Source of the DNA: Actinomycetota bacterium
Lineage (GTDB): Bacteria; Actinomycetota; Thermoleophilia; Miltoncostaeales; Miltoncostaeaceae
Assembly: GCA_963169235.1 (NCBI GenBank)
Contig: CAUJCX010000013.1
Coordinates: 1 to 50,433 of the forward strand
Direction: 5' to 3'
Length of the DNA: 50,433 nucleotides
Below the pieces are notes generated by a model, which searched no databases, was not told where the DNA came from, and was given only the letters and a program-made list of their open reading frames with translations. The position numbers and the translations under genes are program-made. Below are positions 1-50,433 of the stretch, piece by piece (position 1 is the first letter of the stretch; each line of letters opens with the position of its first letter).

Positions 1-347
1 CCCCGGTCGCCCGCCCCTTCGCCACCCCGGCGCGCATCGAGGAGGTGTACCGCGACGGGTACGCCCGCTTCGTGCGCGTGGCGCTGGCGATCACGGGTAG
101 CCCGGACGTGGCGGCCGACGCCGTGCACGACGCGTTCGTCGCATGCGGCTACACGAACGGACAGCTGATGGTGGGGCGGGTCTCGCCCCGCGTCGCCCGC
201 CTCGCGGGCACGCGCTGGGTGACGATCAAGGATGGATGGTTCGCCGCTTACCGCGGGGGCACGGCGCGTGGCACCATGCGCCTCGTCGCCCTGGACGATC
301 GCGGTCGGCGCATCACCGGGGTCGGCGAGTTGGTCCCGGGCGGCTGA
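1..347 (+). pseudogene. ECF-sigma region 2 fragment joined to an unrelated C-terminus (5' partial)
   Basis: The frame is open from the window edge (nearest start GTG at 45) to the TGA at 345-347. The first 45 or so residues look like region 2 of an ECF sigma factor (YRDGYARFVRVALAITG, then AADAVHDAFV). Instead of the rest of region 2 and region 4 there is about 65 residues (GRVSPRVARL, DGWFAAYRG, LVALDDRGRRITG) that resemble the tail of a different actinobacterial protein. The change falls near position 140-150. I read this as a deletion that fused two neighbouring genes, or an assembly join. The upstream part lies outside the window, so neither parent gene can be judged complete. It is unlikely to work as a sigma factor. 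Confidence 0.5.
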
Positions 348-369
348 CCCCCGCCCCCCCTCCCAGGGA

Positions 370-2454
370 TCAGACGTCGATGGCGGCCAGGCGCTCCGTG
401 GCGCGCTGCATGAACTCCTCCTGGCAGCTGAGCCCCGGGGTGCCCGGCGGGGGCTCCACCTTGGTCCAGCGGCCGTCGCTGCCCAGGCTCCAGGCCAGGG
501 CGGTGTCGGCCAGCATCGTGGCCAGGATGAGCTCCAGGTCGCGGGCGCAGTCGGGGTCGTCCACCGGCGTGATGGCCTCGATGCGGTGGTCGAGGTTGCG
601 CACCATCATGTCGGCCGAGCCGATCCACACGCGGGTGTGGTCGCCGCTGCGGAAGCTGAAAATGCGTGAGTGCTCCAAGAACCTGCCCACCACGGAGCGC
701 ACGCGGATGTTCTCGCTGATGCCCGGCACGCCCGGGGTGATGCCCACGATGCTGCGCACCACGAGGTCGATGGGCACGCCCGCCTGGCTGGCCTGGTACA
801 GCGCCTTCATGATGGGCCCGTCGATGAGGGCGTTCATCTTCATCACGATGCGCCCCGGCGTCCCGTCGCGGTGCGCCTGCGTGACCCGCTCGATCTCGGC
901 CAGGAGGCCCTTGCGGATGTGCTGCGGCGCCACCAGCAGCTGGCGGTACGACGGCTGGCGGCCGAACCCGGTGATGTGGTTGAACAGGTCGGACACGTCC
1001 TCGGTGAGCGCGTCGTCGCACGTGAACAGGCCCACGTCGGTGTAGAGGCCAGCGGTGGCCGCGTTGTAGTTGCCGGTGCCCACGTGGCAGTAGCGGCGCA
1101 CCATGTCGCCCTCGCGACGCACCACCAGGCACAGCTTCGCGTGGCACTTGAGCCGCGGGATGCCGTAGATGACGTGCACGCCGGCGCGCTCGAGGTTGCG
1201 CGCCCACTCGATGTTGCGCTCCTCGTCGAAGCGGGCCTTCACCTCCACCAGGCACACGGTCTGGATGCCCCGGTCGGCTGCGCGCACCAGCGCCGCGACC
1301 AGCGGCGAGTCGGCCCCCGCGCGGTACACCGTCTGCTTGATGGCGAGCACCTTGGGGTCGTCCACCGCGTCCAGCACGAACTGCTCCACGCTCGTCTGGA
1401 AGTCGTCGTACGGGTGGTGCACCAGCACGTCGCCGGCGCGGATCTCGGCGAACATGTCGAGCTTCTCGCCGGGCTCCGGCACGAGGCGCGGGTGCGTCAG
1501 CGGACGCCAGCGCGGGTCGCGCAGATCGGGCCGGTCGAGCGTCGCCAGCGACCACAGGCACGTGAGGTCGATGAGGTCGGGCACGATGTACGTGTCGCGC
1601 TCGGTCAGCTCCAGCGCCTCGCGCACCTCGCCCAGCAGGTCGCTGGGGGAGTCCTGGTGGGCCTCCAGGCGCACGGCGTGGCCGAACCGCCGCCTGCGCA
1701 GCTGGTCCTCGACGGCGCCCAGCAGGTCGTCGGCGTCCTCCGAGATGTCGAAGTCGGCGTCGCGGGTGACGCGGAACGTCATCGCCGACGCGATCTCCAT
1801 GCCCGGGAACAGCCGCCCGATGTGCGGGCGCATCAGGTCCTCGACGGGCACGTACACGCCGTCCAGCGGAAACAGGCGCGGCAGGCCCGGTGGCACCTTC
1901 ACCCGCGCGAACCGGCTCTCGTCGGTGGCGGGGTCGCGCACGCGCAGCCCCAGGTTGAGCGACAGCCCCGAGATGTACGGGAACGGCAGGCCCGGCCCGA
2001 CCGCCAGCGGCGTCAGCACCGGCAGCACCTGGCGGTGGAACACCTCGTCAGCCAGGTGCGCGCGCCCCGGGTCGAGATGCGCCATGTCGGTGACCACGAT
2101 GCCCTCGTGGGCCAGGGCGGGGCGCACCTCGTCGTGCCAGATGGACGCCTGCCGCGCCACCAGCTCGCGCACCGTCTGGGACACCCGCTCGAGCACCTCG
2201 CCGCGCGGCAACTGGTCGGGGCTCGACGGCGGCCGCTCCTGCTCGAACGCGTCCTGCGCCGCTGCCACCCGCACCATGAAGAACTCGTCCAGGTTGCTGG
2301 CGAAGATGGCGAGGAACTTGCAGCGCTCCAGCAGCGGCGTGGCGTCGTCGGCGGCCAGCGCCAGCACCCGCTCGTTGAAGTCGAGCCAGCTCAGCTCGCG
2401 GTTGCGATACAGGCGCGGATCGGCCAGGTCGATGGGTGAGATGACATCGCTCAT
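370..2454 (-). CDS. ppk: polyphosphate kinase 1
   Basis: This enzyme transfers the gamma phosphate of ATP reversibly to inorganic polyphosphate. The protein is 694 residues, the usual PPK1 length. It opens with the family N-terminal helix domain (NRELSWLDFNERVLALA). The first catalytic histidine lies in LKCHAKLCLV (about H438), followed by YCHVGTGNYN, and the second conserved histidine is in FLEHSRIFSF (about H595). ATG 2454 was chosen over an upstream in-frame GTG at 2472 because MSDVISP starts just before the conserved domain. An imperfect -10-like CAGGAT lies 6 nt upstream of it, a spacing that recurs at other starts in this window. A second, unrelated polyphosphate kinase (PPK2) lies at 43918-45054. 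The gene appears to be transcribed alone, downstream of the protease gene. Confidence 0.96.
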   Translation of the reverse strand: MSDVISPIDLADPRLYRNRELSWLDFNERVLALAADDATPLLERCKFLAIFASNLDEFFMVRVAAAQDAFEQERPPSSPDQLPRGEVLERVSQTVRELVARQASIWHDEVRPALAHEGIVVTDMAHLDPGRAHLADEVFHRQVLPVLTPLAVGPGLPFPYISGLSLNLGLRVRDPATDESRFARVKVPPGLPRLFPLDGVYVPVEDLMRPHIGRLFPGMEIASAMTFRVTRDADFDISEDADDLLGAVEDQLRRRRFGHAVRLEAHQDSPSDLLGEVREALELTERDTYIVPDLIDLTCLWSLATLDRPDLRDPRWRPLTHPRLVPEPGEKLDMFAEIRAGDVLVHHPYDDFQTSVEQFVLDAVDDPKVLAIKQTVYRAGADSPLVAALVRAADRGIQTVCLVEVKARFDEERNIEWARNLERAGVHVIYGIPRLKCHAKLCLVVRREGDMVRRYCHVGTGNYNAATAGLYTDVGLFTCDDALTEDVSDLFNHITGFGRQPSYRQLLVAPQHIRKGLLAEIERVTQAHRDGTPGRIVMKMNALIDGPIMKALYQASQAGVPIDLVVRSIVGITPGVPGISENIRVRSVVGRFLEHSRIFSFRSGDHTRVWIGSADMMVRNLDHRIEAITPVDDPDCARDLELILATMLADTALAWSLGSDGRWTKVEPPPGTPGLSCQEEFMQRATERLAAIDV

Positions 2455-2506
2455 GCCCGTATCCTGCCTCACTCGCGCCGAATCAGCATCTGCGCGCCGA
2501 ACCGGC

Positions 2507-2521
2507 GGCCCGCGGCGGGCC
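2507..2521 (-). terminator. possible terminator after the subtilase gene
   Basis: GGCCCG-cgg-CGGGCC forms a six-pair GC-only hairpin nine bases beyond the protease stop codon and before ppk. There is no T-run. Confidence 0.35.
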
Positions 2522-2529
2522 CATGTGTA

Positions 2530-3858
2530 TCAGCCGCGTGATCGGTTGAGCGTCAGGCGGTACGCCCCGGCGTCGCCGCCTCCGTCCACCTCGATGGTGT
2601 AGACGCCCGACGTGCTGACGGTGAACCGCAGGCTCTCCTGCGACGCGGGCCCGAACGAGCCGGCCGCCTGCCAGGTGCGCGCAAACGCCTTGCTGCGCCG
2701 CAGGGTGGGCGTGTTGGGCCGCCACAGGCGCAGGTCCATGTCGGTGCCCGCCGGCCCGTCCAGCTGCGCCGTGAACACGTCGCCGGCGTCGAGCACCACC
2801 CGGTACCCGTCGCTGGGGTCGCGCCAGCGGCTGACGCGGCCGTTGATGGTGGCCGATGAGCGGCTGCGGGCAAGTCCGGTGGCGGTGCGCAGGGCCTTGC
2901 GGGGCTCGTCGTTGGGCTCGGCGCTGTCGCTGGGCGCCGGCGTCGCCTTCAACGCCGCCGCCAGGTCGACCACGCCGGCGCCGGTCTGGTCGTCCCAGCC
3001 CCGGGGGCCGACGTCGCGCGCGGTGCGCTCGAGGATCTCGACCACCTGGGAGGCCTTCAGGTCGGGGCGGGCGGCCCACACGCGCGCGGCCACGCCGGAC
3101 ACGACGGCCGCGGCGAACGACGTGCCGCTGGCCTGCCCGTAATGGCCTCCAGGGAGGGTGGACAGCACGTTGCCGCCGGGCGCGGCCAGCGTCACCTGCG
3201 GGCCCCGGGTCGACGAATCGAGCCGCGCGTTGGTCTCGTCGACCGCGGCCACCGAGATCACCTGGCGGTACGCCCCGGGGTATTCCAGCCGGCGGGTGCC
3301 CGCGTTGCCGGACGCCACCACCACGATGAGGCCGCGGCGGATGGCGTAGTCGATGGCGTCCTGCTCGACGGCGGAGCGCGAGCCGCCCTCGAACGAGATG
3401 TTGAGGATGCGGGCCTTGCGGGCGACGGCGTACCGGATGCCGCGCACCAGGGCCGACGTCTCGGCGCGCCCGTCGTGGCCCGCGATCTTCACGGCCAGCA
3501 CCGGCGAGCGGGAGATGCCGGTGATGCCCACGCCGTTGTCGGGGGTGGCGGCGATGATGCCGGCCACCTGCGTACCGTGCGTGGCCGCGTCGGTGCCGGC
3601 CGGGCCGCCGCCGGGCGCGAACGACCGCGCCCCACTGGACACGGCGTCCACGAGGTCGGGGGACGCCGCGTCGACGCCGGTGTCGAGCACCGCCACCAGG
3701 GGGCTGCGCTCATTCTCGGGCGCGGGCGACCAGCGGATCTGGTTGAGGTACGTCTGCCCGTTGCGCAGCGGATCGACCGTCTTGGGGGTCGAGGGCTCCG
3801 CCGGCACCGTGGTGACCATGACGTGCGATGGCGGTGGCGGCGGGACGGGGACCGGCAC
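2530..3858 (-). CDS. subtilisin-like serine protease (S8) with C-terminal PPC-like domain
   Basis: The protein is 442 residues. The catalytic triad is visible: D59 in AVLDTGVD, H94 in THGTQVAG and S247 in GTSFAAAVVSG, with oxyanion N185 in ASGNAG. Residues 310-442 (SAEPNDEP start, then FTAQLDGPAGTDMDLRLW and GVYTIEVDGGGDAGAYRL) look like a pre-peptidase C-terminal beta-sandwich domain. The N-terminus is odd: the only starts are GTG 3858 (MPVPVPPPPPSH) or an internal ATG at 3819, an in-frame stop lies at 3901-3903, and there is no signal peptide. The gene begins one base after the stop of an upstream small membrane protein gene, so translation is probably coupled. It may be exported by another route, act inside the cell, or have lost its signal peptide. 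The protease call is firm; location and substrate are unknown. Confidence 0.9.
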   Translation of the reverse strand: MPVPVPPPPPSHVMVTTVPAEPSTPKTVDPLRNGQTYLNQIRWSPAPENERSPLVAVLDTGVDAASPDLVDAVSSGARSFAPGGGPAGTDAATHGTQVAGIIAATPDNGVGITGISRSPVLAVKIAGHDGRAETSALVRGIRYAVARKARILNISFEGGSRSAVEQDAIDYAIRRGLIVVVASGNAGTRRLEYPGAYRQVISVAAVDETNARLDSSTRGPQVTLAAPGGNVLSTLPGGHYGQASGTSFAAAVVSGVAARVWAARPDLKASQVVEILERTARDVGPRGWDDQTGAGVVDLAAALKATPAPSDSAEPNDEPRKALRTATGLARSRSSATINGRVSRWRDPSDGYRVVLDAGDVFTAQLDGPAGTDMDLRLWRPNTPTLRRSKAFARTWQAAGSFGPASQESLRFTVSTSGVYTIEVDGGGDAGAYRLTLNRSRG

Positions 3859-3859
3859 G

Positions 3860-4231
3860 CTAGCGGCGCGATCCCAGGGCGGCGAGCACCAGCAGCACGA
3901 TCACGCCGAATCCCACCATCAGCCCGATGGCGATGGTGAACCCGAGCAGCAGCGGGATGAGCAGCACGATGCCCTGGGCGATGGCCACGACGACGAGCGC
4001 GTCCGAGACCACGCCGCGCGGTACCCGGGCGATGAGGGCGACGGACGCCACCAGCACCACGAGCGCCAGCAGGGTCGAGACGAACCAGCCGGGCCCTGCG
4101 ATCAGCACGTACAGGATCTCCGCCGCGGCCAGCACGGCGGCGCTCTGGAAGCGGCGCCGGCGCAGGTAGAAGCTCGCGCGGCCACGGGTGTCCGGAGGCG
4201 GCACGTCGATGACGGGAAGATGCTGGGTCAT
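3860..4231 (-). CDS. small membrane protein of unknown function
   Basis: From ATG 4231 the protein is 123 residues: a soluble N-terminus with DVPPPDTRGRASFYLRRRR, then about four hydrophobic segments (AAVLAAAEILYVLIAG; TLLALVVLVASVALI; DALVVVAIAQGIVLLIPLLLG; IAIGLMVGFGVIVLLVLAAL). It ends in GSRR. A start at 4243 (MRHTMTQHLP) is also possible. Its stop codon (TAG, 3860-3862) is one base from the GTG of the S8 protease, so the two probably form an operon and the proteins may work together at the membrane. I do not recognise the family beyond a generic helical membrane protein. Confidence 0.7.
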   Translation of the reverse strand: MTQHLPVIDVPPPDTRGRASFYLRRRRFQSAAVLAAAEILYVLIAGPGWFVSTLLALVVLVASVALIARVPRGVVSDALVVVAIAQGIVLLIPLLLGFTIAIGLMVGFGVIVLLVLAALGSRR

Positions 4232-4342
4232 GGTGTGTCTCATGCTACGGGTCGGGCCTCGTTCCCCGGCAAAGACCTGGTATACGCGGTGTTGCCGCGC
4301 AGACAACCGCCGAACGCGCAGATCCGCCGAGCCACCGCGCGC

Positions 4343-5179
4343 TTAAGGAAGTCCTTGCGATGCGGCGACCACCGCCAGCGCCTGCGGGCCCAGCGCGGCG
4401 GCCGCGCGGCGGACCGCGTGCTCGTCGCGCCACAACCCCACCATGGCGCCCCCGCTGCCGCACAGCAGCACGCGCTCCGCGCCCTGCGCGCTCAGCGCCC
4501 GGGCCACGCGCCCGAGGCGGGGGCACAGGGCCAGCGCGGCGGGCCACAGGTCGTTGCGCACGTGCGGCGCGTCCCACCAGCGTGAGAGGTCGGGCACGGT
4601 CGGCGCCAGCGGCTGCGCGCGGCCGAGGCGGTCGAACGCCGCGTACACGCCGGCCGTGGCGAGCACTCCCACCGGTTGCGTCACCACGCCCCAAAAGCGG
4701 GGCGCGGGCGCGGGCGACAGCGCCTCCCCGCGGCCGCGCGCCCACTGCGCGCCCCCGCGGACGAAGAACGGCACGTCGGAGCCCACCTCGGCGGCGACGG
4801 CCTCCACATCGGAGTCGTCCAGCGGCAGGTCGTACAGCGCCCGCGCGGCCCGCAGCACCGCGGCGGCGTCGCTGGAGCCCCCGCCGAGGCCCGCGGGTGA
4901 CGGGATGCGTTTGGTGATGGTGACGTCGAGGCCGAGCGTGCGGCCCGTGCGCCGCTCGAGCGCGTCGAGGGCCGTCCACGCCAGATTGCGGGGCCCGTCG
5001 AGACCCGGGCACGTCACCCGTCGCGTCGCCGCGCGGCGCACCTCCACGGCGTCGGCCAGGCCGTCCAGCGCCACCATCAGCGTCGCCACCGGGTGATAGC
5101 CGTCGTCGCGCCGGGGGCCGACGTGCAGCGCCAGGTTGATCTTCGCGGGCGCCGGCAGGCGCAGGGGGGCGGCGGACAC
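4343..5179 (-). CDS. ispE: 4-diphosphocytidyl-2-C-methyl-D-erythritol kinase
   Basis: IspE phosphorylates the 2-hydroxyl of CDP-methylerythritol in the non-mevalonate (MEP) isoprenoid pathway. The protein is 278 residues. It has the GHMP kinase signature PAPAKINLALHVG near the start, the ATP loop PSPAGLGGGSSDAAAVL, and the C-terminal LLCGSGGAMVGL. GTG 5179 gives a start just before the conserved LPAPAKINL. The longer open frame upstream runs through rsmA in another frame and is spurious. It starts 8 nt after the rsmA stop and ends the conserved run rsmI, metG, tatD, rsmA, ispE. Confidence 0.96.
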   Translation of the reverse strand: MSAAPLRLPAPAKINLALHVGPRRDDGYHPVATLMVALDGLADAVEVRRAATRRVTCPGLDGPRNLAWTALDALERRTGRTLGLDVTITKRIPSPAGLGGGSSDAAAVLRAARALYDLPLDDSDVEAVAAEVGSDVPFFVRGGAQWARGRGEALSPAPAPRFWGVVTQPVGVLATAGVYAAFDRLGRAQPLAPTVPDLSRWWDAPHVRNDLWPAALALCPRLGRVARALSAQGAERVLLCGSGGAMVGLWRDEHAVRRAAAALGPQALAVVAASQGLP

Positions 5180-5187
5180 GGCGGGGC

Positions 5188-6018
5188 CTAGAGGTTCCCC
5201 GCGAGGGCCGGGAACTGGGCGGGCGCGAGGTGCTCGGCGCGCGCGCCCGGGTCGACGCCCGCCGCGGCGCACGCGGCCCGCACGCGGTCCTTGTCCCAGC
5301 CGGCCGACCCCAGCGCGTTCACGAGCGTCTTGCGCCGCTGCGCGAACGCGGCCCGCACCACGGCGCGCACCGGCTCGGACGCGCCCGGCGCCGTGCGGGT
5401 CATCGCCACCAGGGCCGAGTCGACGCGCGGCGGGGGCGCGAACACGTCGCGCCCGACGTTGCGGCGGAAGCTCGGCGCGGCGGCCAGAGCCAGCAGCACG
5501 CTGGGAACCCCGTACAGGCGTCCGCCCGGGGCGGCCTCCCAGCGGTCGGCCACCTCGCGCTGGGTCATCACGCACCACGCCCGCAGCGACGGCAGGCGCC
5601 ACGTGCTCTCGACCACCGCGGGCGTCGCGATGTTGTACGGCAGGTTCGCCACCATCAGCGTCGGTGCGGGATCGAGCTCCTCCCAGGCCATCTGCATCGC
5701 GTCGCCCCAGTGCACCCGCACGTCGCCGGCGCCCGAGATGGCCTCATCGAGCAGGTCCTCCAGCCGCCGGTCGATCTCGACGGCGTGCACGGTCGCCGCC
5801 GCGCGCGCCAGCGCCGCGGTGAGCACGCCCGGCCCGGCGCCGATCTCGAGCACGACGTCGGCGGGCGTGACCCCGGCGCGGCGGATGGCCAGGTCGGCCA
5901 GGTTCTCGTCGACCAGGAAGTGCTGGCCCAGCGCGGTGTCGGGCCGAAGCCCCCGCTCGGCCAGCCGTCGCAGCACGTTGACGCGGGCTGCGGGCCGGCC
6001 ACCCGCGGCGCCCGTCAC
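5188..6018 (-). CDS. rsmA: 16S rRNA dimethyladenosine transferase RsmA (KsgA)
   Basis: RsmA dimethylates two adjacent adenines in the 3' terminal helix of 16S rRNA late in 30S assembly. The protein is 276 residues. It shows the family hallmark ALGQHFLVDENLADLAI, the SAM loop VLEIGAGPGVLTAAL, the acidic EIDRRLEDLL, the catalytic NLPYNI motif (VANLPYNIATP) and the C-terminal AFAQRRKTLVNAL. The GTG start at 6018 overlaps the tatD TGA as GTGA, indicating translational coupling. A later in-frame GTG, 12 codons on (MNVLRRLAERG), is also possible. Confidence 0.96.
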   Translation of the reverse strand: MTGAAGGRPAARVNVLRRLAERGLRPDTALGQHFLVDENLADLAIRRAGVTPADVVLEIGAGPGVLTAALARAAATVHAVEIDRRLEDLLDEAISGAGDVRVHWGDAMQMAWEELDPAPTLMVANLPYNIATPAVVESTWRLPSLRAWCVMTQREVADRWEAAPGGRLYGVPSVLLALAAAPSFRRNVGRDVFAPPPRVDSALVAMTRTAPGASEPVRAVVRAAFAQRRKTLVNALGSAGWDKDRVRAACAAAGVDPGARAEHLAPAQFPALAGNL

Positions 6019-6803
6019 CAGCCGAACACCGCCGCGGAGTTGGCCGTGGTGAGCGCATCGGCCTCGTCCACGGTGATGCCCCGAGCGGTGGCGAGGGCGG
6101 CCAGCGTGTGGGCCACCAGCGCCGGGCGGTTGGGACGCCCGCGGCGGGGGACGGGGGCCAGGTACGGCGCGTCCGTCTCCACCAGCAGGCGCTCGGCGGG
6201 CAACGCGGCCGCCGCCGCCCGCAGGTCGTCCGAGCGGTTGAACGTGAGCGGGCCCGCGAAGCTCGCGTACCACCCCTCGGCGGCCACCGCGTCGACGTGG
6301 TGGGGCAGGCTGAAGCAGTGGAGGATCACCGGGTGCCCGGCCGCGTCGTCGCGCAGGATGCGCAGCGTGTCGTCGGCGGCCTCGCGGGTGTGCACCACCA
6401 CGGGCAGCCCCACGTCGCGGGCGATGGCGATCTGGGCCCGGAACGCGTCGGCCTGGTGGGGCAGGGTGGAGTGGTCGTAGTGGTAGTCCAGCCCGCACTC
6501 GCCGATGGCGACCACCTTGGGATGGGCGGCCAGCGCCCGCATCCAGTCGGCGTCCGCGTCGCTCCAGCCGTCCGCGTCGTGGGGGTGCACCCCCACGGCC
6601 GCCCACACCTCGTCGTGCGCGTCGGCCAGGCCGACGGCGGTCTCGCTGGACTCGCGCCCGCAGCCGATGGTCACCATGCGCGTGACGCCCGCGGCGACCG
6701 CCTCGGCCACCAGCTCGGCGGCGGGCGCGTCGCACGAGGCCAGGTGGGTGTGGCTGTCGACGACGGCTACTGCTCCTCGATGCGGGGGAACAGCGGCGGG
6801 CAC
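6015..6803 (-). CDS. tatD: TatD family metal-dependent DNase
   Basis: TatD enzymes are TIM-barrel metallo-hydrolases with 3'-5' exonuclease activity. The motifs are complete: VDSHTHLAS, IGECGLDYHYD, VVVHTREA, ILHCFSL and LLVETDAPYLAP. The start is uncertain. No ATG, GTG or TTG lies directly before VVDSHTHL. The nearest in-frame start is GTG 6803 (MPAAVPPHRGAVAVVDSH, 262 residues), which overlaps the end of metG by 37 nt. A GAGGAG that could be a Shine-Dalgarno sequence lies closer to VVDSH, within the last metG codons. The gene sits between metG and rsmA in an order known from many Gram-positive genomes. Confidence 0.93.
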   Translation of the reverse strand: MPAAVPPHRGAVAVVDSHTHLASCDAPAAELVAEAVAAGVTRMVTIGCGRESSETAVGLADAHDEVWAAVGVHPHDADGWSDADADWMRALAAHPKVVAIGECGLDYHYDHSTLPHQADAFRAQIAIARDVGLPVVVHTREAADDTLRILRDDAAGHPVILHCFSLPHHVDAVAAEGWYASFAGPLTFNRSDDLRAAAAALPAERLLVETDAPYLAPVPRRGRPNRPALVAHTLAALATARGITVDEADALTTANSAAVFGW

Positions 6804-8281
6804 GGCGCCACCGTCGCGCCCGCGTACCCGGGGTCCATGGTGGCCTGGGCGAGCGTGGGATCGCCCGCGGGGTGTCCCAGCGCGGCCAGCGCGTCGGAGC
6901 ACTTGCCCGGCATCACCGGCCACAGCAGCACCGCGACGGCCCGCAGGCCCGCCGCCAGCGAGAACAGCACCTGGTCGAGGTCGTCGCCGGCCGCCTCGTC
7001 CTTGGCCAACTTCCAGGGGGCGCGCTCCTCCACCAGCCGGTTGAGGCGCCGCACCAGCACCCAGATCTCGTCGACCGCGCGGGTGGGATCGACCGCGTCG
7101 AACGCCGCCACCACGTTGTCGCGGGCCGCGTCCACCTCGGCGACCAGCTCGGCGTCGCGGCCGTGGTCGGGGGGGACGACGCCGTCGCGGTAGCGTCCGA
7201 TCATGTTCACCGTGCGGTTCAGCAGGTTGCCGAACTCGTTGGCGAGCTCCGAGTGGTACCGCGCGTCGAAGCTCTCGGCGCTGAACGTGCCGTCCTCGCC
7301 GAAGCGGATCTCGCGCGTGAGGTAGTAGCGCAGCGGGTCCAGGCCGTACTGGTCGATGAACGGGAACGGGTCGACGATGTTGCCCGTGGTCTTGCTCATC
7401 TTCTCGCCACCCTTCAGCACGTAGCCGTGGATGGTGAGCTGCTTGGGCAGCTCGATGCCCGCCGACATCAGGAGGGCCGGCCAGATGACGGCGTGGAACT
7501 TGAGGATGTCCTTGCCCATCACGTGCAGGTCGGCCGGCCAGTAGTGCTCGGCGCCCTCCGCGAAGCGGGTCGCGGTCCAGTAGTTGAACAGCGCGTCCAC
7601 CCACACGTAGACGACCTGCTCGGGGTCCCACGGCACGGGGACGCCCCACGAGATCTGCGAGCGCGAGATGGACAGGTCGTCGAGCCCCAGCTCGATCATG
7701 CGGCGTGCCTCGTTGTAGCGCGAGGAGGGCAGCACGAACGCCAGGTTCTCGTCGTACAGCGCCAGCAGCCGGTCGCGGAACGCCGACAGGCGGAAGAACC
7801 AGTTCTCCTCCTCCACCCACTCGACGGCCGTGCCGTGGATGGGGCAGCGGTTCTCGTCCACCAGGTCGCCCTCGGCGTAGAACGTCTCGCACGCCGTGCA
7901 GTACCAGCCGCCGTAGCTGCCCTTGTAGATGTCGCCGCGGTCGTGGATGACGCTCAGCACGTTCTGCACCTCGGCGACGTGGCGCTCGTCGGTGGTGCGG
8001 ATGAAGAAGTCGTACGTGGCGCCGACCACCTCGTCCATCTCGCGGAAGCGGGCCGACAGCGCGTCGGCGTGCTCGCGGGGCGTGCGCCCGGCGGCCTCGG
8101 CCGAGCGGGCGATCTTGGCGCCGTGCTCGTCGGTGCCGGTGAGGAAGAACACGTCGTCGCCGCGCTGGCGATGGTGCCGCACGAGGATGTCCGACATGAT
8201 CGTCGTGTACGCGTGGCCCACGTGCGGGGCGGCGTTCACGTAGTAGATCGGCGTGGTGAGGAAGAACTGACCGTGGCTCAT
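6767..8281 (-). CDS. metG: methionyl-tRNA synthetase
   Basis: This enzyme charges initiator and elongator tRNA-Met. The protein is 504 residues. It has the class I HIGH-like motif AAPHVGHAYTTI near residue 20, the KMSKS-loop equivalent GGEKMSKTTGN, and a single zinc-knuckle-like insertion (CTACETFY then CPIHG). It ends soon after the anticodon-binding helices, so it lacks the C-terminal dimerisation (EMAP-like) domain, as in short MetG forms. TAGGAT lies 9 nt before ATG 8281 with no Shine-Dalgarno sequence, so the mRNA is probably leaderless or nearly so. Its first codons overlap the proposed GTG of the divergent nucleotidyltransferase-like gene. Confidence 0.97.
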   Translation of the reverse strand: MSHGQFFLTTPIYYVNAAPHVGHAYTTIMSDILVRHHRQRGDDVFFLTGTDEHGAKIARSAEAAGRTPREHADALSARFREMDEVVGATYDFFIRTTDERHVAEVQNVLSVIHDRGDIYKGSYGGWYCTACETFYAEGDLVDENRCPIHGTAVEWVEEENWFFRLSAFRDRLLALYDENLAFVLPSSRYNEARRMIELGLDDLSISRSQISWGVPVPWDPEQVVYVWVDALFNYWTATRFAEGAEHYWPADLHVMGKDILKFHAVIWPALLMSAGIELPKQLTIHGYVLKGGEKMSKTTGNIVDPFPFIDQYGLDPLRYYLTREIRFGEDGTFSAESFDARYHSELANEFGNLLNRTVNMIGRYRDGVVPPDHGRDAELVAEVDAARDNVVAAFDAVDPTRAVDEIWVLVRRLNRLVEERAPWKLAKDEAAGDDLDQVLFSLAAGLRAVAVLLWPVMPGKCSDALAALGHPAGDPTLAQATMDPGYAGATVAPCPPLFPRIEEQ

Positions 8282-8974
8282 GTACCCGTCATCCTACGGG
8301 GGACGCTGCCGCCGCGACCCTCGGCCGCGCTGTGGGCCGCGTCGCTGGTGTTGGACGGCCGCGGCGTGCGCTGGTGGGTGGCCGGTGGTTGCGCCGATGC
8401 GCTGCTCGGCGCGCGCCGGCGTCCCGCCGACCTCGACCTGGAGTGCGCCGCGGACGACGCCCCGCGCATGGCGGCCGCCCTGGGGGTGCGCTTCGCGAGC
8501 GACCGCGACGCGTCCGCCTCGTCGCTGCGCGCGCGGGGAACGCTGGCGGGGGTGCCGCTGGACGTGACGGCGGGCCTGCACGTGCACGGACGGGGAGGCG
8601 AGCTTTCCCCCGCCGACGACGTGCTGTGGCAGCGCGCCGCGACGGTGTGGCACTGCGGGATGGCGGTGCGCGTGCTGGCGCCCGACGAGGCCGTCGCCCG
8701 CGCGCTGGCCTGGGGCGACCGCGGCCGCCTGCCGCGCGCGGGGGCCGCGGTGGACGCGGGCTACGTGGCCCGGCGGCTGGGGTGGTCGAGCGCCGCGGTG
8801 TACGCCGCGTTGTGCGACGAGACGCCGAGCGCCGCGGCGGCGTCCGCCACCGCCCGGGGGCCCAGCCCCGCCCCGGTGAGCACGTCGACCACGCGCACGA
8901 GCGCACCGTCGTCGGGCTCCTCCTCGGCGGGCCACAGCACCAGCGTCACCTCTCCCCGGGGCGACTGCGCGTAA
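8273..8974 (+). CDS. nucleotidyltransferase-like protein (aminoglycoside adenylyltransferase fold)
   Basis: From GTG 8273 the protein is 233 residues. The core VRWWVAGGCADALLG followed by RRPADLDLE matches the GG...DxD active-site pattern of small MNT/AadB-like nucleotidyltransferases. VPLDVTAGLHVHGRGG and VRVLAPDEAVARALAW also fit the family. The last 70 residues or so (from 8761 on) are Ser/Thr/Ala-rich and lie antisense to the coding end of rsmI; they look like read-through rather than a folded domain. The true domain probably ends near 8800. The gene sits head to head with metG and inside an otherwise conserved minus-strand run. A substrate cannot be named. Confidence 0.6.
   Translation: MAHVPVILRGTLPPRPSAALWAASLVLDGRGVRWWVAGGCADALLGARRRPADLDLECAADDAPRMAAALGVRFASDRDASASSLRARGTLAGVPLDVTAGLHVHGRGGELSPADDVLWQRAATVWHCGMAVRVLAPDEAVARALAWGDRGRLPRAGAAVDAGYVARRLGWSSAAVYAALCDETPSAAAASATARGPSPAPVSTSTTRTSAPSSGSSSAGHSTSVTSPRGDCA
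8291..8296 (-). promoter_or_regulatory. -10 element of metG
   Basis: TAGGAT read on the minus strand, nine bases before the metG ATG. It fits the TANNNT pattern seen before many starts in this window. Confidence 0.45.
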
Positions 8975-9594
8975 CGCTCGGCCAGGTCGGCGGCGGTGCC
9001 GACGGCGACGTCCTCGTGCAGCTTGGTGAGCTCGCGGCACACGGCGGCCCGGCGCCCCGGGTCGCGCGCCACCAGCCACGCCAGCGTGGCGGGCAGGCGC
9101 TGGGGGCTCTCGAACGCCACCAGCGTCACGCCGGTCGCGTCGAACGCGCCCAGCCACCGCTCCCTGTCCCCGGCCTTGCGCGGCACGAAGCCGGCGAACG
9201 CGAACCGATCGGCCGGGGCGCCGCACGCCGCCAGCGCCGTGGTGACGGCGCTGGGACCTGGCACCACCTCCACCTCGTGCCGGGCGCGCACCACCGCGTC
9301 CACCAGGCGGCAGCCCGGGTCGCTGACGGCGGGCATGCCGGCGTCGGTCACCAGGGCCACGTCCGAACCGGCGGCCAGCAGGTCGATGACGGTGGCGATG
9401 CGCTCGCGCTCGTTGTGGGCGTGTACGGGTAGAAGGCGCCCGTGCGCATCCACGTGGCGGGCCAGCACCGCCGTGCGACGCGAGTCCTCGCACGCGATCA
9501 CCGCGGCCTGCCGCAGCACCGTCGCGGCGCGCTCGGACATGTCTCCCAGGTTGCCGATCGGCGTGCCCACCACGTAGAGGCGGCCCTCGCTCAC
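8761..9594 (-). CDS. rsmI: 16S rRNA 2'-O-methyltransferase RsmI
   Basis: RsmI methylates the 2'-hydroxyl of C1402 (E. coli numbering) in 16S rRNA using SAM. The protein is 277 residues. It begins LYVVGTPIGNLGD, followed by VIACEDSRRTAVL, the SAM-binding VALVTDAGMPAVSDPG, VVPGPSAVTTAL, FAGFVPRK and the C-terminal EVTLVLW. GTG 9594 is set by the conserved N-terminus. The end at 8761 gives the usual C-terminal helices, which supports the view that the overlapping plus-strand tail is not real domain sequence. It is separated from metG by the inserted antisense gene. Confidence 0.95.
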   Translation of the reverse strand: MSEGRLYVVGTPIGNLGDMSERAATVLRQAAVIACEDSRRTAVLARHVDAHGRLLPVHAHNERERIATVIDLLAAGSDVALVTDAGMPAVSDPGCRLVDAVVRARHEVEVVPGPSAVTTALAACGAPADRFAFAGFVPRKAGDRERWLGAFDATGVTLVAFESPQRLPATLAWLVARDPGRRAAVCRELTKLHEDVAVGTAADLAERYAQSPRGEVTLVLWPAEEEPDDGALVRVVDVLTGAGLGPRAVADAAAALGVSSHNAAYTAALDHPSRRAT

Positions 9595-9653
9595 CGGTGC
9601 ACCCGACCCGCACCGGGGGCGGCGACCGCACGAGGGGCTACCATCGGGCGCCG

Positions 9654-10829
9654 ATGAGCAAGAGTTCCAAGCCCTATCGCCGCTTCCGCGCGCGGGGAGG
9701 CGACGGCCAGGGCGACGGCATGGACGCTCTGCGCAAGCTGACCGAGGCGCAACGCCAGAGTGCATCCGAGGATCGTCCTCGCGGCGCTCACCGGGCGCCG
9801 CACCCGTCGCGCCGGCAGCCGGCACCCCAGTCCGAGCCGGTGCGCGCCCAGGCGCGCGAGGACCGCGAGCGCCACCGCGCGCTGGTGCGCGCCGGGCGGT
9901 CGTGGTGGTCGTGGCGGGGCCTCGGCGGGTGGGCCATCACCCGCCGCGTCGCGGCGATCGCGCTGTTGGCGCTGGTGGTGTGGTTCGCCATCGGCCTCGT
10001 CGTCTTCCGCTCGGCGGTCTCGCAGTCCAACGATCGCATCCAGCGCGACGTGCCGCCCCTCCTGGCCTCCCAGCCCAAGGGCATGCTGTCGAGCCCGACC
10101 AACATCCTGATGATCGGATCCGACGCCCGTCCCGGTGAGACCCGCAGCCGCGCCGACACCATCATGGTGATGCGGCTCGACCCGGACTCCGGCAAGATCA
10201 AGTACCTGTCGATCCCCCGCGACTTCCGCGTCTACAGCGGCCCGCGCCTGGGCCACATCAAGATCACCGAGAGCTACTTCCACGGTGGCCAATCGGGGGT
10301 CATCCGGGCGGTGCGGCGCCTGACGGGCCTCCCCATCCACCACGTCGTGGTGATCAACTTCCGTGGCTTCCCCAAGCTGGTGGACGACCTCGGCGGCGTG
10401 ACCGTGTACAACGCGACGGCGCTGAAGGACTGCCCGTACCCGGGCGGGCGCAAGGTCAGCTTCCCCAAGGGGGACGTCACGCTGGACGGCGCCGACGCCC
10501 TGGTGTTCTCGCGGGTGCGCAAGTGCGACTCGGACTTCGCCCGCGCCGCCCGCCAGCAGTCGGTGCTGCGGGCGATCCAGAAGAAGGTGCTGTCACCCCT
10601 CTCGCTGTGGCGGGCGCCGTGGAACGGCGCGGCCGTGGTGCGTACGCTGACCACCGACATGAGCACCACCGAACTGGCCAAGATGGGATGGCTGCAGATG
10701 CGCCTGCGGCAGGAGCCGGGCGACCGCATCATCCTGGCCGGGGAGAGCCAGGTGATCGGGGGCCAGGACTTCGTGATCGGACTGCCGGACGAGGACCTGC
10801 GCCAGATCCACGACTTCGTCGGGCCGTGA
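9654..10829 (+). CDS. LytR-CpsA-Psr (LCP) family cell-envelope protein
   Basis: LCP proteins are membrane-anchored phosphotransferases that attach polymers such as teichoic acids, arabinogalactan or capsule to peptidoglycan. The protein is 391 residues. A basic cytoplasmic N-terminus of about 95 residues is followed by one transmembrane helix (about 98-118) and an extracellular LCP domain (about 150-310). Family motifs are ILMIGSDARPGETRSRADT, YLSIPRDFRVY, LVDDLGGVTVY and the arginine-rich FARAARQQSVL. ATG 9654 was chosen over GTG 9597 because the upstream stretch runs into the rsmI start region. TACCAT lies 9 nt before it. Confidence 0.92.
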   Translation: MSKSSKPYRRFRARGGDGQGDGMDALRKLTEAQRQSASEDRPRGAHRAPHPSRRQPAPQSEPVRAQAREDRERHRALVRAGRSWWSWRGLGGWAITRRVAAIALLALVVWFAIGLVVFRSAVSQSNDRIQRDVPPLLASQPKGMLSSPTNILMIGSDARPGETRSRADTIMVMRLDPDSGKIKYLSIPRDFRVYSGPRLGHIKITESYFHGGQSGVIRAVRRLTGLPIHHVVVINFRGFPKLVDDLGGVTVYNATALKDCPYPGGRKVSFPKGDVTLDGADALVFSRVRKCDSDFARAARQQSVLRAIQKKVLSPLSLWRAPWNGAAVVRTLTTDMSTTELAKMGWLQMRLRQEPGDRIILAGESQVIGGQDFVIGLPDEDLRQIHDFVGP

Positions 10830-10846
10830 GGGGCCGCGTCCCGCGC

Positions 10847-11206
10847 TCAGACCTTGTCGAGCCCCACGGTCTTGCCGCTGGACCCACCGGAGCCGGAGTC
10901 GCCACCGGACGACGAGGAGCCGGTGGTCGTGCCGCCGTCGCCTCCGCTTGCACCCGAGGACTCCTTCGCCGAGCCGCCGTCTGCCCCGCCCGACCCGCCG
11001 TCCCCGTCGCCTCCCACGGGGCGCCGCTTGGTGCCGTAGTCGGTGTTGTGGAAACCCTTGCCCTTGAAGTGGATCGCGGGCGCGAACAGCAGCCGCGTCA
11101 CGGGTCCGCCGCAGACCTCGCAGACCGCGACGGGCTCGTCCGACATGCTCTGAAACACCTCGAACTGGTGTCCGTTGTCGTCGCATCGATAGACGTAGGT
11201 CGGCAC
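10847..11206 (-). CDS. FmdB-type zinc-ribbon protein with Gly/Ser-rich tail
   Basis: The protein is 119 residues. It begins PTYVYRC and contains VCEVCGGPVTRLLF, as in the FmdB putative regulatory zinc-ribbon family. The first half of the ribbon reads CDDNGH, so the usual second cysteine is Asn; Cys plus His may bind the metal instead. KGKGFHNTDYGTKR is typical of actinobacterial members. The last 50 residues or so are Gly/Ser-rich low complexity. GTG 11206 is preferred to GTG 11212 because family members start MPTY. An AGGGG lies upstream. The function of the family is not established. It is convergent with the LCP gene. Confidence 0.85.
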   Translation of the reverse strand: MPTYVYRCDDNGHQFEVFQSMSDEPVAVCEVCGGPVTRLLFAPAIHFKGKGFHNTDYGTKRRPVGGDGDGGSGGADGGSAKESSGASGGDGGTTTGSSSSGGDSGSGGSSGKTVGLDKV

Positions 11207-11340
11207 ATCCACCCCTGGCTGGCTCACGGGCTGTCGCGGCGGGGCCGCGTCCACCATCTTGGCACTCTCGGCCCGAGTCTGCCAAACCTGGCGTCGCGCG
11301 GCCTTCCTTCCGGCGTCCCTCCCCGGGCAGCGGTGGCGGC

Positions 11341-12141
11341 GTGACGCGGCCCATGCGCAAGGTACCCGTGATCGCCCGTGCCGCCGCCGTCGGGGGGCTC
11401 GCCGCGGCGGTGGCTGCGCGGCGGGCACGGGCGCACCCGTTGCAGGCCGTCTCGCTCGTGGCGCTCGCGGCCGCGGCGGGATGGAGCATGTTCGCGCCCC
11501 GCAGCCCCGGATTCGGGCGGGTGCCGTGGCGGGGGCCCCGGGCCGGAACCCGCATGGCGCTGACGTTCGACGACGGCCCCAGCGCCTCGACGCCCGCCAT
11601 CCTCGACGCCCTCGCCGCCCACGGCGCCCACGCGACGTTCTTCGTGCTGGGCCGCCAGGCCCGGGCGTTTCCCGACGTGATCGCGCGCATGCACGCGGAG
11701 GGTCACCAGGTGGCCAACCACGGCGACGACCACGGCATCCTGGCGTTCCGCGGCCCCGCGCACGTGCGGCGCCAGCTGGCCACCTGCGAGGACGCCGTCG
11801 CGCGCGCCGCGGGGCCGGGCGCGATGTCGCGCCTGTTCCGGGCGCCGCACGGGTTCCGGGGCCCCGCGACCGCGGCGGCGGCGCGGTCGGCCGGGTACCG
11901 CACCGTGGCGTGGACCCACGGCGTGTTCGACTCGGACGAGCCCGGCGTGGACGTAATTGTCCAACGCTGTAACGACGTGCTCTATCCCGGGTGCATCCTT
12001 TTGTTGCACGATGCTGACGGGTGGTGCCCCGATCGGCCACGACCCCAGACCGCGCAGGCGGTACCGCGGGTGCTGGCCGAGGCGTCGCGCCGAGGCCTCG
12101 ACCTGGTCACGCTGGACGAACTCCTGGAGCCCTCCACCTGA
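11341..12141 (+). CDS. polysaccharide deacetylase (NodB-like), membrane anchored
   Basis: The family removes N- or O-acetyl groups from peptidoglycan or other polysaccharides. The protein is 266 residues from GTG 11341 (ATG 11353 is possible). After an Ala/Arg-rich N-terminus with one or two weak hydrophobic segments comes the NodB domain: catalytic and metal aspartates in ALTFDDGPS (about residues 74-81), histidines in ANHGDDHG (H127, H131), RAPHGFRGP and CILLLHDADG. A long N-terminal anchor and the neighbouring LCP and flippase-like genes suggest envelope work. Substrate unknown. Confidence 0.88.
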   Translation: MTRPMRKVPVIARAAAVGGLAAAVAARRARAHPLQAVSLVALAAAAGWSMFAPRSPGFGRVPWRGPRAGTRMALTFDDGPSASTPAILDALAAHGAHATFFVLGRQARAFPDVIARMHAEGHQVANHGDDHGILAFRGPAHVRRQLATCEDAVARAAGPGAMSRLFRAPHGFRGPATAAAARSAGYRTVAWTHGVFDSDEPGVDVIVQRCNDVLYPGCILLLHDADGWCPDRPRPQTAQAVPRVLAEASRRGLDLVTLDELLEPST

Positions 12142-12170
12142 GCACCACCGCCCCCGATCGGTTACGCAGC

Positions 12171-13223
12171 ATGTGGCGGCGGCGTGATGTGCAGGTGGTG
12201 TCGCGCATCGTGCTTGTGGCCGTGGTGGTGGCCCTCGTGGTGTGGCGGGTCGACTGGCGTAGCATGAAGGAGGCCCTGCACCCGCAGCACCCGTGGGTGC
12301 TCGTCGGGGCCATCGCGGCCAACTTCGCATCGGTGATCTTCAAGGGCTTCGCCTGGAAGGGCGTCGTCGACGAGCTGCCGGAGGTCGACCACCGGCTGCG
12401 CCTGCGCCAGGTGGTGAGCCCGCTGTTCGTGGGCTTCCTGTTCAACACGGTGCTGGCTGCGCGCATCGGCGAGATCGTGAAGGTGATGCTGTTGCGGCGG
12501 CGGATGCACGCGGCCGGCATCTACGCGTCGGGCACCACGCTCATCGGCACGGTGGTGGCCGAGAACCTGGTGTCCACCATCACGTGGGTGCTGTTCGTCA
12601 TCGCCATCGGCATCGTGCTGCCGCTGCCGACGTACGCGTGGCTTCTGAGCCTCACGCTGGGCGCCCTGTGCCTGGCGGTGGTGGTCGCCGCGCTCGTCAG
12701 CCGCTACCGGCACCACCAGCCCGACCCGGGCGCGGGCACCACGCTGGTCGACCGCATCCTGGTGCGCGTCAAGCGCCTGTGGGCCGCCGTCGAGCGCAGC
12801 CACGACGCCCTGCGCAGCCCGCGCGCCCTGTCCATCATCGGGGGCGCCAGCCTGCTCACGTGGTTCGCCCAGCTGGGCGGCATCTACATGACCCTGTACG
12901 CGTTCGGGCTGAAGCACGTCGGCTGGGGCGGCGCGGGCCTGCTGCTGGTCACCGTGACTCTGGCGCAGGCGTTCCCCGTGCTGCCCGGCAACCTGGTGCT
13001 GTTCCAGGCGGCCGCGCTGGTGCCGCTGACCGCGTCGTACGGCGTCAGCGCGTCGACGGCCATCGCCTTCTCGCTGGTGCTGCAGTTCACCGAGGCCGTG
13101 GTGGGCGTCGCGTTCGGCTTCATCTTCCTGATGTCGGAGGGCGTCGCGTTCGGCGAGCTGCGGCGCTCGGCGCGGTCCGGCGGCCTCAACGAGGATCCAC
13201 CGCCGGGTCCGGCCGAGGCATAG
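12171..13223 (+). CDS. lysylphosphatidylglycerol synthase/flippase-type integral membrane protein (UPF0104)
   Basis: The protein is 350 residues with about eight hydrophobic segments, starting IVLVAVVVALVVWRVDW. The family pattern is present: FLFNTVLAARIGEIVKVMLL (the conserved R-x-G-E core), and late in the protein FPVLPGNLVLFQ and a long last helix VVGVAFGFIFLM. This is the AglD/MprF flippase-like membrane domain, without the soluble aminoacyl-transferase domain of MprF. Members are thought to move or decorate lipid-linked molecules. ATG 12171 is the first plausible start. It follows the deacetylase gene by 29 nt, so the two may be co-transcribed. Confidence 0.85.
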   Translation: MWRRRDVQVVSRIVLVAVVVALVVWRVDWRSMKEALHPQHPWVLVGAIAANFASVIFKGFAWKGVVDELPEVDHRLRLRQVVSPLFVGFLFNTVLAARIGEIVKVMLLRRRMHAAGIYASGTTLIGTVVAENLVSTITWVLFVIAIGIVLPLPTYAWLLSLTLGALCLAVVVAALVSRYRHHQPDPGAGTTLVDRILVRVKRLWAAVERSHDALRSPRALSIIGGASLLTWFAQLGGIYMTLYAFGLKHVGWGGAGLLLVTVTLAQAFPVLPGNLVLFQAAALVPLTASYGVSASTAIAFSLVLQFTEAVVGVAFGFIFLMSEGVAFGELRRSARSGGLNEDPPPGPAEA

Positions 13224-13330
13224 CGGCGGGGTTCACACGGGCGTTACCTGCCCGGTAGGTGCATCGTGCAGCATTCGAGCCCGCTCCACCGGCCATCCCC
13301 GCGCCCGGCCGGCGTGAGCGCCGACCGACC

Positions 13331-13362
13331 GCCGTGGGGCCCACTCGCGCCGACCCCACGGC
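13331..13362. terminator. hairpin between convergent flippase-like gene and pstB
   Basis: GCCGTGGGG and CCCCACGGC form a nine-pair stem with a 14-nt loop, 8 nt beyond the pstB stop codon. It could end transcription from both sides. Confidence 0.5.
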
Positions 13363-13369
13363 GCGTCGG

Positions 13370-14281
13370 TTACCCGAAGCGCCCCGACACGTACGCCTCG
13401 GTCTCGGGGTCGGTGGGCGACCCGAAGATGGTGGCCGTGGGCCCCGTCTCGATCAGCCGTCCCGGCTCACCCTCGGTGCGGATCGTGAAGAACGCCGTGT
13501 AGTCGGACACCCGCGCCGCCTGCTGCATGTTGTGCGTGACGATCACGATGGTCAGGCGCTCCTTCAGCTCGTCGATGAGGTTCTCGATGCGCCGCGTCGA
13601 CTGGGGGTCGAGCGCCGAGCACGGCTCGTCCATCAGCAGAACGTCGGGCTCGACGGCGAGGGCGCGGGCGATGCACAGGCGCTGCTGCTGGCCGCCCGAC
13701 AGCCCTCCCGCCGGCTCGTTGAGGCGGCTCTTCACCTCGTCCCACAGGCCGGCGCCGCGCAGCGTCGACTCCACCAGCGCCGCCTTGTCGCCGCGCGACA
13801 GGCACAGACGGGTGAAGGCGGGACCGGCGAGGATGTTGTCGGCGATCGACTTGGTCGGGAACGGGTTGGGGCGCTGGAACACCATGCCGATGCGGCGGCG
13901 GATGGCGACGGGGTCGGCCCGGCGGCTGTAGACGTCGTGGCCGTGCAGGAACACGCCGCCGCGGATGGACGCACCCGGGACGGCCTCGTGCATGCGGTTG
14001 AGCGAGCGGATGAACGTGCTCTTGCCGCACCCCGACGGGCCGATCAGCGCCGTCACCGTCTTCTCGGGGAACGCCAGCGAGACGCCCTCCACGACGACGC
14101 GCTTGCCGAACAGGCACGACAGCGCGTCGGTGCGCAGCGGGACGGCCGTGGTCGAGGGGTCGACGGGCGGCGGTGCGGCCTCGTCGCCGGTCGCGGGGAC
14201 CACCAGCGGGGTGTCGATGCCCTCGCCGGTGGTGGCGCCCGTGGGGGCGTCGGCCACGTTGGCCTCAGTCGGTTCGCTCAC
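13370..14281 (-). CDS. pstB: phosphate ABC transporter ATP-binding protein
   Basis: PstB is the ATPase of the high-affinity phosphate importer. From GTG 14281 the protein is 303 residues. The ABC motifs are Walker [11 protein letters not shown] (about 81-90), [13 protein letters not shown], signature [15 protein letters not shown], Walker [14 protein letters not shown] and the switch histidine in [11 protein letters not shown]. The first 50 residues are an extra acidic, Pro/Thr-rich stretch without family similarity. The GTG overlaps the stop of the permease gene as GTGA, so expression is coupled. The order is pstS, pstC-pstA fusion, pstB. Confidence 0.97.
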
Positions 14282-16440
14282 TGCTGTACCTCCCGTGCGC
14301 TCGTGAAGCGCATGATCAGGCGCGCGACCAGCGTCAGCGCCAAGATGAACCCGACCAGCACCAAGGTGGCGCCCCACGAGAACCTCACGCTCCCGTCGGT
14401 GCGCACCTGGATGAGGAATCCATAGATGAACTGGGGCAGGGACGCGATCGGCTTGTCCAGCCCCTCGAAGCCCTGCTGGCTGCCCAGCGACGTGAACAGC
14501 AGCGGCGCGGTCTCACCCGCGGCGCGGGCGATGGCCAGCATCACGCCCGTGAGGATGCCGGGGGCGGCGGCCGGCAGCACCACGCTCCACATGGTGCGCC
14601 AGCGGGGCGCGCCCAGGGCCTGTGCCGCCTCCTTCTGCCCGCCCGCCACCAGCCGCAGCATCTCGTCGCTCGAGCGCACCACGATGGGGAACATCACGAT
14701 GGCCAGCGCGATCCCGCCGGCGAGGGCCGAGAAGTGCCCCATCGCGGTGACGATGGCCAGGTACACGGTGACGCCGGCCATGATCGACGGCATGCCCAGC
14801 AGCACGTCGACGAACACGCCGATGCCGTCCGCGGCGCGCCCGGCGACGCCACCGCGCGCGTGGCCCTCGCTCATGAAGATGGCGGTCAGGAGGCCCAGTG
14901 GAGCCGCGATCACCGTCGCGATACCGGACAGCACGAGGGTGCCGATGAGGGCGTCCTTGATGCCGTAGCCCATGACGTCGTTGGGGTCGACGGGCTGCGG
15001 TTGGGTGAAGAACGTCGTGCTCATCATCCCGACGCCCTCACGGAGGACCTCGAACAGCAAGAGGCCCAGCGGGACCGCTCCCATCAGCACCATCACCAGC
15101 ACCGCGCCCTCGAAGCCCGCCGAACGCACCCGCCGGTTCACCGACACGCGGGGCAGGGCGCGCTCCTCGTTCCCCGCCCGCAGCCGGTGGCGCACGTCCG
15201 TCGCGTCCGCGGCCGGCGCGTCGGCGCGGTGCGAGAACCGCCCGCGCAGGCGCTCGACGGGGCCGGGTCCCGTGGCGCCGCGGCGCACCAGCATGCGGGC
15301 CAGCATGTTCACCAGCAGCGTGATGGCGAAGATCACCAGGCCCAGCGCGGTCAGCGCGGCCATCTGCAGGTCGCCCGCCTCGCCCCACTGCAGGGCGATG
15401 ACGCCGGCGGCCGAGTACGTGGGGCCCAGCAGGGAGCCGCCGATGTTCTGCACGTTGCCGGCCACCATCGCGAGGGCGATCGTCTCCCCGAGCGCGCGGC
15501 CCAGGCCCAGCGCCGAGGCTCCCACGATGCCCGACCGGGCCCACGGCAGCATCGAGTGCCGGATCATCTCGGCCCGGGTGGCGCCCAGGGCGAGCGCCGC
15601 CTCCTGCTGCTCGCGCGGCACCGTCGCCAGCACGCCGCGGGCGACGGCGGTGATGACGGGCAGCACCATCACGGCCAGTACCAGCCCGGCCATCACGTAC
15701 GACCCGGAGATCACCGGCCCCGACAGCAGCGTGTACGGCGCGTCGAGGTGCGGCACCAACGGCAGGTCCCACAGCGTCATCGCGATGACGGCCGCCAGCA
15801 CCGCCGCGGACGCCAGCGAGAACACCCGGGCGCCGTGGGACGACGCCAGGGCCATGACCGCCAGCACGGCGATGGCGATGGCCAGCGTGCGCAGGTTGTG
15901 GGCGGCGACCCATTCGAGCACCGGGCGGGCCGCCGGTACCAGCACCACCAGGCCCCAGAAGCCGAAGACGACCGACGGCACGGCGGCCAGCAGGTTGATG
16001 GTTCCGGACACCGGGCCGCGCAGCGGGCGGGGCAGCACCACGGTGGTGGCCAGCGCGATGCCGACGGCGAGGGGGACGGCGATCAGCATGGCGATGGCCG
16101 ACGTGACCAGCGTGCCGTAGATGAACGGCAGCGCGCCGAACACGGGATCGCCCTCCGCGGGCGACGGGATCCACTCGCGCCCGGCGAGGAAGCCCCACAC
16201 GCCGAACGTGTCCCACACGGCGCTCGTCTGGTCCCAGGTGGCCCAGATGAGGTACGCGACCACCGCGATGGCGACGGCGGCGGCACCGCCGGTGAGGCCG
16301 AGGTACAGGCGATCCGAGAGGCGCGAGAGCGCCGAGCGGCGCAGCCCGGCCATCTGCCAGCGGGTCGCGTCGGGGGGAATCTGGTCGTCCGCAGGAGGGG
16401 TCAGTGTCACGGTGACGTGCCCCGGTCGGACGAGGAGCAC
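14278..16440 (-). CDS. fused phosphate ABC transporter permease PstC-PstA
   Basis: One uninterrupted frame of 720 residues holds both permeases. The N-terminal half (about 45-385) is PstC-like: FVYGT-type start [11 protein letters not shown] and the ABC-coupling EAA loop [19 protein letters not shown] followed by [14 protein letters not shown] charged linker (about 386-440, with [17 protein letters not shown]) leads to the PstA-like half (about 441-715) with [18 protein letters not shown], the second EAA loop [15 protein letters not shown] and [14 protein letters not shown]. Normally these are two genes; here both loops lie on one chain. An extra segment in the PstC half ([20 protein letters not shown]) adds hydrophobic length. 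The start is uncertain: GTG 16440 or GTG 16410, neither with a clear Shine-Dalgarno sequence. Confidence 0.93.
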
Positions 16441-16485
16441 GGCGGTGGGGCGACCCCGTAGCTCAGGACGACGATGACGAGCGGC

Positions 16486-16512
16486 GTCCCCGCCGCGCGG
16501 GGCGGCGGGGAC
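16486..16512 (-). terminator. hairpin between pstS and the pstC-pstA fusion
   Basis: GTCCCCGCCGC and GCGGCGGGGAC form an eleven-pair stem with a GCGGG loop, 15 nt after the pstS stop. Without a T-run it may act as a partial terminator or mRNA-stabilising element. That would leave pstS, whose product is needed in excess, more highly expressed than the permease. Confidence 0.6.
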
Positions 16513-16527
16513 GGAACCGGGCTCGTA

Positions 16528-17622
16528 CTACTTCTGCAGCGAGCCGATCTGCGCCTTGGCAGCCGCGAGCATCGGGGCCGGCAGCGGGGCGAAGCCGTAC
16601 TTCGACACGCTCTGCTGGCCGGCGCCGTAGGCGTGGCCGAGGAACGTCTTGATGTCGCCCAGCGACGACGCCTTGCCGGCGTTGGAGTAGTCGCTGTACG
16701 CCAGCACGAACGTCGTGATCGTGATCGGGTACGAGCCCGTCGCGTTCGACGCCACCAGCGAGCGCTGGATCGCGTAGGGGTTCGACAGGTCGACGCGCTT
16801 CAGCGTGGCGGCCGCCGTGATCGACGCGGGGGACGGCAGGCGGAAGACCTCCTTGCGGACCATCTTCACGACCTTCTTGCCCTTGCGCTTCACGACCGTG
16901 CGCACCATCTCGCCCTTACCGATGGCGGCGAGGTTGCCCGTGAGGCCGGCGTTCGTGGCGTCACCCAGGTCGACGTAGCCGATGGAGTCGGCGTTGTCCT
17001 TGACGCACTGGGCGACACCCGGGTTGCCCGGCTGCTTCACCAGCTTGGGAGCGGTCCAGTTGGGGGTCTGGGACGCGTTGCCGACCTTCGACTTGAACGA
17101 CGCGCTCGTCTTCTCGAGGTACAGCGAGAAGCCGAAGCTGGTGCCCGAGCCGTCGGCGCGCACGCACACCGTGATGTCGCTCGACGGAAGCGCCTTGCCG
17201 GGGTTCAGCGCGCGGATCTTCTTGTCGTTCCACTTGGTGATGCCGCCGGAGAAGATGTCACCCAGCGTCGGGCCGTCCAGGCGCAGGCGGCCGGCCTTCG
17301 TGTTGGTGGGGACCGAGATGGCGCCCAGAAGCGTGGGGAAGTACAGGGCCTTGACGCCGCCGCGCTTGGAGGCGAGGTCGCCCACCTGTGAGTCGGTCAT
17401 GACGGCGTCGGTGCCGGCGAAGTCGACCGTGCCCGCGATGAAGTCGCGGATGCCGCCGGAGGAGCCCTTGCCGGTGTACGAGCAGCCCAGCTGCTGGCAC
17501 CAGTCGCGGTACACCAGAGCGGGGAACGTCGCGCCCGAGCCGCTGGAGGAGGCGAGAGCAGGTACCGCGGTGATGAGCGCGAGGCTGCCCGCCGCGATGG
17601 ACGTGCGCATGGATCGGTTCAC
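16528..17622 (-). CDS. pstS: phosphate ABC transporter substrate-binding protein
   Basis: PstS captures phosphate outside the membrane and delivers it to the PstCA-B importer. The protein is 364 residues. A signal peptide is visible (RTSIAAGSLALITAVPALAS). The phosphate site motifs are SGATFPALVYRDW, GKGSSGGIRDFI, VDFAGTDAVMT, VRADGSGTSFGFSLYL and IGYVDLG. A lysine-rich insertion (VVKRKGKKVVKMVRK) near the C-terminal third is unusual. There is no lipobox cysteine, so it is secreted or held by the transporter. GTG 17622 has GAGGGATT upstream. It is the first gene of the pst operon and diverges from the PhoB-like regulator. Confidence 0.96.
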   Translation of the reverse strand: MNRSMRTSIAAGSLALITAVPALASSSGSGATFPALVYRDWCQQLGCSYTGKGSSGGIRDFIAGTVDFAGTDAVMTDSQVGDLASKRGGVKALYFPTLLGAISVPTNTKAGRLRLDGPTLGDIFSGGITKWNDKKIRALNPGKALPSSDITVCVRADGSGTSFGFSLYLEKTSASFKSKVGNASQTPNWTAPKLVKQPGNPGVAQCVKDNADSIGYVDLGDATNAGLTGNLAAIGKGEMVRTVVKRKGKKVVKMVRKEVFRLPSPASITAAATLKRVDLSNPYAIQRSLVASNATGSYPITITTFVLAYSDYSNAGKASSLGDIKTFLGHAYGAGQQSVSKYGFAPLPAPMLAAAKAQIGSLQK

Positions 17623-17884
17623 GCTGAATCCCTCATTCTGTCGCGGCGACGGCACGTGGGGTGGCCCGGGAGATCGGGCGGACGTCGTCGCCAAGTGAAA
17701 GTGGTGCGCCGGGCGATCCGGCGGAAAAGAACGCTACTCGTGACCGCGTATCGTTCTTGTGTTTGACGACGCCGGAGTTGTGACAAAACCCGGGTGCTCT
17801 GTTACGTAATGCCGGTGTCAGAACGCGGGCTGGCGAGGGGGTCGTGACGAGACGCCCACCGCCAGCGCCATGCGGTTCCCGCGG

Positions 17885-17917
17885 GTTCACACGGTGTTCA
17901 CACGATGGTCACCGGGT
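17885..17917 (+). promoter_or_regulatory. PHO-box-like triple direct repeat
   Basis: Three consecutive 11-bp units read GTTCACACGGT, GTTCACACGAT and GGTCACCGGGT. Actinobacterial PhoP/PhoB sites are 11-bp direct repeats beginning with a similar G(T/G)TCAC core. The site lies about 41-73 nt before the PhoB-like ATG and about 265 nt before pstS, so it could control both. Confidence 0.65.
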
Positions 17918-17944
17918 GGCGCCATGACGTCCGCCGCCGTCACT

Positions 17945-17950
17945 TATCGT
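17945..17950 (+). promoter_or_regulatory. -10 element of the PhoB-like gene
   Basis: TATCGT, seven bases before ATG 17958, with no Shine-Dalgarno sequence between them. Transcription would begin at or beside the ATG. Confidence 0.5.
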
Positions 17951-17957
17951 GCGCCTC

Positions 17958-18764
17958 ATGGAACAGTCGCCACCCAACATCCTCATCGTTGAGGACGACG
18001 AGAGCATCAGCGAGGCCATTGCGTTCCACCTGAAGAAGGCGGGGATGGCCGTGACGGTGGCGATGGACGGGCTGGCCGGCCTGCGGGCCGTCAAATCGGC
18101 GCTGCCCGACGCCATGGTGCTCGACCTGATGCTGCCCAACGTGGACGGCTGGCACATCATCCGCGAGGTGCGCGAGTGGGCGCCCCAGGTGCCGATCCTG
18201 GTGGTGTCGGCGCGCACGAACGAGCACGATCGGGTGGAGGCGCTCAGCCTGGGCGCCGACGACGTCATCGCCAAGCCGTTCTCCATGCGGGAGCTGGTGG
18301 CGCGCATCGGCGCGGCCCTGCGGCGGTCGGCGGTCGCGGCCGACCAGGGGTCCCGGGCCCCCATCACCGAGGGCGACCTCACCATCGATCCCGACCGCCT
18401 CACTGTGACCATCTCCGGCCGGCCCGTCGACCTCACCCCGCTGGAGTGGAAGCTCTTGTGGGTGCTGGCGGAGGGGACCTCACGCGCGCTGACGCGCGAC
18501 GTGATCTTCCGCAAGGTGTGGGGCGGCGAGCGCGGTCACGGCGACCGCTCGGTGGACGTGCTGGTGCGGCGGCTGCGCCGCAAGATCGACGAGATCGAGG
18601 GCGCGTTCACGTACGTGCAGACCCAGCACGGGGTCGGCTACCGCTTCGAGGCGACGCCCCGGGTGATGCCCGGCACCCGCCCGGCCCCGCGTGATGCGGC
18701 ACCGACGGTCACGGCGCTGCGCACGCCCCGCCCTCCCGCTTGGGGCCCACGCACCCCCGCCTGA
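17958..18764 (+). CDS. PhoB/OmpR-type response regulator
   Basis: The protein is 268 residues. The receiver domain (about 8-122) begins ILIVEDDES, with phospho-acceptor D56 in MVLDLMLPNVDG, T/S switch in ILVVSARTN and K in VIAKPFSMREL. A winged-helix DNA-binding domain (about 138-235) has LTPLEWKLLWVLAEG, the recognition helix DRSVDVLVRRLRRKI and GVGYRFE. A Pro/Arg-rich tail of about 30 residues follows. The divergent pst operon and the PHO-box-like site make phosphate control likely. No partner histidine kinase (PhoR) is in the window. Convergent with the sigma factor gene, 4 nt away. Confidence 0.92.
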   Translation: MEQSPPNILIVEDDESISEAIAFHLKKAGMAVTVAMDGLAGLRAVKSALPDAMVLDLMLPNVDGWHIIREVREWAPQVPILVVSARTNEHDRVEALSLGADDVIAKPFSMRELVARIGAALRRSAVAADQGSRAPITEGDLTIDPDRLTVTISGRPVDLTPLEWKLLWVLAEGTSRALTRDVIFRKVWGGERGHGDRSVDVLVRRLRRKIDEIEGAFTYVQTQHGVGYRFEATPRVMPGTRPAPRDAAPTVTALRTPRPPAWGPRTPA

Positions 18765-18768
18765 CGGG

Positions 18769-19842
18769 TCAGGCCGACTCGCGCAGGCCCTGCGCCTCGG
18801 GCATCGCCTGCAGCTTGCGCAGCGTGTTGGTCTCGATCTGCCGGATGCGCTCGCGGGTGACGCCGAACGTGCGGCCCACCTCCTCGAGCGTGGCGGGCTG
18901 ATCGCCCAAGAGGCCGAAGCGCATCTCGATGACGCGTCGCTCGCGCTCGGGCAGCGACGCCAGCGCGCGGTGGATGCCGTCGCTGCGCATCGACTCGGAC
19001 GCCGAGTCGAACGGCGACGGCGCGCGGTCGTCCTCGACGAAGTCGCCCAGCGTCGATTCGTCCTCCTCGCCGACCGGGCGCTCGAGGCTGATGGGCTGCT
19101 GGGCCAGGCGCAGGATGTCGCGCACCTCGTCGAGCTCCATGCGCAGCTCGGCGGCGAGCTCCTCGGGCCGCGGTTCGCGTCCCAGGCTCTGCGTCATGGC
19201 GCGCTCCATCTGCACCACGCGGTTGAGCTTCTCGACCATGTGCACGGGGATGCGGATGGTGCGGGCCTTGTCGGCCAGGGCGCGCGTCACCGCCTGCCGG
19301 ATCCACCACGTGGCGTACGTCGAGAACTTGAAGCCGCGCCGGTAGTCGAACTTCTCGACCGCGCGGATGAGGCCCACGCTGCCCTCCTGGATGAGGTCCA
19401 GGAAGCCGACGCCCCGGTTGGAGTAGCCCTTGGCGATGCTCACCACCAGGCGCAGGTTGGCCTCGATCATCTGGCGCTTGGCCACCATGTCGCCGCGCTC
19501 GATGCGGCGGGCCAGCGACACCTCCTGCTGGGCCGTCAACAGCGGCACCTGGCCGATGGCGGCCAGGTAGAGGCGCAGCGAGTCGAGGCTGGGATCGACG
19601 ACCGTGTCGAGGCCGAGCGCGTCGGGGGCGTCCGGTCCCTCGCCGTCGTCGACGATCTCGATGCCGCGTTCGCGCAGCGCGCCCAAGAGCTGCGACAGCA
19701 CGCTGGTGGACAGATCGTGGTCCTCCACCGCGGACGCGATCTGTGAGTGGGTCAGCTGGCCACTGCTCGCGCCGACCTCCGCCAGCTCCCGCAACAGGGA
19801 GGTGGCCGCATCTGCATGGGACGCTGCGCGGGCATTGGACAA
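18769..19842 (-). CDS. RpoD-like (principal-type) RNA polymerase sigma factor
   Basis: The protein is 357 residues. A short region 1.1-like N-terminus (residues 10-60, [20 protein letters not shown]) is followed by region 1.2 ([14 protein letters not shown]), region 2 ([20 protein letters not shown] then [15 protein letters not shown], which reads the -10), region 3 ([13 protein letters not shown]) and region 4 ([19 protein letters not shown], which reads the -35). The start is TTG 19842 ([16 protein letters not shown]), with GAGGTCAGGA just upstream; no ATG or GTG fits. TACACT (19880-19885 on the minus strand) is a good -10 with a leader of about 30 nt. Whether this is the housekeeping sigma factor or a close group 2 relative cannot be told here. 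Confidence 0.93.
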
Positions 19843-19879
19843 GGTCCTGACCTCACCGGGTTGGGGCCTTACCCACCCC

Positions 19880-19885
19880 AGTGTA
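19880..19885 (-). promoter_or_regulatory. -10 element of the sigma factor gene
   Basis: TACACT on the minus strand, 37 nt before the TTG start. Unlike many other genes here it leaves a leader with a Shine-Dalgarno sequence. No clear -35 was seen. Confidence 0.45.
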
Positions 19886-20014
19886 GTGATGTTCCGGCGT
19901 CCCCGCGATACGCACGGTGGGCGGTACGCCAAGAACCGCCGCACGGCCGCGCGGGCGCGATGTTGCCAGAATGCGCCGACATCCCTGTCGAGCGAGCAAG
20001 GCGGAACCCCCGCG

Positions 20015-20998
20015 ATGTGCGCAAAATCACTGCTTCCGGGAGTCGACGTGCAGGAGACCCTGCCGTCCCTGCCCGTGCGCCTCACCCGCGCGGGCGTGAC
20101 GCGGTCGTCCAAGGCGATCCGCATGCGCGTGAACGGGACGGAGCAGCTCTTCCACGCCGATATCCGGTGCGGGGTCGACCTGGGGGCGACGCAGAAGGGC
20201 GTCCACATGTCGCGCTTCGAGGAGGGCATCAACGAGGCCATCGACGCCGCCACCGAGATGGATGCGGTGGCCATCGACGTGCTGGCCGAGCGCATCGCCA
20301 CGTCGGTCACGGCGCTTCAGGGCGCCCACACGGGCGAGGTCAGCATCCGCGCCACGTACCCCGTCACCCGGCGCACGCCGGTGTCCGACATCGACAGCCA
20401 GGAGATGTACGAGCTGTTCGGCGTCGCGGTGGCGGGGCCGCACGGGGCACGGCGCGTGCTGGGGGTCGCCGCCCAGGGCATGAACGCCTGCCCGTGTGCG
20501 CAGGGACTGATTCAGGACCAGGCCGAGGAGGCCCTGGCGGCGGACGGCTTCGACGCCGACGAGATCGCCCGCATCGTGCGGCTGGTACCCATCGCCACGC
20601 ACAACCAGCGGGCCAAGGGCACGCTGCACATCGGGGCTCCCGAGGGGCACGACCTGGTGGCCGACGACCTGGTCGCCATCATCGAGGACGCCATGTCCTC
20701 GGAGATCTACGAGCTGCTCAAGCGCAGCGACGAGCGCTACGTGGTGGACCGCGCGCACCGGCGCCCGCGGTTCGTCGAGGACAGCGTGCGCGAGATGATC
20801 CGCGGGGTCATCGACAGCTTCCCCGGCCTTCCCGACGACGCGTTCGTGTCGGCGCACCAGGCGAACTTCGAGACCATCCACACCCACGACGTCGAGGCGC
20901 AGCGCACCGGTCTGCTGGGCGAGATGCGGGCCGAGGTGCTGGGTCGGTCGCCCGCGGGCGACGACATCGGCATGGGGGAGTGGCTCCGCCGCAGGTAG
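20015..20998 (+). CDS. GTP cyclohydrolase, MptA/FolE2 family
   Basis: Family enzymes open the imidazole ring of GTP at the start of folate or methanopterin synthesis and do not need the zinc of FolE1. The protein is 327 residues. Visible motifs are [32 protein letters not shown], the active-site cysteines in [10 protein letters not shown] (C159, C161), [20 protein letters not shown] with [10 protein letters not shown], and [12 protein letters not shown]. The ACPCAQ core looks closer to archaeal MptA than to bacterial FolE2, which usually has CPCSK. ATG 20015 is supported by the family N-terminus. It diverges from the sigma factor gene. Folate synthesis is the likely role in a bacterium. Confidence 0.88.
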
Positions 20999-21005
20999 CG
21001 CCGAT

Positions 21006-21037
21006 CCTCCGGGCGGCGACGGTGCCGTCCCGGGAGG
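21006..21037. terminator. hairpin between convergent MptA/FolE2 gene and plsY
   Basis: CCTCCGGG pairs with CCCGGGAGG (one bulged G) and CGGC with GCCG inside it, around a GACGGT loop. It starts 7 nt after the upstream stop and could serve both strands. Confidence 0.5.
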
Positions 21038-21064
21038 GTTGTCCACCCGATCGGGCGCCGCGCG

Positions 21065-21685
21065 TCACGTCGTGCGGGGCGGTTCCCCTCCGGGTTTCGG
21101 CGTCCTGCCCAGCTCGAGGCGCAGCTCGTTGCCCGCTCGCAGGCGCTGGATGTTGGCGCGGTGCCTCCACACCACCACGGCCGCGGCGGCGGTGCCGAAG
21201 GCGAGCGTGGGCCACGGCACGCCGAAGATGACCAGGAGCGGAGGGAACGCGATGGCCGCCAGGATGCTGCCCAGCGACACGTAGCGGGTCAGGGCGATGG
21301 TGACGAACCAGACCGCCAGCACGATCAGCGCCGGGATGGGCGTCAGCGCCAGGATGGTGCCGCCTGCGGTGGCCACGCCCTTGCCGCCCTTGAAACGCAG
21401 CCACACGGGGAACACGTGACCCAGGATCGCGGCGGCCGCGGCGGCCAGTGGCCAGTGCGGCTGCGTCAGCGCCTGGGCGATCAGCACGCCGGCGGCCCCC
21501 TTCGCGATGTCCAGCACCATCACCGCGATGCCGATGCCCTTGCCCAGCGTGCGGAACACGTTGGTGGCGCCGACGTTCTTCGAGCCGACCGTGCGGATGT
21601 CGATGCCGCGCATGCGGCCCGCGAGGTACGCGAACGGGATGGACCCCAAGAGGTACGCGACGACGATGGAGACGGCTTCGTTCAC
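21065..21685 (-). CDS. plsY: glycerol-3-phosphate acyltransferase (acyl-phosphate dependent)
   Basis: PlsY transfers an acyl group from acyl-phosphate to glycerol-3-phosphate, the first step of phospholipid synthesis. The protein is 206 residues with about five hydrophobic segments. Conserved loops are LGSIPFAYLAGR, SKNVGATNVFRTLGK, GHVFPVWLRFKGGKGVAT and TRYVSLGSI. The GTG at 21685 overlaps the pgsA TGA as GTGA. Pairing with pgsA makes a small phospholipid operon. Confidence 0.96.
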   Translation of the reverse strand: MNEAVSIVVAYLLGSIPFAYLAGRMRGIDIRTVGSKNVGATNVFRTLGKGIGIAVMVLDIAKGAAGVLIAQALTQPHWPLAAAAAAILGHVFPVWLRFKGGKGVATAGGTILALTPIPALIVLAVWFVTIALTRYVSLGSILAAIAFPPLLVIFGVPWPTLAFGTAAAAVVVWRHRANIQRLRAGNELRLELGRTPKPGGEPPRTT

Positions 21686-22239
21686 GGGTCGCTCGACATC
21701 TGGGAGGCGGGTGACTTGCGGGCCAGCAGACGGCGCTTCGCCATCACGAAGTAGTAGACGCCCGAGAGGATGGTCAGCACAAGGGCCAGCCACAGCACGG
21801 GCCAGTCGGCCCACTTCCACGGGTGGTCCACGGTGAACATCACGATCGCGAGGTTCTGGGTGAGCGTCTTGGCCTTCCCCAGCCCCGCCGCCGGGATCAC
21901 GAGCCCCTCGCTGACGGCCAGCAGGCGCAGGCCGGTGACGGCGAACTCGCGCGTGAGGATCACCATCACGGCCCACGCGGGCACGTCGTCGGTCTGCACC
22001 AGGCACAACAGCGCGGCGGTCACCAGCAGCTTGTCGGCCAGGGGATCGAGGAACGCGCCGGCCACCGTCACCTGGCCGCGCGAACGCGCCCACCAGCCGT
22101 CCAGGCTGTCGGTCGCGGCGGCGGCGACGTACGCGCCCGCCGCCCACCAGCGGGTGCGGGAGTCCTCTTGCACCATCAGCACCATCACCACGGGGATGGC
22201 GACGATGCGGGCGGCGGTCAGCCAAAGCGCGACGTTCAC
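21682..22239 (-). CDS. pgsA: CDP-alcohol phosphatidyltransferase (phosphatidylglycerophosphate synthase type)
   Basis: The enzyme joins CDP-diacylglycerol and glycerol-3-phosphate to give phosphatidylglycerophosphate. The protein is 185 residues. The family signature D-G-x2-A-R-x8-G-x3-D-x3-D reads SLDGWWARSRG followed by GAFLDPLADK. Several hydrophobic helices surround it (IPVVMVLMV, PVLWLALVLTILSGVYYFVM). The start GTG 22239 follows TAGGAT by seven bases with no Shine-Dalgarno sequence. Substrate specificity within the family (glycerol-3-phosphate or inositol) is inferred from partnership with plsY and overall likeness. Confidence 0.92.
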   Translation of the reverse strand: MNVALWLTAARIVAIPVVMVLMVQEDSRTRWWAAGAYVAAAATDSLDGWWARSRGQVTVAGAFLDPLADKLLVTAALLCLVQTDDVPAWAVMVILTREFAVTGLRLLAVSEGLVIPAAGLGKAKTLTQNLAIVMFTVDHPWKWADWPVLWLALVLTILSGVYYFVMAKRRLLARKSPASQMSSDP

Positions 22240-22246
22240 GCCCGCC

Positions 22247-22252
22247 ATCCTA
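22247..22252 (-). promoter_or_regulatory. -10 element of pgsA
   Basis: TAGGAT on the minus strand, seven bases before GTG 22239. It lies back to back with the -10 of the divergent ACT gene, seven bases away. Confidence 0.5.
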
Positions 22253-22259
22253 TCCGGGG

Positions 22260-22265
22260 TAGCCT
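22260..22265 (+). promoter_or_regulatory. -10 element of the ACT-domain gene
   Basis: TAGCCT, seven bases before ATG 22273, with no Shine-Dalgarno sequence. Confidence 0.5.
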
Positions 22266-22272
22266 GTGCGCC

Positions 22273-22800
22273 ATGAACGAGATCGCCGTCACCGCGATGG
22301 GAGCCGACCGGCCCGGCATCGTCGCAGCGCTCACCAAGGGCCTCCTGGGCATGGGCGGCAACCTCGCCGACGTGCGTGCGGCCCTCCTGCGCGGGTCGTT
22401 CGCCATCGTGCTGCTGGTGCATGTGCCCGACGACGTGGACGCCGCCGCGGTCGAGGCGGCGCTGCGTCCCGAGGCCGAGCGCCTGGGCCTGGGGCTGTGG
22501 GCGGGACCCGCGGCGCCCGCGTCGGACGCCGGCACGGGCGCGCGGTGCGTGGTGTCGGTGTACGGCATCGACCACCCCGGCATCGTCCACGACATCACCA
22601 GCGAGCTCGCGGCCCGCGGCGCCAACATCCGCGACCTGTCGTCGCGGTCGGTGGGGACTCCACCCATCTACACGCTCGCGATCGAGGTCGACCTGCCGGC
22701 GGGCGTGACGGTGGCCGAGATGCGCGGCATGCTGGCCGAGACCGCCGCGCGCAACCGGGTGGAGCTGGCCGTCACCGAAGCGGACGACGACCTGCTGTGA
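22273..22800 (+). CDS. double ACT-domain protein (GcvR-like)
   Basis: The protein is 175 residues made of two ACT domains: MNEIAVTAMGADRPGIVAAL with GGNLADVRAALLRGSFAIVLLV, and VVSVYGIDHPGIVHDITSEL with GANIRDLSSRSV and IYTLAIEVDLP. ACT domains bind small ligands, often amino acids. Proteins of this shape include GcvR, which controls the glycine cleavage system. No DNA-binding domain is present. It sits 4 nt before the deformylase-HD fusion, so the two are probably one operon. That raises the idea of amino-acid sensing coupled to the HD domain (inference). Confidence 0.87.
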   Translation: MNEIAVTAMGADRPGIVAALTKGLLGMGGNLADVRAALLRGSFAIVLLVHVPDDVDAAAVEAALRPEAERLGLGLWAGPAAPASDAGTGARCVVSVYGIDHPGIVHDITSELAARGANIRDLSSRSVGTPPIYTLAIEVDLPAGVTVAEMRGMLAETAARNRVELAVTEADDDLL

Positions 22801-22804
22801 CCGG

Positions 22805-23815
22805 GTGATCCGCCCCGTCCTGCGATTTCCCGACCGGCGCCTGAAGCAGCCCGCGGTGCGGCTGGGCCGGGTGGGCCCCGCGGCCCGGCGGCTCGCCGTC
22901 GACCTGCAGGAGACCGCACGGTCGCATCCCCGCACCGTGGGGCTGGCGGCGACCCAGCTGGGCGTGATGTGGCGCATGGTCTACATCGACCTCACCGACC
23001 ACCCCAAGGTGGACGCGCCCGTCGGCCCGCTGTGGCTGGTCGACCCGCAGGTGGTCGACCACGACGGCTGGGAGGTGGGCCGCGAGGGGTGCCTGTCGCT
23101 GCCCGACATCACGGCGGACGTGGGGCGGCCGCACCGGGCCACGGTGCACGCGCTCGACCTCGACGGGCGCCCCGTGACGCACGAGGTGGAGGGCTTCACC
23201 GCCCGCGTCTTCCTGCACGAGATCGACCACCTGGACGGCGTGCTGATCCTCGACCGCGTCACGTCGCTGGCGCGCGACGTGTTCGCCCGGGCCGGGGGCC
23301 AGCGGCGCAGCCGGGCCGAGAGCCGGGTGCAACGCGCCGCCGCGCTGGCGCGGGTGGCGCACGCCGGGCAGCGCGACGGTGGCCGCCCGTACGCGCAGCA
23401 CCTGGAGGAGGTGGTGGACGTGCTGGCCGAGGCCGGCGTCGACGACCCGGGCCTGCGGGCGGCCGCGTGGCTGCACGACTGCGTGGAGGACACCCCGGTG
23501 ACGGTGGCCGACCTGGTGCCCGACTACGGGGCGCGGGTCGCGGCCCTCGTCGACGCGCTCACCGTGTACCCCGGGCCGGACGGCGCGCCCGACCACGAGG
23601 CCTCATGGCGGCGCATCGCGGCCGAACCGGGAGCCGTCGCGGTGAAGCTGGCCGACCGCATCGCGCGGGCGCGGTCGCACCCCGATCGCGTGCCGCGCTA
23701 CCGGGGTCAGCAGCCGGCGCTGCGCGCCGCGCTCGCGGACGCCGACAGGGGCGTGGTGGACGCGGCCGTCATCGCCCGCATGTGGACCGAGCTGGACGCC
23801 GCCCTGGCGCCGTAG
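22805..23815 (+). CDS. peptide deformylase fused to a MESH1/SpoT-like HD domain
   Basis: The protein is 336 residues. Residues 1-155 are a peptide deformylase, which removes the formyl group from new proteins: motif 1 VGLAATQLG (Q51), motif 2 REGCLSLPD (metal ligand C96), motif 3 FLHEIDHLDG (H138, E139, H142). Residues 175-330 are an HD phosphohydrolase like the (p)ppGpp hydrolase half of RelA/SpoT and MESH1: ARVAHAGQRD, PYAQHLEEVV (H199), AAWLHDCVEDTPVT (H224, D225, E228, D229) and VAVKLADRIARAR (D284). The asparagine normally four residues after that aspartate is Arg (R288). There is no synthetase domain. The start GTG 22805 is 4 nt after the ACT gene. The domain pairing is unusual and would join N-terminal protein processing to nucleotide or alarmone turnover. 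Confidence 0.9.
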   Translation: MIRPVLRFPDRRLKQPAVRLGRVGPAARRLAVDLQETARSHPRTVGLAATQLGVMWRMVYIDLTDHPKVDAPVGPLWLVDPQVVDHDGWEVGREGCLSLPDITADVGRPHRATVHALDLDGRPVTHEVEGFTARVFLHEIDHLDGVLILDRVTSLARDVFARAGGQRRSRAESRVQRAAALARVAHAGQRDGGRPYAQHLEEVVDVLAEAGVDDPGLRAAAWLHDCVEDTPVTVADLVPDYGARVAALVDALTVYPGPDGAPDHEASWRRIAAEPGAVAVKLADRIARARSHPDRVPRYRGQQPALRAALADADRGVVDAAVIARMWTELDAALAP

Positions 23816-23818
23816 GCC

Positions 23819-24238
23819 CTACTTCTTGCCGCCGGAGTAGTAGCGGTCGTCGCCGTCCGAGCGGCGCACCGCGTGCACCGGGTTGCCCGCGGCGTCCCAC
23901 TGGTAGTACGAGCAGGCCGGGCCGAGGCCGCTCTCGTACGTCTGCACGCGCGGGTTACGGCCGATATCGCGCGCGGCGGCGCAGTGACGCAACAGCGCGG
24001 GGTCGTCCATCTCGGGCCACACGATGATGAGGTGCGAGGCGGTGAGGAACGTCGCCACGAACTCGCACCCCGCCGCGGGGCACGGCCACGGGTCGGTGCG
24101 CACGCAGAACCACCCGCTGTAGTCCTCGCCCGAGTCGTCGGTCCACAGCTGCTCGTCCTGATCGAGGTCGGGATCGTCCAGGCGGGGGTCGTCGATGGTG
24201 ATCGCGGGCCCGTCCTCGCGCTCGTCGTGCTCGGCCAC
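23819..24238 (-). CDS. unknown acidic protein with a C2H2-like pattern
   Basis: The protein is 139 residues. The first 45 are very acidic (IDDPRLDDPDLDQDEQLW). The middle has CPAAGCEFVATFLTASH and LLRHC, so two cysteines and histidines could form a zinc site. The C-terminal part holds QTYESGLGPACSYYQWDAAG and ends YYSGGKK. No membrane segment or signal peptide is present. ATG 24238 has a strong Shine-Dalgarno sequence (AGGAGGAG), unlike the leaderless genes nearby. Its stop is 3 nt from that of the deformylase-HD gene. I do not recognise the family. Confidence 0.8.
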   Translation of the reverse strand: MAEHDEREDGPAITIDDPRLDDPDLDQDEQLWTDDSGEDYSGWFCVRTDPWPCPAAGCEFVATFLTASHLIIVWPEMDDPALLRHCAAARDIGRNPRVQTYESGLGPACSYYQWDAAGNPVHAVRRSDGDDRYYSGGKK

Positions 24239-24365
24239 GGACTCCTCCTGACGATGCCGGCGGTTCGGCGGATGCGTGCCAAGGTTACCCGCGCGGCGGT
24301 AACGGCCGCGGCCGCGCGGGGTCGCGTGACCGAGTCAGCGATCGGTTTTGTGTGAAAGATGGGAG

Positions 24366-24410
24366 GGAACGGCAATGTTCCAGGGAACCTCGGGCGAACC
24401 TCGACGTTCG
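24366..24410. promoter_or_regulatory. pair of GAAC-N6-GTTC inverted repeats upstream of lysyl oxidase 1
   Basis: GGAAC-ggcaat-GTTCC (24366-24381; outermost GG/CC pair included) and CGAAC-ctcgac-GTTCG (24395-24410) have the same arm and spacer length and centres 29 bp apart. They lie 30-75 bp before the -10 of the first lysyl oxidase gene, as expected for a dimeric regulator. The spacer is 6, not the 4 of an actinobacterial LexA box. Confidence 0.4.
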
Positions 24411-24439
24411 GGGGGTGTGGGGACCACGGGCGCTGTTCG

Positions 24440-24445
24440 TAATCT
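24440..24445 (+). promoter_or_regulatory. -10 element of lysyl oxidase 1
   Basis: TAATCT, seven bases before ATG 24453, with no Shine-Dalgarno sequence. Confidence 0.5.
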
Positions 24446-24452
24446 CGCCCGC

Positions 24453-26363
24453 ATGCGCCGAACCCGCCTCGTCTCCGCCCTGTCCCTGTGTGCCGCCGCC
24501 GCGGGCGCCGTCGCGGTCGTGCCCATGATGGCGCGGTCGTCCGCGAGCGACTACCGCCTGCCCGACCTGGTGTCGGTGGCGCCGCCGACGGACAACGCGT
24601 ACCTCATCGAGGGTGCGTTCACGTCGAACCCGGGCGAGGAGAACGCCGCCAACCGTCTGCTTCTGCGCTTCGACGGGTACATCGACAACGTCGGTGACGG
24701 CCCGGTGCACTTCGAGGGCAACCCCCAGACCCGCGGCGTGCGCCAGTGGGCGCAGCGCGCCACGGGCGGAGTCCCCCAGCCGCTGATGCCGGGCGACGCC
24801 ATCGCGTCGCCCGGCGCCTACCCGCTGAACAACGACGCGGAGGCCCGCACGGAGTGCGCCGGCGTCAGCGCCGCCCCGCCGGCGCGGCCCGCGTCCGGCC
24901 CGTGCTTCATCTACTCCAGCACCGACAGCGTCGCCGCGTCGGACGGCCACGACCACTGGCACGTGGTGGGCGCCGCCCGGTACTCGCTGTGGAACGAGGC
25001 GGGTGACACGCAGGTGGCGCCGGGTCAGAAGGCGGGGTTCTGCCTCTACGACTACGCCAAGATCCCGGGCATGACCCAGGGGCCCCAGTACTACGGGTAC
25101 CAGGGCGGCACCGACAACTTCTGCCAGAGCAAGGCCGACGGTGGCGGGCCGACCGTCACGTCGCTGGTGGAGGGCATCAACCCCGGCTATCGCGACGTGT
25201 ACGAGTCGCGCCTGGCGTGGCAGTGGATCGACGTCTCCGACGTGCCGCCCGGCCGCTACCGCCTGGGCGACGAGGTCGACCCGTACAACCGCATCTGGGA
25301 GAAGAACGAGGTCAACCCGGTGGCCAAGTCGCCGGGCACGGTGGCCATCCCCGGCTGGGTGTCGCCGGCCCCGGCGGCCGCGTCCACGGCTCCCGGCACC
25401 CCCGTCGCCATCCCCCTGACGGCGTCCAAGATCGCGAGCAGCTGCAAGAAGGACCCCAACACCAGCCGCTACGCGCCGTGCGCGACCACGGGCGGCACGT
25501 ACACGCCCGCGGACGCCGACCGGCGCTTCCGCGTGGTGCAGGCGCCCCAGTACGGAACGCTCAGCGTCGCCGCCGGGAGTGACTTCACCGACCCCAGCCT
25601 GGTCTACACGCCCAACCCGGGCGTGCAGGGCGTCGCCGACAGCTTCCAGTACACGGTGCGCGACGCGGCCAGCGCGTATCCGCTGCACCCGTCGCCCGTC
25701 AGCGCGGTCGTCTCGGTGAACGCGGCGCCATCTCCCGCACCCGGTCCGGGTCCGGTCGCGCCCAGCGCCCCGGTCAAGGCCGTCACCATCGACGGCGCCC
25801 CCGGCACGGTGCTGGCCGGCATGCAGGCGCGACTGCGCGCCAACCTGGTGAACGCGTCCGGGCCCGTGGTGTGGAGCGTCAACGGCCGCCGCGGCGGCAG
25901 CCGCCTGGTGGGCACCATCTCGGCCAGCGGCGTCTACCGCGCCCCCGCCCTTCCGCCCGCGTCCCGGCGCGTGGTGATCGGCGTGGCGCTGGCGTCCGAC
26001 CCCGGCGTGGTGGCGCGCACCACGGTGCGCATCGCCATGCCGACGCGCAGCCGTCCGATCCCGCTGCCGTTCTCGTCGATGGTGAAGCGCAAGAACGTCA
26101 CCCTCTCGGTCGCCCGGCTGGGCTCCCGGGTCGTGGTGCAGGCCGTCCCGAAGCGCACCGGGGTCATGCACGTGCGCGTCTTCCGCAGCACCAAGCGCGT
26201 GAAGTCGTGCACGTTCCGGCGCGCGGTGAGAGGGCGCTTGGCGGTCTGCTTCGTGCAGGCGCCGAAGCCGAAGGCTCTGCGTCGCGCCACCATCGTGGTG
26301 ACCACGAAGGCGCGCGGCGCGAAGCACGCGCAGTCCACCGTGGTGAAGCGCCGCATTGTCTGA
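24453..26363 (+). CDS. secreted lysyl-oxidase-like protein 1 (one Ig-like domain)
   Basis: Lysyl oxidases are copper amine oxidases that turn peptidyl lysine into reactive aldehyde and so cross-link proteins. The protein is 636 residues. It has a signal peptide (VSALSLCAAAAGAVAVVPMM) and then a LOX domain (about 35-300). The copper motif is SDGHDHWHVVG (H166, H168, H170). K193 in GQKAGFCLYDY and Y250 in GYRDVYESRLAWQWIDVSD match the animal LOX lysine and tyrosine that form lysine tyrosylquinone. A cadherin-like domain (TPADADRRF, then DSFQYTVRDAAS, about 345-430), one Ig-like domain (about 445-530) and a basic tail with two cysteines (KRVKSC, RLAVCF) follow. The upstream ORF extension before ATG 24453 was rejected because the -10 and signal peptide fit this start. 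First of three tandem paralogues, less similar than the other two are to each other. Confidence 0.85.
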   Translation: MRRTRLVSALSLCAAAAGAVAVVPMMARSSASDYRLPDLVSVAPPTDNAYLIEGAFTSNPGEENAANRLLLRFDGYIDNVGDGPVHFEGNPQTRGVRQWAQRATGGVPQPLMPGDAIASPGAYPLNNDAEARTECAGVSAAPPARPASGPCFIYSSTDSVAASDGHDHWHVVGAARYSLWNEAGDTQVAPGQKAGFCLYDYAKIPGMTQGPQYYGYQGGTDNFCQSKADGGGPTVTSLVEGINPGYRDVYESRLAWQWIDVSDVPPGRYRLGDEVDPYNRIWEKNEVNPVAKSPGTVAIPGWVSPAPAAASTAPGTPVAIPLTASKIASSCKKDPNTSRYAPCATTGGTYTPADADRRFRVVQAPQYGTLSVAAGSDFTDPSLVYTPNPGVQGVADSFQYTVRDAASAYPLHPSPVSAVVSVNAAPSPAPGPGPVAPSAPVKAVTIDGAPGTVLAGMQARLRANLVNASGPVVWSVNGRRGGSRLVGTISASGVYRAPALPPASRRVVIGVALASDPGVVARTTVRIAMPTRSRPIPLPFSSMVKRKNVTLSVARLGSRVVVQAVPKRTGVMHVRVFRSTKRVKSCTFRRAVRGRLAVCFVQAPKPKALRRATIVVTTKARGAKHAQSTVVKRRIV

Positions 26364-26374
26364 GACCGCGGCCG

Positions 26375-26401
26375 CGGACGTGCGGGCAACCCGCACGTCC
26401 G
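26375..26401 (+). terminator. terminator hairpin after lysyl oxidase 1
   Basis: A perfect twelve-pair stem, CGGACGTGCGGG and CCCGCACGTCCG, with a CAA loop, 12 nt after the stop codon. No T-run. Confidence 0.75.
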
Positions 26402-26489
26402 CTCCGGGCGCGGCCGAGAATCGTCCACCCCTACGGTCGGGTGGTGAAACCCCCCCAAGGGTGCGTCGCGCGCGCACCTTCGTCATGAA

Positions 26490-26495
26490 TAGGTT
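26490..26495 (+). promoter_or_regulatory. -10 element of lysyl oxidase 2
   Basis: TAGGTT, six bases before ATG 26502, with no Shine-Dalgarno sequence. Confidence 0.5.
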
Positions 26496-26501
26496 GCCCG
26501 C

Positions 26502-28433
26502 ATGAAACGTTCTCGTGTTCTTGGTGTGCTCGGTGTGGCGGCGGGGCTGGCGGGTGCGGCGGCGGTGGTGCCGCTGGTGGCCAGTTCGGCGGCGGGTGAC
26601 TACAAGTTGCCGGACCTGGTGTCGGTGGCTCCCCCGACCGACAACGCGTACCTCATCGAGGGGACGTTCTCAGGTGCCACGGAGCAGCTGACCGAGAACC
26701 GCCTGCTGGTGCGGTTCGACGGGTTCATCGACAACGTCGGTGACGGCCCGATCCACTTCGAGGGCAACCCCAACGCGCGGGGCGTGACGCAATGGGCGCA
26801 GCGCGCTGCGGGTGGCCCCCCCCAGCCCCTCATGGCCGGAGACGCGATCGCGTCGCCCACGGGCTACCCGTTGAACAACGACGCCGAGGACCAGTCGACG
26901 TGCATCGGGGTGTCGGCGGCGCCGCCGGCCAGGCCGGCGAAGGGCCCGTGCGTCATCTACTCCACCACCGACAAGACGATCAACACGACGTCGGCCTATT
27001 CCGACGGGCACAACCATTGGCACCTGGTGGGTGCGGCGCGTTATTCGCTGTGGAACCAGGCGGGCACGGCGCAGGTGTCGCCGGGTCAGAAGGTCGGGTT
27101 CTGCATGTACGACTACGACCGCATCCCGGGGATGCCGTCGGGCACCCGGTTCTACGGGTATGCGGGGGGGACCGACAACTTCTGCCAGCAGTACCGCCCG
27201 GATGCGACGAACCTGATCGAGGGGATCAATCCGGGCTTCCGCGACGTGTACGAGTCGCGGCTGGCGTGGCAGTGGATCGACGTGTCCAACGTCCCGCCCG
27301 GCCTGTACCGCCTGGGTGACGAGGTCGACCCGTTCAACCGCATCTGGGAGAAGAACGAGAACAACCCGGTCGACATCTCGGACGGCACGTTCACGGTGCC
27401 CGGATGGGCGGCCACGGGCGGGTCCGCAGCGACGTCGGCCGCGACGCCGGTGGCGGTTGCGCTGGGTTCCACCAAGTTCGGTGGCATGTGCAAGTTCCGC
27501 CCCACCGATCCGCGGCCGGCGGAGGGTGACCGCGCCGGGTGCACCGCCACCCGCGGCATCCAGTACACACCCGCCGACTCGGACCGCCGCTTCGTCATCA
27601 CCAAGGCCCCGGCCAAGGGCACGCTCAACGTCGCCCTCAACCAGCCGTTCACCGCGACGTCGGTGACGTACACGCCGAACGCCGGCGTGACGTCCACGTC
27701 GGACACGTTCTCGTACGCCGTCTACGACGCGGCCAGTGGATACCCGCTCACCCGCACGTCCTCGGCCGTCACCGTCTCGGTCGGTGGGGTCGCCCCGGTG
27801 ACGCCCGCCATCGCCGTGAGTGGCAACCCGGCGTCGATGGACGTCAACACGCAGGTCGCCCTGCAAGCCGCCGTCGTCAACGGCGCCGGTCCCGTCGCGT
27901 GGTCGGTCAACGGCGTTCCGGGTGGCAACGCCACGGTGGGCACCGTCAGCCCCACCGGCGTCTACGCCGCTCCCGCCGCAGTCCCCGCGGGCGGCACGGT
28001 GACGGTGCGGGCGGCGCTCGCGTCCAACCCGGGTGTGTTCGCCGACGTCGTCATCACCATCACGACGCCGCCGACCCCGCAGGCTCAGCCGCTGCCGTTC
28101 ACGCCTCCGGTGGCCACCACCACCGGCGGTCCCAGGACCACGACCACGACCAAGACCACGACAGCGTTGCGACTGCGTCCGGGCGTGACGCGCATCGGCA
28201 GCCGCGTGGTGGTGCGCATCGTGCCGCCGGCCAACGGTCGCCTGGCCGTGTCGGTTTTCCAGGGCAAGAAGCGCGTCAAGGCGTGCCTCTTCACGAAGGC
28301 CGTTCGGGGCCGCGCGGCGGTCTGCTACGTGCGCAGCCCGCGTGCGCTGCGCGGGGTCCGCGTCGCCACCAGCCTGAAGGTGCGCGGCACCACGCGCACG
28401 CTGAAGGCCACGGTGCGCAAGGCCCGCATCTGA
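26502..28433 (+). CDS. secreted lysyl-oxidase-like protein 2 (one Ig-like domain)
   Basis: The protein is 643 residues, built as signal peptide (VLGVLGVAAGLAGAAAVVPL), LOX domain (about 33-300), cadherin-like domain (TPADSDRRF to DAASGYPL, about 350-420), one Ig-like domain starting AVSGNPASMDVNTQV, a threonine-rich linker and a basic tail (GKKRVKACLF, RAAVCYV). Key LOX residues are H170, H172 and H174 in DGHNHWHLVG, K197 in GQKVGFCMYDY and Y250 in GFRDVYESRLAWQW. The first 850 nt or so are almost identical to those of paralogue 3, showing a recent tandem duplication. Early codons end in G or T more than the rest. The natural substrate is unknown; secreted or wall proteins, including the lysine-rich tails of the paralogues themselves, are possible (inference). 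Confidence 0.86.
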   Translation: MKRSRVLGVLGVAAGLAGAAAVVPLVASSAAGDYKLPDLVSVAPPTDNAYLIEGTFSGATEQLTENRLLVRFDGFIDNVGDGPIHFEGNPNARGVTQWAQRAAGGPPQPLMAGDAIASPTGYPLNNDAEDQSTCIGVSAAPPARPAKGPCVIYSTTDKTINTTSAYSDGHNHWHLVGAARYSLWNQAGTAQVSPGQKVGFCMYDYDRIPGMPSGTRFYGYAGGTDNFCQQYRPDATNLIEGINPGFRDVYESRLAWQWIDVSNVPPGLYRLGDEVDPFNRIWEKNENNPVDISDGTFTVPGWAATGGSAATSAATPVAVALGSTKFGGMCKFRPTDPRPAEGDRAGCTATRGIQYTPADSDRRFVITKAPAKGTLNVALNQPFTATSVTYTPNAGVTSTSDTFSYAVYDAASGYPLTRTSSAVTVSVGGVAPVTPAIAVSGNPASMDVNTQVALQAAVVNGAGPVAWSVNGVPGGNATVGTVSPTGVYAAPAAVPAGGTVTVRAALASNPGVFADVVITITTPPTPQAQPLPFTPPVATTTGGPRTTTTTKTTTALRLRPGVTRIGSRVVVRIVPPANGRLAVSVFQGKKRVKACLFTKAVRGRAAVCYVRSPRALRGVRVATSLKVRGTTRTLKATVRKARI

Positions 28434-28445
28434 GGTTGTGGTATA

Positions 28446-28474
28446 CGCGTCCCGCCCTCACCCGGCGGGACGCG
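28446..28474 (+). terminator. terminator hairpin after lysyl oxidase 2
   Basis: An eleven-pair stem, CGCGTCCCGCC and GGCGGGACGCG, with a seven-base loop, 12 nt after the stop codon. Confidence 0.75.
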
Positions 28475-28516
28475 GAACTACCCGTCCGGTTAGCGCGGGC
28501 CGGTCGCCCCGAGTCA

Positions 28517-28522
28517 TAGAGT
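28517..28522 (+). promoter_or_regulatory. -10 element of lysyl oxidase 3
   Basis: TAGAGT, seven bases before ATG 28530, with no Shine-Dalgarno sequence. Confidence 0.5.
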
Positions 28523-28529
28523 CGCGCGC

Positions 28530-31500
28530 ATGCGGCGCTCTCGTGTTCTTGGTGTGCTGGGTGTGGCGGCGGGGCTGGCGGGTGTGGCGGCGGTGGTGCC
28601 GCTGGTGGCCAGTTCGGCGGCGGGTGACTACAGGTTGCCGGACCTGGTGTCGGTGGCTCCCCCGACCGACAACGCGTACCTCATCGAGGGGACGTTCTCG
28701 GGTGCCACGGAGCAGCTGACCGAGAACCGCCTGCTGGTGCGGTTCGACGGGTTCATCGACAACGTCGGTGACGGCCCGGTGCACTTCGAGGGCAACCCCA
28801 ACGCCCGCTCCGTGGCGCAGTGGGCCCAGCGCGCCTCGGGCGGGGCGCCGCAGGCCTTGATGGCGGCGGACGCGATCGCCTCGCCCACGGGCTACCCCCT
28901 GAACAACGACGCCGAGGACTCGCAGGAGTGCACGGCGGTGTCAGCGGCGCCGCCGGCCAAGCCGGCGAAGGGCCCGTGCGTCATCTACTCCACCACCGAC
29001 CGCACCATCAACACGTCGGCGGCGGCGTCGGACGGGCACAACCACTGGCACCTGGTGGGTGCGGCGCGTTATTCGCTGTGGAACCAGGCGGGGACGGCGC
29101 AGGTGTCGCCGGGTCAGAAGGTCGGGTTCTGCATGTACGACTACGACCGCATCCCGGGGATGCCGTCGGGGACCCGGTTCTACGGGTACGCGGGGGGGAC
29201 GAACAACTTCTGCCAGCAGTACAACCCGGGTGCGACGAACCTGATCGAGGGGATCAATCCGGGCTTCCGCGACGTGTACGAGTCGCGGCTGGCGTGGCAG
29301 TGGATCGACGTCAGCAACGTGCAACCCGGGCGATACCGCCTGGGGGACCAGGTCGATCCGTTCAACCGCATCTGGGAGAAGAACGAGAACAACCCTGTCG
29401 ACGTCTCGGCCGGCGCGTTCGTGGTTCCGGGCTGGGTGCCCGTGTCACCCGGCGCCGTGTCGACCGGGGCGGGCGCACCCGTGGCGGTCGCGCTGGGTTC
29501 CACCAAGTTCGGTGGCATGTGCAAGTTCCGCCCAACCGATCCACGCCCGGCGGAGGGTGACCGCGCCGGGTGCACCGCCACCCGCGGCATCCAGTACACA
29601 CCCGCCGACTCGGACCGCCGCTTCGTCATCACCAAGGTCCCGGCGAAGGGCACGCTCAACGTCGCCCTCAACCAGCCGTTCACCGCGACGTCGGTGACGT
29701 ACACGCCGAACGCCGGCGTGGCATCCACGTCCGACACGTTCTCGTACGCCGTCTACGACGCGGCCAGCGGATACCCGCTCAACCGCACGTCGATGGGCGT
29801 CAACGTCACCATCGGCGCCGGGGCCCCCGCTCCCAGCGTGGCGATCAGCGGCAATCCGTCGTCGATGGTGGCCGGCAGCCAGGTCGACCTGGATGCGGCG
29901 GTGTCCAACTCCACGAGTGGTGTGGAGTGGTCGACGTCGGCCGGGAGCATCGACGCGAACGGCCTGCTGACGGCGCCGGCGTCGGTGCCGGCGGGCGGCA
30001 CCATCACGGTGACCGCGCGCCTGGCCTCGGATGCCTCCGTGCTCGCGCGGGCCACCATCGCCGTCACCGCGGCGCCTGTGCCCAGCGTGGCCATCAGCGG
30101 CAATCCGTCGTCGATGGTGGCCGGTAGCCGGGTCGATCTGAACGCCGCGGTGTCGAACTCCACGAGTGGTGTGGAGTGGTCGACGTCGGCGGGCAGCATC
30201 GACGCGAACGGCCTGTTGACGGCGCCGGCGTCGGTGCCGGCGGGCGGCACCATCACGGTGACCGCGCGCCTGGCCGCGGACGCGTCCGTGCTCGCGCGGG
30301 TCACCATCGCCGTCACCGCGGCCCCCGCACCCACCGTGGCCATCGTCAACGCGCCGTCGTCCATGGTGGCGGGCAGCAGGTTCGACCTGAACGCCGCGGT
30401 GACGAACTCCACCAGTGGCGTGGAGTGGTCGACGTCGGCGGGCAGCATCGACGCGAACGGCCTGTTGACGGCGCCGGCGTCGGTTCCGGCGGGCGGCACC
30501 ATCACGGTGACCGCGCGCCTGGCCTCGGATGCCTCCGTGCTCGCGCGGGCCACCATCGCCGTCACCGCGGCGCCGGTGCCCAGCGTGGCCATCAGCGGCA
30601 ATCCGTCGTCGAGGGTGGCCGGTCGCCGGGTCGATCTGAACGCCGCGGTGTCGAACTCCACGAGTGGTGTGGAGTGGTCGACGTCGGCGGGCAGCATCGA
30701 CGCGAACGGCCTGTTGACGGCGCCTGCGTCGGTTCCGGCGGGCGGCACCATCACGGTGACGGCGCGCCTGGTCTCGGATGCCTCCGTGACGGCGCGGGTC
30801 ACCATCGCGATCACGGCGGCCCCCGTCCCGACGGTGGCGATCAGCAACGCGCCGTCGTCCATGGTGGCGGGCAGCCGGGTCGACCTGGATGCGGCGGTGG
30901 CGAACTCCACCAGTGGCGTGGAGTGGTCGACGTCGGCGGGCAGCATCGAGGCGAACGGCCTGTTGACGGCTCCGGCGTCGGTGCCGGCGGGCGGCACCAT
31001 CACCGTGACCGCGCGCCTCACCACCAACGCGGCCGTGACGGCGCGGGTGACCATCGCGGTCACTGCGGCCCCCGTGCCGAGCGTGGCGATCACGGGCAAC
31101 CCGTCGTCGATGGTGGCCGGTAGCCGGGTCGATCTGAACGCGGCGGTGGTGAACTCCAACAGCGGCGTGACGTGGTCGACGTCGGCGGGCAGCATCGACG
31201 CGAACGGCCTGTTGACGGCTCCGGCGTCGGTGCCGGCGGGCGGCACCATCACCGTGACCGCGCGCCTCACCACCAACGCGGCCGTGACGGCGCGGGTGAC
31301 CATCGCGGTCACCGCGGCCCCCGTCCCCACCGTCACGATCACCAACGCCCCCGCGTCCCTGGGCGTGAGCGATCGCGCCGATCTGGACGCGACGGTGGCG
31401 AACTCCACCAGCGGCGTGACGTGGACGGCGTCGGCCGGCAGCATCGACCGCAACGGGGTGTTCACCGCCCCGGCGACTGTCCCGGCGAGCGGGTCGGTGA

Positions 31501-32246
31501 CCGTGGTGGCGAAGCTCGCCGCCAACCCGGCCATCAGCTACACGGTGGCGATCCGCATCACGGCCCGTCCGGTGGCTCCCGCCCCCGGCCTGGCGATCAG
31601 TGGCAACCCGTCGTCGATGGACGTCAACACGCAGGTCGACATGGACGCCGCGGTGGTCAACTCCACCAGCGGCGTGACGTGGACCGCCACGGCCGGCACC
31701 ATCGACGCCAACGGCGTGTTCACGTCCCCGTCCACCGTCCCCGCGGGTGGGACGATCACGGTGCGGGCCGCCCTCGCGTCCGACCCGGCGGTGTTCACCG
31801 AAGCCCGCATCACCATCACCACCCCGCCGCGGCCCGAGCCGCAGCCGCTGCCGTTCGTGCCGGCGTCCCCGGCCGCTGCGGGTCCGGCTCCGGGCGTCCC
31901 GACGCCCTCCCCGGGCCCGACGACGTCCACCCCGGCGCCGTCCGCGACGATCACCCGGCGCACCCAGCGCGTGCCGCGCCGCCTGCCGCGTCCCACGTTG
32001 GTGCGCATGGGTGGCCGCGTCGCGGTGTGGTTCGTGCCGCCCGCCAACGGGCGCGTCGCGATCTCGCTGTACGTCGGCAAGCGCCGCGTGAAGGCGTGCG
32101 TCGTGAGGCGGGCCGTCTCGACGCGCCCGATCGTGTGTTACGTGCGCCGCGCGACGCGGGCTCGCAACGTGCGCGTCGTGGTGTCGCAGCGACTGGGCGC
32201 GGCGCCGCGCACGCTCAAGGTGACCGTGCGCAGGCGCGTGATCTGA
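28530..32246 (+). CDS. secreted lysyl-oxidase-like protein 3 with eight Ig-like repeats
   Basis: The protein is 1238 residues. Signal peptide, LOX domain (H170, H172, H174; K197; Y250, all kept) and cadherin-like domain (about 350-425) match paralogue 2. Residues from about 432 to 1099 are eight Ig-like domains of about 83 residues. Repeats 1-6 are nearly identical (GVEWSTSAGSIDANGLLTAP, then ASVPAGGTITVTARL); 7 has diverged. Repeat 8 (SGNPSSMDVNTQV) is most like the single Ig domain of paralogue 2, so it is probably the ancestral one and the others arose by amplification in front of it. A Pro/Thr linker and the shared basic tail (GKRRVKACVV, PIVCYV) end the protein. This looks like an enzyme held away from the cell on a stalk. 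Anchoring through the tail is inference. Confidence 0.87.
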   Translation: MRRSRVLGVLGVAAGLAGVAAVVPLVASSAAGDYRLPDLVSVAPPTDNAYLIEGTFSGATEQLTENRLLVRFDGFIDNVGDGPVHFEGNPNARSVAQWAQRASGGAPQALMAADAIASPTGYPLNNDAEDSQECTAVSAAPPAKPAKGPCVIYSTTDRTINTSAAASDGHNHWHLVGAARYSLWNQAGTAQVSPGQKVGFCMYDYDRIPGMPSGTRFYGYAGGTNNFCQQYNPGATNLIEGINPGFRDVYESRLAWQWIDVSNVQPGRYRLGDQVDPFNRIWEKNENNPVDVSAGAFVVPGWVPVSPGAVSTGAGAPVAVALGSTKFGGMCKFRPTDPRPAEGDRAGCTATRGIQYTPADSDRRFVITKVPAKGTLNVALNQPFTATSVTYTPNAGVASTSDTFSYAVYDAASGYPLNRTSMGVNVTIGAGAPAPSVAISGNPSSMVAGSQVDLDAAVSNSTSGVEWSTSAGSIDANGLLTAPASVPAGGTITVTARLASDASVLARATIAVTAAPVPSVAISGNPSSMVAGSRVDLNAAVSNSTSGVEWSTSAGSIDANGLLTAPASVPAGGTITVTARLAADASVLARVTIAVTAAPAPTVAIVNAPSSMVAGSRFDLNAAVTNSTSGVEWSTSAGSIDANGLLTAPASVPAGGTITVTARLASDASVLARATIAVTAAPVPSVAISGNPSSRVAGRRVDLNAAVSNSTSGVEWSTSAGSIDANGLLTAPASVPAGGTITVTARLVSDASVTARVTIAITAAPVPTVAISNAPSSMVAGSRVDLDAAVANSTSGVEWSTSAGSIEANGLLTAPASVPAGGTITVTARLTTNAAVTARVTIAVTAAPVPSVAITGNPSSMVAGSRVDLNAAVVNSNSGVTWSTSAGSIDANGLLTAPASVPAGGTITVTARLTTNAAVTARVTIAVTAAPVPTVTITNAPASLGVSDRADLDATVANSTSGVTWTASAGSIDRNGVFTAPATVPASGSVTVVAKLAANPAISYTVAIRITARPVAPAPGLAISGNPSSMDVNTQVDMDAAVVNSTSGVTWTATAGTIDANGVFTSPSTVPAGGTITVRAALASDPAVFTEARITITTPPRPEPQPLPFVPASPAAAGPAPGVPTPSPGPTTSTPAPSATITRRTQRVPRRLPRPTLVRMGGRVAVWFVPPANGRVAISLYVGKRRVKACVVRRAVSTRPIVCYVRRATRARNVRVVVSQRLGAAPRTLKVTVRRRVI
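29823..31565 (+). repeat. seven tandem 249-bp repeats coding Ig-like domains (an eighth follows to about 31826)
   Basis: Units begin at 29823, 30072, 30321, 30570, 30819, 31068 and 31317, exactly 249 bp (83 codons) apart, and an eighth starts at 31566. DNA identity among the first six is very high, including synonymous positions such as GTCGACGTCGGC. That points to recent unequal crossing-over or gene conversion. Copy number may vary between strains, and short-read assemblies may miscount it. Confidence 0.93.
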
Positions 32247-32252
32247 CGCGAC

Positions 32253-32277
32253 GGTGGTGGGCTCACCGCCCACCACC
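32253..32277 (+). terminator. terminator hairpin after lysyl oxidase 3
   Basis: A ten-pair stem, GGTGGTGGGC and GCCCACCACC, with a TCACC loop, 6 nt after the stop codon. Confidence 0.75.
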
Positions 32278-32394
32278 ACGCGTCGTCGTGGCGGCGTGGC
32301 GAGCGCTCAGCGTCGCGCGCGGCGGCCCCGGAAGGGACCGCGGGTCACGGCGTGCAGCCCTGGCGTCGGGGTCCCGGCGCGCACCGTGACGGCT

Positions 32395-32414
32395 GGTGGG
32401 CGTTCGCGCCCACC
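32395..32414 (-). terminator. tetraloop hairpin after the small membrane protein gene
   Basis: GGTGGGCG and CGCCCACC pair over eight bases around TTCG (CGAA on the minus strand). It lies 10 nt downstream of the small minus-strand ORF and supports that ORF being a transcribed gene. Confidence 0.55.
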
Positions 32415-32424
32415 ACGGGTCCGG

Positions 32425-32529
32425 CTAGTGGTCGTCCGGCGGGTCCTGCATGGCCTTGGCCATGACGTAGGCCACACCCGCCGCCAGACAAATCCACACT
32501 CCATACATGAAACCCAGCGCGACGCCCAT
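32425..32529 (-). CDS. 34-residue single-pass membrane protein
   Basis: From ATG 32529 the product is 34 residues: one hydrophobic helix (MGVALGFMYGVWICLAAGVA) followed by YVMAKAMQDPPDDH. AGGGA sits upstream at a usable distance, TATCCT (32565-32570, minus strand) is a good -10 with a leader of about 28 nt, and a tetraloop hairpin follows the stop. The longer frame to 32739 runs through non-coding-looking sequence and was rejected. Small enough to be missed by gene callers. Function unknown. Confidence 0.55.
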   Translation of the reverse strand: MGVALGFMYGVWICLAAGVAYVMAKAMQDPPDDH

Positions 32530-32745
32530 GCCAGTCCCTGCCTCGAACGACGGATCCGCAATCAAGGATAGCGCCCGCGCGGCGGGGGAAAGCGGCACGG
32601 GTCCCCTGACGAGTATCCCTGGTAGCCTTCCCGGGCCACGGATCCGGGGCTGCGAGGTGCGGCGCGCTACGCGAACCGGAAGCGACGGGGCCCGACGTTC
32701 GGGGGGACGACGGGTCGTCAACGCTTCACAGGAGTACACCCAGCG

Positions 32746-34308
32746 ATGTCCGCCGCTGACGCCCGGCGTCGCCTCGACGCGCTACGCGACGAGGCGCTGA
32801 ACGCCGGCTCGGAGCTGGCCGTGGAACGCCAGCACGCCCGGGGCAAGCTGACTGCGCGCGAGCGCATCGACCTGCTCTTGGATCCCGGCTCGTTCACCGA
32901 GCTCGACATGTTCACGCGCCACCGGGCGACGGCCTTCGGCGTCGACGCCCAACGCCCTTGGGGCGACGGCGTGGTCACCGGGCACGGCACCGTGGACGGG
33001 CGTCGCGTGTACGTGTTCAGCCAGGACTTCACGGTCTTCGGCGGCAGCCTGGGAGAGGTGTTCGCCGAGAAGATCGTCAAGGTGATGGACCTCGCCACCA
33101 AGATGGGCTGTCCCCTCATCGGCATCAACGACTCGGGCGGCGCGCGCATCCAGGAGGGCGTGGTGGCGCTGGCCGGGTACGCCGACATCTTCTTCCGCAA
33201 CGTCCGCGCCAGCGGGGTGGTGCCGCAGATCTCGGTGATCATGGGGCCCTGCGCGGGCGGGGCCGTCTACAGCCCCGCGATCACGGACTTCACGTTCATG
33301 GTGCGCGAGACCAGCCACATGTTCATCACGGGGCCCGACGTCATCAAGACGGTGACGGGCGAGACGGTCACCATGGAGGAACTGGGCGGGGCCGACGCGC
33401 ACCAGGCCCGCTCCGGGGTGTGCCACTTCGCGGCCGACGACGAGCCGGCGTGCCTCGAGATGGTGCGCGAGCTCTTGTCGTTCGTGCCCCAGAACAACCT
33501 TGAGGACGCTCCGCGCGTCCCCACCGCCGACCCCCGCGACCGCGTGGTGGACGAGCTGGCCGACATCATCCCCGACGCGCCCACCAAGCCGTACGACATG
33601 TCGCGCGTCATCGAGCTGGTGCTCGACGACGAGGACTTCTTCGAGGTGCAGCCGGGCTACGCGCCCAACATCGTGATCGGGTTCGGGCGCCTCGACGGGC
33701 GCTCGGTGGGCGTGGTGGGCAACCAGCCGAAGGCGCTGGCGGGCGTGCTCGACATCGACGCCAGCGTGAAGGCCGCCCGCTTCATCCGCTTCTGCGACGC
33801 GTTCAACATCCCGCTGATCACGTTCGTCGACGTCCCCGGGTTCCTGCCCGGCACCCAGCAGGAGTACGGCGGCATCATCCGGCACGGCGCGAAGCTGTTG
33901 TACGCGTACGCCGAGGCGACGGTGCCCAAGCTCACGGTGATCACCCGCAAGGCGTACGGCGGCGCGTACGACGTGATGGCCAGCAAGCACGTGGGCGCCG
34001 ACTTCAACGCCGCCTGGCCCACCGCCGAGGTGGCCGTCATGGGGCCGGACGGGGCCGTGAACATCGTGTTCAAGCGGGAGCTGGCCGAGGTGGAGGCCGC
34101 GGGTGGCGACGCCACCGCCCGCCGCGCCGAGCTGATCGAGGAGTACAAGGAGCGGTTCGCCAACCCGTACGTCGCGGCCGAGCGCGGCTACGTCGACGAC
34201 GTGATCGCCCCCGAGACGACCCGCGCGTGGCTCATCACGGCGCTGGACGCCTCGCTGACAAAACGCGAGCAGCCGGTGCCCCGCAAGCACGGCAACATCC
34301 CGCTGTGA
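32746..34308 (+). CDS. acyl-CoA carboxylase carboxyltransferase (beta) subunit, PccB/AccD type
   Basis: The subunit moves CO2 from carboxybiotin to acetyl- or propionyl-CoA, giving malonyl- or methylmalonyl-CoA. The protein is 520 residues, the normal size. Features are [32 protein letters not shown], the first oxyanion region [28 protein letters not shown], and in the second half [29 protein letters not shown] and [18 protein letters not shown] 32746 has AGGAG ten bases upstream. It starts an operon with the epsilon and alpha subunits through GTGA and ATGA overlaps. Substrate (acetyl- or propionyl-CoA) is not decided by what I can see; I did not identify the selecting residue. Confidence 0.95.
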
Positions 34309-34514
34309 GCCGGGTCACGGTGACGCCGGCCGCACCCCCGGAGGTGGCCGCGGCCATCGTCGCGGCGGTGGCGGCGCTCGGGTCCGCCGGTGACGGGGCG
34401 CCGCCCGCACCCCCGCCGGGTGACGCGTGGCGGCGCAGGGCCCGGTGGGAGGGCCTGCACGCGGGGCAGGCGGTGGCAGACGGTGTGGCGATGACGACGA
34501 AGGGACGGGGATGA
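34305..34514 (+). CDS. acyl-CoA carboxylase epsilon subunit
   Basis: The protein is 69 residues. Actinobacterial acyl-CoA carboxylases carry a small epsilon subunit that stabilises the beta core. They start with a short beta strand ([11 protein letters not shown]), then a helix ([12 protein letters not shown]), a Pro-rich linker and a Trp/Arg end ([10 protein letters not shown]), all seen here. The GTG overlaps the beta-subunit stop as GTGA, and its TGA overlaps the alpha-subunit ATG as ATGA. Similarity is weak in absolute terms, but the position is decisive. Confidence 0.75.
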
Positions 34515-36298
34515 CCGAGCGCACGTTCACGAAGGTGCTGGTGGCCAACCGCGGCGAGATCGCGATCCGCGTGTTCCGCACCTTGCGGGAGATGGGCATC
34601 GCGTCCGTCGCCGTCTACAGCGAGGCCGACCGGGACGCGCTGTTCGTCGGGTTCGCCGACGAGGCGTACCTCATCGGCCCGGGTCCCGCGTCCGAGAGCT
34701 ACCTGAAGGCCGACGTCATCGTGGACGTCGCCCTGCGGGCCGGGGCGCAGGCCGTGCATCCCGGGTACGGCTTCCTGGCCGAGAACGCGGGCTTCGCCCG
34801 TGCGTGCGCGGACGCGGGCCTGGTGTTCATCGGCCCGCCGCCGGAGGCCATCGACGCGATGGGATCCAAGATCGAGGCGCGGGCCCTGATGGACCGGGCG
34901 GGCGTGCCCATCGTGCCCGGCGTCACCGACCCGGTGGACACCGTCGACGACGCCCGGCGCATCGCGGCCGACATCGGCTACCCCGTGGCGGTGAAGGCGG
35001 CTGCGGGCGGCGGCGGCAAGGGCTTCCGGGTCGCGCTGGACGAGGACGCGCTCGCGGGCGCGTTCGACGGCGCCCGGCGCGAGAGCGAGAAGTTCTTCGC
35101 CGACTCCGTGGTGTACCTCGAGCGCTACCTGCCGCATCCCCGGCACGTCGAGGTGCAGATCCTCGCCGACACGCACGGCCGGTGCATCTGGCTGGGCGAG
35201 CGCGACTGCTCGGTGCAGCGCCGCCACCAGAAGCTGGTGGAGGAGACCCCCAGCCCGGTGGTGTCCGACGACCTGCGCCGGCGCATGGGCGAGGCCAGCG
35301 TGAAGGCCGCGGAGGCCGTGGGCTACGTCTCGGCCGGCACGCTGGAATACCTGGTGGCGGGCGAGGAGTTCTTCTTCCTCGAGATGAACACCCGCATCCA
35401 GGTGGAGCACACCATCACCGAGATGGTCACCGGGATCGACCTGGTGCGCGAGCAGGTGCGCATTGCGCAGGGCCTGCCGCTGGGCGTCGCCCAGGACGAC
35501 GTGGCCTCCCGCGGCCACGCGTTCGAGTGCCGCATCAACGCGGAGGACGCCGAGCAGCGGTTCGTGCCGAGCCCCGCCCGCATCACGGCGTACCGCGAGC
35601 CGACGGGCCCGGGCGTGCGGGTCGACTCGGGCGTGCGTGCCGGCACCGTGATCCCCGAGATCTACGACCCCATGGTGGCGAAGCTGATCGTGTGGGACGT
35701 CGACCGCGAGACGGCCCGGCGGCGCATGCTGCGCGCCCTCGGCGAGTACGTGGTGGAGGGCCCCGCGACGCTGATCCCGTTCCACCGCTGGCTGCTGTCG
35801 CAACAGGAGTTCATCGACGGGGGCGCGTGCCACGACGCGCTCGACGGCCTCGCGGCCAAGGCCACGCCGCTGCAGACCCCGGCCGATCAGCCGCCCGCCG
35901 TCCCGGGCGACGAGGCGCCGGAGCCCGCCGACGAGGTGGTGCGCGACATCACCGCCGAGGTGGACGGCCGCCGCTTCCAGGTGCGGCTGAGCGCCCCCGC
36001 CGGTACGTGGGGCGGGGGCGCGGCTACGGTCGCCCCGCGCGCCAAGGCCAAGAAGAACCGTGGTGGGGGTGCCGCCGGGTCCTCGGGCAACTCGGTCGTC
36101 AGCCCCATGCAGGGCACGGTGCTGAAGGTCAACGTCAGCGCGGGTCAGACGGTCGCGCAGGGCGACGTGGTGTGCGTGGTGGAGGCCATGAAGATGGAGA
36201 ACGAGGTGACCGCGCACCGCGACGGCGACGTCGCCGACGTGGCGGTGGCCGAGGGGCAGGCGGTCGACAGCGGGCAGGTGCTCTTGACCCTCGCTTAA
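34511..36298 (+). CDS. acyl-CoA carboxylase alpha subunit (biotin carboxylase plus biotin carrier)
   Basis: The subunit carboxylates biotin with ATP and bicarbonate and carries it to the beta subunit. The protein is 595 residues. The biotin carboxylase part (1-450) has KVLVANRGEIAIRVFRTLRE, HPGYGFLAENAGFA, the ATP loop VKAAAGGGGKGFRV, ERDCSVQRRHQKLVEE and EMNTRIQVEHTITEMVTG. After a linker rich in Pro, Ala and Lys comes the biotinyl domain with VVSPMQGTVLKV and EAMKMENEV, the lysine being the biotin site. Starts at ATG 34511 overlapping the epsilon gene. Confidence 0.96.
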   Translation: MTERTFTKVLVANRGEIAIRVFRTLREMGIASVAVYSEADRDALFVGFADEAYLIGPGPASESYLKADVIVDVALRAGAQAVHPGYGFLAENAGFARACADAGLVFIGPPPEAIDAMGSKIEARALMDRAGVPIVPGVTDPVDTVDDARRIAADIGYPVAVKAAAGGGGKGFRVALDEDALAGAFDGARRESEKFFADSVVYLERYLPHPRHVEVQILADTHGRCIWLGERDCSVQRRHQKLVEETPSPVVSDDLRRRMGEASVKAAEAVGYVSAGTLEYLVAGEEFFFLEMNTRIQVEHTITEMVTGIDLVREQVRIAQGLPLGVAQDDVASRGHAFECRINAEDAEQRFVPSPARITAYREPTGPGVRVDSGVRAGTVIPEIYDPMVAKLIVWDVDRETARRRMLRALGEYVVEGPATLIPFHRWLLSQQEFIDGGACHDALDGLAAKATPLQTPADQPPAVPGDEAPEPADEVVRDITAEVDGRRFQVRLSAPAGTWGGGAATVAPRAKAKKNRGGGAAGSSGNSVVSPMQGTVLKVNVSAGQTVAQGDVVCVVEAMKMENEVTAHRDGDVADVAVAEGQAVDSGQVLLTLA

Positions 36299-36372
36299 CC
36301 AGGCGGCCAGATCGCGGTGGCCAAGGGCGTGCGGAGCGCCGGTAACGAATGGTCCCCCCCGTGGGTTGAGTA

Positions 36373-36406
36373 GGTGTCTGGCCCCCCGGGGGGGGCCGTG
36401 GACACC
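36373..36406 (+). terminator. terminator hairpin after the acyl-CoA carboxylase operon
   Basis: GGTGTC pairs with GACACC outside, and GGCCCCCC with GGGGGGCC inside, giving a long, very stable stem. It lies before the -10 of the GtrA-like gene. Confidence 0.7.
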
Positions 36407-36416
36407 GTGCTGCGCC

Positions 36417-36422
36417 TACATT
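36417..36422 (+). promoter_or_regulatory. -10 element of the GtrA-like gene
   Basis: TACATT, eight bases before ATG 36431, with no Shine-Dalgarno sequence. Confidence 0.45.
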
Positions 36423-36430
36423 GGACACCA

Positions 36431-36925
36431 ATGACTCCGCCAGTTTCTCCACTCGCACCCGAAGCCGTTCTCGACCCGTCGGTCGCCGGCTACGGCACCG
36501 CCGCCGACACCACGCTGGGGCGTGTCGAGCGCCTCGCGCTCCGCCGCTCGCAGGCGCTGCGGTTCGTGCGCTTCGCGATCGTCGGCGGGCTGGCGTCGAT
36601 CGTCTACCTCAGCCTCACCCAGGTCTTCATGGTGATGGGCGCGCACTACATGTCGGCGGCCACCGCCGCGTTCGCGTGCGCCATCGTCACCAACTTCGCG
36701 GTCAACAAGAGCTGGACGTTCCGCGGCCGCGGTGAGCGCCACGTGCTGGCCCAGCTCGTCGGCTTCGCCGGCGTGCAGGTGGCGATGATGGTCATCAACC
36801 TCTCGGCCCTGTTCGTCGTGGTCGACAAGCTGGACGTCTCCCCCGTCGTGCTGGGGCAGTTGCTGGTGGCCGCGGTGCTGCTGCCGGTCAACTTCCTCGC
36901 CAGCCGGCGCTGGGGTTTCCGCTAG
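36431..36925 (+). CDS. GtrA-like membrane protein
   Basis: The protein is 164 residues. After a soluble stretch of 40 residues come four transmembrane helices with the GtrA pattern: RFVRFAIVGGLASIVYLSL, the second helix ending FAVNKSWTFRGRG, VAMMVINLSALFVVV and VNFLASRRWGFR. GtrA proteins are thought to flip undecaprenyl-linked sugars or assist cell-surface polysaccharide synthesis. The polysaccharide deacetylase gene follows after 20 nt but has its own -10. Confidence 0.88.
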   Translation: MTPPVSPLAPEAVLDPSVAGYGTAADTTLGRVERLALRRSQALRFVRFAIVGGLASIVYLSLTQVFMVMGAHYMSAATAAFACAIVTNFAVNKSWTFRGRGERHVLAQLVGFAGVQVAMMVINLSALFVVVDKLDVSPVVLGQLLVAAVLLPVNFLASRRWGFR

Positions 36926-36933
36926 TCACCGGT

Positions 36934-36939
36934 TATCCT
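36934..36939 (+). promoter_or_regulatory. -10 element of the second deacetylase gene
   Basis: TATCCT, six bases before ATG 36946, with no Shine-Dalgarno sequence. Confidence 0.5.
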
Positions 36940-36945
36940 CGGGGC

Positions 36946-37893
36946 ATGAGCGTTCGCGCGAACGAGGGCGGTTGGCGGGCGCTGGTCATCGGCTACCACA
37001 ACGTCGCCCCCACGCCGTTCTGGAGCGCGCCGCCCGACGCGGGCCTGCGCGGGTTGGCCGAGCAGGTGCGGTGGTTCCGGCGCATGGGCACCATCGTGCC
37101 CCTCCGGCACATCGTGGCGGCCATCGCGGAGGGGCGGCCGCTGCCCCGGCGGGCCATCGCGCTGACGTTCGACGACGGCTACCGCGACAACGTCGAGAGG
37201 GCGATGCCGCTGCTGGACCGCATGGGCGTGCCCGCCACGTTCTTCCTGGTGCCCGGTTTCCTGGATGGCGACGTGCAGGCGTGGTGGGAGGTGTCGTCGT
37301 GGGCGGTGCACCACGCCACCCGCCCCATGACCGAGGTGGCCGGGCACAGCGTGCCGGGCGGCGACGTCACCGACCCACGGGTGCGCGTGTTCATGGAGGC
37401 GGCCAAGGCGGTCGACACCGACACGCGTGAGCGCTGGGTGGCCGAGCTGGTCGACGGTCTCGCGCCGGCCGGCGAGAACCCCCTGCCGGGCCTGTTCATG
37501 AACTGGGACGAGGCCCGCACGCTGGCGGGTCGCATGGACGTGGGGTCGCACACCCAGCGCCACGCCATCCTCAGCCGGGAGACCCCCGCCGACCAGCACG
37601 ACGACCTGCAGGGAGCCCGCACGCGCCTTCAGGCCGAGCTGGGGGTCGGGGTGGAGCTGTTGGCGTACCCCAACGGGCAGCCCGACGACGTCAGCACCGA
37701 CACCGTCGCCGCCGCCCGCGACGCCGGGCACACCGGCGCCGTGACCACCGTCGACGGCTGGACATCGTCCGCCGCGGACCCGCTCACCGTACCCCGCTTC
37801 GTGCTCGACCCGATGTCGGGTCGGCGGGGGCTGCGCAAGCTCGTCCGCAGCCCGGGCTTCGCGCGGTTCCTCGCATCGGGTCCGCTGCGCTGA
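36946..37893 (+). CDS. polysaccharide deacetylase family protein
   Basis: The protein is 315 residues without signal peptide. The NodB-type core has YHNVAPTPFW near the N-terminus, the aspartates in ALTFDDGYRDNVE (about residues 73-85), VPATFFLVPGFLDG, the metal histidines in VGSHTQRHAILSR and LLAYPNGQPDDVS. A long insertion separates the catalytic halves. Proteins of this shape often act on sugar polymers at the inner face or are exported without a classical signal. It follows the GtrA-like gene and probably belongs to envelope polysaccharide metabolism. It is not a close copy of the deacetylase at 11341. Confidence 0.88.
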   Translation: MSVRANEGGWRALVIGYHNVAPTPFWSAPPDAGLRGLAEQVRWFRRMGTIVPLRHIVAAIAEGRPLPRRAIALTFDDGYRDNVERAMPLLDRMGVPATFFLVPGFLDGDVQAWWEVSSWAVHHATRPMTEVAGHSVPGGDVTDPRVRVFMEAAKAVDTDTRERWVAELVDGLAPAGENPLPGLFMNWDEARTLAGRMDVGSHTQRHAILSRETPADQHDDLQGARTRLQAELGVGVELLAYPNGQPDDVSTDTVAAARDAGHTGAVTTVDGWTSSAADPLTVPRFVLDPMSGRRGLRKLVRSPGFARFLASGPLR

Positions 37894-37922
37894 ACCCCGC
37901 GGGGGCGCGGCACGCGGTCCGG

Positions 37923-37928
37923 TATCGT
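37923..37928 (+). promoter_or_regulatory. -10 element of the STAS gene
   Basis: TATCGT, six bases before ATG 37935. Confidence 0.5.
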
Positions 37929-37934
37929 CAGGGC

Positions 37935-38303
37935 ATGGCCCTGCAGATGTCCACGCGCCGTGAGGGCGACGTCCTCATCGTGATCCTGGAGGGCGAGCTC
38001 GACATCTACACGGTGGCCGGTTTCCGCGAGCGCCTCGACACCGTCACCCCGCCGCCCCGGGCGATGGTGTTCGACCTGTCGTCCGTGACGCTGCTCGACT
38101 CGTCCGGCCTTGGCGCCCTGGTGGGCGTGCTCAACCAGGCCGCGCCGGACGGCGGGCGCGTCGGGCTGGCGTGCCCCGCGGAGCGGCTGCGTACCGTGTT
38201 CCGGGTGACGGGGCTGGAGGACGCGTTCGTGTTCGCCGACGACGTGCCCGGCGTGCAGGAGGCCCTGGCGCACCCGCCCGCCCCGCCGGTTGATCCCCAG
38301 TGA
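37935..38303 (+). CDS. STAS-domain anti-sigma factor antagonist
   Basis: The protein is 122 residues: a single STAS domain with VLIVILEGELDIYTVAGFRERL, VFDLSSVTLLDSSGLGALVG (the serine in DSSGLG, residues 55-60, is the usual phosphorylation site) and LRTVFRVTGLEDAFVFADD. Such proteins bind and inhibit anti-sigma kinases of the SpoIIAB/RsbW type. No anti-sigma kinase is nearby. The serS gene follows in the same frame after 12 nt, so the two may be co-transcribed. Confidence 0.9.
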   Translation: MALQMSTRREGDVLIVILEGELDIYTVAGFRERLDTVTPPPRAMVFDLSSVTLLDSSGLGALVGVLNQAAPDGGRVGLACPAERLRTVFRVTGLEDAFVFADDVPGVQEALAHPPAPPVDPQ

Positions 38304-38315
38304 TGGAGTGACGCG

Positions 38316-39581
38316 ATTCTCGACCTGAAGCTCATCCGCAACGAACCTGACGCGGTACGCGCCGCGCTCGTCCGCCGCGATGCGGACGCGCCGCTCGATC
38401 GCCTGCTGGAGGTCGACGGCGATGCCCGTGCGCTGCGCACGCGGGTGGAGGAGGTACGCGCGGAACGCGGCCGCGCCTCGAAGGCCATCGGCGAGGCGAA
38501 GCGCGCGGGACGCGACAGCGCGGCCGAGGAGGCCGCCGCCCGCGAGCTGGGCGAGACCCTGGCCCGCGACGAGGAGGCGCTGCGGCAGGTGGAGCACGAG
38601 CGCCACGAGCTGCTCATCTCGCTGCCCAACCTGGCGCACCCGGACGCACCGGACGGAGGCGAGGACGACGCGGTGTGCGTGCGGGAGGTGGGCACGCGCC
38701 CGCAGTTCGACTTCGAGCCCCGCGACCACGTGACCATCGCGGAGGGCCTGGGGGGGCTCGAGATCGCGCAGGCGGCGAAGGTCTCCGGGGCCCGCTTCGC
38801 GTACCTCATGGGGCCGCTGGTACGGCTGCAGCTCGCATTGGTGAACCACGCCGTCGCGGCGGTGGAGCGGGCCGGGTTCGTGCCCGTGGTGCCGCCCGTG
38901 CTGGTGCGCGAGGAGGCCATGTACGCCACGGGGTTCTTCCCCACCGACCGCAGCAACATCTACGCGCTGGCCGACGACGACCTGTTCCTGGTGGGGACGT
39001 CCGAGGTGCCGCTGGCGGGGCTGGGCCACGACCGCATCCTCGACGCCGACGAGCTGCCGCTGCGCTACGCGGGTATCAGCAGCTGCTTCCGGCGCGAGTC
39101 GGGCGCCGCGGGCCGCGACACCGGCGGCATCTTCCGCGTGCACCAGTTCGACAAGGTCGAGATGTTCTCGTTCTGCGCGCCCGAGAGCTCGGACGACGAG
39201 CACGCCCGCATCCTGGCGGTCGAGGAGGAGATCCTCACCAACCTGGGCCTCCACTACCGCGTGATGGACATCGCGGTGGGCGACCTGGGCGCCCCGGCCT
39301 ACCGCAAGTTCGACCTCGAGGCGTGGCTGCCCGGGCAGGGGCGGTTCCGGGAGCTGACGTCGTGCTCCAACTGCACCGATTTCCAGGCGCGGCGGCTCAA
39401 CTGCCGCATGCGCGACGGCAAGGTGACCCGCACCGTCCACACGCTCAACGGCACGGCGACGGCCCTGGGGCGCACCATCATCGCGGTGCTCGAGACCCAC
39501 CAGCGCGAGGACGGATCAGTGGCGGTGCCGGAGGCGCTGCAGCAGTTCGGCGCGCCGGCCCTGCTGGTGCCGCCGGGCTGA
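38316..39581 (+). CDS. serS: seryl-tRNA synthetase (apparent ATT start)
   Basis: The enzyme charges tRNA-Ser. Starting at ATT 38316 the protein is 421 residues and begins (M)LDLKLIRNEPDAVRAAL, the standard SerS N-terminus, followed by the coiled-coil arm (about 30-105). Class II motif 2 is CFRRESGAAGRDTGGIFRVH and motif 3 is LGRTIIAVLETHQ. Between the STAS stop (38301-38303) and the domain there is no ATG, GTG or TTG. ATT occupies exactly the expected methionine and has GGAG (38305-38308) seven bases upstream. The next usual start, GTG 38445, would remove 43 residues of the tRNA-binding arm. A sequencing error (ATT for ATG) is the main alternative. Confidence 0.93.
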   Translation: MLDLKLIRNEPDAVRAALVRRDADAPLDRLLEVDGDARALRTRVEEVRAERGRASKAIGEAKRAGRDSAAEEAAARELGETLARDEEALRQVEHERHELLISLPNLAHPDAPDGGEDDAVCVREVGTRPQFDFEPRDHVTIAEGLGGLEIAQAAKVSGARFAYLMGPLVRLQLALVNHAVAAVERAGFVPVVPPVLVREEAMYATGFFPTDRSNIYALADDDLFLVGTSEVPLAGLGHDRILDADELPLRYAGISSCFRRESGAAGRDTGGIFRVHQFDKVEMFSFCAPESSDDEHARILAVEEEILTNLGLHYRVMDIAVGDLGAPAYRKFDLEAWLPGQGRFRELTSCSNCTDFQARRLNCRMRDGKVTRTVHTLNGTATALGRTIIAVLETHQREDGSVAVPEALQQFGAPALLVPPG

Positions 39582-39614
39582 CCCGCCCCGGGCGGCGCCG
39601 CGCGCGCCGGTGGC

Positions 39615-40925
39615 TCAGCTGTTCGGCGGGGCCGCGGCGTTGTCGGTGCGGTCCTCGGTGACCGACACCAGCACCACCCGGGTGCCCCGCGTCGCCTCCA
39701 CCTGGAACGTCCAGCCGTCCACCGTCACCGAGTCGCCGGTGCGGGGCAGGCGGCCCAGGCGGGTGAAGATGAGGCCCCCGACGCTGGTGACCGACTCGTC
39801 CTCCACCTCCACCGAGTAGTCGGCGAGGTCCTCCAGCGGCACGCTGCCGCGCACGATCAGGCGCCCATCAGGTGCGGTCGACACGGGCGGGCCGCTGTCG
39901 CGCTCGTCGTCGATCTCGCCCACGATCTCCTCGACGATGTCCTCGACCGTCACGACGCCGGCCATCTCGCCGTACTCGTCCAGCGCCACGGCCAGCGACG
40001 TGTGCTGAAGCTGGAGCTGCTGCAGCACGTCGTCGGCGGGCTGCGTCTCGGGCACGAACAGCGGCGGTGATGCGGCCTTGCTGGCCGGTGCCTCCTCGCC
40101 GTACTCGAACATGGCCCGCACCAGGTCGCTGAGGTGGGTGACGCCCACCACGCCTTCGAGGTCGATCACCGGGTAGCGGCTGTGGCGCGCCTCGATCGCG
40201 CGGGTGACGGCCTCCTTCAGCGGCAGGTCGTGGGCGATGGTGCGTACCTCGGGGCGGGGGGTCATGATGTCGCGGCACAGCGTGTCGCCCAGGGAGAACA
40301 CGCCCTCGAGCATGTCGGCCTCCTCGGGCTCGATGGTGCCGCCCTCCTCTCCCTGCGCGATCAGAAGCTGCAGGTCCTCGGGCGTCGACGCCATCTCGTG
40401 GGCGGTGGCGGGCTCGATGCCGGCCTTGCGCACCAGCCAGTTGCCGGCGCCGTTGAACACGTGGATCAACGGCTGGAACGCGACGCGGAACGCCTCCAGC
40501 GGGCGCGCCACGTAGCGGGCCGTGTCCTCGGCGCGCTGCAGTGCGACGTTCTTGGGGGCGAGCTCGCCCACCACCATGTGCAGGGCGGTGATGATGAGGA
40601 ACGCGATCACGAACGTGGCGAAGTGGACGCCCCCGGCGCCCATGCCCAGTTGCTCGAACGCGGGTCGGAACAGCCGCGCGAACGCGGGCTCGCCCAGCCA
40701 GCCCAGACCCAGGCTGGCCAGCGTGATGCCCAGCTGGCACGCCGCCAGGTAGCGGTCCATGTGGCGCGCCTGCTTGGCGGCCAGCTCGGCCGTGCCGACG
40801 CCCTCCGCGGCCATCTGGTCGAGGCGTGTCAGGCGCGCGCGGGCGAGTCCGAACTCGGCGGCGACGAAGAACCCATTGAGCGCCACCAGCAGTAGCGCCG
40901 CGATGATCTGGACCGTGCTAGTCAA
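39615..40925 (-). CDS. CorC/HlyC-type membrane protein with CBS domains
   Basis: The protein is 436 residues. A CNNM/DUF21 membrane domain (1-180, [40 protein letters not shown]) precedes two CBS domains (about 205-320, [47 protein letters not shown]) and a C-terminal CorC_HlyC domain (about 345-430, [19 protein letters not shown]). Relatives are implicated in magnesium export or homeostasis. The start TTG 40925 has AAGGGGACCG upstream, and TAAGAT (40951-40956, minus strand) is a suitable -10. Convergent with serS. Confidence 0.92.
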
Positions 40926-40991
40926 CGGTCCCCTTGGCAGTCACGTGCGCATCTTACCGTGCGCACCGCGTGCCGCCGGGCCGTGCGCCGT

Positions 40992-42089
40992 TCACGCCCC
41001 CACCGGCGCGACGGGACGCAGCGTGATCAGCTCGCCATAGAGGCGCGCCAGCCGCTGCGCGTTGCGTTCGGCGGTGAACTGGCGGCGCACGTCGGCGACG
41101 CGGCGTCGCAGGGCCACCACGTCGGCGTCGCGGACGGCGGCCGCGGCATCCTCCGGTCGGCGCAGCACGATGCCGACGCCCTCCGCGGCGACGAAGCGGG
41201 CCAGCGCGGCGTGCGGCAGAGTGAGGATGGGCAACCCGCACCCCAGGTACTCGAACGCCTTGTTGGGAAGCGCCGTGTCGATGTGGGCGCGGTTGAGCGT
41301 GTCGTTGAACCCCGCCCAGCCCCAGTCGTACTCGGGCAGGAGCGTCATGAGCTCCGAAGGGGAGACGGGGTCGTGGTACGTGGCCCCGATCTCGTCGGCC
41401 AGGGCCCGGTACGCGGGCTGCGGCCGGGACGGGCGGATGCTGAGGTCGAAACCCTGCGCGGCGAGCACCGTGAAGATCTCCCGCAGGTCGTAGTGGCTGC
41501 CGTTGTCGGACAGGCTGCCCTGGTAGACGACGCGGGGACGGGGCCCGTGCGGACGTTCGGGTGGGGGGATCTGGGCGGGGATGTCGGCGTCGAGCGGCGC
41601 GTTGGGGAGGATCATGGTGCGCGCCGGCAGGCGGTAGCGGGCGGCGAGCTGCGCCAGTACCTCGTCCGACACGGTGACCAGGGCATCCGAGTCCTCCGTG
41701 GCCCGGCGCTCCATCTCGGCCGGGTCGGTGGGGTCGGGGAAGCCGTCCTCGTACGGCGTGGCCCGCAGGCTCTGCATGTCGTGCACGTCGTGCACGATGG
41801 GCACGCGCCCGCCGCAGACCGTCTGCGCCAGCACGGTGAGCGAGTCCGGCAGGTTGTGGCTGTGGATGACGTCCGGCGCGAACGCGTCGATGGCGTGGGC
41901 AAGATCGGCCGCGGGGTCGTCCATGCGGAACCACTGGTCGAACAGCTCGTCGCCGGATCCGTAGAACTCGGTCAGCGTCTGGCCCTGTGCCGCGAACCCC
42001 AGCGTCAGGTCGGGGACGGCGCTGCGCAGCCCGGTGGCGCACTTCAGCGCCCGGATGCACGGCTGGCGCTGGATGAAGAGCACCCTCAT
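40992..42089 (-). CDS. glycosyltransferase (GT4-like)
   Basis: The protein is 365 residues. It begins MRVLFIQRQPC, has the first Rossmann half with FAPDVIHSHNLPD and VPIVHDVHD, and the second with RVVYQGSLSDNGSHYDL and the nucleotide-sugar end PNKAFEYLGCGLPIL, as in family GT4. The ATG at 42089 overlaps the acetyltransferase stop as ATGA, so the two are coupled. The pair probably builds or decorates a surface glycan; donor and acceptor are unknown. Confidence 0.85.
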   Translation of the reverse strand: MRVLFIQRQPCIRALKCATGLRSAVPDLTLGFAAQGQTLTEFYGSGDELFDQWFRMDDPAADLAHAIDAFAPDVIHSHNLPDSLTVLAQTVCGGRVPIVHDVHDMQSLRATPYEDGFPDPTDPAEMERRATEDSDALVTVSDEVLAQLAARYRLPARTMILPNAPLDADIPAQIPPPERPHGPRPRVVYQGSLSDNGSHYDLREIFTVLAAQGFDLSIRPSRPQPAYRALADEIGATYHDPVSPSELMTLLPEYDWGWAGFNDTLNRAHIDTALPNKAFEYLGCGLPILTLPHAALARFVAAEGVGIVLRRPEDAAAAVRDADVVALRRRVADVRRQFTAERNAQRLARLYGELITLRPVAPVGA

Positions 42090-42550
42090 GAGCGGCGGTT
42101 CTTGATCACCTTGGCGGGGTTGCCGACGGCGACCCCCCACGGCTCGACGTCCTTGGTGACCACGGCGCCGGCGCCGACGATGGCCCCGTCGCCGATGGTG
42201 ACGCCGGGGAGGATGCATACGCCCATGCCCACCCATACGCCCGCGCCGATCGTGACCGGCCGGTTCTCCCAGCCTTGCTCGGGGATGGGGCGGCTGGGGT
42301 CGGTCTCGTGGTTGGCGGTGTGGATCATCGTGCCCGGCCCGATGATGGTGCCGTCACCGATGCGCAGGCCGCCGAACCCGTTGACGAAGCACCCCACGTT
42401 GAACCCGACCTTGTCCCCCATCTCGATCTCATTGCCGTTGAGCCACACGATCTGGTCGATGTAGAAGCATCCTTCTCCGACGCGCCTGGCGTCATGCGGC
42501 CGGAACGGGATGACGCGTTTGGACGTGTCGGTGATCATCATCGGGGGCAC
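42086..42550 (-). CDS. left-handed beta-helix acyltransferase (acetyltransferase)
   Basis: The protein is 154 residues from GTG 42550; starts at ATG 42541 or 42538 are also possible. The hexapeptide repeats are clear: IEMGDKVGFNVGCFVNGFGG, LRIGDGTIIGPGTMIHTANH, VTIGAGVWVGMGVCILPGV and TIGDGAIVGAGAVVTKDV, ending VGNPAKVIKNR as in maltose/galactoside O-acetyltransferases. The histidine in IHTANHE fits the catalytic residue. Operon with the glycosyltransferase. Confidence 0.87.
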   Translation of the reverse strand: MPPMMITDTSKRVIPFRPHDARRVGEGCFYIDQIVWLNGNEIEMGDKVGFNVGCFVNGFGGLRIGDGTIIGPGTMIHTANHETDPSRPIPEQGWENRPVTIGAGVWVGMGVCILPGVTIGDGAIVGAGAVVTKDVEPWGVAVGNPAKVIKNRRS

Positions 42551-42691
42551 CTGGGGGTCGCTGGGACGGGGTTTCCGCAGAAACTACCGACGCGGTCGTG
42601 AAGCCGATGTCACGCTGCGAGCACATGGGTGTCGCATGCGAGCGAATGCGCTGCGCGAGCCATCCGGCGTCACCGCGGGGTGGAGAGACGC

Positions 42692-42697
42692 TACCTT
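42692..42697 (+). promoter_or_regulatory. -10 element of the antiporter gene
   Basis: TACCTT, eight bases before ATG 42706. Confidence 0.45.
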
Positions 42698-42705
42698 TCC
42701 GGCGG

Positions 42706-43898
42706 ATGCCGACGCCACAGCGCCACGACACGGGGACGTCTGCGTTGCGGCGCCGGCTGATGCTCTGGGGTGTGCCCGCGTTGCCCGTGGCGATGCTGAT
42801 CCTCACGTGGGGGCACGAGCCCCGCGGTGTGCTCCTGGCCGTGGTGGCGTTCAGCCTGGTGCTGGCCATCGTGAAGGGCGTGCACCACGCGGAGGTGATC
42901 GCCCATCGCGTGGGCGACCCGTTCGGCGCGATCATCCTGGCGCTGTCGGTGACCGTGCTGGAGGCGGGCCTCCTGATCATGCTGATGACCAGCGAGACGG
43001 GCCCGTCGTCGCTGGCGCGCGACACTTTGTTCGCCGTCGTCATGCTGGTCACCAACGGCATGATGGGCGCCTGCATGGTGGTGGTGGCCCTGCGCCACCA
43101 CGTCGGCACGTTCCGCGTCAGCGGCACCGGCGGGATGCTGGCGACGCTGATCACGCTGACGTTCCTCACCCTGGTGCTGCCGTCGTTCACCACCAGCGAG
43201 CCCGGCCCCGAGTACTCGGCCTCGCAGCTGGCGTTCGCCGCCGTCGCGTCGCTGGTGCTGTACGCCGTGTTCGCGTTCACCCAGACGGTGCGGCACCGCG
43301 AGGCCTTCCTGCCCGAAGGGTCCGACGAGGCCCACGTCCCGGCCACCGTCGCGCAGACTCCGCCGCCCGAGCCGGCGGTGGTCGACGACCAGAAGGGCTT
43401 CTTCGACGAGAACGACCCGGGTGACGAGTACCCCGACGACCACCGCACCAGCTCGCTGACGCACCTGGCGCTCCTCGTGACGTGCCTGGCCGCGGTGGTG
43501 GGCCTGGCCAAAGTGAGCTCCAGCGCCATCGAGGACGCCGTGTCCGGCCTGGCGACCGGTAAGGCCCTGGTGGGCGTGATCGTGGCGTTCGTGGTGCTGA
43601 TGCCCGAGACGGCGTCCGCCGTGTTGTCGGCGTGGCGCAACCGCTTCCAGACCAGTCTCAACCTGGCGCTGGGGTCCGGCATCGCGAGCATCGGCCTGAC
43701 GGTGCCGGTGATCGCGCTCGCCGCGTGGCTCACCGACACCACCCTCCTGCTGGGCCTGGGGACACGCAGCTGGTGCTGCTGGCGATGACGTTCGTGGTGG
43801 GCACCGTGACGCTGGCCACCGGGCGGGCGACCCTGCTTCAGGGTGCGCTCCACCTGGTGGTCTTCGGCAGCTTCGTGCTGCTCACCATCATCCCGTGA
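42706..43898 (+). pseudogene. Ca2+/H+ antiporter (ChaA/CAX family), frameshifted
   Basis: The first frame (42706-43788) codes ten or so membrane helices with the family repeats: FGAIILALSVTVLEAGLLIM with the acidic residue, and the second alpha repeat LVGVIVAFVVLMPETASAVLSAWRNR with SLNLALGSGIASIGLTVPV. After LLLGLG it ends in a short nonsense stretch. The missing C-terminus continues in another frame (about 43762-43898: DTQLVLLAMTFVVGTVTL, then LLQGALHLVVFGSFVLL) to a stop. Adding one G to the GGGG at 43758-43761 would restore one gene of about 398 residues. An acidic loop (DDQKGFFDENDPGDEYPDDH) separates the halves. Either a recent frameshift or a sequencing error in a homopolymer. Confidence 0.85.
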
Positions 43899-43901
43899 GG
43901 C

Positions 43902-43917
43902 CGCCGGTCACCCGGCG
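43902..43917. terminator. hairpin between convergent antiporter and PPK2 genes
   Basis: CGCCGG-tcac-CCGGCG, a six-pair GC stem in the 19-nt gap between the two stop codons. Confidence 0.4.
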
Positions 43918-45054
43918 TCACGCCGTGGGCTTGGGGTGGCTCTCGCCCTTCTCGTAGACGGCCGAGGCGCGGCCCGCGATCAGCGGATCGATCTGGCCGA
44001 TGCGCATGGGGTCACGGCTGTCGTACGGCAGGCGGTGCAGCACGTACCGCAGCGCGTTCAGGCGGGCCCGCTTCTTGCAGTCCGACTTGATGACGATCCA
44101 CGGCGCTTCGGGGGTCTCGGTGTGGAGGAACATGGCCTCCTTGGCGGCCGTGTATTCCTTCCACTTGTTCAGCGACGCCTGGTCGATGGGTGACAGCTTC
44201 CACTGCTTCAGCGGGTGGCTGCGGCGGGCCTTGAAACGGCGGCGCTGCTCGTCCTGACTGACCGAGAACCAGAACTTGATGAGCACTGTGCCGCTGCGCA
44301 CCAGGTTGCGCTCGAACACCGGCGCCTGGCGCAGGAACTCGTGGTACTCCTCGTCGGTGCAGAAGCCCATCACGCGCTCGACGCCGGCGCGGTTGTACCA
44401 CGACCGGTCGAACAGCACGATCTCGCCGCTGGTCGGCAGGTGCTCCACGTAGCGCTGGAAGTACCACTGGCCGCGCTCGCGGTCGGTGGGCTTGTCGAGC
44501 GCCACCACGCGCGCGCCGCGGGGGTTGAGGTGCTCCATGAACCGCTTGATGGTGCCCCCCTTGCCGGCGGCGTCGCGGCCCTCGAACACGATCACCACCC
44601 GCTGACCGGTCTCCTTCACCCACGCCTGCAGCTTCAGCAGCTCCACCTGCAGCTGGTACTTCTGCCGCTCGTAGCTCTTGCGCGACATCAGGTTGCGGTA
44701 CGGGTACTGGCCGTTCTTGCGGTGCGGGATGAGCTCGTCGTCGGGATCCAGCGGCGGCACGCCGTACGCGGAGTGCTGGGGGCCGAGGACGGTGTCGAGG
44801 ATCTCCCGGGCGTCCTCGGGCGACGCGCCCTTCAGTTCCGCCAGCAGCCAGTCGCGCACGCTGGTCTTCACCAGCGGATCGGCGCTCTCCAGCAGGTCCT
44901 TGACCGCCGCCACCTTGGCGGTGGTGGCGGCCTCGGCGCCGTCGTCGACGACGAACGCCTGGATGCCGTCGGGGCTCAGGTCGGGAGGCACGTCGCCACC
45001 GGCGGTGGGACGCGGCTGATTGTTGCGTTTTGCAGGTGGCTTCGGCACGGTCAC
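43918..45054 (-). CDS. ppk2: polyphosphate kinase 2 (PPK2)
   Basis: PPK2 enzymes use polyphosphate to phosphorylate nucleotides. The protein is 378 residues: an N-terminal extension of about 110, then the PPK2 domain with Walker A FEGRDAAGKGGTIKRF (about 157-172), GARVVALDKPTDRERGQWYF, Walker B VLFDRSWYNRAGVERVMGF (D216, R217) and lid RRRFKARRSHPLKQWKLS. The single domain fits PPK2 class I or III; specificity for ADP, GDP or AMP is not decided. Starts are GTG 45054 or GTG 45048. TATCGT about 35 nt upstream lies inside a 16-bp palindrome. It is unrelated to ppk at 370-2454. Confidence 0.94.
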   Translation of the reverse strand: MTVPKPPAKRNNQPRPTAGGDVPPDLSPDGIQAFVVDDGAEAATTAKVAAVKDLLESADPLVKTSVRDWLLAELKGASPEDAREILDTVLGPQHSAYGVPPLDPDDELIPHRKNGQYPYRNLMSRKSYERQKYQLQVELLKLQAWVKETGQRVVIVFEGRDAAGKGGTIKRFMEHLNPRGARVVALDKPTDRERGQWYFQRYVEHLPTSGEIVLFDRSWYNRAGVERVMGFCTDEEYHEFLRQAPVFERNLVRSGTVLIKFWFSVSQDEQRRRFKARRSHPLKQWKLSPIDQASLNKWKEYTAAKEAMFLHTETPEAPWIVIKSDCKKRARLNALRYVLHRLPYDSRDPMRIGQIDPLIAGRASAVYEKGESHPKPTA

Positions 45055-45085
45055 CTCGGATGCGGCGTTGAATCGTGGAACACAC

Positions 45086-45101
45086 CCCCACGATAGTGGG
45101 G
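45086..45101. promoter_or_regulatory. 16-bp palindrome over the PPK2 -10
   Basis: CCCCACGATAGTGGGG has perfect six-base arms around GATA. On the minus strand it contains TATCGT, a likely -10 for PPK2, so a bound protein would block that promoter. It could also be the base of an mRNA hairpin. Confidence 0.4.
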
Positions 45102-45203
45102 TTACGCCGCGTCGTCATGGGCGATTCCCGTCCACCTGCTTCGGTGCTACCGCAAGACGTGGGATACCGCTGCGTCCGGGTTCGCGCTACGGTCTTCGTC
45201 CAA

Positions 45204-46067
45204 ATGCCTGCGCCGCCCCCCGACCGGCCCGAATCGACCGCGGTTACCCCGCTGTCGTGGTGGGCCGACAACGCCCTTGTGAGACGCATCCGCACGCGCC
45301 GCGATGTGCGCGTCGCCGCGCTCGCGTTGGCAGTGGTCGTCTCGGTGCTGTCGCTGCTGTCGTGCCTGCTGGTGTACGTGATCTTCGGCATCGTCCCCGA
45401 CACGCCGGCCGATCAGGTCGTCGCCCTGGGCCTTCCGTTCGTCGTACCGCTGACCATCAGCCCGATCGCGTTCGTCTGGTTCCTGGGCGTCCTGTCCGAG
45501 TTGCGCGGCCGCTCGGAGCTGCTCGAGCAGGAGGTGGAGCGGCGCCGCGTGGTGGAGTCGCGGCTGGAGCGCCTGGTGTCCACCGATGAGCTGACCCGGC
45601 TGCCGAATCGCCGGGCGTTCTTCACGTGGGCGCGTGAGCTGCGGCACGACGCCGTCGCCACCGTGGCGTTGCTCGACCTCGACCACTTCAAGCGCATCAA
45701 CGACCAGCAGGGGCATGCAGCGGGCGATGAGGCCCTGCGCCGCGTGGCCGGCGTGCTGGCATCCGTGCCCGACGGCCAGGTCGCCCGCCTCGGGGGGGAG
45801 GAGTTCGGGTTCCTGTTCACCGGTCGCACCCCGGACGACGTGCGCCCGGCGCTCGAGTCCGTGCGGGCCGCGCTGTACGACGCCGACCACACGCTGACCG
45901 CCAGCATCGGCATCGCGGCGTGGAAGCCCGGTGAGCCGATCGACACGGCGCTGGTCGCGGCCGACCGGGCGATGTACTCGGCCAAGCAGAACGGGCGCAA
46001 CCGGGTGGAGGTGGAGCCGTACGAGCGCCGCACGACGCCCGCGCCGTCGGAGCGCCGGGCACTGTAG
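45204..46067 (+). CDS. membrane-anchored diguanylate cyclase (GGDEF)
   Basis: The protein is 287 residues. Two transmembrane helices (about 37-62 and 74-98) and a short coiled coil (LEQEVERRRVVESRLERL) precede a GGDEF domain (about 122-280). TDELTRLPNRRAFF, the metal residues in LLDLDHFKRIND, RLGGEEFGFLF (active-site GGEEF at 197-201) and SIGIAAWKPGE are all present, so it should make cyclic di-GMP. The inhibitory RxxD site five residues before GGEEF reads SVPD, so feedback inhibition is probably absent. The extracellular loop is only about 11 residues, so a sensed signal would be in the membrane. ATG 45204 with TACGGT ten bases upstream. Confidence 0.9.
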   Translation: MPAPPPDRPESTAVTPLSWWADNALVRRIRTRRDVRVAALALAVVVSVLSLLSCLLVYVIFGIVPDTPADQVVALGLPFVVPLTISPIAFVWFLGVLSELRGRSELLEQEVERRRVVESRLERLVSTDELTRLPNRRAFFTWARELRHDAVATVALLDLDHFKRINDQQGHAAGDEALRRVAGVLASVPDGQVARLGGEEFGFLFTGRTPDDVRPALESVRAALYDADHTLTASIGIAAWKPGEPIDTALVAADRAMYSAKQNGRNRVEVEPYERRTTPAPSERRAL

Positions 46068-46096
46068 CGGGGGCGTTCCGCGCGCCCGGGTGGTCG

Positions 46097-46627
46097 TCAG
46101 CCCGGCAGCCAGTACGCCCGGGCGCCCTGCGGGTGCGCGGCCAGGTGGGCCTCGTTGTACAGGCGCCGCGTGTCCTGGGTCTGCCAGCGCATGGCGGCGA
46201 ACAGGTGGTTCGCGAGCGCGGCCTGCACGCCCAGGGCCACGAGGCCGAGAGCCGGCATGGTGCGGGTGAGCACGCCGATCACCACGAGCCCGGCGGCCAC
46301 GAGGATCGCCCACTTGAACCGCATCAGCGTGGCCGACATGGTCTCCTCGAGGGCCCACGCCGGAGCCGCGGTCGCCGCCTTCCACATACGCCGGGCGGGC
46401 CGCAGCGCCGCCATCGTGGCCGCCGCCGGTACCACCACCAGCACGATCGCCAGCGCGATGTGCCACCACTCGGACATCTCCGGCCGCCACAGGAACGCCG
46501 TGATGATGCCGGCGGCCAGCATCAGGTCGAGCAGCACGAGGGGCACGCCGACCTGGCGTACCACCGGCACCAGCACCAGCTCGGCGGTGGTCGGTCCGCT
46601 CGATGTTGTGGGCGGTGCGTCGGACAT
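46097..46627 (-). CDS. membrane protein of unknown function
   Basis: The protein is 176 residues with four hydrophobic segments (VPLVLLDLMLAAGIITAFL; WWHIALAIVLVVVPAAATMAAL; FKWAILVAAGLVVIGVL; ALGLVALGVQAALANHLF) and a soluble C-terminus (WQTQDTRRLYNEAHLAAHPQ). No family was recognised. It is convergent with the diguanylate cyclase gene and lies just upstream of the PIN fragment. Confidence 0.7.
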   Translation of the reverse strand: MSDAPPTTSSGPTTAELVLVPVVRQVGVPLVLLDLMLAAGIITAFLWRPEMSEWWHIALAIVLVVVPAAATMAALRPARRMWKAATAAPAWALEETMSATLMRFKWAILVAAGLVVIGVLTRTMPALGLVALGVQAALANHLFAAMRWQTQDTRRLYNEAHLAAHPQGARAYWLPG

Positions 46628-46656
46628 CTCGCGGCTCCCGTCGCGTGGGGACCCGC

Positions 46657-46992
46657 TCAGCCTACCGGCGGCGGGGGAGGAGGTTCGGCGATCTCAGTCC
46701 CGAACGTGGGGTGCCCGGCGAGCGCGGGATCTCGCGGATACCCCACCGCGTCGAGCACGCCTTTCAACGCGTCGACGTGGCCCGCCCGCACCGCGCCGGC
46801 GAACACCTCGGCGAGGGTGATGGTGCTGAGTCCCAGGGTGCGGTGGTCATCGGCGGCCGCCGCGATGATCTGGGTCGCCTGGGAGTGGTGGACGTCGGTG
46901 GCATCCAGGTACGCGATGAGCACGCTCGCGTCGACAGAGCCGCCGTCGTACCGTGCGGACGCTGCTCGCGGGGTGCCGACGGCACCGGGCAA
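46657..46992 (-). pseudogene. truncated PIN-domain (VapC-like) gene next to tRNA-Ser
   Basis: The recognisable part is the N-terminal half of a PIN ribonuclease: VDASVLIAYLDATDVHHSQA (first acidic residue) and LGLSTITLAEVFAGAVRAGH (second). After LKGVLDAVG the sequence becomes low-complexity (ending EPPPPPPVG) and the second half, with the later acidic residues, is missing. There is no natural start before VDAS; TTG 46992 is the only option outside the tRNA. No antitoxin gene is beside it. I read it as a decayed toxin gene, possibly left by an element that used the tRNA 3' end. Confidence 0.6.
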
Positions 46993-47012
46993 CGTTCTCG
47001 GGCCCTTCTGAG

Positions 47013-47099
47013 CGGAGGGGGTGGGATTTGAACCCACGAACCGCTCTCACGGTTGACGGTTTTCAAGACCGTTGCCTTCGACCGCTCGGCCACCCCTCC
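47013..47099 (-). tRNA. tRNA-Ser (anticodon UGA)
   Basis: On the minus strand an 87-nt cloverleaf folds with acceptor GGAGGGG/CCCCTCC and discriminator G. The anticodon stem ACGGT/ACCGT holds the loop CTTGAAA (anticodon TGA), followed by a long variable arm (GAGAGCGG region, class II) and T arm GTGGGTTCAAATCCCAC. CCA is not encoded. It reads UCA codons, rare in a genome this GC-rich. Decayed PIN gene on its 3' side. Confidence 0.96.
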
Positions 47100-47178
47100 C
47101 CGGGGAAGGAAAGCACACGGCGAAAGGCGCCACCGCCGGCGTCCTGCGTCCACCGTGGGGGACGCCGCCGGCGGCCGT

Positions 47179-48216
47179 CTACGGCAGGGTCACGAGCGCC
47201 TTGATCGCCCTGCGTTCGTCCATCGCGGCGTAGCCGTCGGCGACGGCGTCGAGCGTCACGGTGAGGTCGAGCACCGGCGACGGGTCGATGGTGCCCGCCA
47301 GCACGTCGGCCAGCAACTCGGGGATGTACGCGCGCACGGGAGCCACTCCGCCGCGCACCGCGATGTTGCGCTGGTACGCCACGCCCAGGCCCACGGGCCC
47401 GTCCGGCACGCCCACGTGGCCCACGGTGCCCCCGGGGCGGCACACGGCGATCGCGGTTTCGATGGCTTGAGCGGTGCCGACGCACTCCAGCACGTGGGGC
47501 GCGCCGCCGGAGGTGAGCTCCGCCACCCGGGCGATGCCCTCGTCGCCGCGCTCACGCACCTCGTCGGTGGCGCCGAAGCGGCGGGCCACATCCAGCCGGT
47601 CGTCGTGGCGCCCCATCACGATGATGCGCTCGGCGCCCAGGCGGTGCGCCGCCAGCACCCCGCACAGGCCCACCGCGCCGTCGCCCACCACCACCACCGT
47701 CGAGCCGGGTACGACCTCGGCGCTGACGGCGGCGTGATGGCCCGTGCCGCACACGTCGGTCAGCGTCGCGAGCGCCGTCGCCAGGCGGGTGTCGGTCAGG
47801 TCGACGGCGTCGGGCAGGCGCACCAGCGTGCCGTCGGCCCACGGCACGCGCACGGCCTCCGCCTGGCCGCCGTCGTTGCGTCCACCCCAGTAGCCGCCGT
47901 GCACGCACGACGTGTGGAGCCCCGCGTCGCAGAACTCGCAGTCGCCGTCCGAGAACGCGAACGGGGCGATCACCCGGTCGCCGCGGCGCAGCGTGCGCAC
48001 GTCGGCGCCCACGTCCTCCACCACGCCCATGAACTCGTGCCCCATGCGGGTCACGCCGCCCTCGACGGGCCAGATGCCTCGGTACGGCCACAGGTCGCTG
48101 CCGCACACGCACGCGTGTGTCACGCGCACGACCGCGTCGGTGGCGTCGAACAGCGCGGCGTCCGGCACGTCGTCAACGCGGACGTCGCGGGTTCCGTGGA
48201 TCACGGTGGCACGCAC
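47179..48216 (-). CDS. zinc-dependent alcohol dehydrogenase family protein
   Basis: The protein is 345 residues of the medium-chain dehydrogenase type. The catalytic zinc ligands are in ACVCGSDLWPY (Cys) and RMGHEFMGVV (His, Glu). The structural-zinc loop is CEFCDAGLHTSC, three cysteines with Asp in the usual first place. The NAD(P) loop is VVVVGDGAVGLCGVL. GTG 48216 has AAGGGAGATC upstream. It is transcribed alone. The substrate is unknown. Confidence 0.9.
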   Translation of the reverse strand: MRATVIHGTRDVRVDDVPDAALFDATDAVVRVTHACVCGSDLWPYRGIWPVEGGVTRMGHEFMGVVEDVGADVRTLRRGDRVIAPFAFSDGDCEFCDAGLHTSCVHGGYWGGRNDGGQAEAVRVPWADGTLVRLPDAVDLTDTRLATALATLTDVCGTGHHAAVSAEVVPGSTVVVVGDGAVGLCGVLAAHRLGAERIIVMGRHDDRLDVARRFGATDEVRERGDEGIARVAELTSGGAPHVLECVGTAQAIETAIAVCRPGGTVGHVGVPDGPVGLGVAYQRNIAVRGGVAPVRAYIPELLADVLAGTIDPSPVLDLTVTLDAVADGYAAMDERRAIKALVTLP

Positions 48217-48274
48217 GCGATCTCCCTTCAGGGGTTCGCCGCCACCATACGCGCCTGTCTCGTCCGGGCGCGCC

Positions 48275-50392
48275 TCAGAGGTCGCGGCGCAGCACCACCA
48301 CCGAGCGTGACACCAGGGCCACGTGCTCGCCCGTGGAGACCGTGGAGTGCGTCAGGCCGTTCTCGGGGTCGCCGGTCGACAGCTCCACCAGCCAGCGGCG
48401 TCCGTAGCGGCGCGCCGGCATGGTGAACCCGATGTCGTCGCTGCCGGCGTTCATGAGGATGATGAACGAGTCGCTCATCAGCCGCTCGCCCCGCTCGCCG
48501 CGATGGTGGATCTCCTCGCCGTTGAGGAACATCCCCAACGCGACGGTATGGTCCCAGTCGTTCGCGGTCATGCGGCGGCCATCGGGGCGGAACCACCACA
48601 CGTCGGGAAGCGCGCCGGTGCGGGGGGCCTCACCGGTGAGGAAGTCGCGGCGGCGGAACACCCGGTGCTTCTTGCGCAGGGCGATCAGCTTCTTGGTGAA
48701 CTCCAGCTGCCGCTGCTGCCAGGGCTCGTGTTCCCACTGGAGCCACGACACCTCGTTGTCCTGGCAGTACGCGTTGTTGTTGCCCCCTTGCGTGCGGCCG
48801 AACTCGTCTCCCGCCGTCAGCATGGGGGTGCCGACCGCGAGGATCAGCGTCGTGAGGAAGTTGAGCTGCTGGCGTCGCCGCAGCGCCAGGATCTCGGGGT
48901 CGTCGGTGGGGCCCTCCACGCCGCAGTTCCAGCTGCGGTTGTCGGTGGTGCCGTCGCGCCCGTGCTCCCCGTTGGCCTCGTTGTGCTTGACGTCGTACGA
49001 CACGAGGTCGTTGAGGGTGAACCCGTCGTGCGCGGTCACGAAGTTGACCGACGAGAACGGCGCCCGGCCGTCGTCCTTGTACAGGTCGCTCGAGCCCGAC
49101 AGCCGCGCCGCGAAGCCGCCCACGTGGCCGTGCCCGCGCCAGAAGTCGCGCACCTCGTCGCGGTACAGACCGTTCCATTCGGCCCACAGCACCGGGAAGT
49201 TGCCCACCTGGTAGCCGCCGGGGCCCACGTCCCACGGCTCGGCGATCAGCTTCACCTGCGACAGCACGGGGTCCTGGTGGATGATGTCGAAGAACGACGA
49301 CAGCCGGTCGACGTCGTAGAACTCGCGCGCCAAGGCGGACGCCAGGTCGAAGCGGAACCCGTCGATCTGGAACTCGGTGGCCCAGTAGCGCAGCGAGTCC
49401 ATGATGAGGCGCAACACGCTGGGGTGCACGGGGTTCAGGCTGTTGCCGGTGCCCGTGAAGTCCATGTAGAAGCGCTGGTTATCCGGCGTCAGCCGGTAAT
49501 ACGACGCGTTGTCGATGCCGCGGAACGACAGCATGGGGCCCAGGTGGTTGCCCTCGGCGGTGTGGTTGTACACCACGTCGAGGATCACCTCGATACCGGC
49601 GTTGTGCAGGGCCTTCACCATGCCCTTGAACTCGCGCACCTGCTCGCCGCGCGTGCCGGTGGCGGCGAACCCGGAGTGCGGCGCCAGGAAGCCTATGGAG
49701 CTGTAGCCCCAGTAGTTGGTGAGGCCGATGTCCACCAGGTGGGCCTCGTCGGCGAAGTGGTGCACGGGCAGGAGCTCCACGGCCGTCACGCCGAGGTCGC
49801 GCAGGTAACCGACGGCCTCGTCGGAGGCCAGTCCCGCGTACGTGCCCTGAAGATGCTCGGGGATGCCGGGGAACTGCTTTGTGAAGCCCTTCACGTGCAT
49901 CTCGTAGATGAGCGTGTCGTGCCAGGGGTGCCGGGGCTTGGTGGAGCCCTCCCAGTCGAACCTGGTGTCGACCACTACCGACCGGGGCATGGCGTCGGCG
50001 TCGTCCTCGTCGTCGAACTCCAGGTCGTCGTCGGCCGTCCCCGACGGCACGTACGGCAGCACGTTGGCCTGCGTGTGGTCGATGTGGCCGTCGATGGCGC
50101 GGGCGTACGGGTCGATCAAGAGCTTCGTGGGGTTGAAGCGGTGCCCCCGCGGCGGGTCGTACGGGCCGCTGACCCGGAACCCGTAGCGGTGGCCGGGGCC
50201 GACGCCGGGCACGTATCCGTGCCAGACGTAGGCGTGCCGCTCGGGCAGCGTCAGGCGCGTCTCGACGCCGAAGTCGTCGAACAGGCACAGCTCCACGAAC
50301 TCGGCGTTCTCGCTGAACACCGAGAAGTTCGTCCCATCGGCGCCGTCCCAGGTGGCGCCGATGGGGAACGGCTGTCCCGGCCAGATCTCCAC
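48275..50392 (-). CDS. glgX: glycogen debranching enzyme GlgX
   Basis: GlgX cuts alpha-1,6 branches from phosphorylase-limited glycogen. The protein is 705 residues. An N-terminal CBM48 domain (1-90, PFPIGATWDGADGTNFSVFS, YVWHGYVPGVGPGHRYGFRV) precedes a GH13 barrel. Catalytic residues are the nucleophile D349 in IDGFRFDLASAL and the acid E385 in LIAEPWDVGPGG, and the third acid lies in TAHDGFTLNDLVSY. LDVVYNHTAEGNHLGP is also typical. The GTG start at 50392 has GGGAG nearby. TAGCGT (50422-50427, minus strand) could be its -10. No other glycogen gene is in the window. Confidence 0.96.
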   Translation of the reverse strand: MEIWPGQPFPIGATWDGADGTNFSVFSENAEFVELCLFDDFGVETRLTLPERHAYVWHGYVPGVGPGHRYGFRVSGPYDPPRGHRFNPTKLLIDPYARAIDGHIDHTQANVLPYVPSGTADDDLEFDDEDDADAMPRSVVVDTRFDWEGSTKPRHPWHDTLIYEMHVKGFTKQFPGIPEHLQGTYAGLASDEAVGYLRDLGVTAVELLPVHHFADEAHLVDIGLTNYWGYSSIGFLAPHSGFAATGTRGEQVREFKGMVKALHNAGIEVILDVVYNHTAEGNHLGPMLSFRGIDNASYYRLTPDNQRFYMDFTGTGNSLNPVHPSVLRLIMDSLRYWATEFQIDGFRFDLASALAREFYDVDRLSSFFDIIHQDPVLSQVKLIAEPWDVGPGGYQVGNFPVLWAEWNGLYRDEVRDFWRGHGHVGGFAARLSGSSDLYKDDGRAPFSSVNFVTAHDGFTLNDLVSYDVKHNEANGEHGRDGTTDNRSWNCGVEGPTDDPEILALRRRQQLNFLTTLILAVGTPMLTAGDEFGRTQGGNNNAYCQDNEVSWLQWEHEPWQQRQLEFTKKLIALRKKHRVFRRRDFLTGEAPRTGALPDVWWFRPDGRRMTANDWDHTVALGMFLNGEEIHHRGERGERLMSDSFIILMNAGSDDIGFTMPARRYGRRWLVELSTGDPENGLTHSTVSTGEHVALVSRSVVVLRRDL

Positions 50393-50433
50393 GCATCTCC
50401 CATGGTTGTGAAGGTGGGCACGCTATCGGACGG

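What the first reader, a model, noticed from the sequence alone, without database searches (positions are those of the whole stretch)
24453..32246. Three tandem bacterial lysyl oxidases with an intact LTQ cofactor pair
All three genes keep the HxHxH copper site and, aligned by eye with animal LOX (GHKASFCLEDT and DTYGADIDCQW), a Lys in GQK(A/V)GFC and a Tyr in RDVYESRLAWQW. These are the residues that form lysine tyrosylquinone. That predicts secreted enzymes able to make lysine aldehydes and cross-link proteins at a bacterial surface, here as a three-gene cluster.
Basis: partly seen in the sequence, partly recalled or inferred. Interest (0 to 1): 0.75.

Follow-up and report, generated by a model that had tools for sequence, protein, structure and literature searches.

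The report
Bacterial lysyl oxidases in tandem
A bacterium carries three neighbouring copies of a probably secreted copper enzyme related to the one that cross-links animal collagen; the active-site residues are all there, but such bacterial relatives have been known since 2015 and clusters of them are common in this bacterial family, so the find itself is fairly ordinary.

Summary
Three tandem genes (24453-26363, 26502-28433, 28530-32246, + strand) encode lysyl oxidase (PF01186) domains over the curated cut-off, each with HxHxH and the Lys and Tyr that align with human LOXL2 K653 and Y689. A structure model of gene 1 matches human LOXL2 (5ZE3) best: Z 12.8, 184 residues, 3.3 A. The genes are lineage-specific paralogues in a Thermoleophilia genome, at a locus that holds two or three LOX genes in other genera of the family. 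LOX genes occur in 139/399 sampled genomes of the class. Bacterial LOX with conserved HxHxH, Lys and Tyr were published in 2015; an archaeal one was shown to be an active amine oxidase in 2019. Protein cross-linking is unproven; the archaeal enzyme takes many small amines. The most interesting thing met lies outside the window: a Thermoleophilia LOX clade without HxHxH (0/30; third His replaced by an invariant Lys) still keeps the Lys and Tyr in 30/30, so that pair alone does not prove a quinone cofactor.

The parts
24453..26363 (+). LOX gene 1 (636 aa): N-terminal hydrophobic segment, LOX domain (about aa 31-310), Big_9 Ig-like domain (358-407), second Ig-like domain, C-terminal domain with two Cys
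24948..24962 (+). gene 1 HxHxH (HDHWH, aa 166-170), aligned with LOXL2 His626/628/630
25029..25031 (+). gene 1 LTQ-type Lys193 (aligned with LOXL2 K653)
25200..25202 (+). gene 1 LTQ-type Tyr250 (aligned with LOXL2 Y689)
26502..28433 (+). LOX gene 2 (643 aa); HxHxH at 27009-27023, Lys197 codon 27090, Tyr250 codon 27249
28530..32246 (+). LOX gene 3 (1238 aa); HxHxH at 29037-29051, Lys197 codon 29118, Tyr250 codon 29277; LOX part 87.5% identical to gene 2 in protein
29818..31492 (+). 6.7 tandem copies of a 249-bp (83-aa, in frame) Ig-like repeat inside gene 3, probably a long stalk
   Evidence: repeat; aBig_2 match on the same protein
23819..24238 (-). 139-aa protein of no Pfam family that flanks the LOX locus also in G011, G018 and G019; synteny marker, not part of the mechanism

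Best explanation
The three genes encode exported copper amine oxidases of the lysyl oxidase family. After export the three His of HxHxH bind Cu2+; copper and O2 oxidise the conserved Tyr, which links to the conserved Lys to give lysine tyrosylquinone; the quinone then turns primary amines into aldehydes with release of NH3 and H2O2. The catalytic domain is followed by Ig-like domains, few in genes 1 and 2 and many in gene 3, that probably hold it away from the cell. The substrates may be Lys side chains of surface proteins or free small amines; cross-linking is only one possible outcome. Shown here: homology, residues, fold, tandem duplication and locus conservation. Inferred: export, copper, LTQ, activity. 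Unknown: substrate and purpose.
For: PF01186 over cut-off in all three; the only phmmer hit in the PDB is human LOXL2, with Lys and Tyr aligned, and it is the top profile hit at E 4.6e-17; the model's best structural match is 5ZE3, Z 12.8 over 184 residues at 3.3 A; Lys 114/114, Tyr 113/113, HxHxH 111/114 across collected relatives; genes 2 and 3 differ mostly at silent sites (dN 0.083, dS 0.217 by NG86; 0.070 and 0.54 by YN00); an archaeal relative needs Cu2+ for activity, is inhibited by BAPN and oxidises primary amines and Lys polymers.
Against: No assay of any member of this clade. Two auxiliary His of human LOXL2 are absent (Ser at the position of His623, Gln at that of His652); H623Q and H652Q cut LTQ to under half in LOXL2. 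A sister clade keeps Lys and Tyr without HxHxH, so the pair alone does not prove LTQ. No substrate gene or partner is conserved at the locus.
Confidence: 0.77

Rival explanations
1. Active LOX-family oxidases whose natural job is to use or destroy small extracellular amines (nitrogen gain, H2O2 release, inactivation of amine antibiotics), not to cross-link proteins. This is a sub-case of the best explanation, about purpose.
For: The archaeal enzyme has relaxed specificity: taurine, histamine, cadaverine, polymyxin, aminoglycosides. No conserved matrix-protein partner at the locus.
Against: The Ig-like stalks, long in gene 3, suggest a fixed place at the surface, which fits a local protein substrate at least as well; the archaeal enzyme also takes Lys polymers and lysozyme.
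Confidence: 0.4
2. Active oxidases that cross-link surface or matrix proteins, as animal LOX does. Also a sub-case of the best explanation, about purpose.
For: Same residues and fold as animal LOX; modular Ig-like architecture; in the related genome G001 the LOX pair lies beside genes that look like polysaccharide export and polymerisation (by sequence reading only).
Against: No substrate known; the assayed archaeal relative has no detectable activity or role in its host.
Confidence: 0.25
3. The domains are LOX-like folds in which Lys and Tyr are kept for a reason other than LTQ, so the enzymes are inactive or do other chemistry.
For: A sister clade in the same class keeps Lys 30/30 and Tyr 30/30 with HxHxH 0/30, although in LOXL2 the three His are required for LTQ.
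Against: The window proteins do have all three His, and HxHxH is kept in 111/114 of the main family; the archaeal member is active.
Confidence: 0.12

Closest known systems
Prokaryotic lysyl oxidases of Grau-Bove et al. 2015 (PMC4448552), Actinobacteria included
   Same: LOX domain, HxHxH, Lys and Tyr conserved, the first animal His (LOX H289) absent
   Different: Most of those had only the LOX domain; the window proteins carry Ig-like domains and one carries a long repeat stalk
HTU-LOX of Haloterrigena turkmenica (PMC6452851)
   Same: Prokaryotic LOX with HxHxH, Lys and Tyr; the best available guide to activity
   Different: 308 aa, no Ig-like stalk, acidic; from an archaeon
Human LOXL2 (PDB 5ZE3)
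   Same: Fold (Z 12.8) and aligned copper and LTQ residues
   Different: SRCR domains instead of Ig-like ones, two more conserved His near the active site, about 27% identity over the structural alignment

Membership tests
Lysyl oxidase family (PF01186) | Profile match above the curated cut-off | tested here: met
   48.4, 38.4, 36.7 bits vs 20.4; also in the whole-genome search
Lysyl oxidase family (PF01186) | HxHxH copper motif | tested here: met
   HDHWH, HNHWH, HNHWH
Lysyl oxidase family (PF01186) | LTQ Lys and Tyr at the homologous positions | tested here: met
   aligned with LOXL2 K653 and Y689 by phmmer and by profile; invariant in relatives
Lysyl oxidase family (PF01186) | Lysyl oxidase fold | tested here: met
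   model of gene 1 (pLDDT 78.2), best match 5ZE3_A Z 12.8, 3.3 A, 184 residues
Lysyl oxidase family (PF01186) | Export signal | tested here: inconclusive
   basic N-terminus plus hydrophobic stretch (best 15-residue mean hydropathy 2.3-2.4); no signal-peptide predictor available
Lysyl oxidase family (PF01186) | Copper and LTQ present, amine oxidase activity | not testable with these tools
   needs purified protein
Animal-type LOX (LOX, LOXL1-4) | Additional conserved His (LOXL2 His623, His652) | tested here: not met
   Ser and Gln at these positions in gene 1, Gln at the second in all three (alignment); absence of the first His is usual in bacteria
Protein cross-linking LOX | Oxidises Lys in a matrix protein in vivo | not testable with these tools
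   no substrate known

The most novel reading that the evidence does not exclude
The cluster is a bacterial counterpart of the animal matrix-hardening system: exported LOX enzymes on Ig-like stalks of different length oxidise Lys of neighbouring surface proteins and fix them covalently, a function expanded to five or six genes in some genomes of this family.
Probability: 0.18. Interest if true: 0.6.

Novelty: new member of a known kind. Interest (0 to 1): 0.32.

Why it matters
As a finding it adds a multi-copy, multi-domain example to a known bacterial family whose natural job is unknown. If these enzymes cross-link surface proteins, that would show a use of LOX chemistry outside animals and their kin. 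The side observation matters more for interpretation: databases will probably name the HxHxH-free relatives 'lysyl oxidase' although they should not be able to make the cofactor by the known route, and they offer a natural test of what the Lys-Tyr pair is for.

Tried and rejected
Chance or misread frame: rejected. Other quinone or copper amine oxidase families: no other amine oxidase family appeared in Pfam or NCBIfam scans at E up to 1. A shared surface-anchor domain: the C-terminal domain was sought in the whole genome and found only on the three LOX proteins plus one weak hit at E 0.012, so no wider sorting system is supported. Partner genes: the locus is syntenic in the family (139-aa protein on one side, acyl-CoA carboxylase subunits on the other) but the carboxylase neighbours are housekeeping genes. 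A self-protective Lys-free stalk: gene 3 has no Lys from 374 to 994, but one 83-aa unit copied about seven times is nearly a single event, so this proves nothing. Promoter and terminator scans gave nothing beyond chance. Papers on Thermoleophilia or Solirubrobacter with LOX: none held.

Full report
WHAT IS THERE. The finding's coordinates are exact. Three genes on the + strand, 24453-26363 (636 aa), 26502-28433 (643 aa) and 28530-32246 (1238 aa), each begin with a basic, then hydrophobic segment, followed by a lysyl oxidase domain. Pfam gives PF01186 at 48.4, 38.4 and 36.7 bits against a cut-off of 20.4, and these are the only three PF01186 matches in the 2.94-Mb genome. Gene 1 also has a Big_9 domain; gene 3 has 6.7 in-frame copies of a 249-bp unit at 29818-31492 and an Ig-like (aBig_2) match.

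ACTIVE-SITE RESIDUES. Searching the PDB sequences with gene 1 alone returned one hit, human LOXL2 (5ZE3, E 2.2e-5), with GQKAGFC on GHKASFC and DVYESRLAWQW on DMYRHDIDCQW. A profile from 19 sequences gave the same alignment at E 4.6e-17. The set was collected with a profile seeded by the window genes, so it leans towards similar proteins.

FOLD. An AlphaFold2 model of gene 1 (alignment of 19 sequences, mean pLDDT 78.2, pTM 0.68) has 5ZE3_A as its best structural match: Z 12.8, rmsd 3.3 A, 184 aligned residues, model 30-331. The C-terminal part matches Ig-like domains at Z 8-10, a common arrangement. The Lys-Tyr distance could not be measured.

ORIGIN AND SPREAD. Genes 2 and 3 are 87.5% identical in the LOX part (88.9% in DNA), gene 1 about 70% to both. 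In the tree the three form one clade (SH-aLRT 99) beside the tandem pair of the other genome of the genus (100), so the copies arose within the lineage. The sister genome's contig C64 has the same length (48271) and LOX content as JAGQUM010000021.1 (Thermoleophilia bacterium isolate HKST-UBA59), which places the window in class Thermoleophilia by inference. PF01186 occurs in 31/42 genomes of the order, 139/399 sampled from the class and 38/396 from the phylum, with up to six copies per genome. In two other genera of the family (G010/G011 and G018/G019) LOX genes sit at the same locus, next to the same 139-aa protein and/or the same acyl-CoA carboxylase genes; G018 has three there, and G019, G010 and G011 have two. 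A tandem LOX cluster at this place is therefore not peculiar to this genome. Genes 2 and 3 show fewer amino acid changes than silent ones, as expected for working genes.

WHAT IS KNOWN. Grau-Bove et al. 2015 reported LOX in five bacterial clades including Actinobacteria, with the copper His, the Lys and the Tyr widely conserved, the first animal His absent, and mostly single-domain proteins (PMC4448552). Pestov et al. 2019 showed that the archaeal HTU-LOX is a Cu-dependent, BAPN-sensitive amine oxidase with relaxed specificity and no detectable role in its host (PMC6452851). The window genes are new members of that family, with Ig-like stalks as the less usual trait.

HOW IT PROBABLY WORKS. 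By family knowledge: copper bound by HxHxH and O2 convert Tyr to a quinone that joins the Lys, and the quinone deaminates primary amines to aldehydes plus H2O2. Each step after the sequence and fold is inference. Whether the product is a protein cross-link is open; I put the small-amine role somewhat higher, because the one assayed prokaryotic enzyme is promiscuous and no matrix partner is conserved here.

A CAVEAT FROM THE RELATIVES. Following the three exceptions to HxHxH led to a clade of LOX homologues in Thermoleophilia (about 44 strong matches in 299 genomes). In the 30 examined, HxHxH is absent (0/30); the position of the third His is an invariant Lys; and the LTQ-type Lys, Tyr, Asp and Cys are all 30/30. 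The clade is one side of a branch with support 100 (15 members tested, quick tree). In human LOXL2 the three His are essential for LTQ formation (PMC9694262). So either the Lys-Tyr pair has another role, or it is linked by another route, or the metal is bound by other residues. Nothing of similar strength was found outside the class in 396 genomes sampled from the phylum. I found no paper on it in the held library; the 2015 paper notes one red alga LOX without the His core. The window genome has no member.

VERDICT. Observation confirmed; interpretation right as to family and residues, unproven as to function; new member of a known kind.

Noticed in passing
L113:814-2199 (-), L114-L142, L024:1417-3321 (-), L091:1468-2853 (-): A Thermoleophilia clade of LOX homologues has no HxHxH (0/30; third His is an invariant Lys) yet keeps the LTQ-type Lys, Tyr, Asp and Cys in 30/30; databases would probably name them lysyl oxidase.
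   Followed up: partly
L106:4432-6111 (+): A further single LOX homologue (G011) with Lys and Tyr but only one His of HxHxH (GTTWHFA), apart from that clade in the tree.
   Followed up: partly
window 22805-23815 (+): One open frame joins a peptide deformylase (PF01327) to an HD_4 domain (PF13328, as in SpoT/MESH1-type ppGpp hydrolases); in G019 (L097:3550-4041) the deformylase stands alone.
   Followed up: no
L093:9902-13442 (-), L097:9362-12866 (+): In G018 and G019 the LOX cluster also holds genes whose N-termini look like a Ser/Thr kinase and an FHA-domain protein, between LOX copies; absent from the window.
   Followed up: no
L035:1158-7824 (+): In the sister genome the tandem LOX pair follows genes that look like a polysaccharide flippase/polymerase and a chain-length regulator, a different neighbourhood from the window's.
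   Followed up: no
window 29818-31492: The 83-aa repeats of gene 3 are similar to each other and Lys-free; no Lys between residues 373 and 995.
   Followed up: partly
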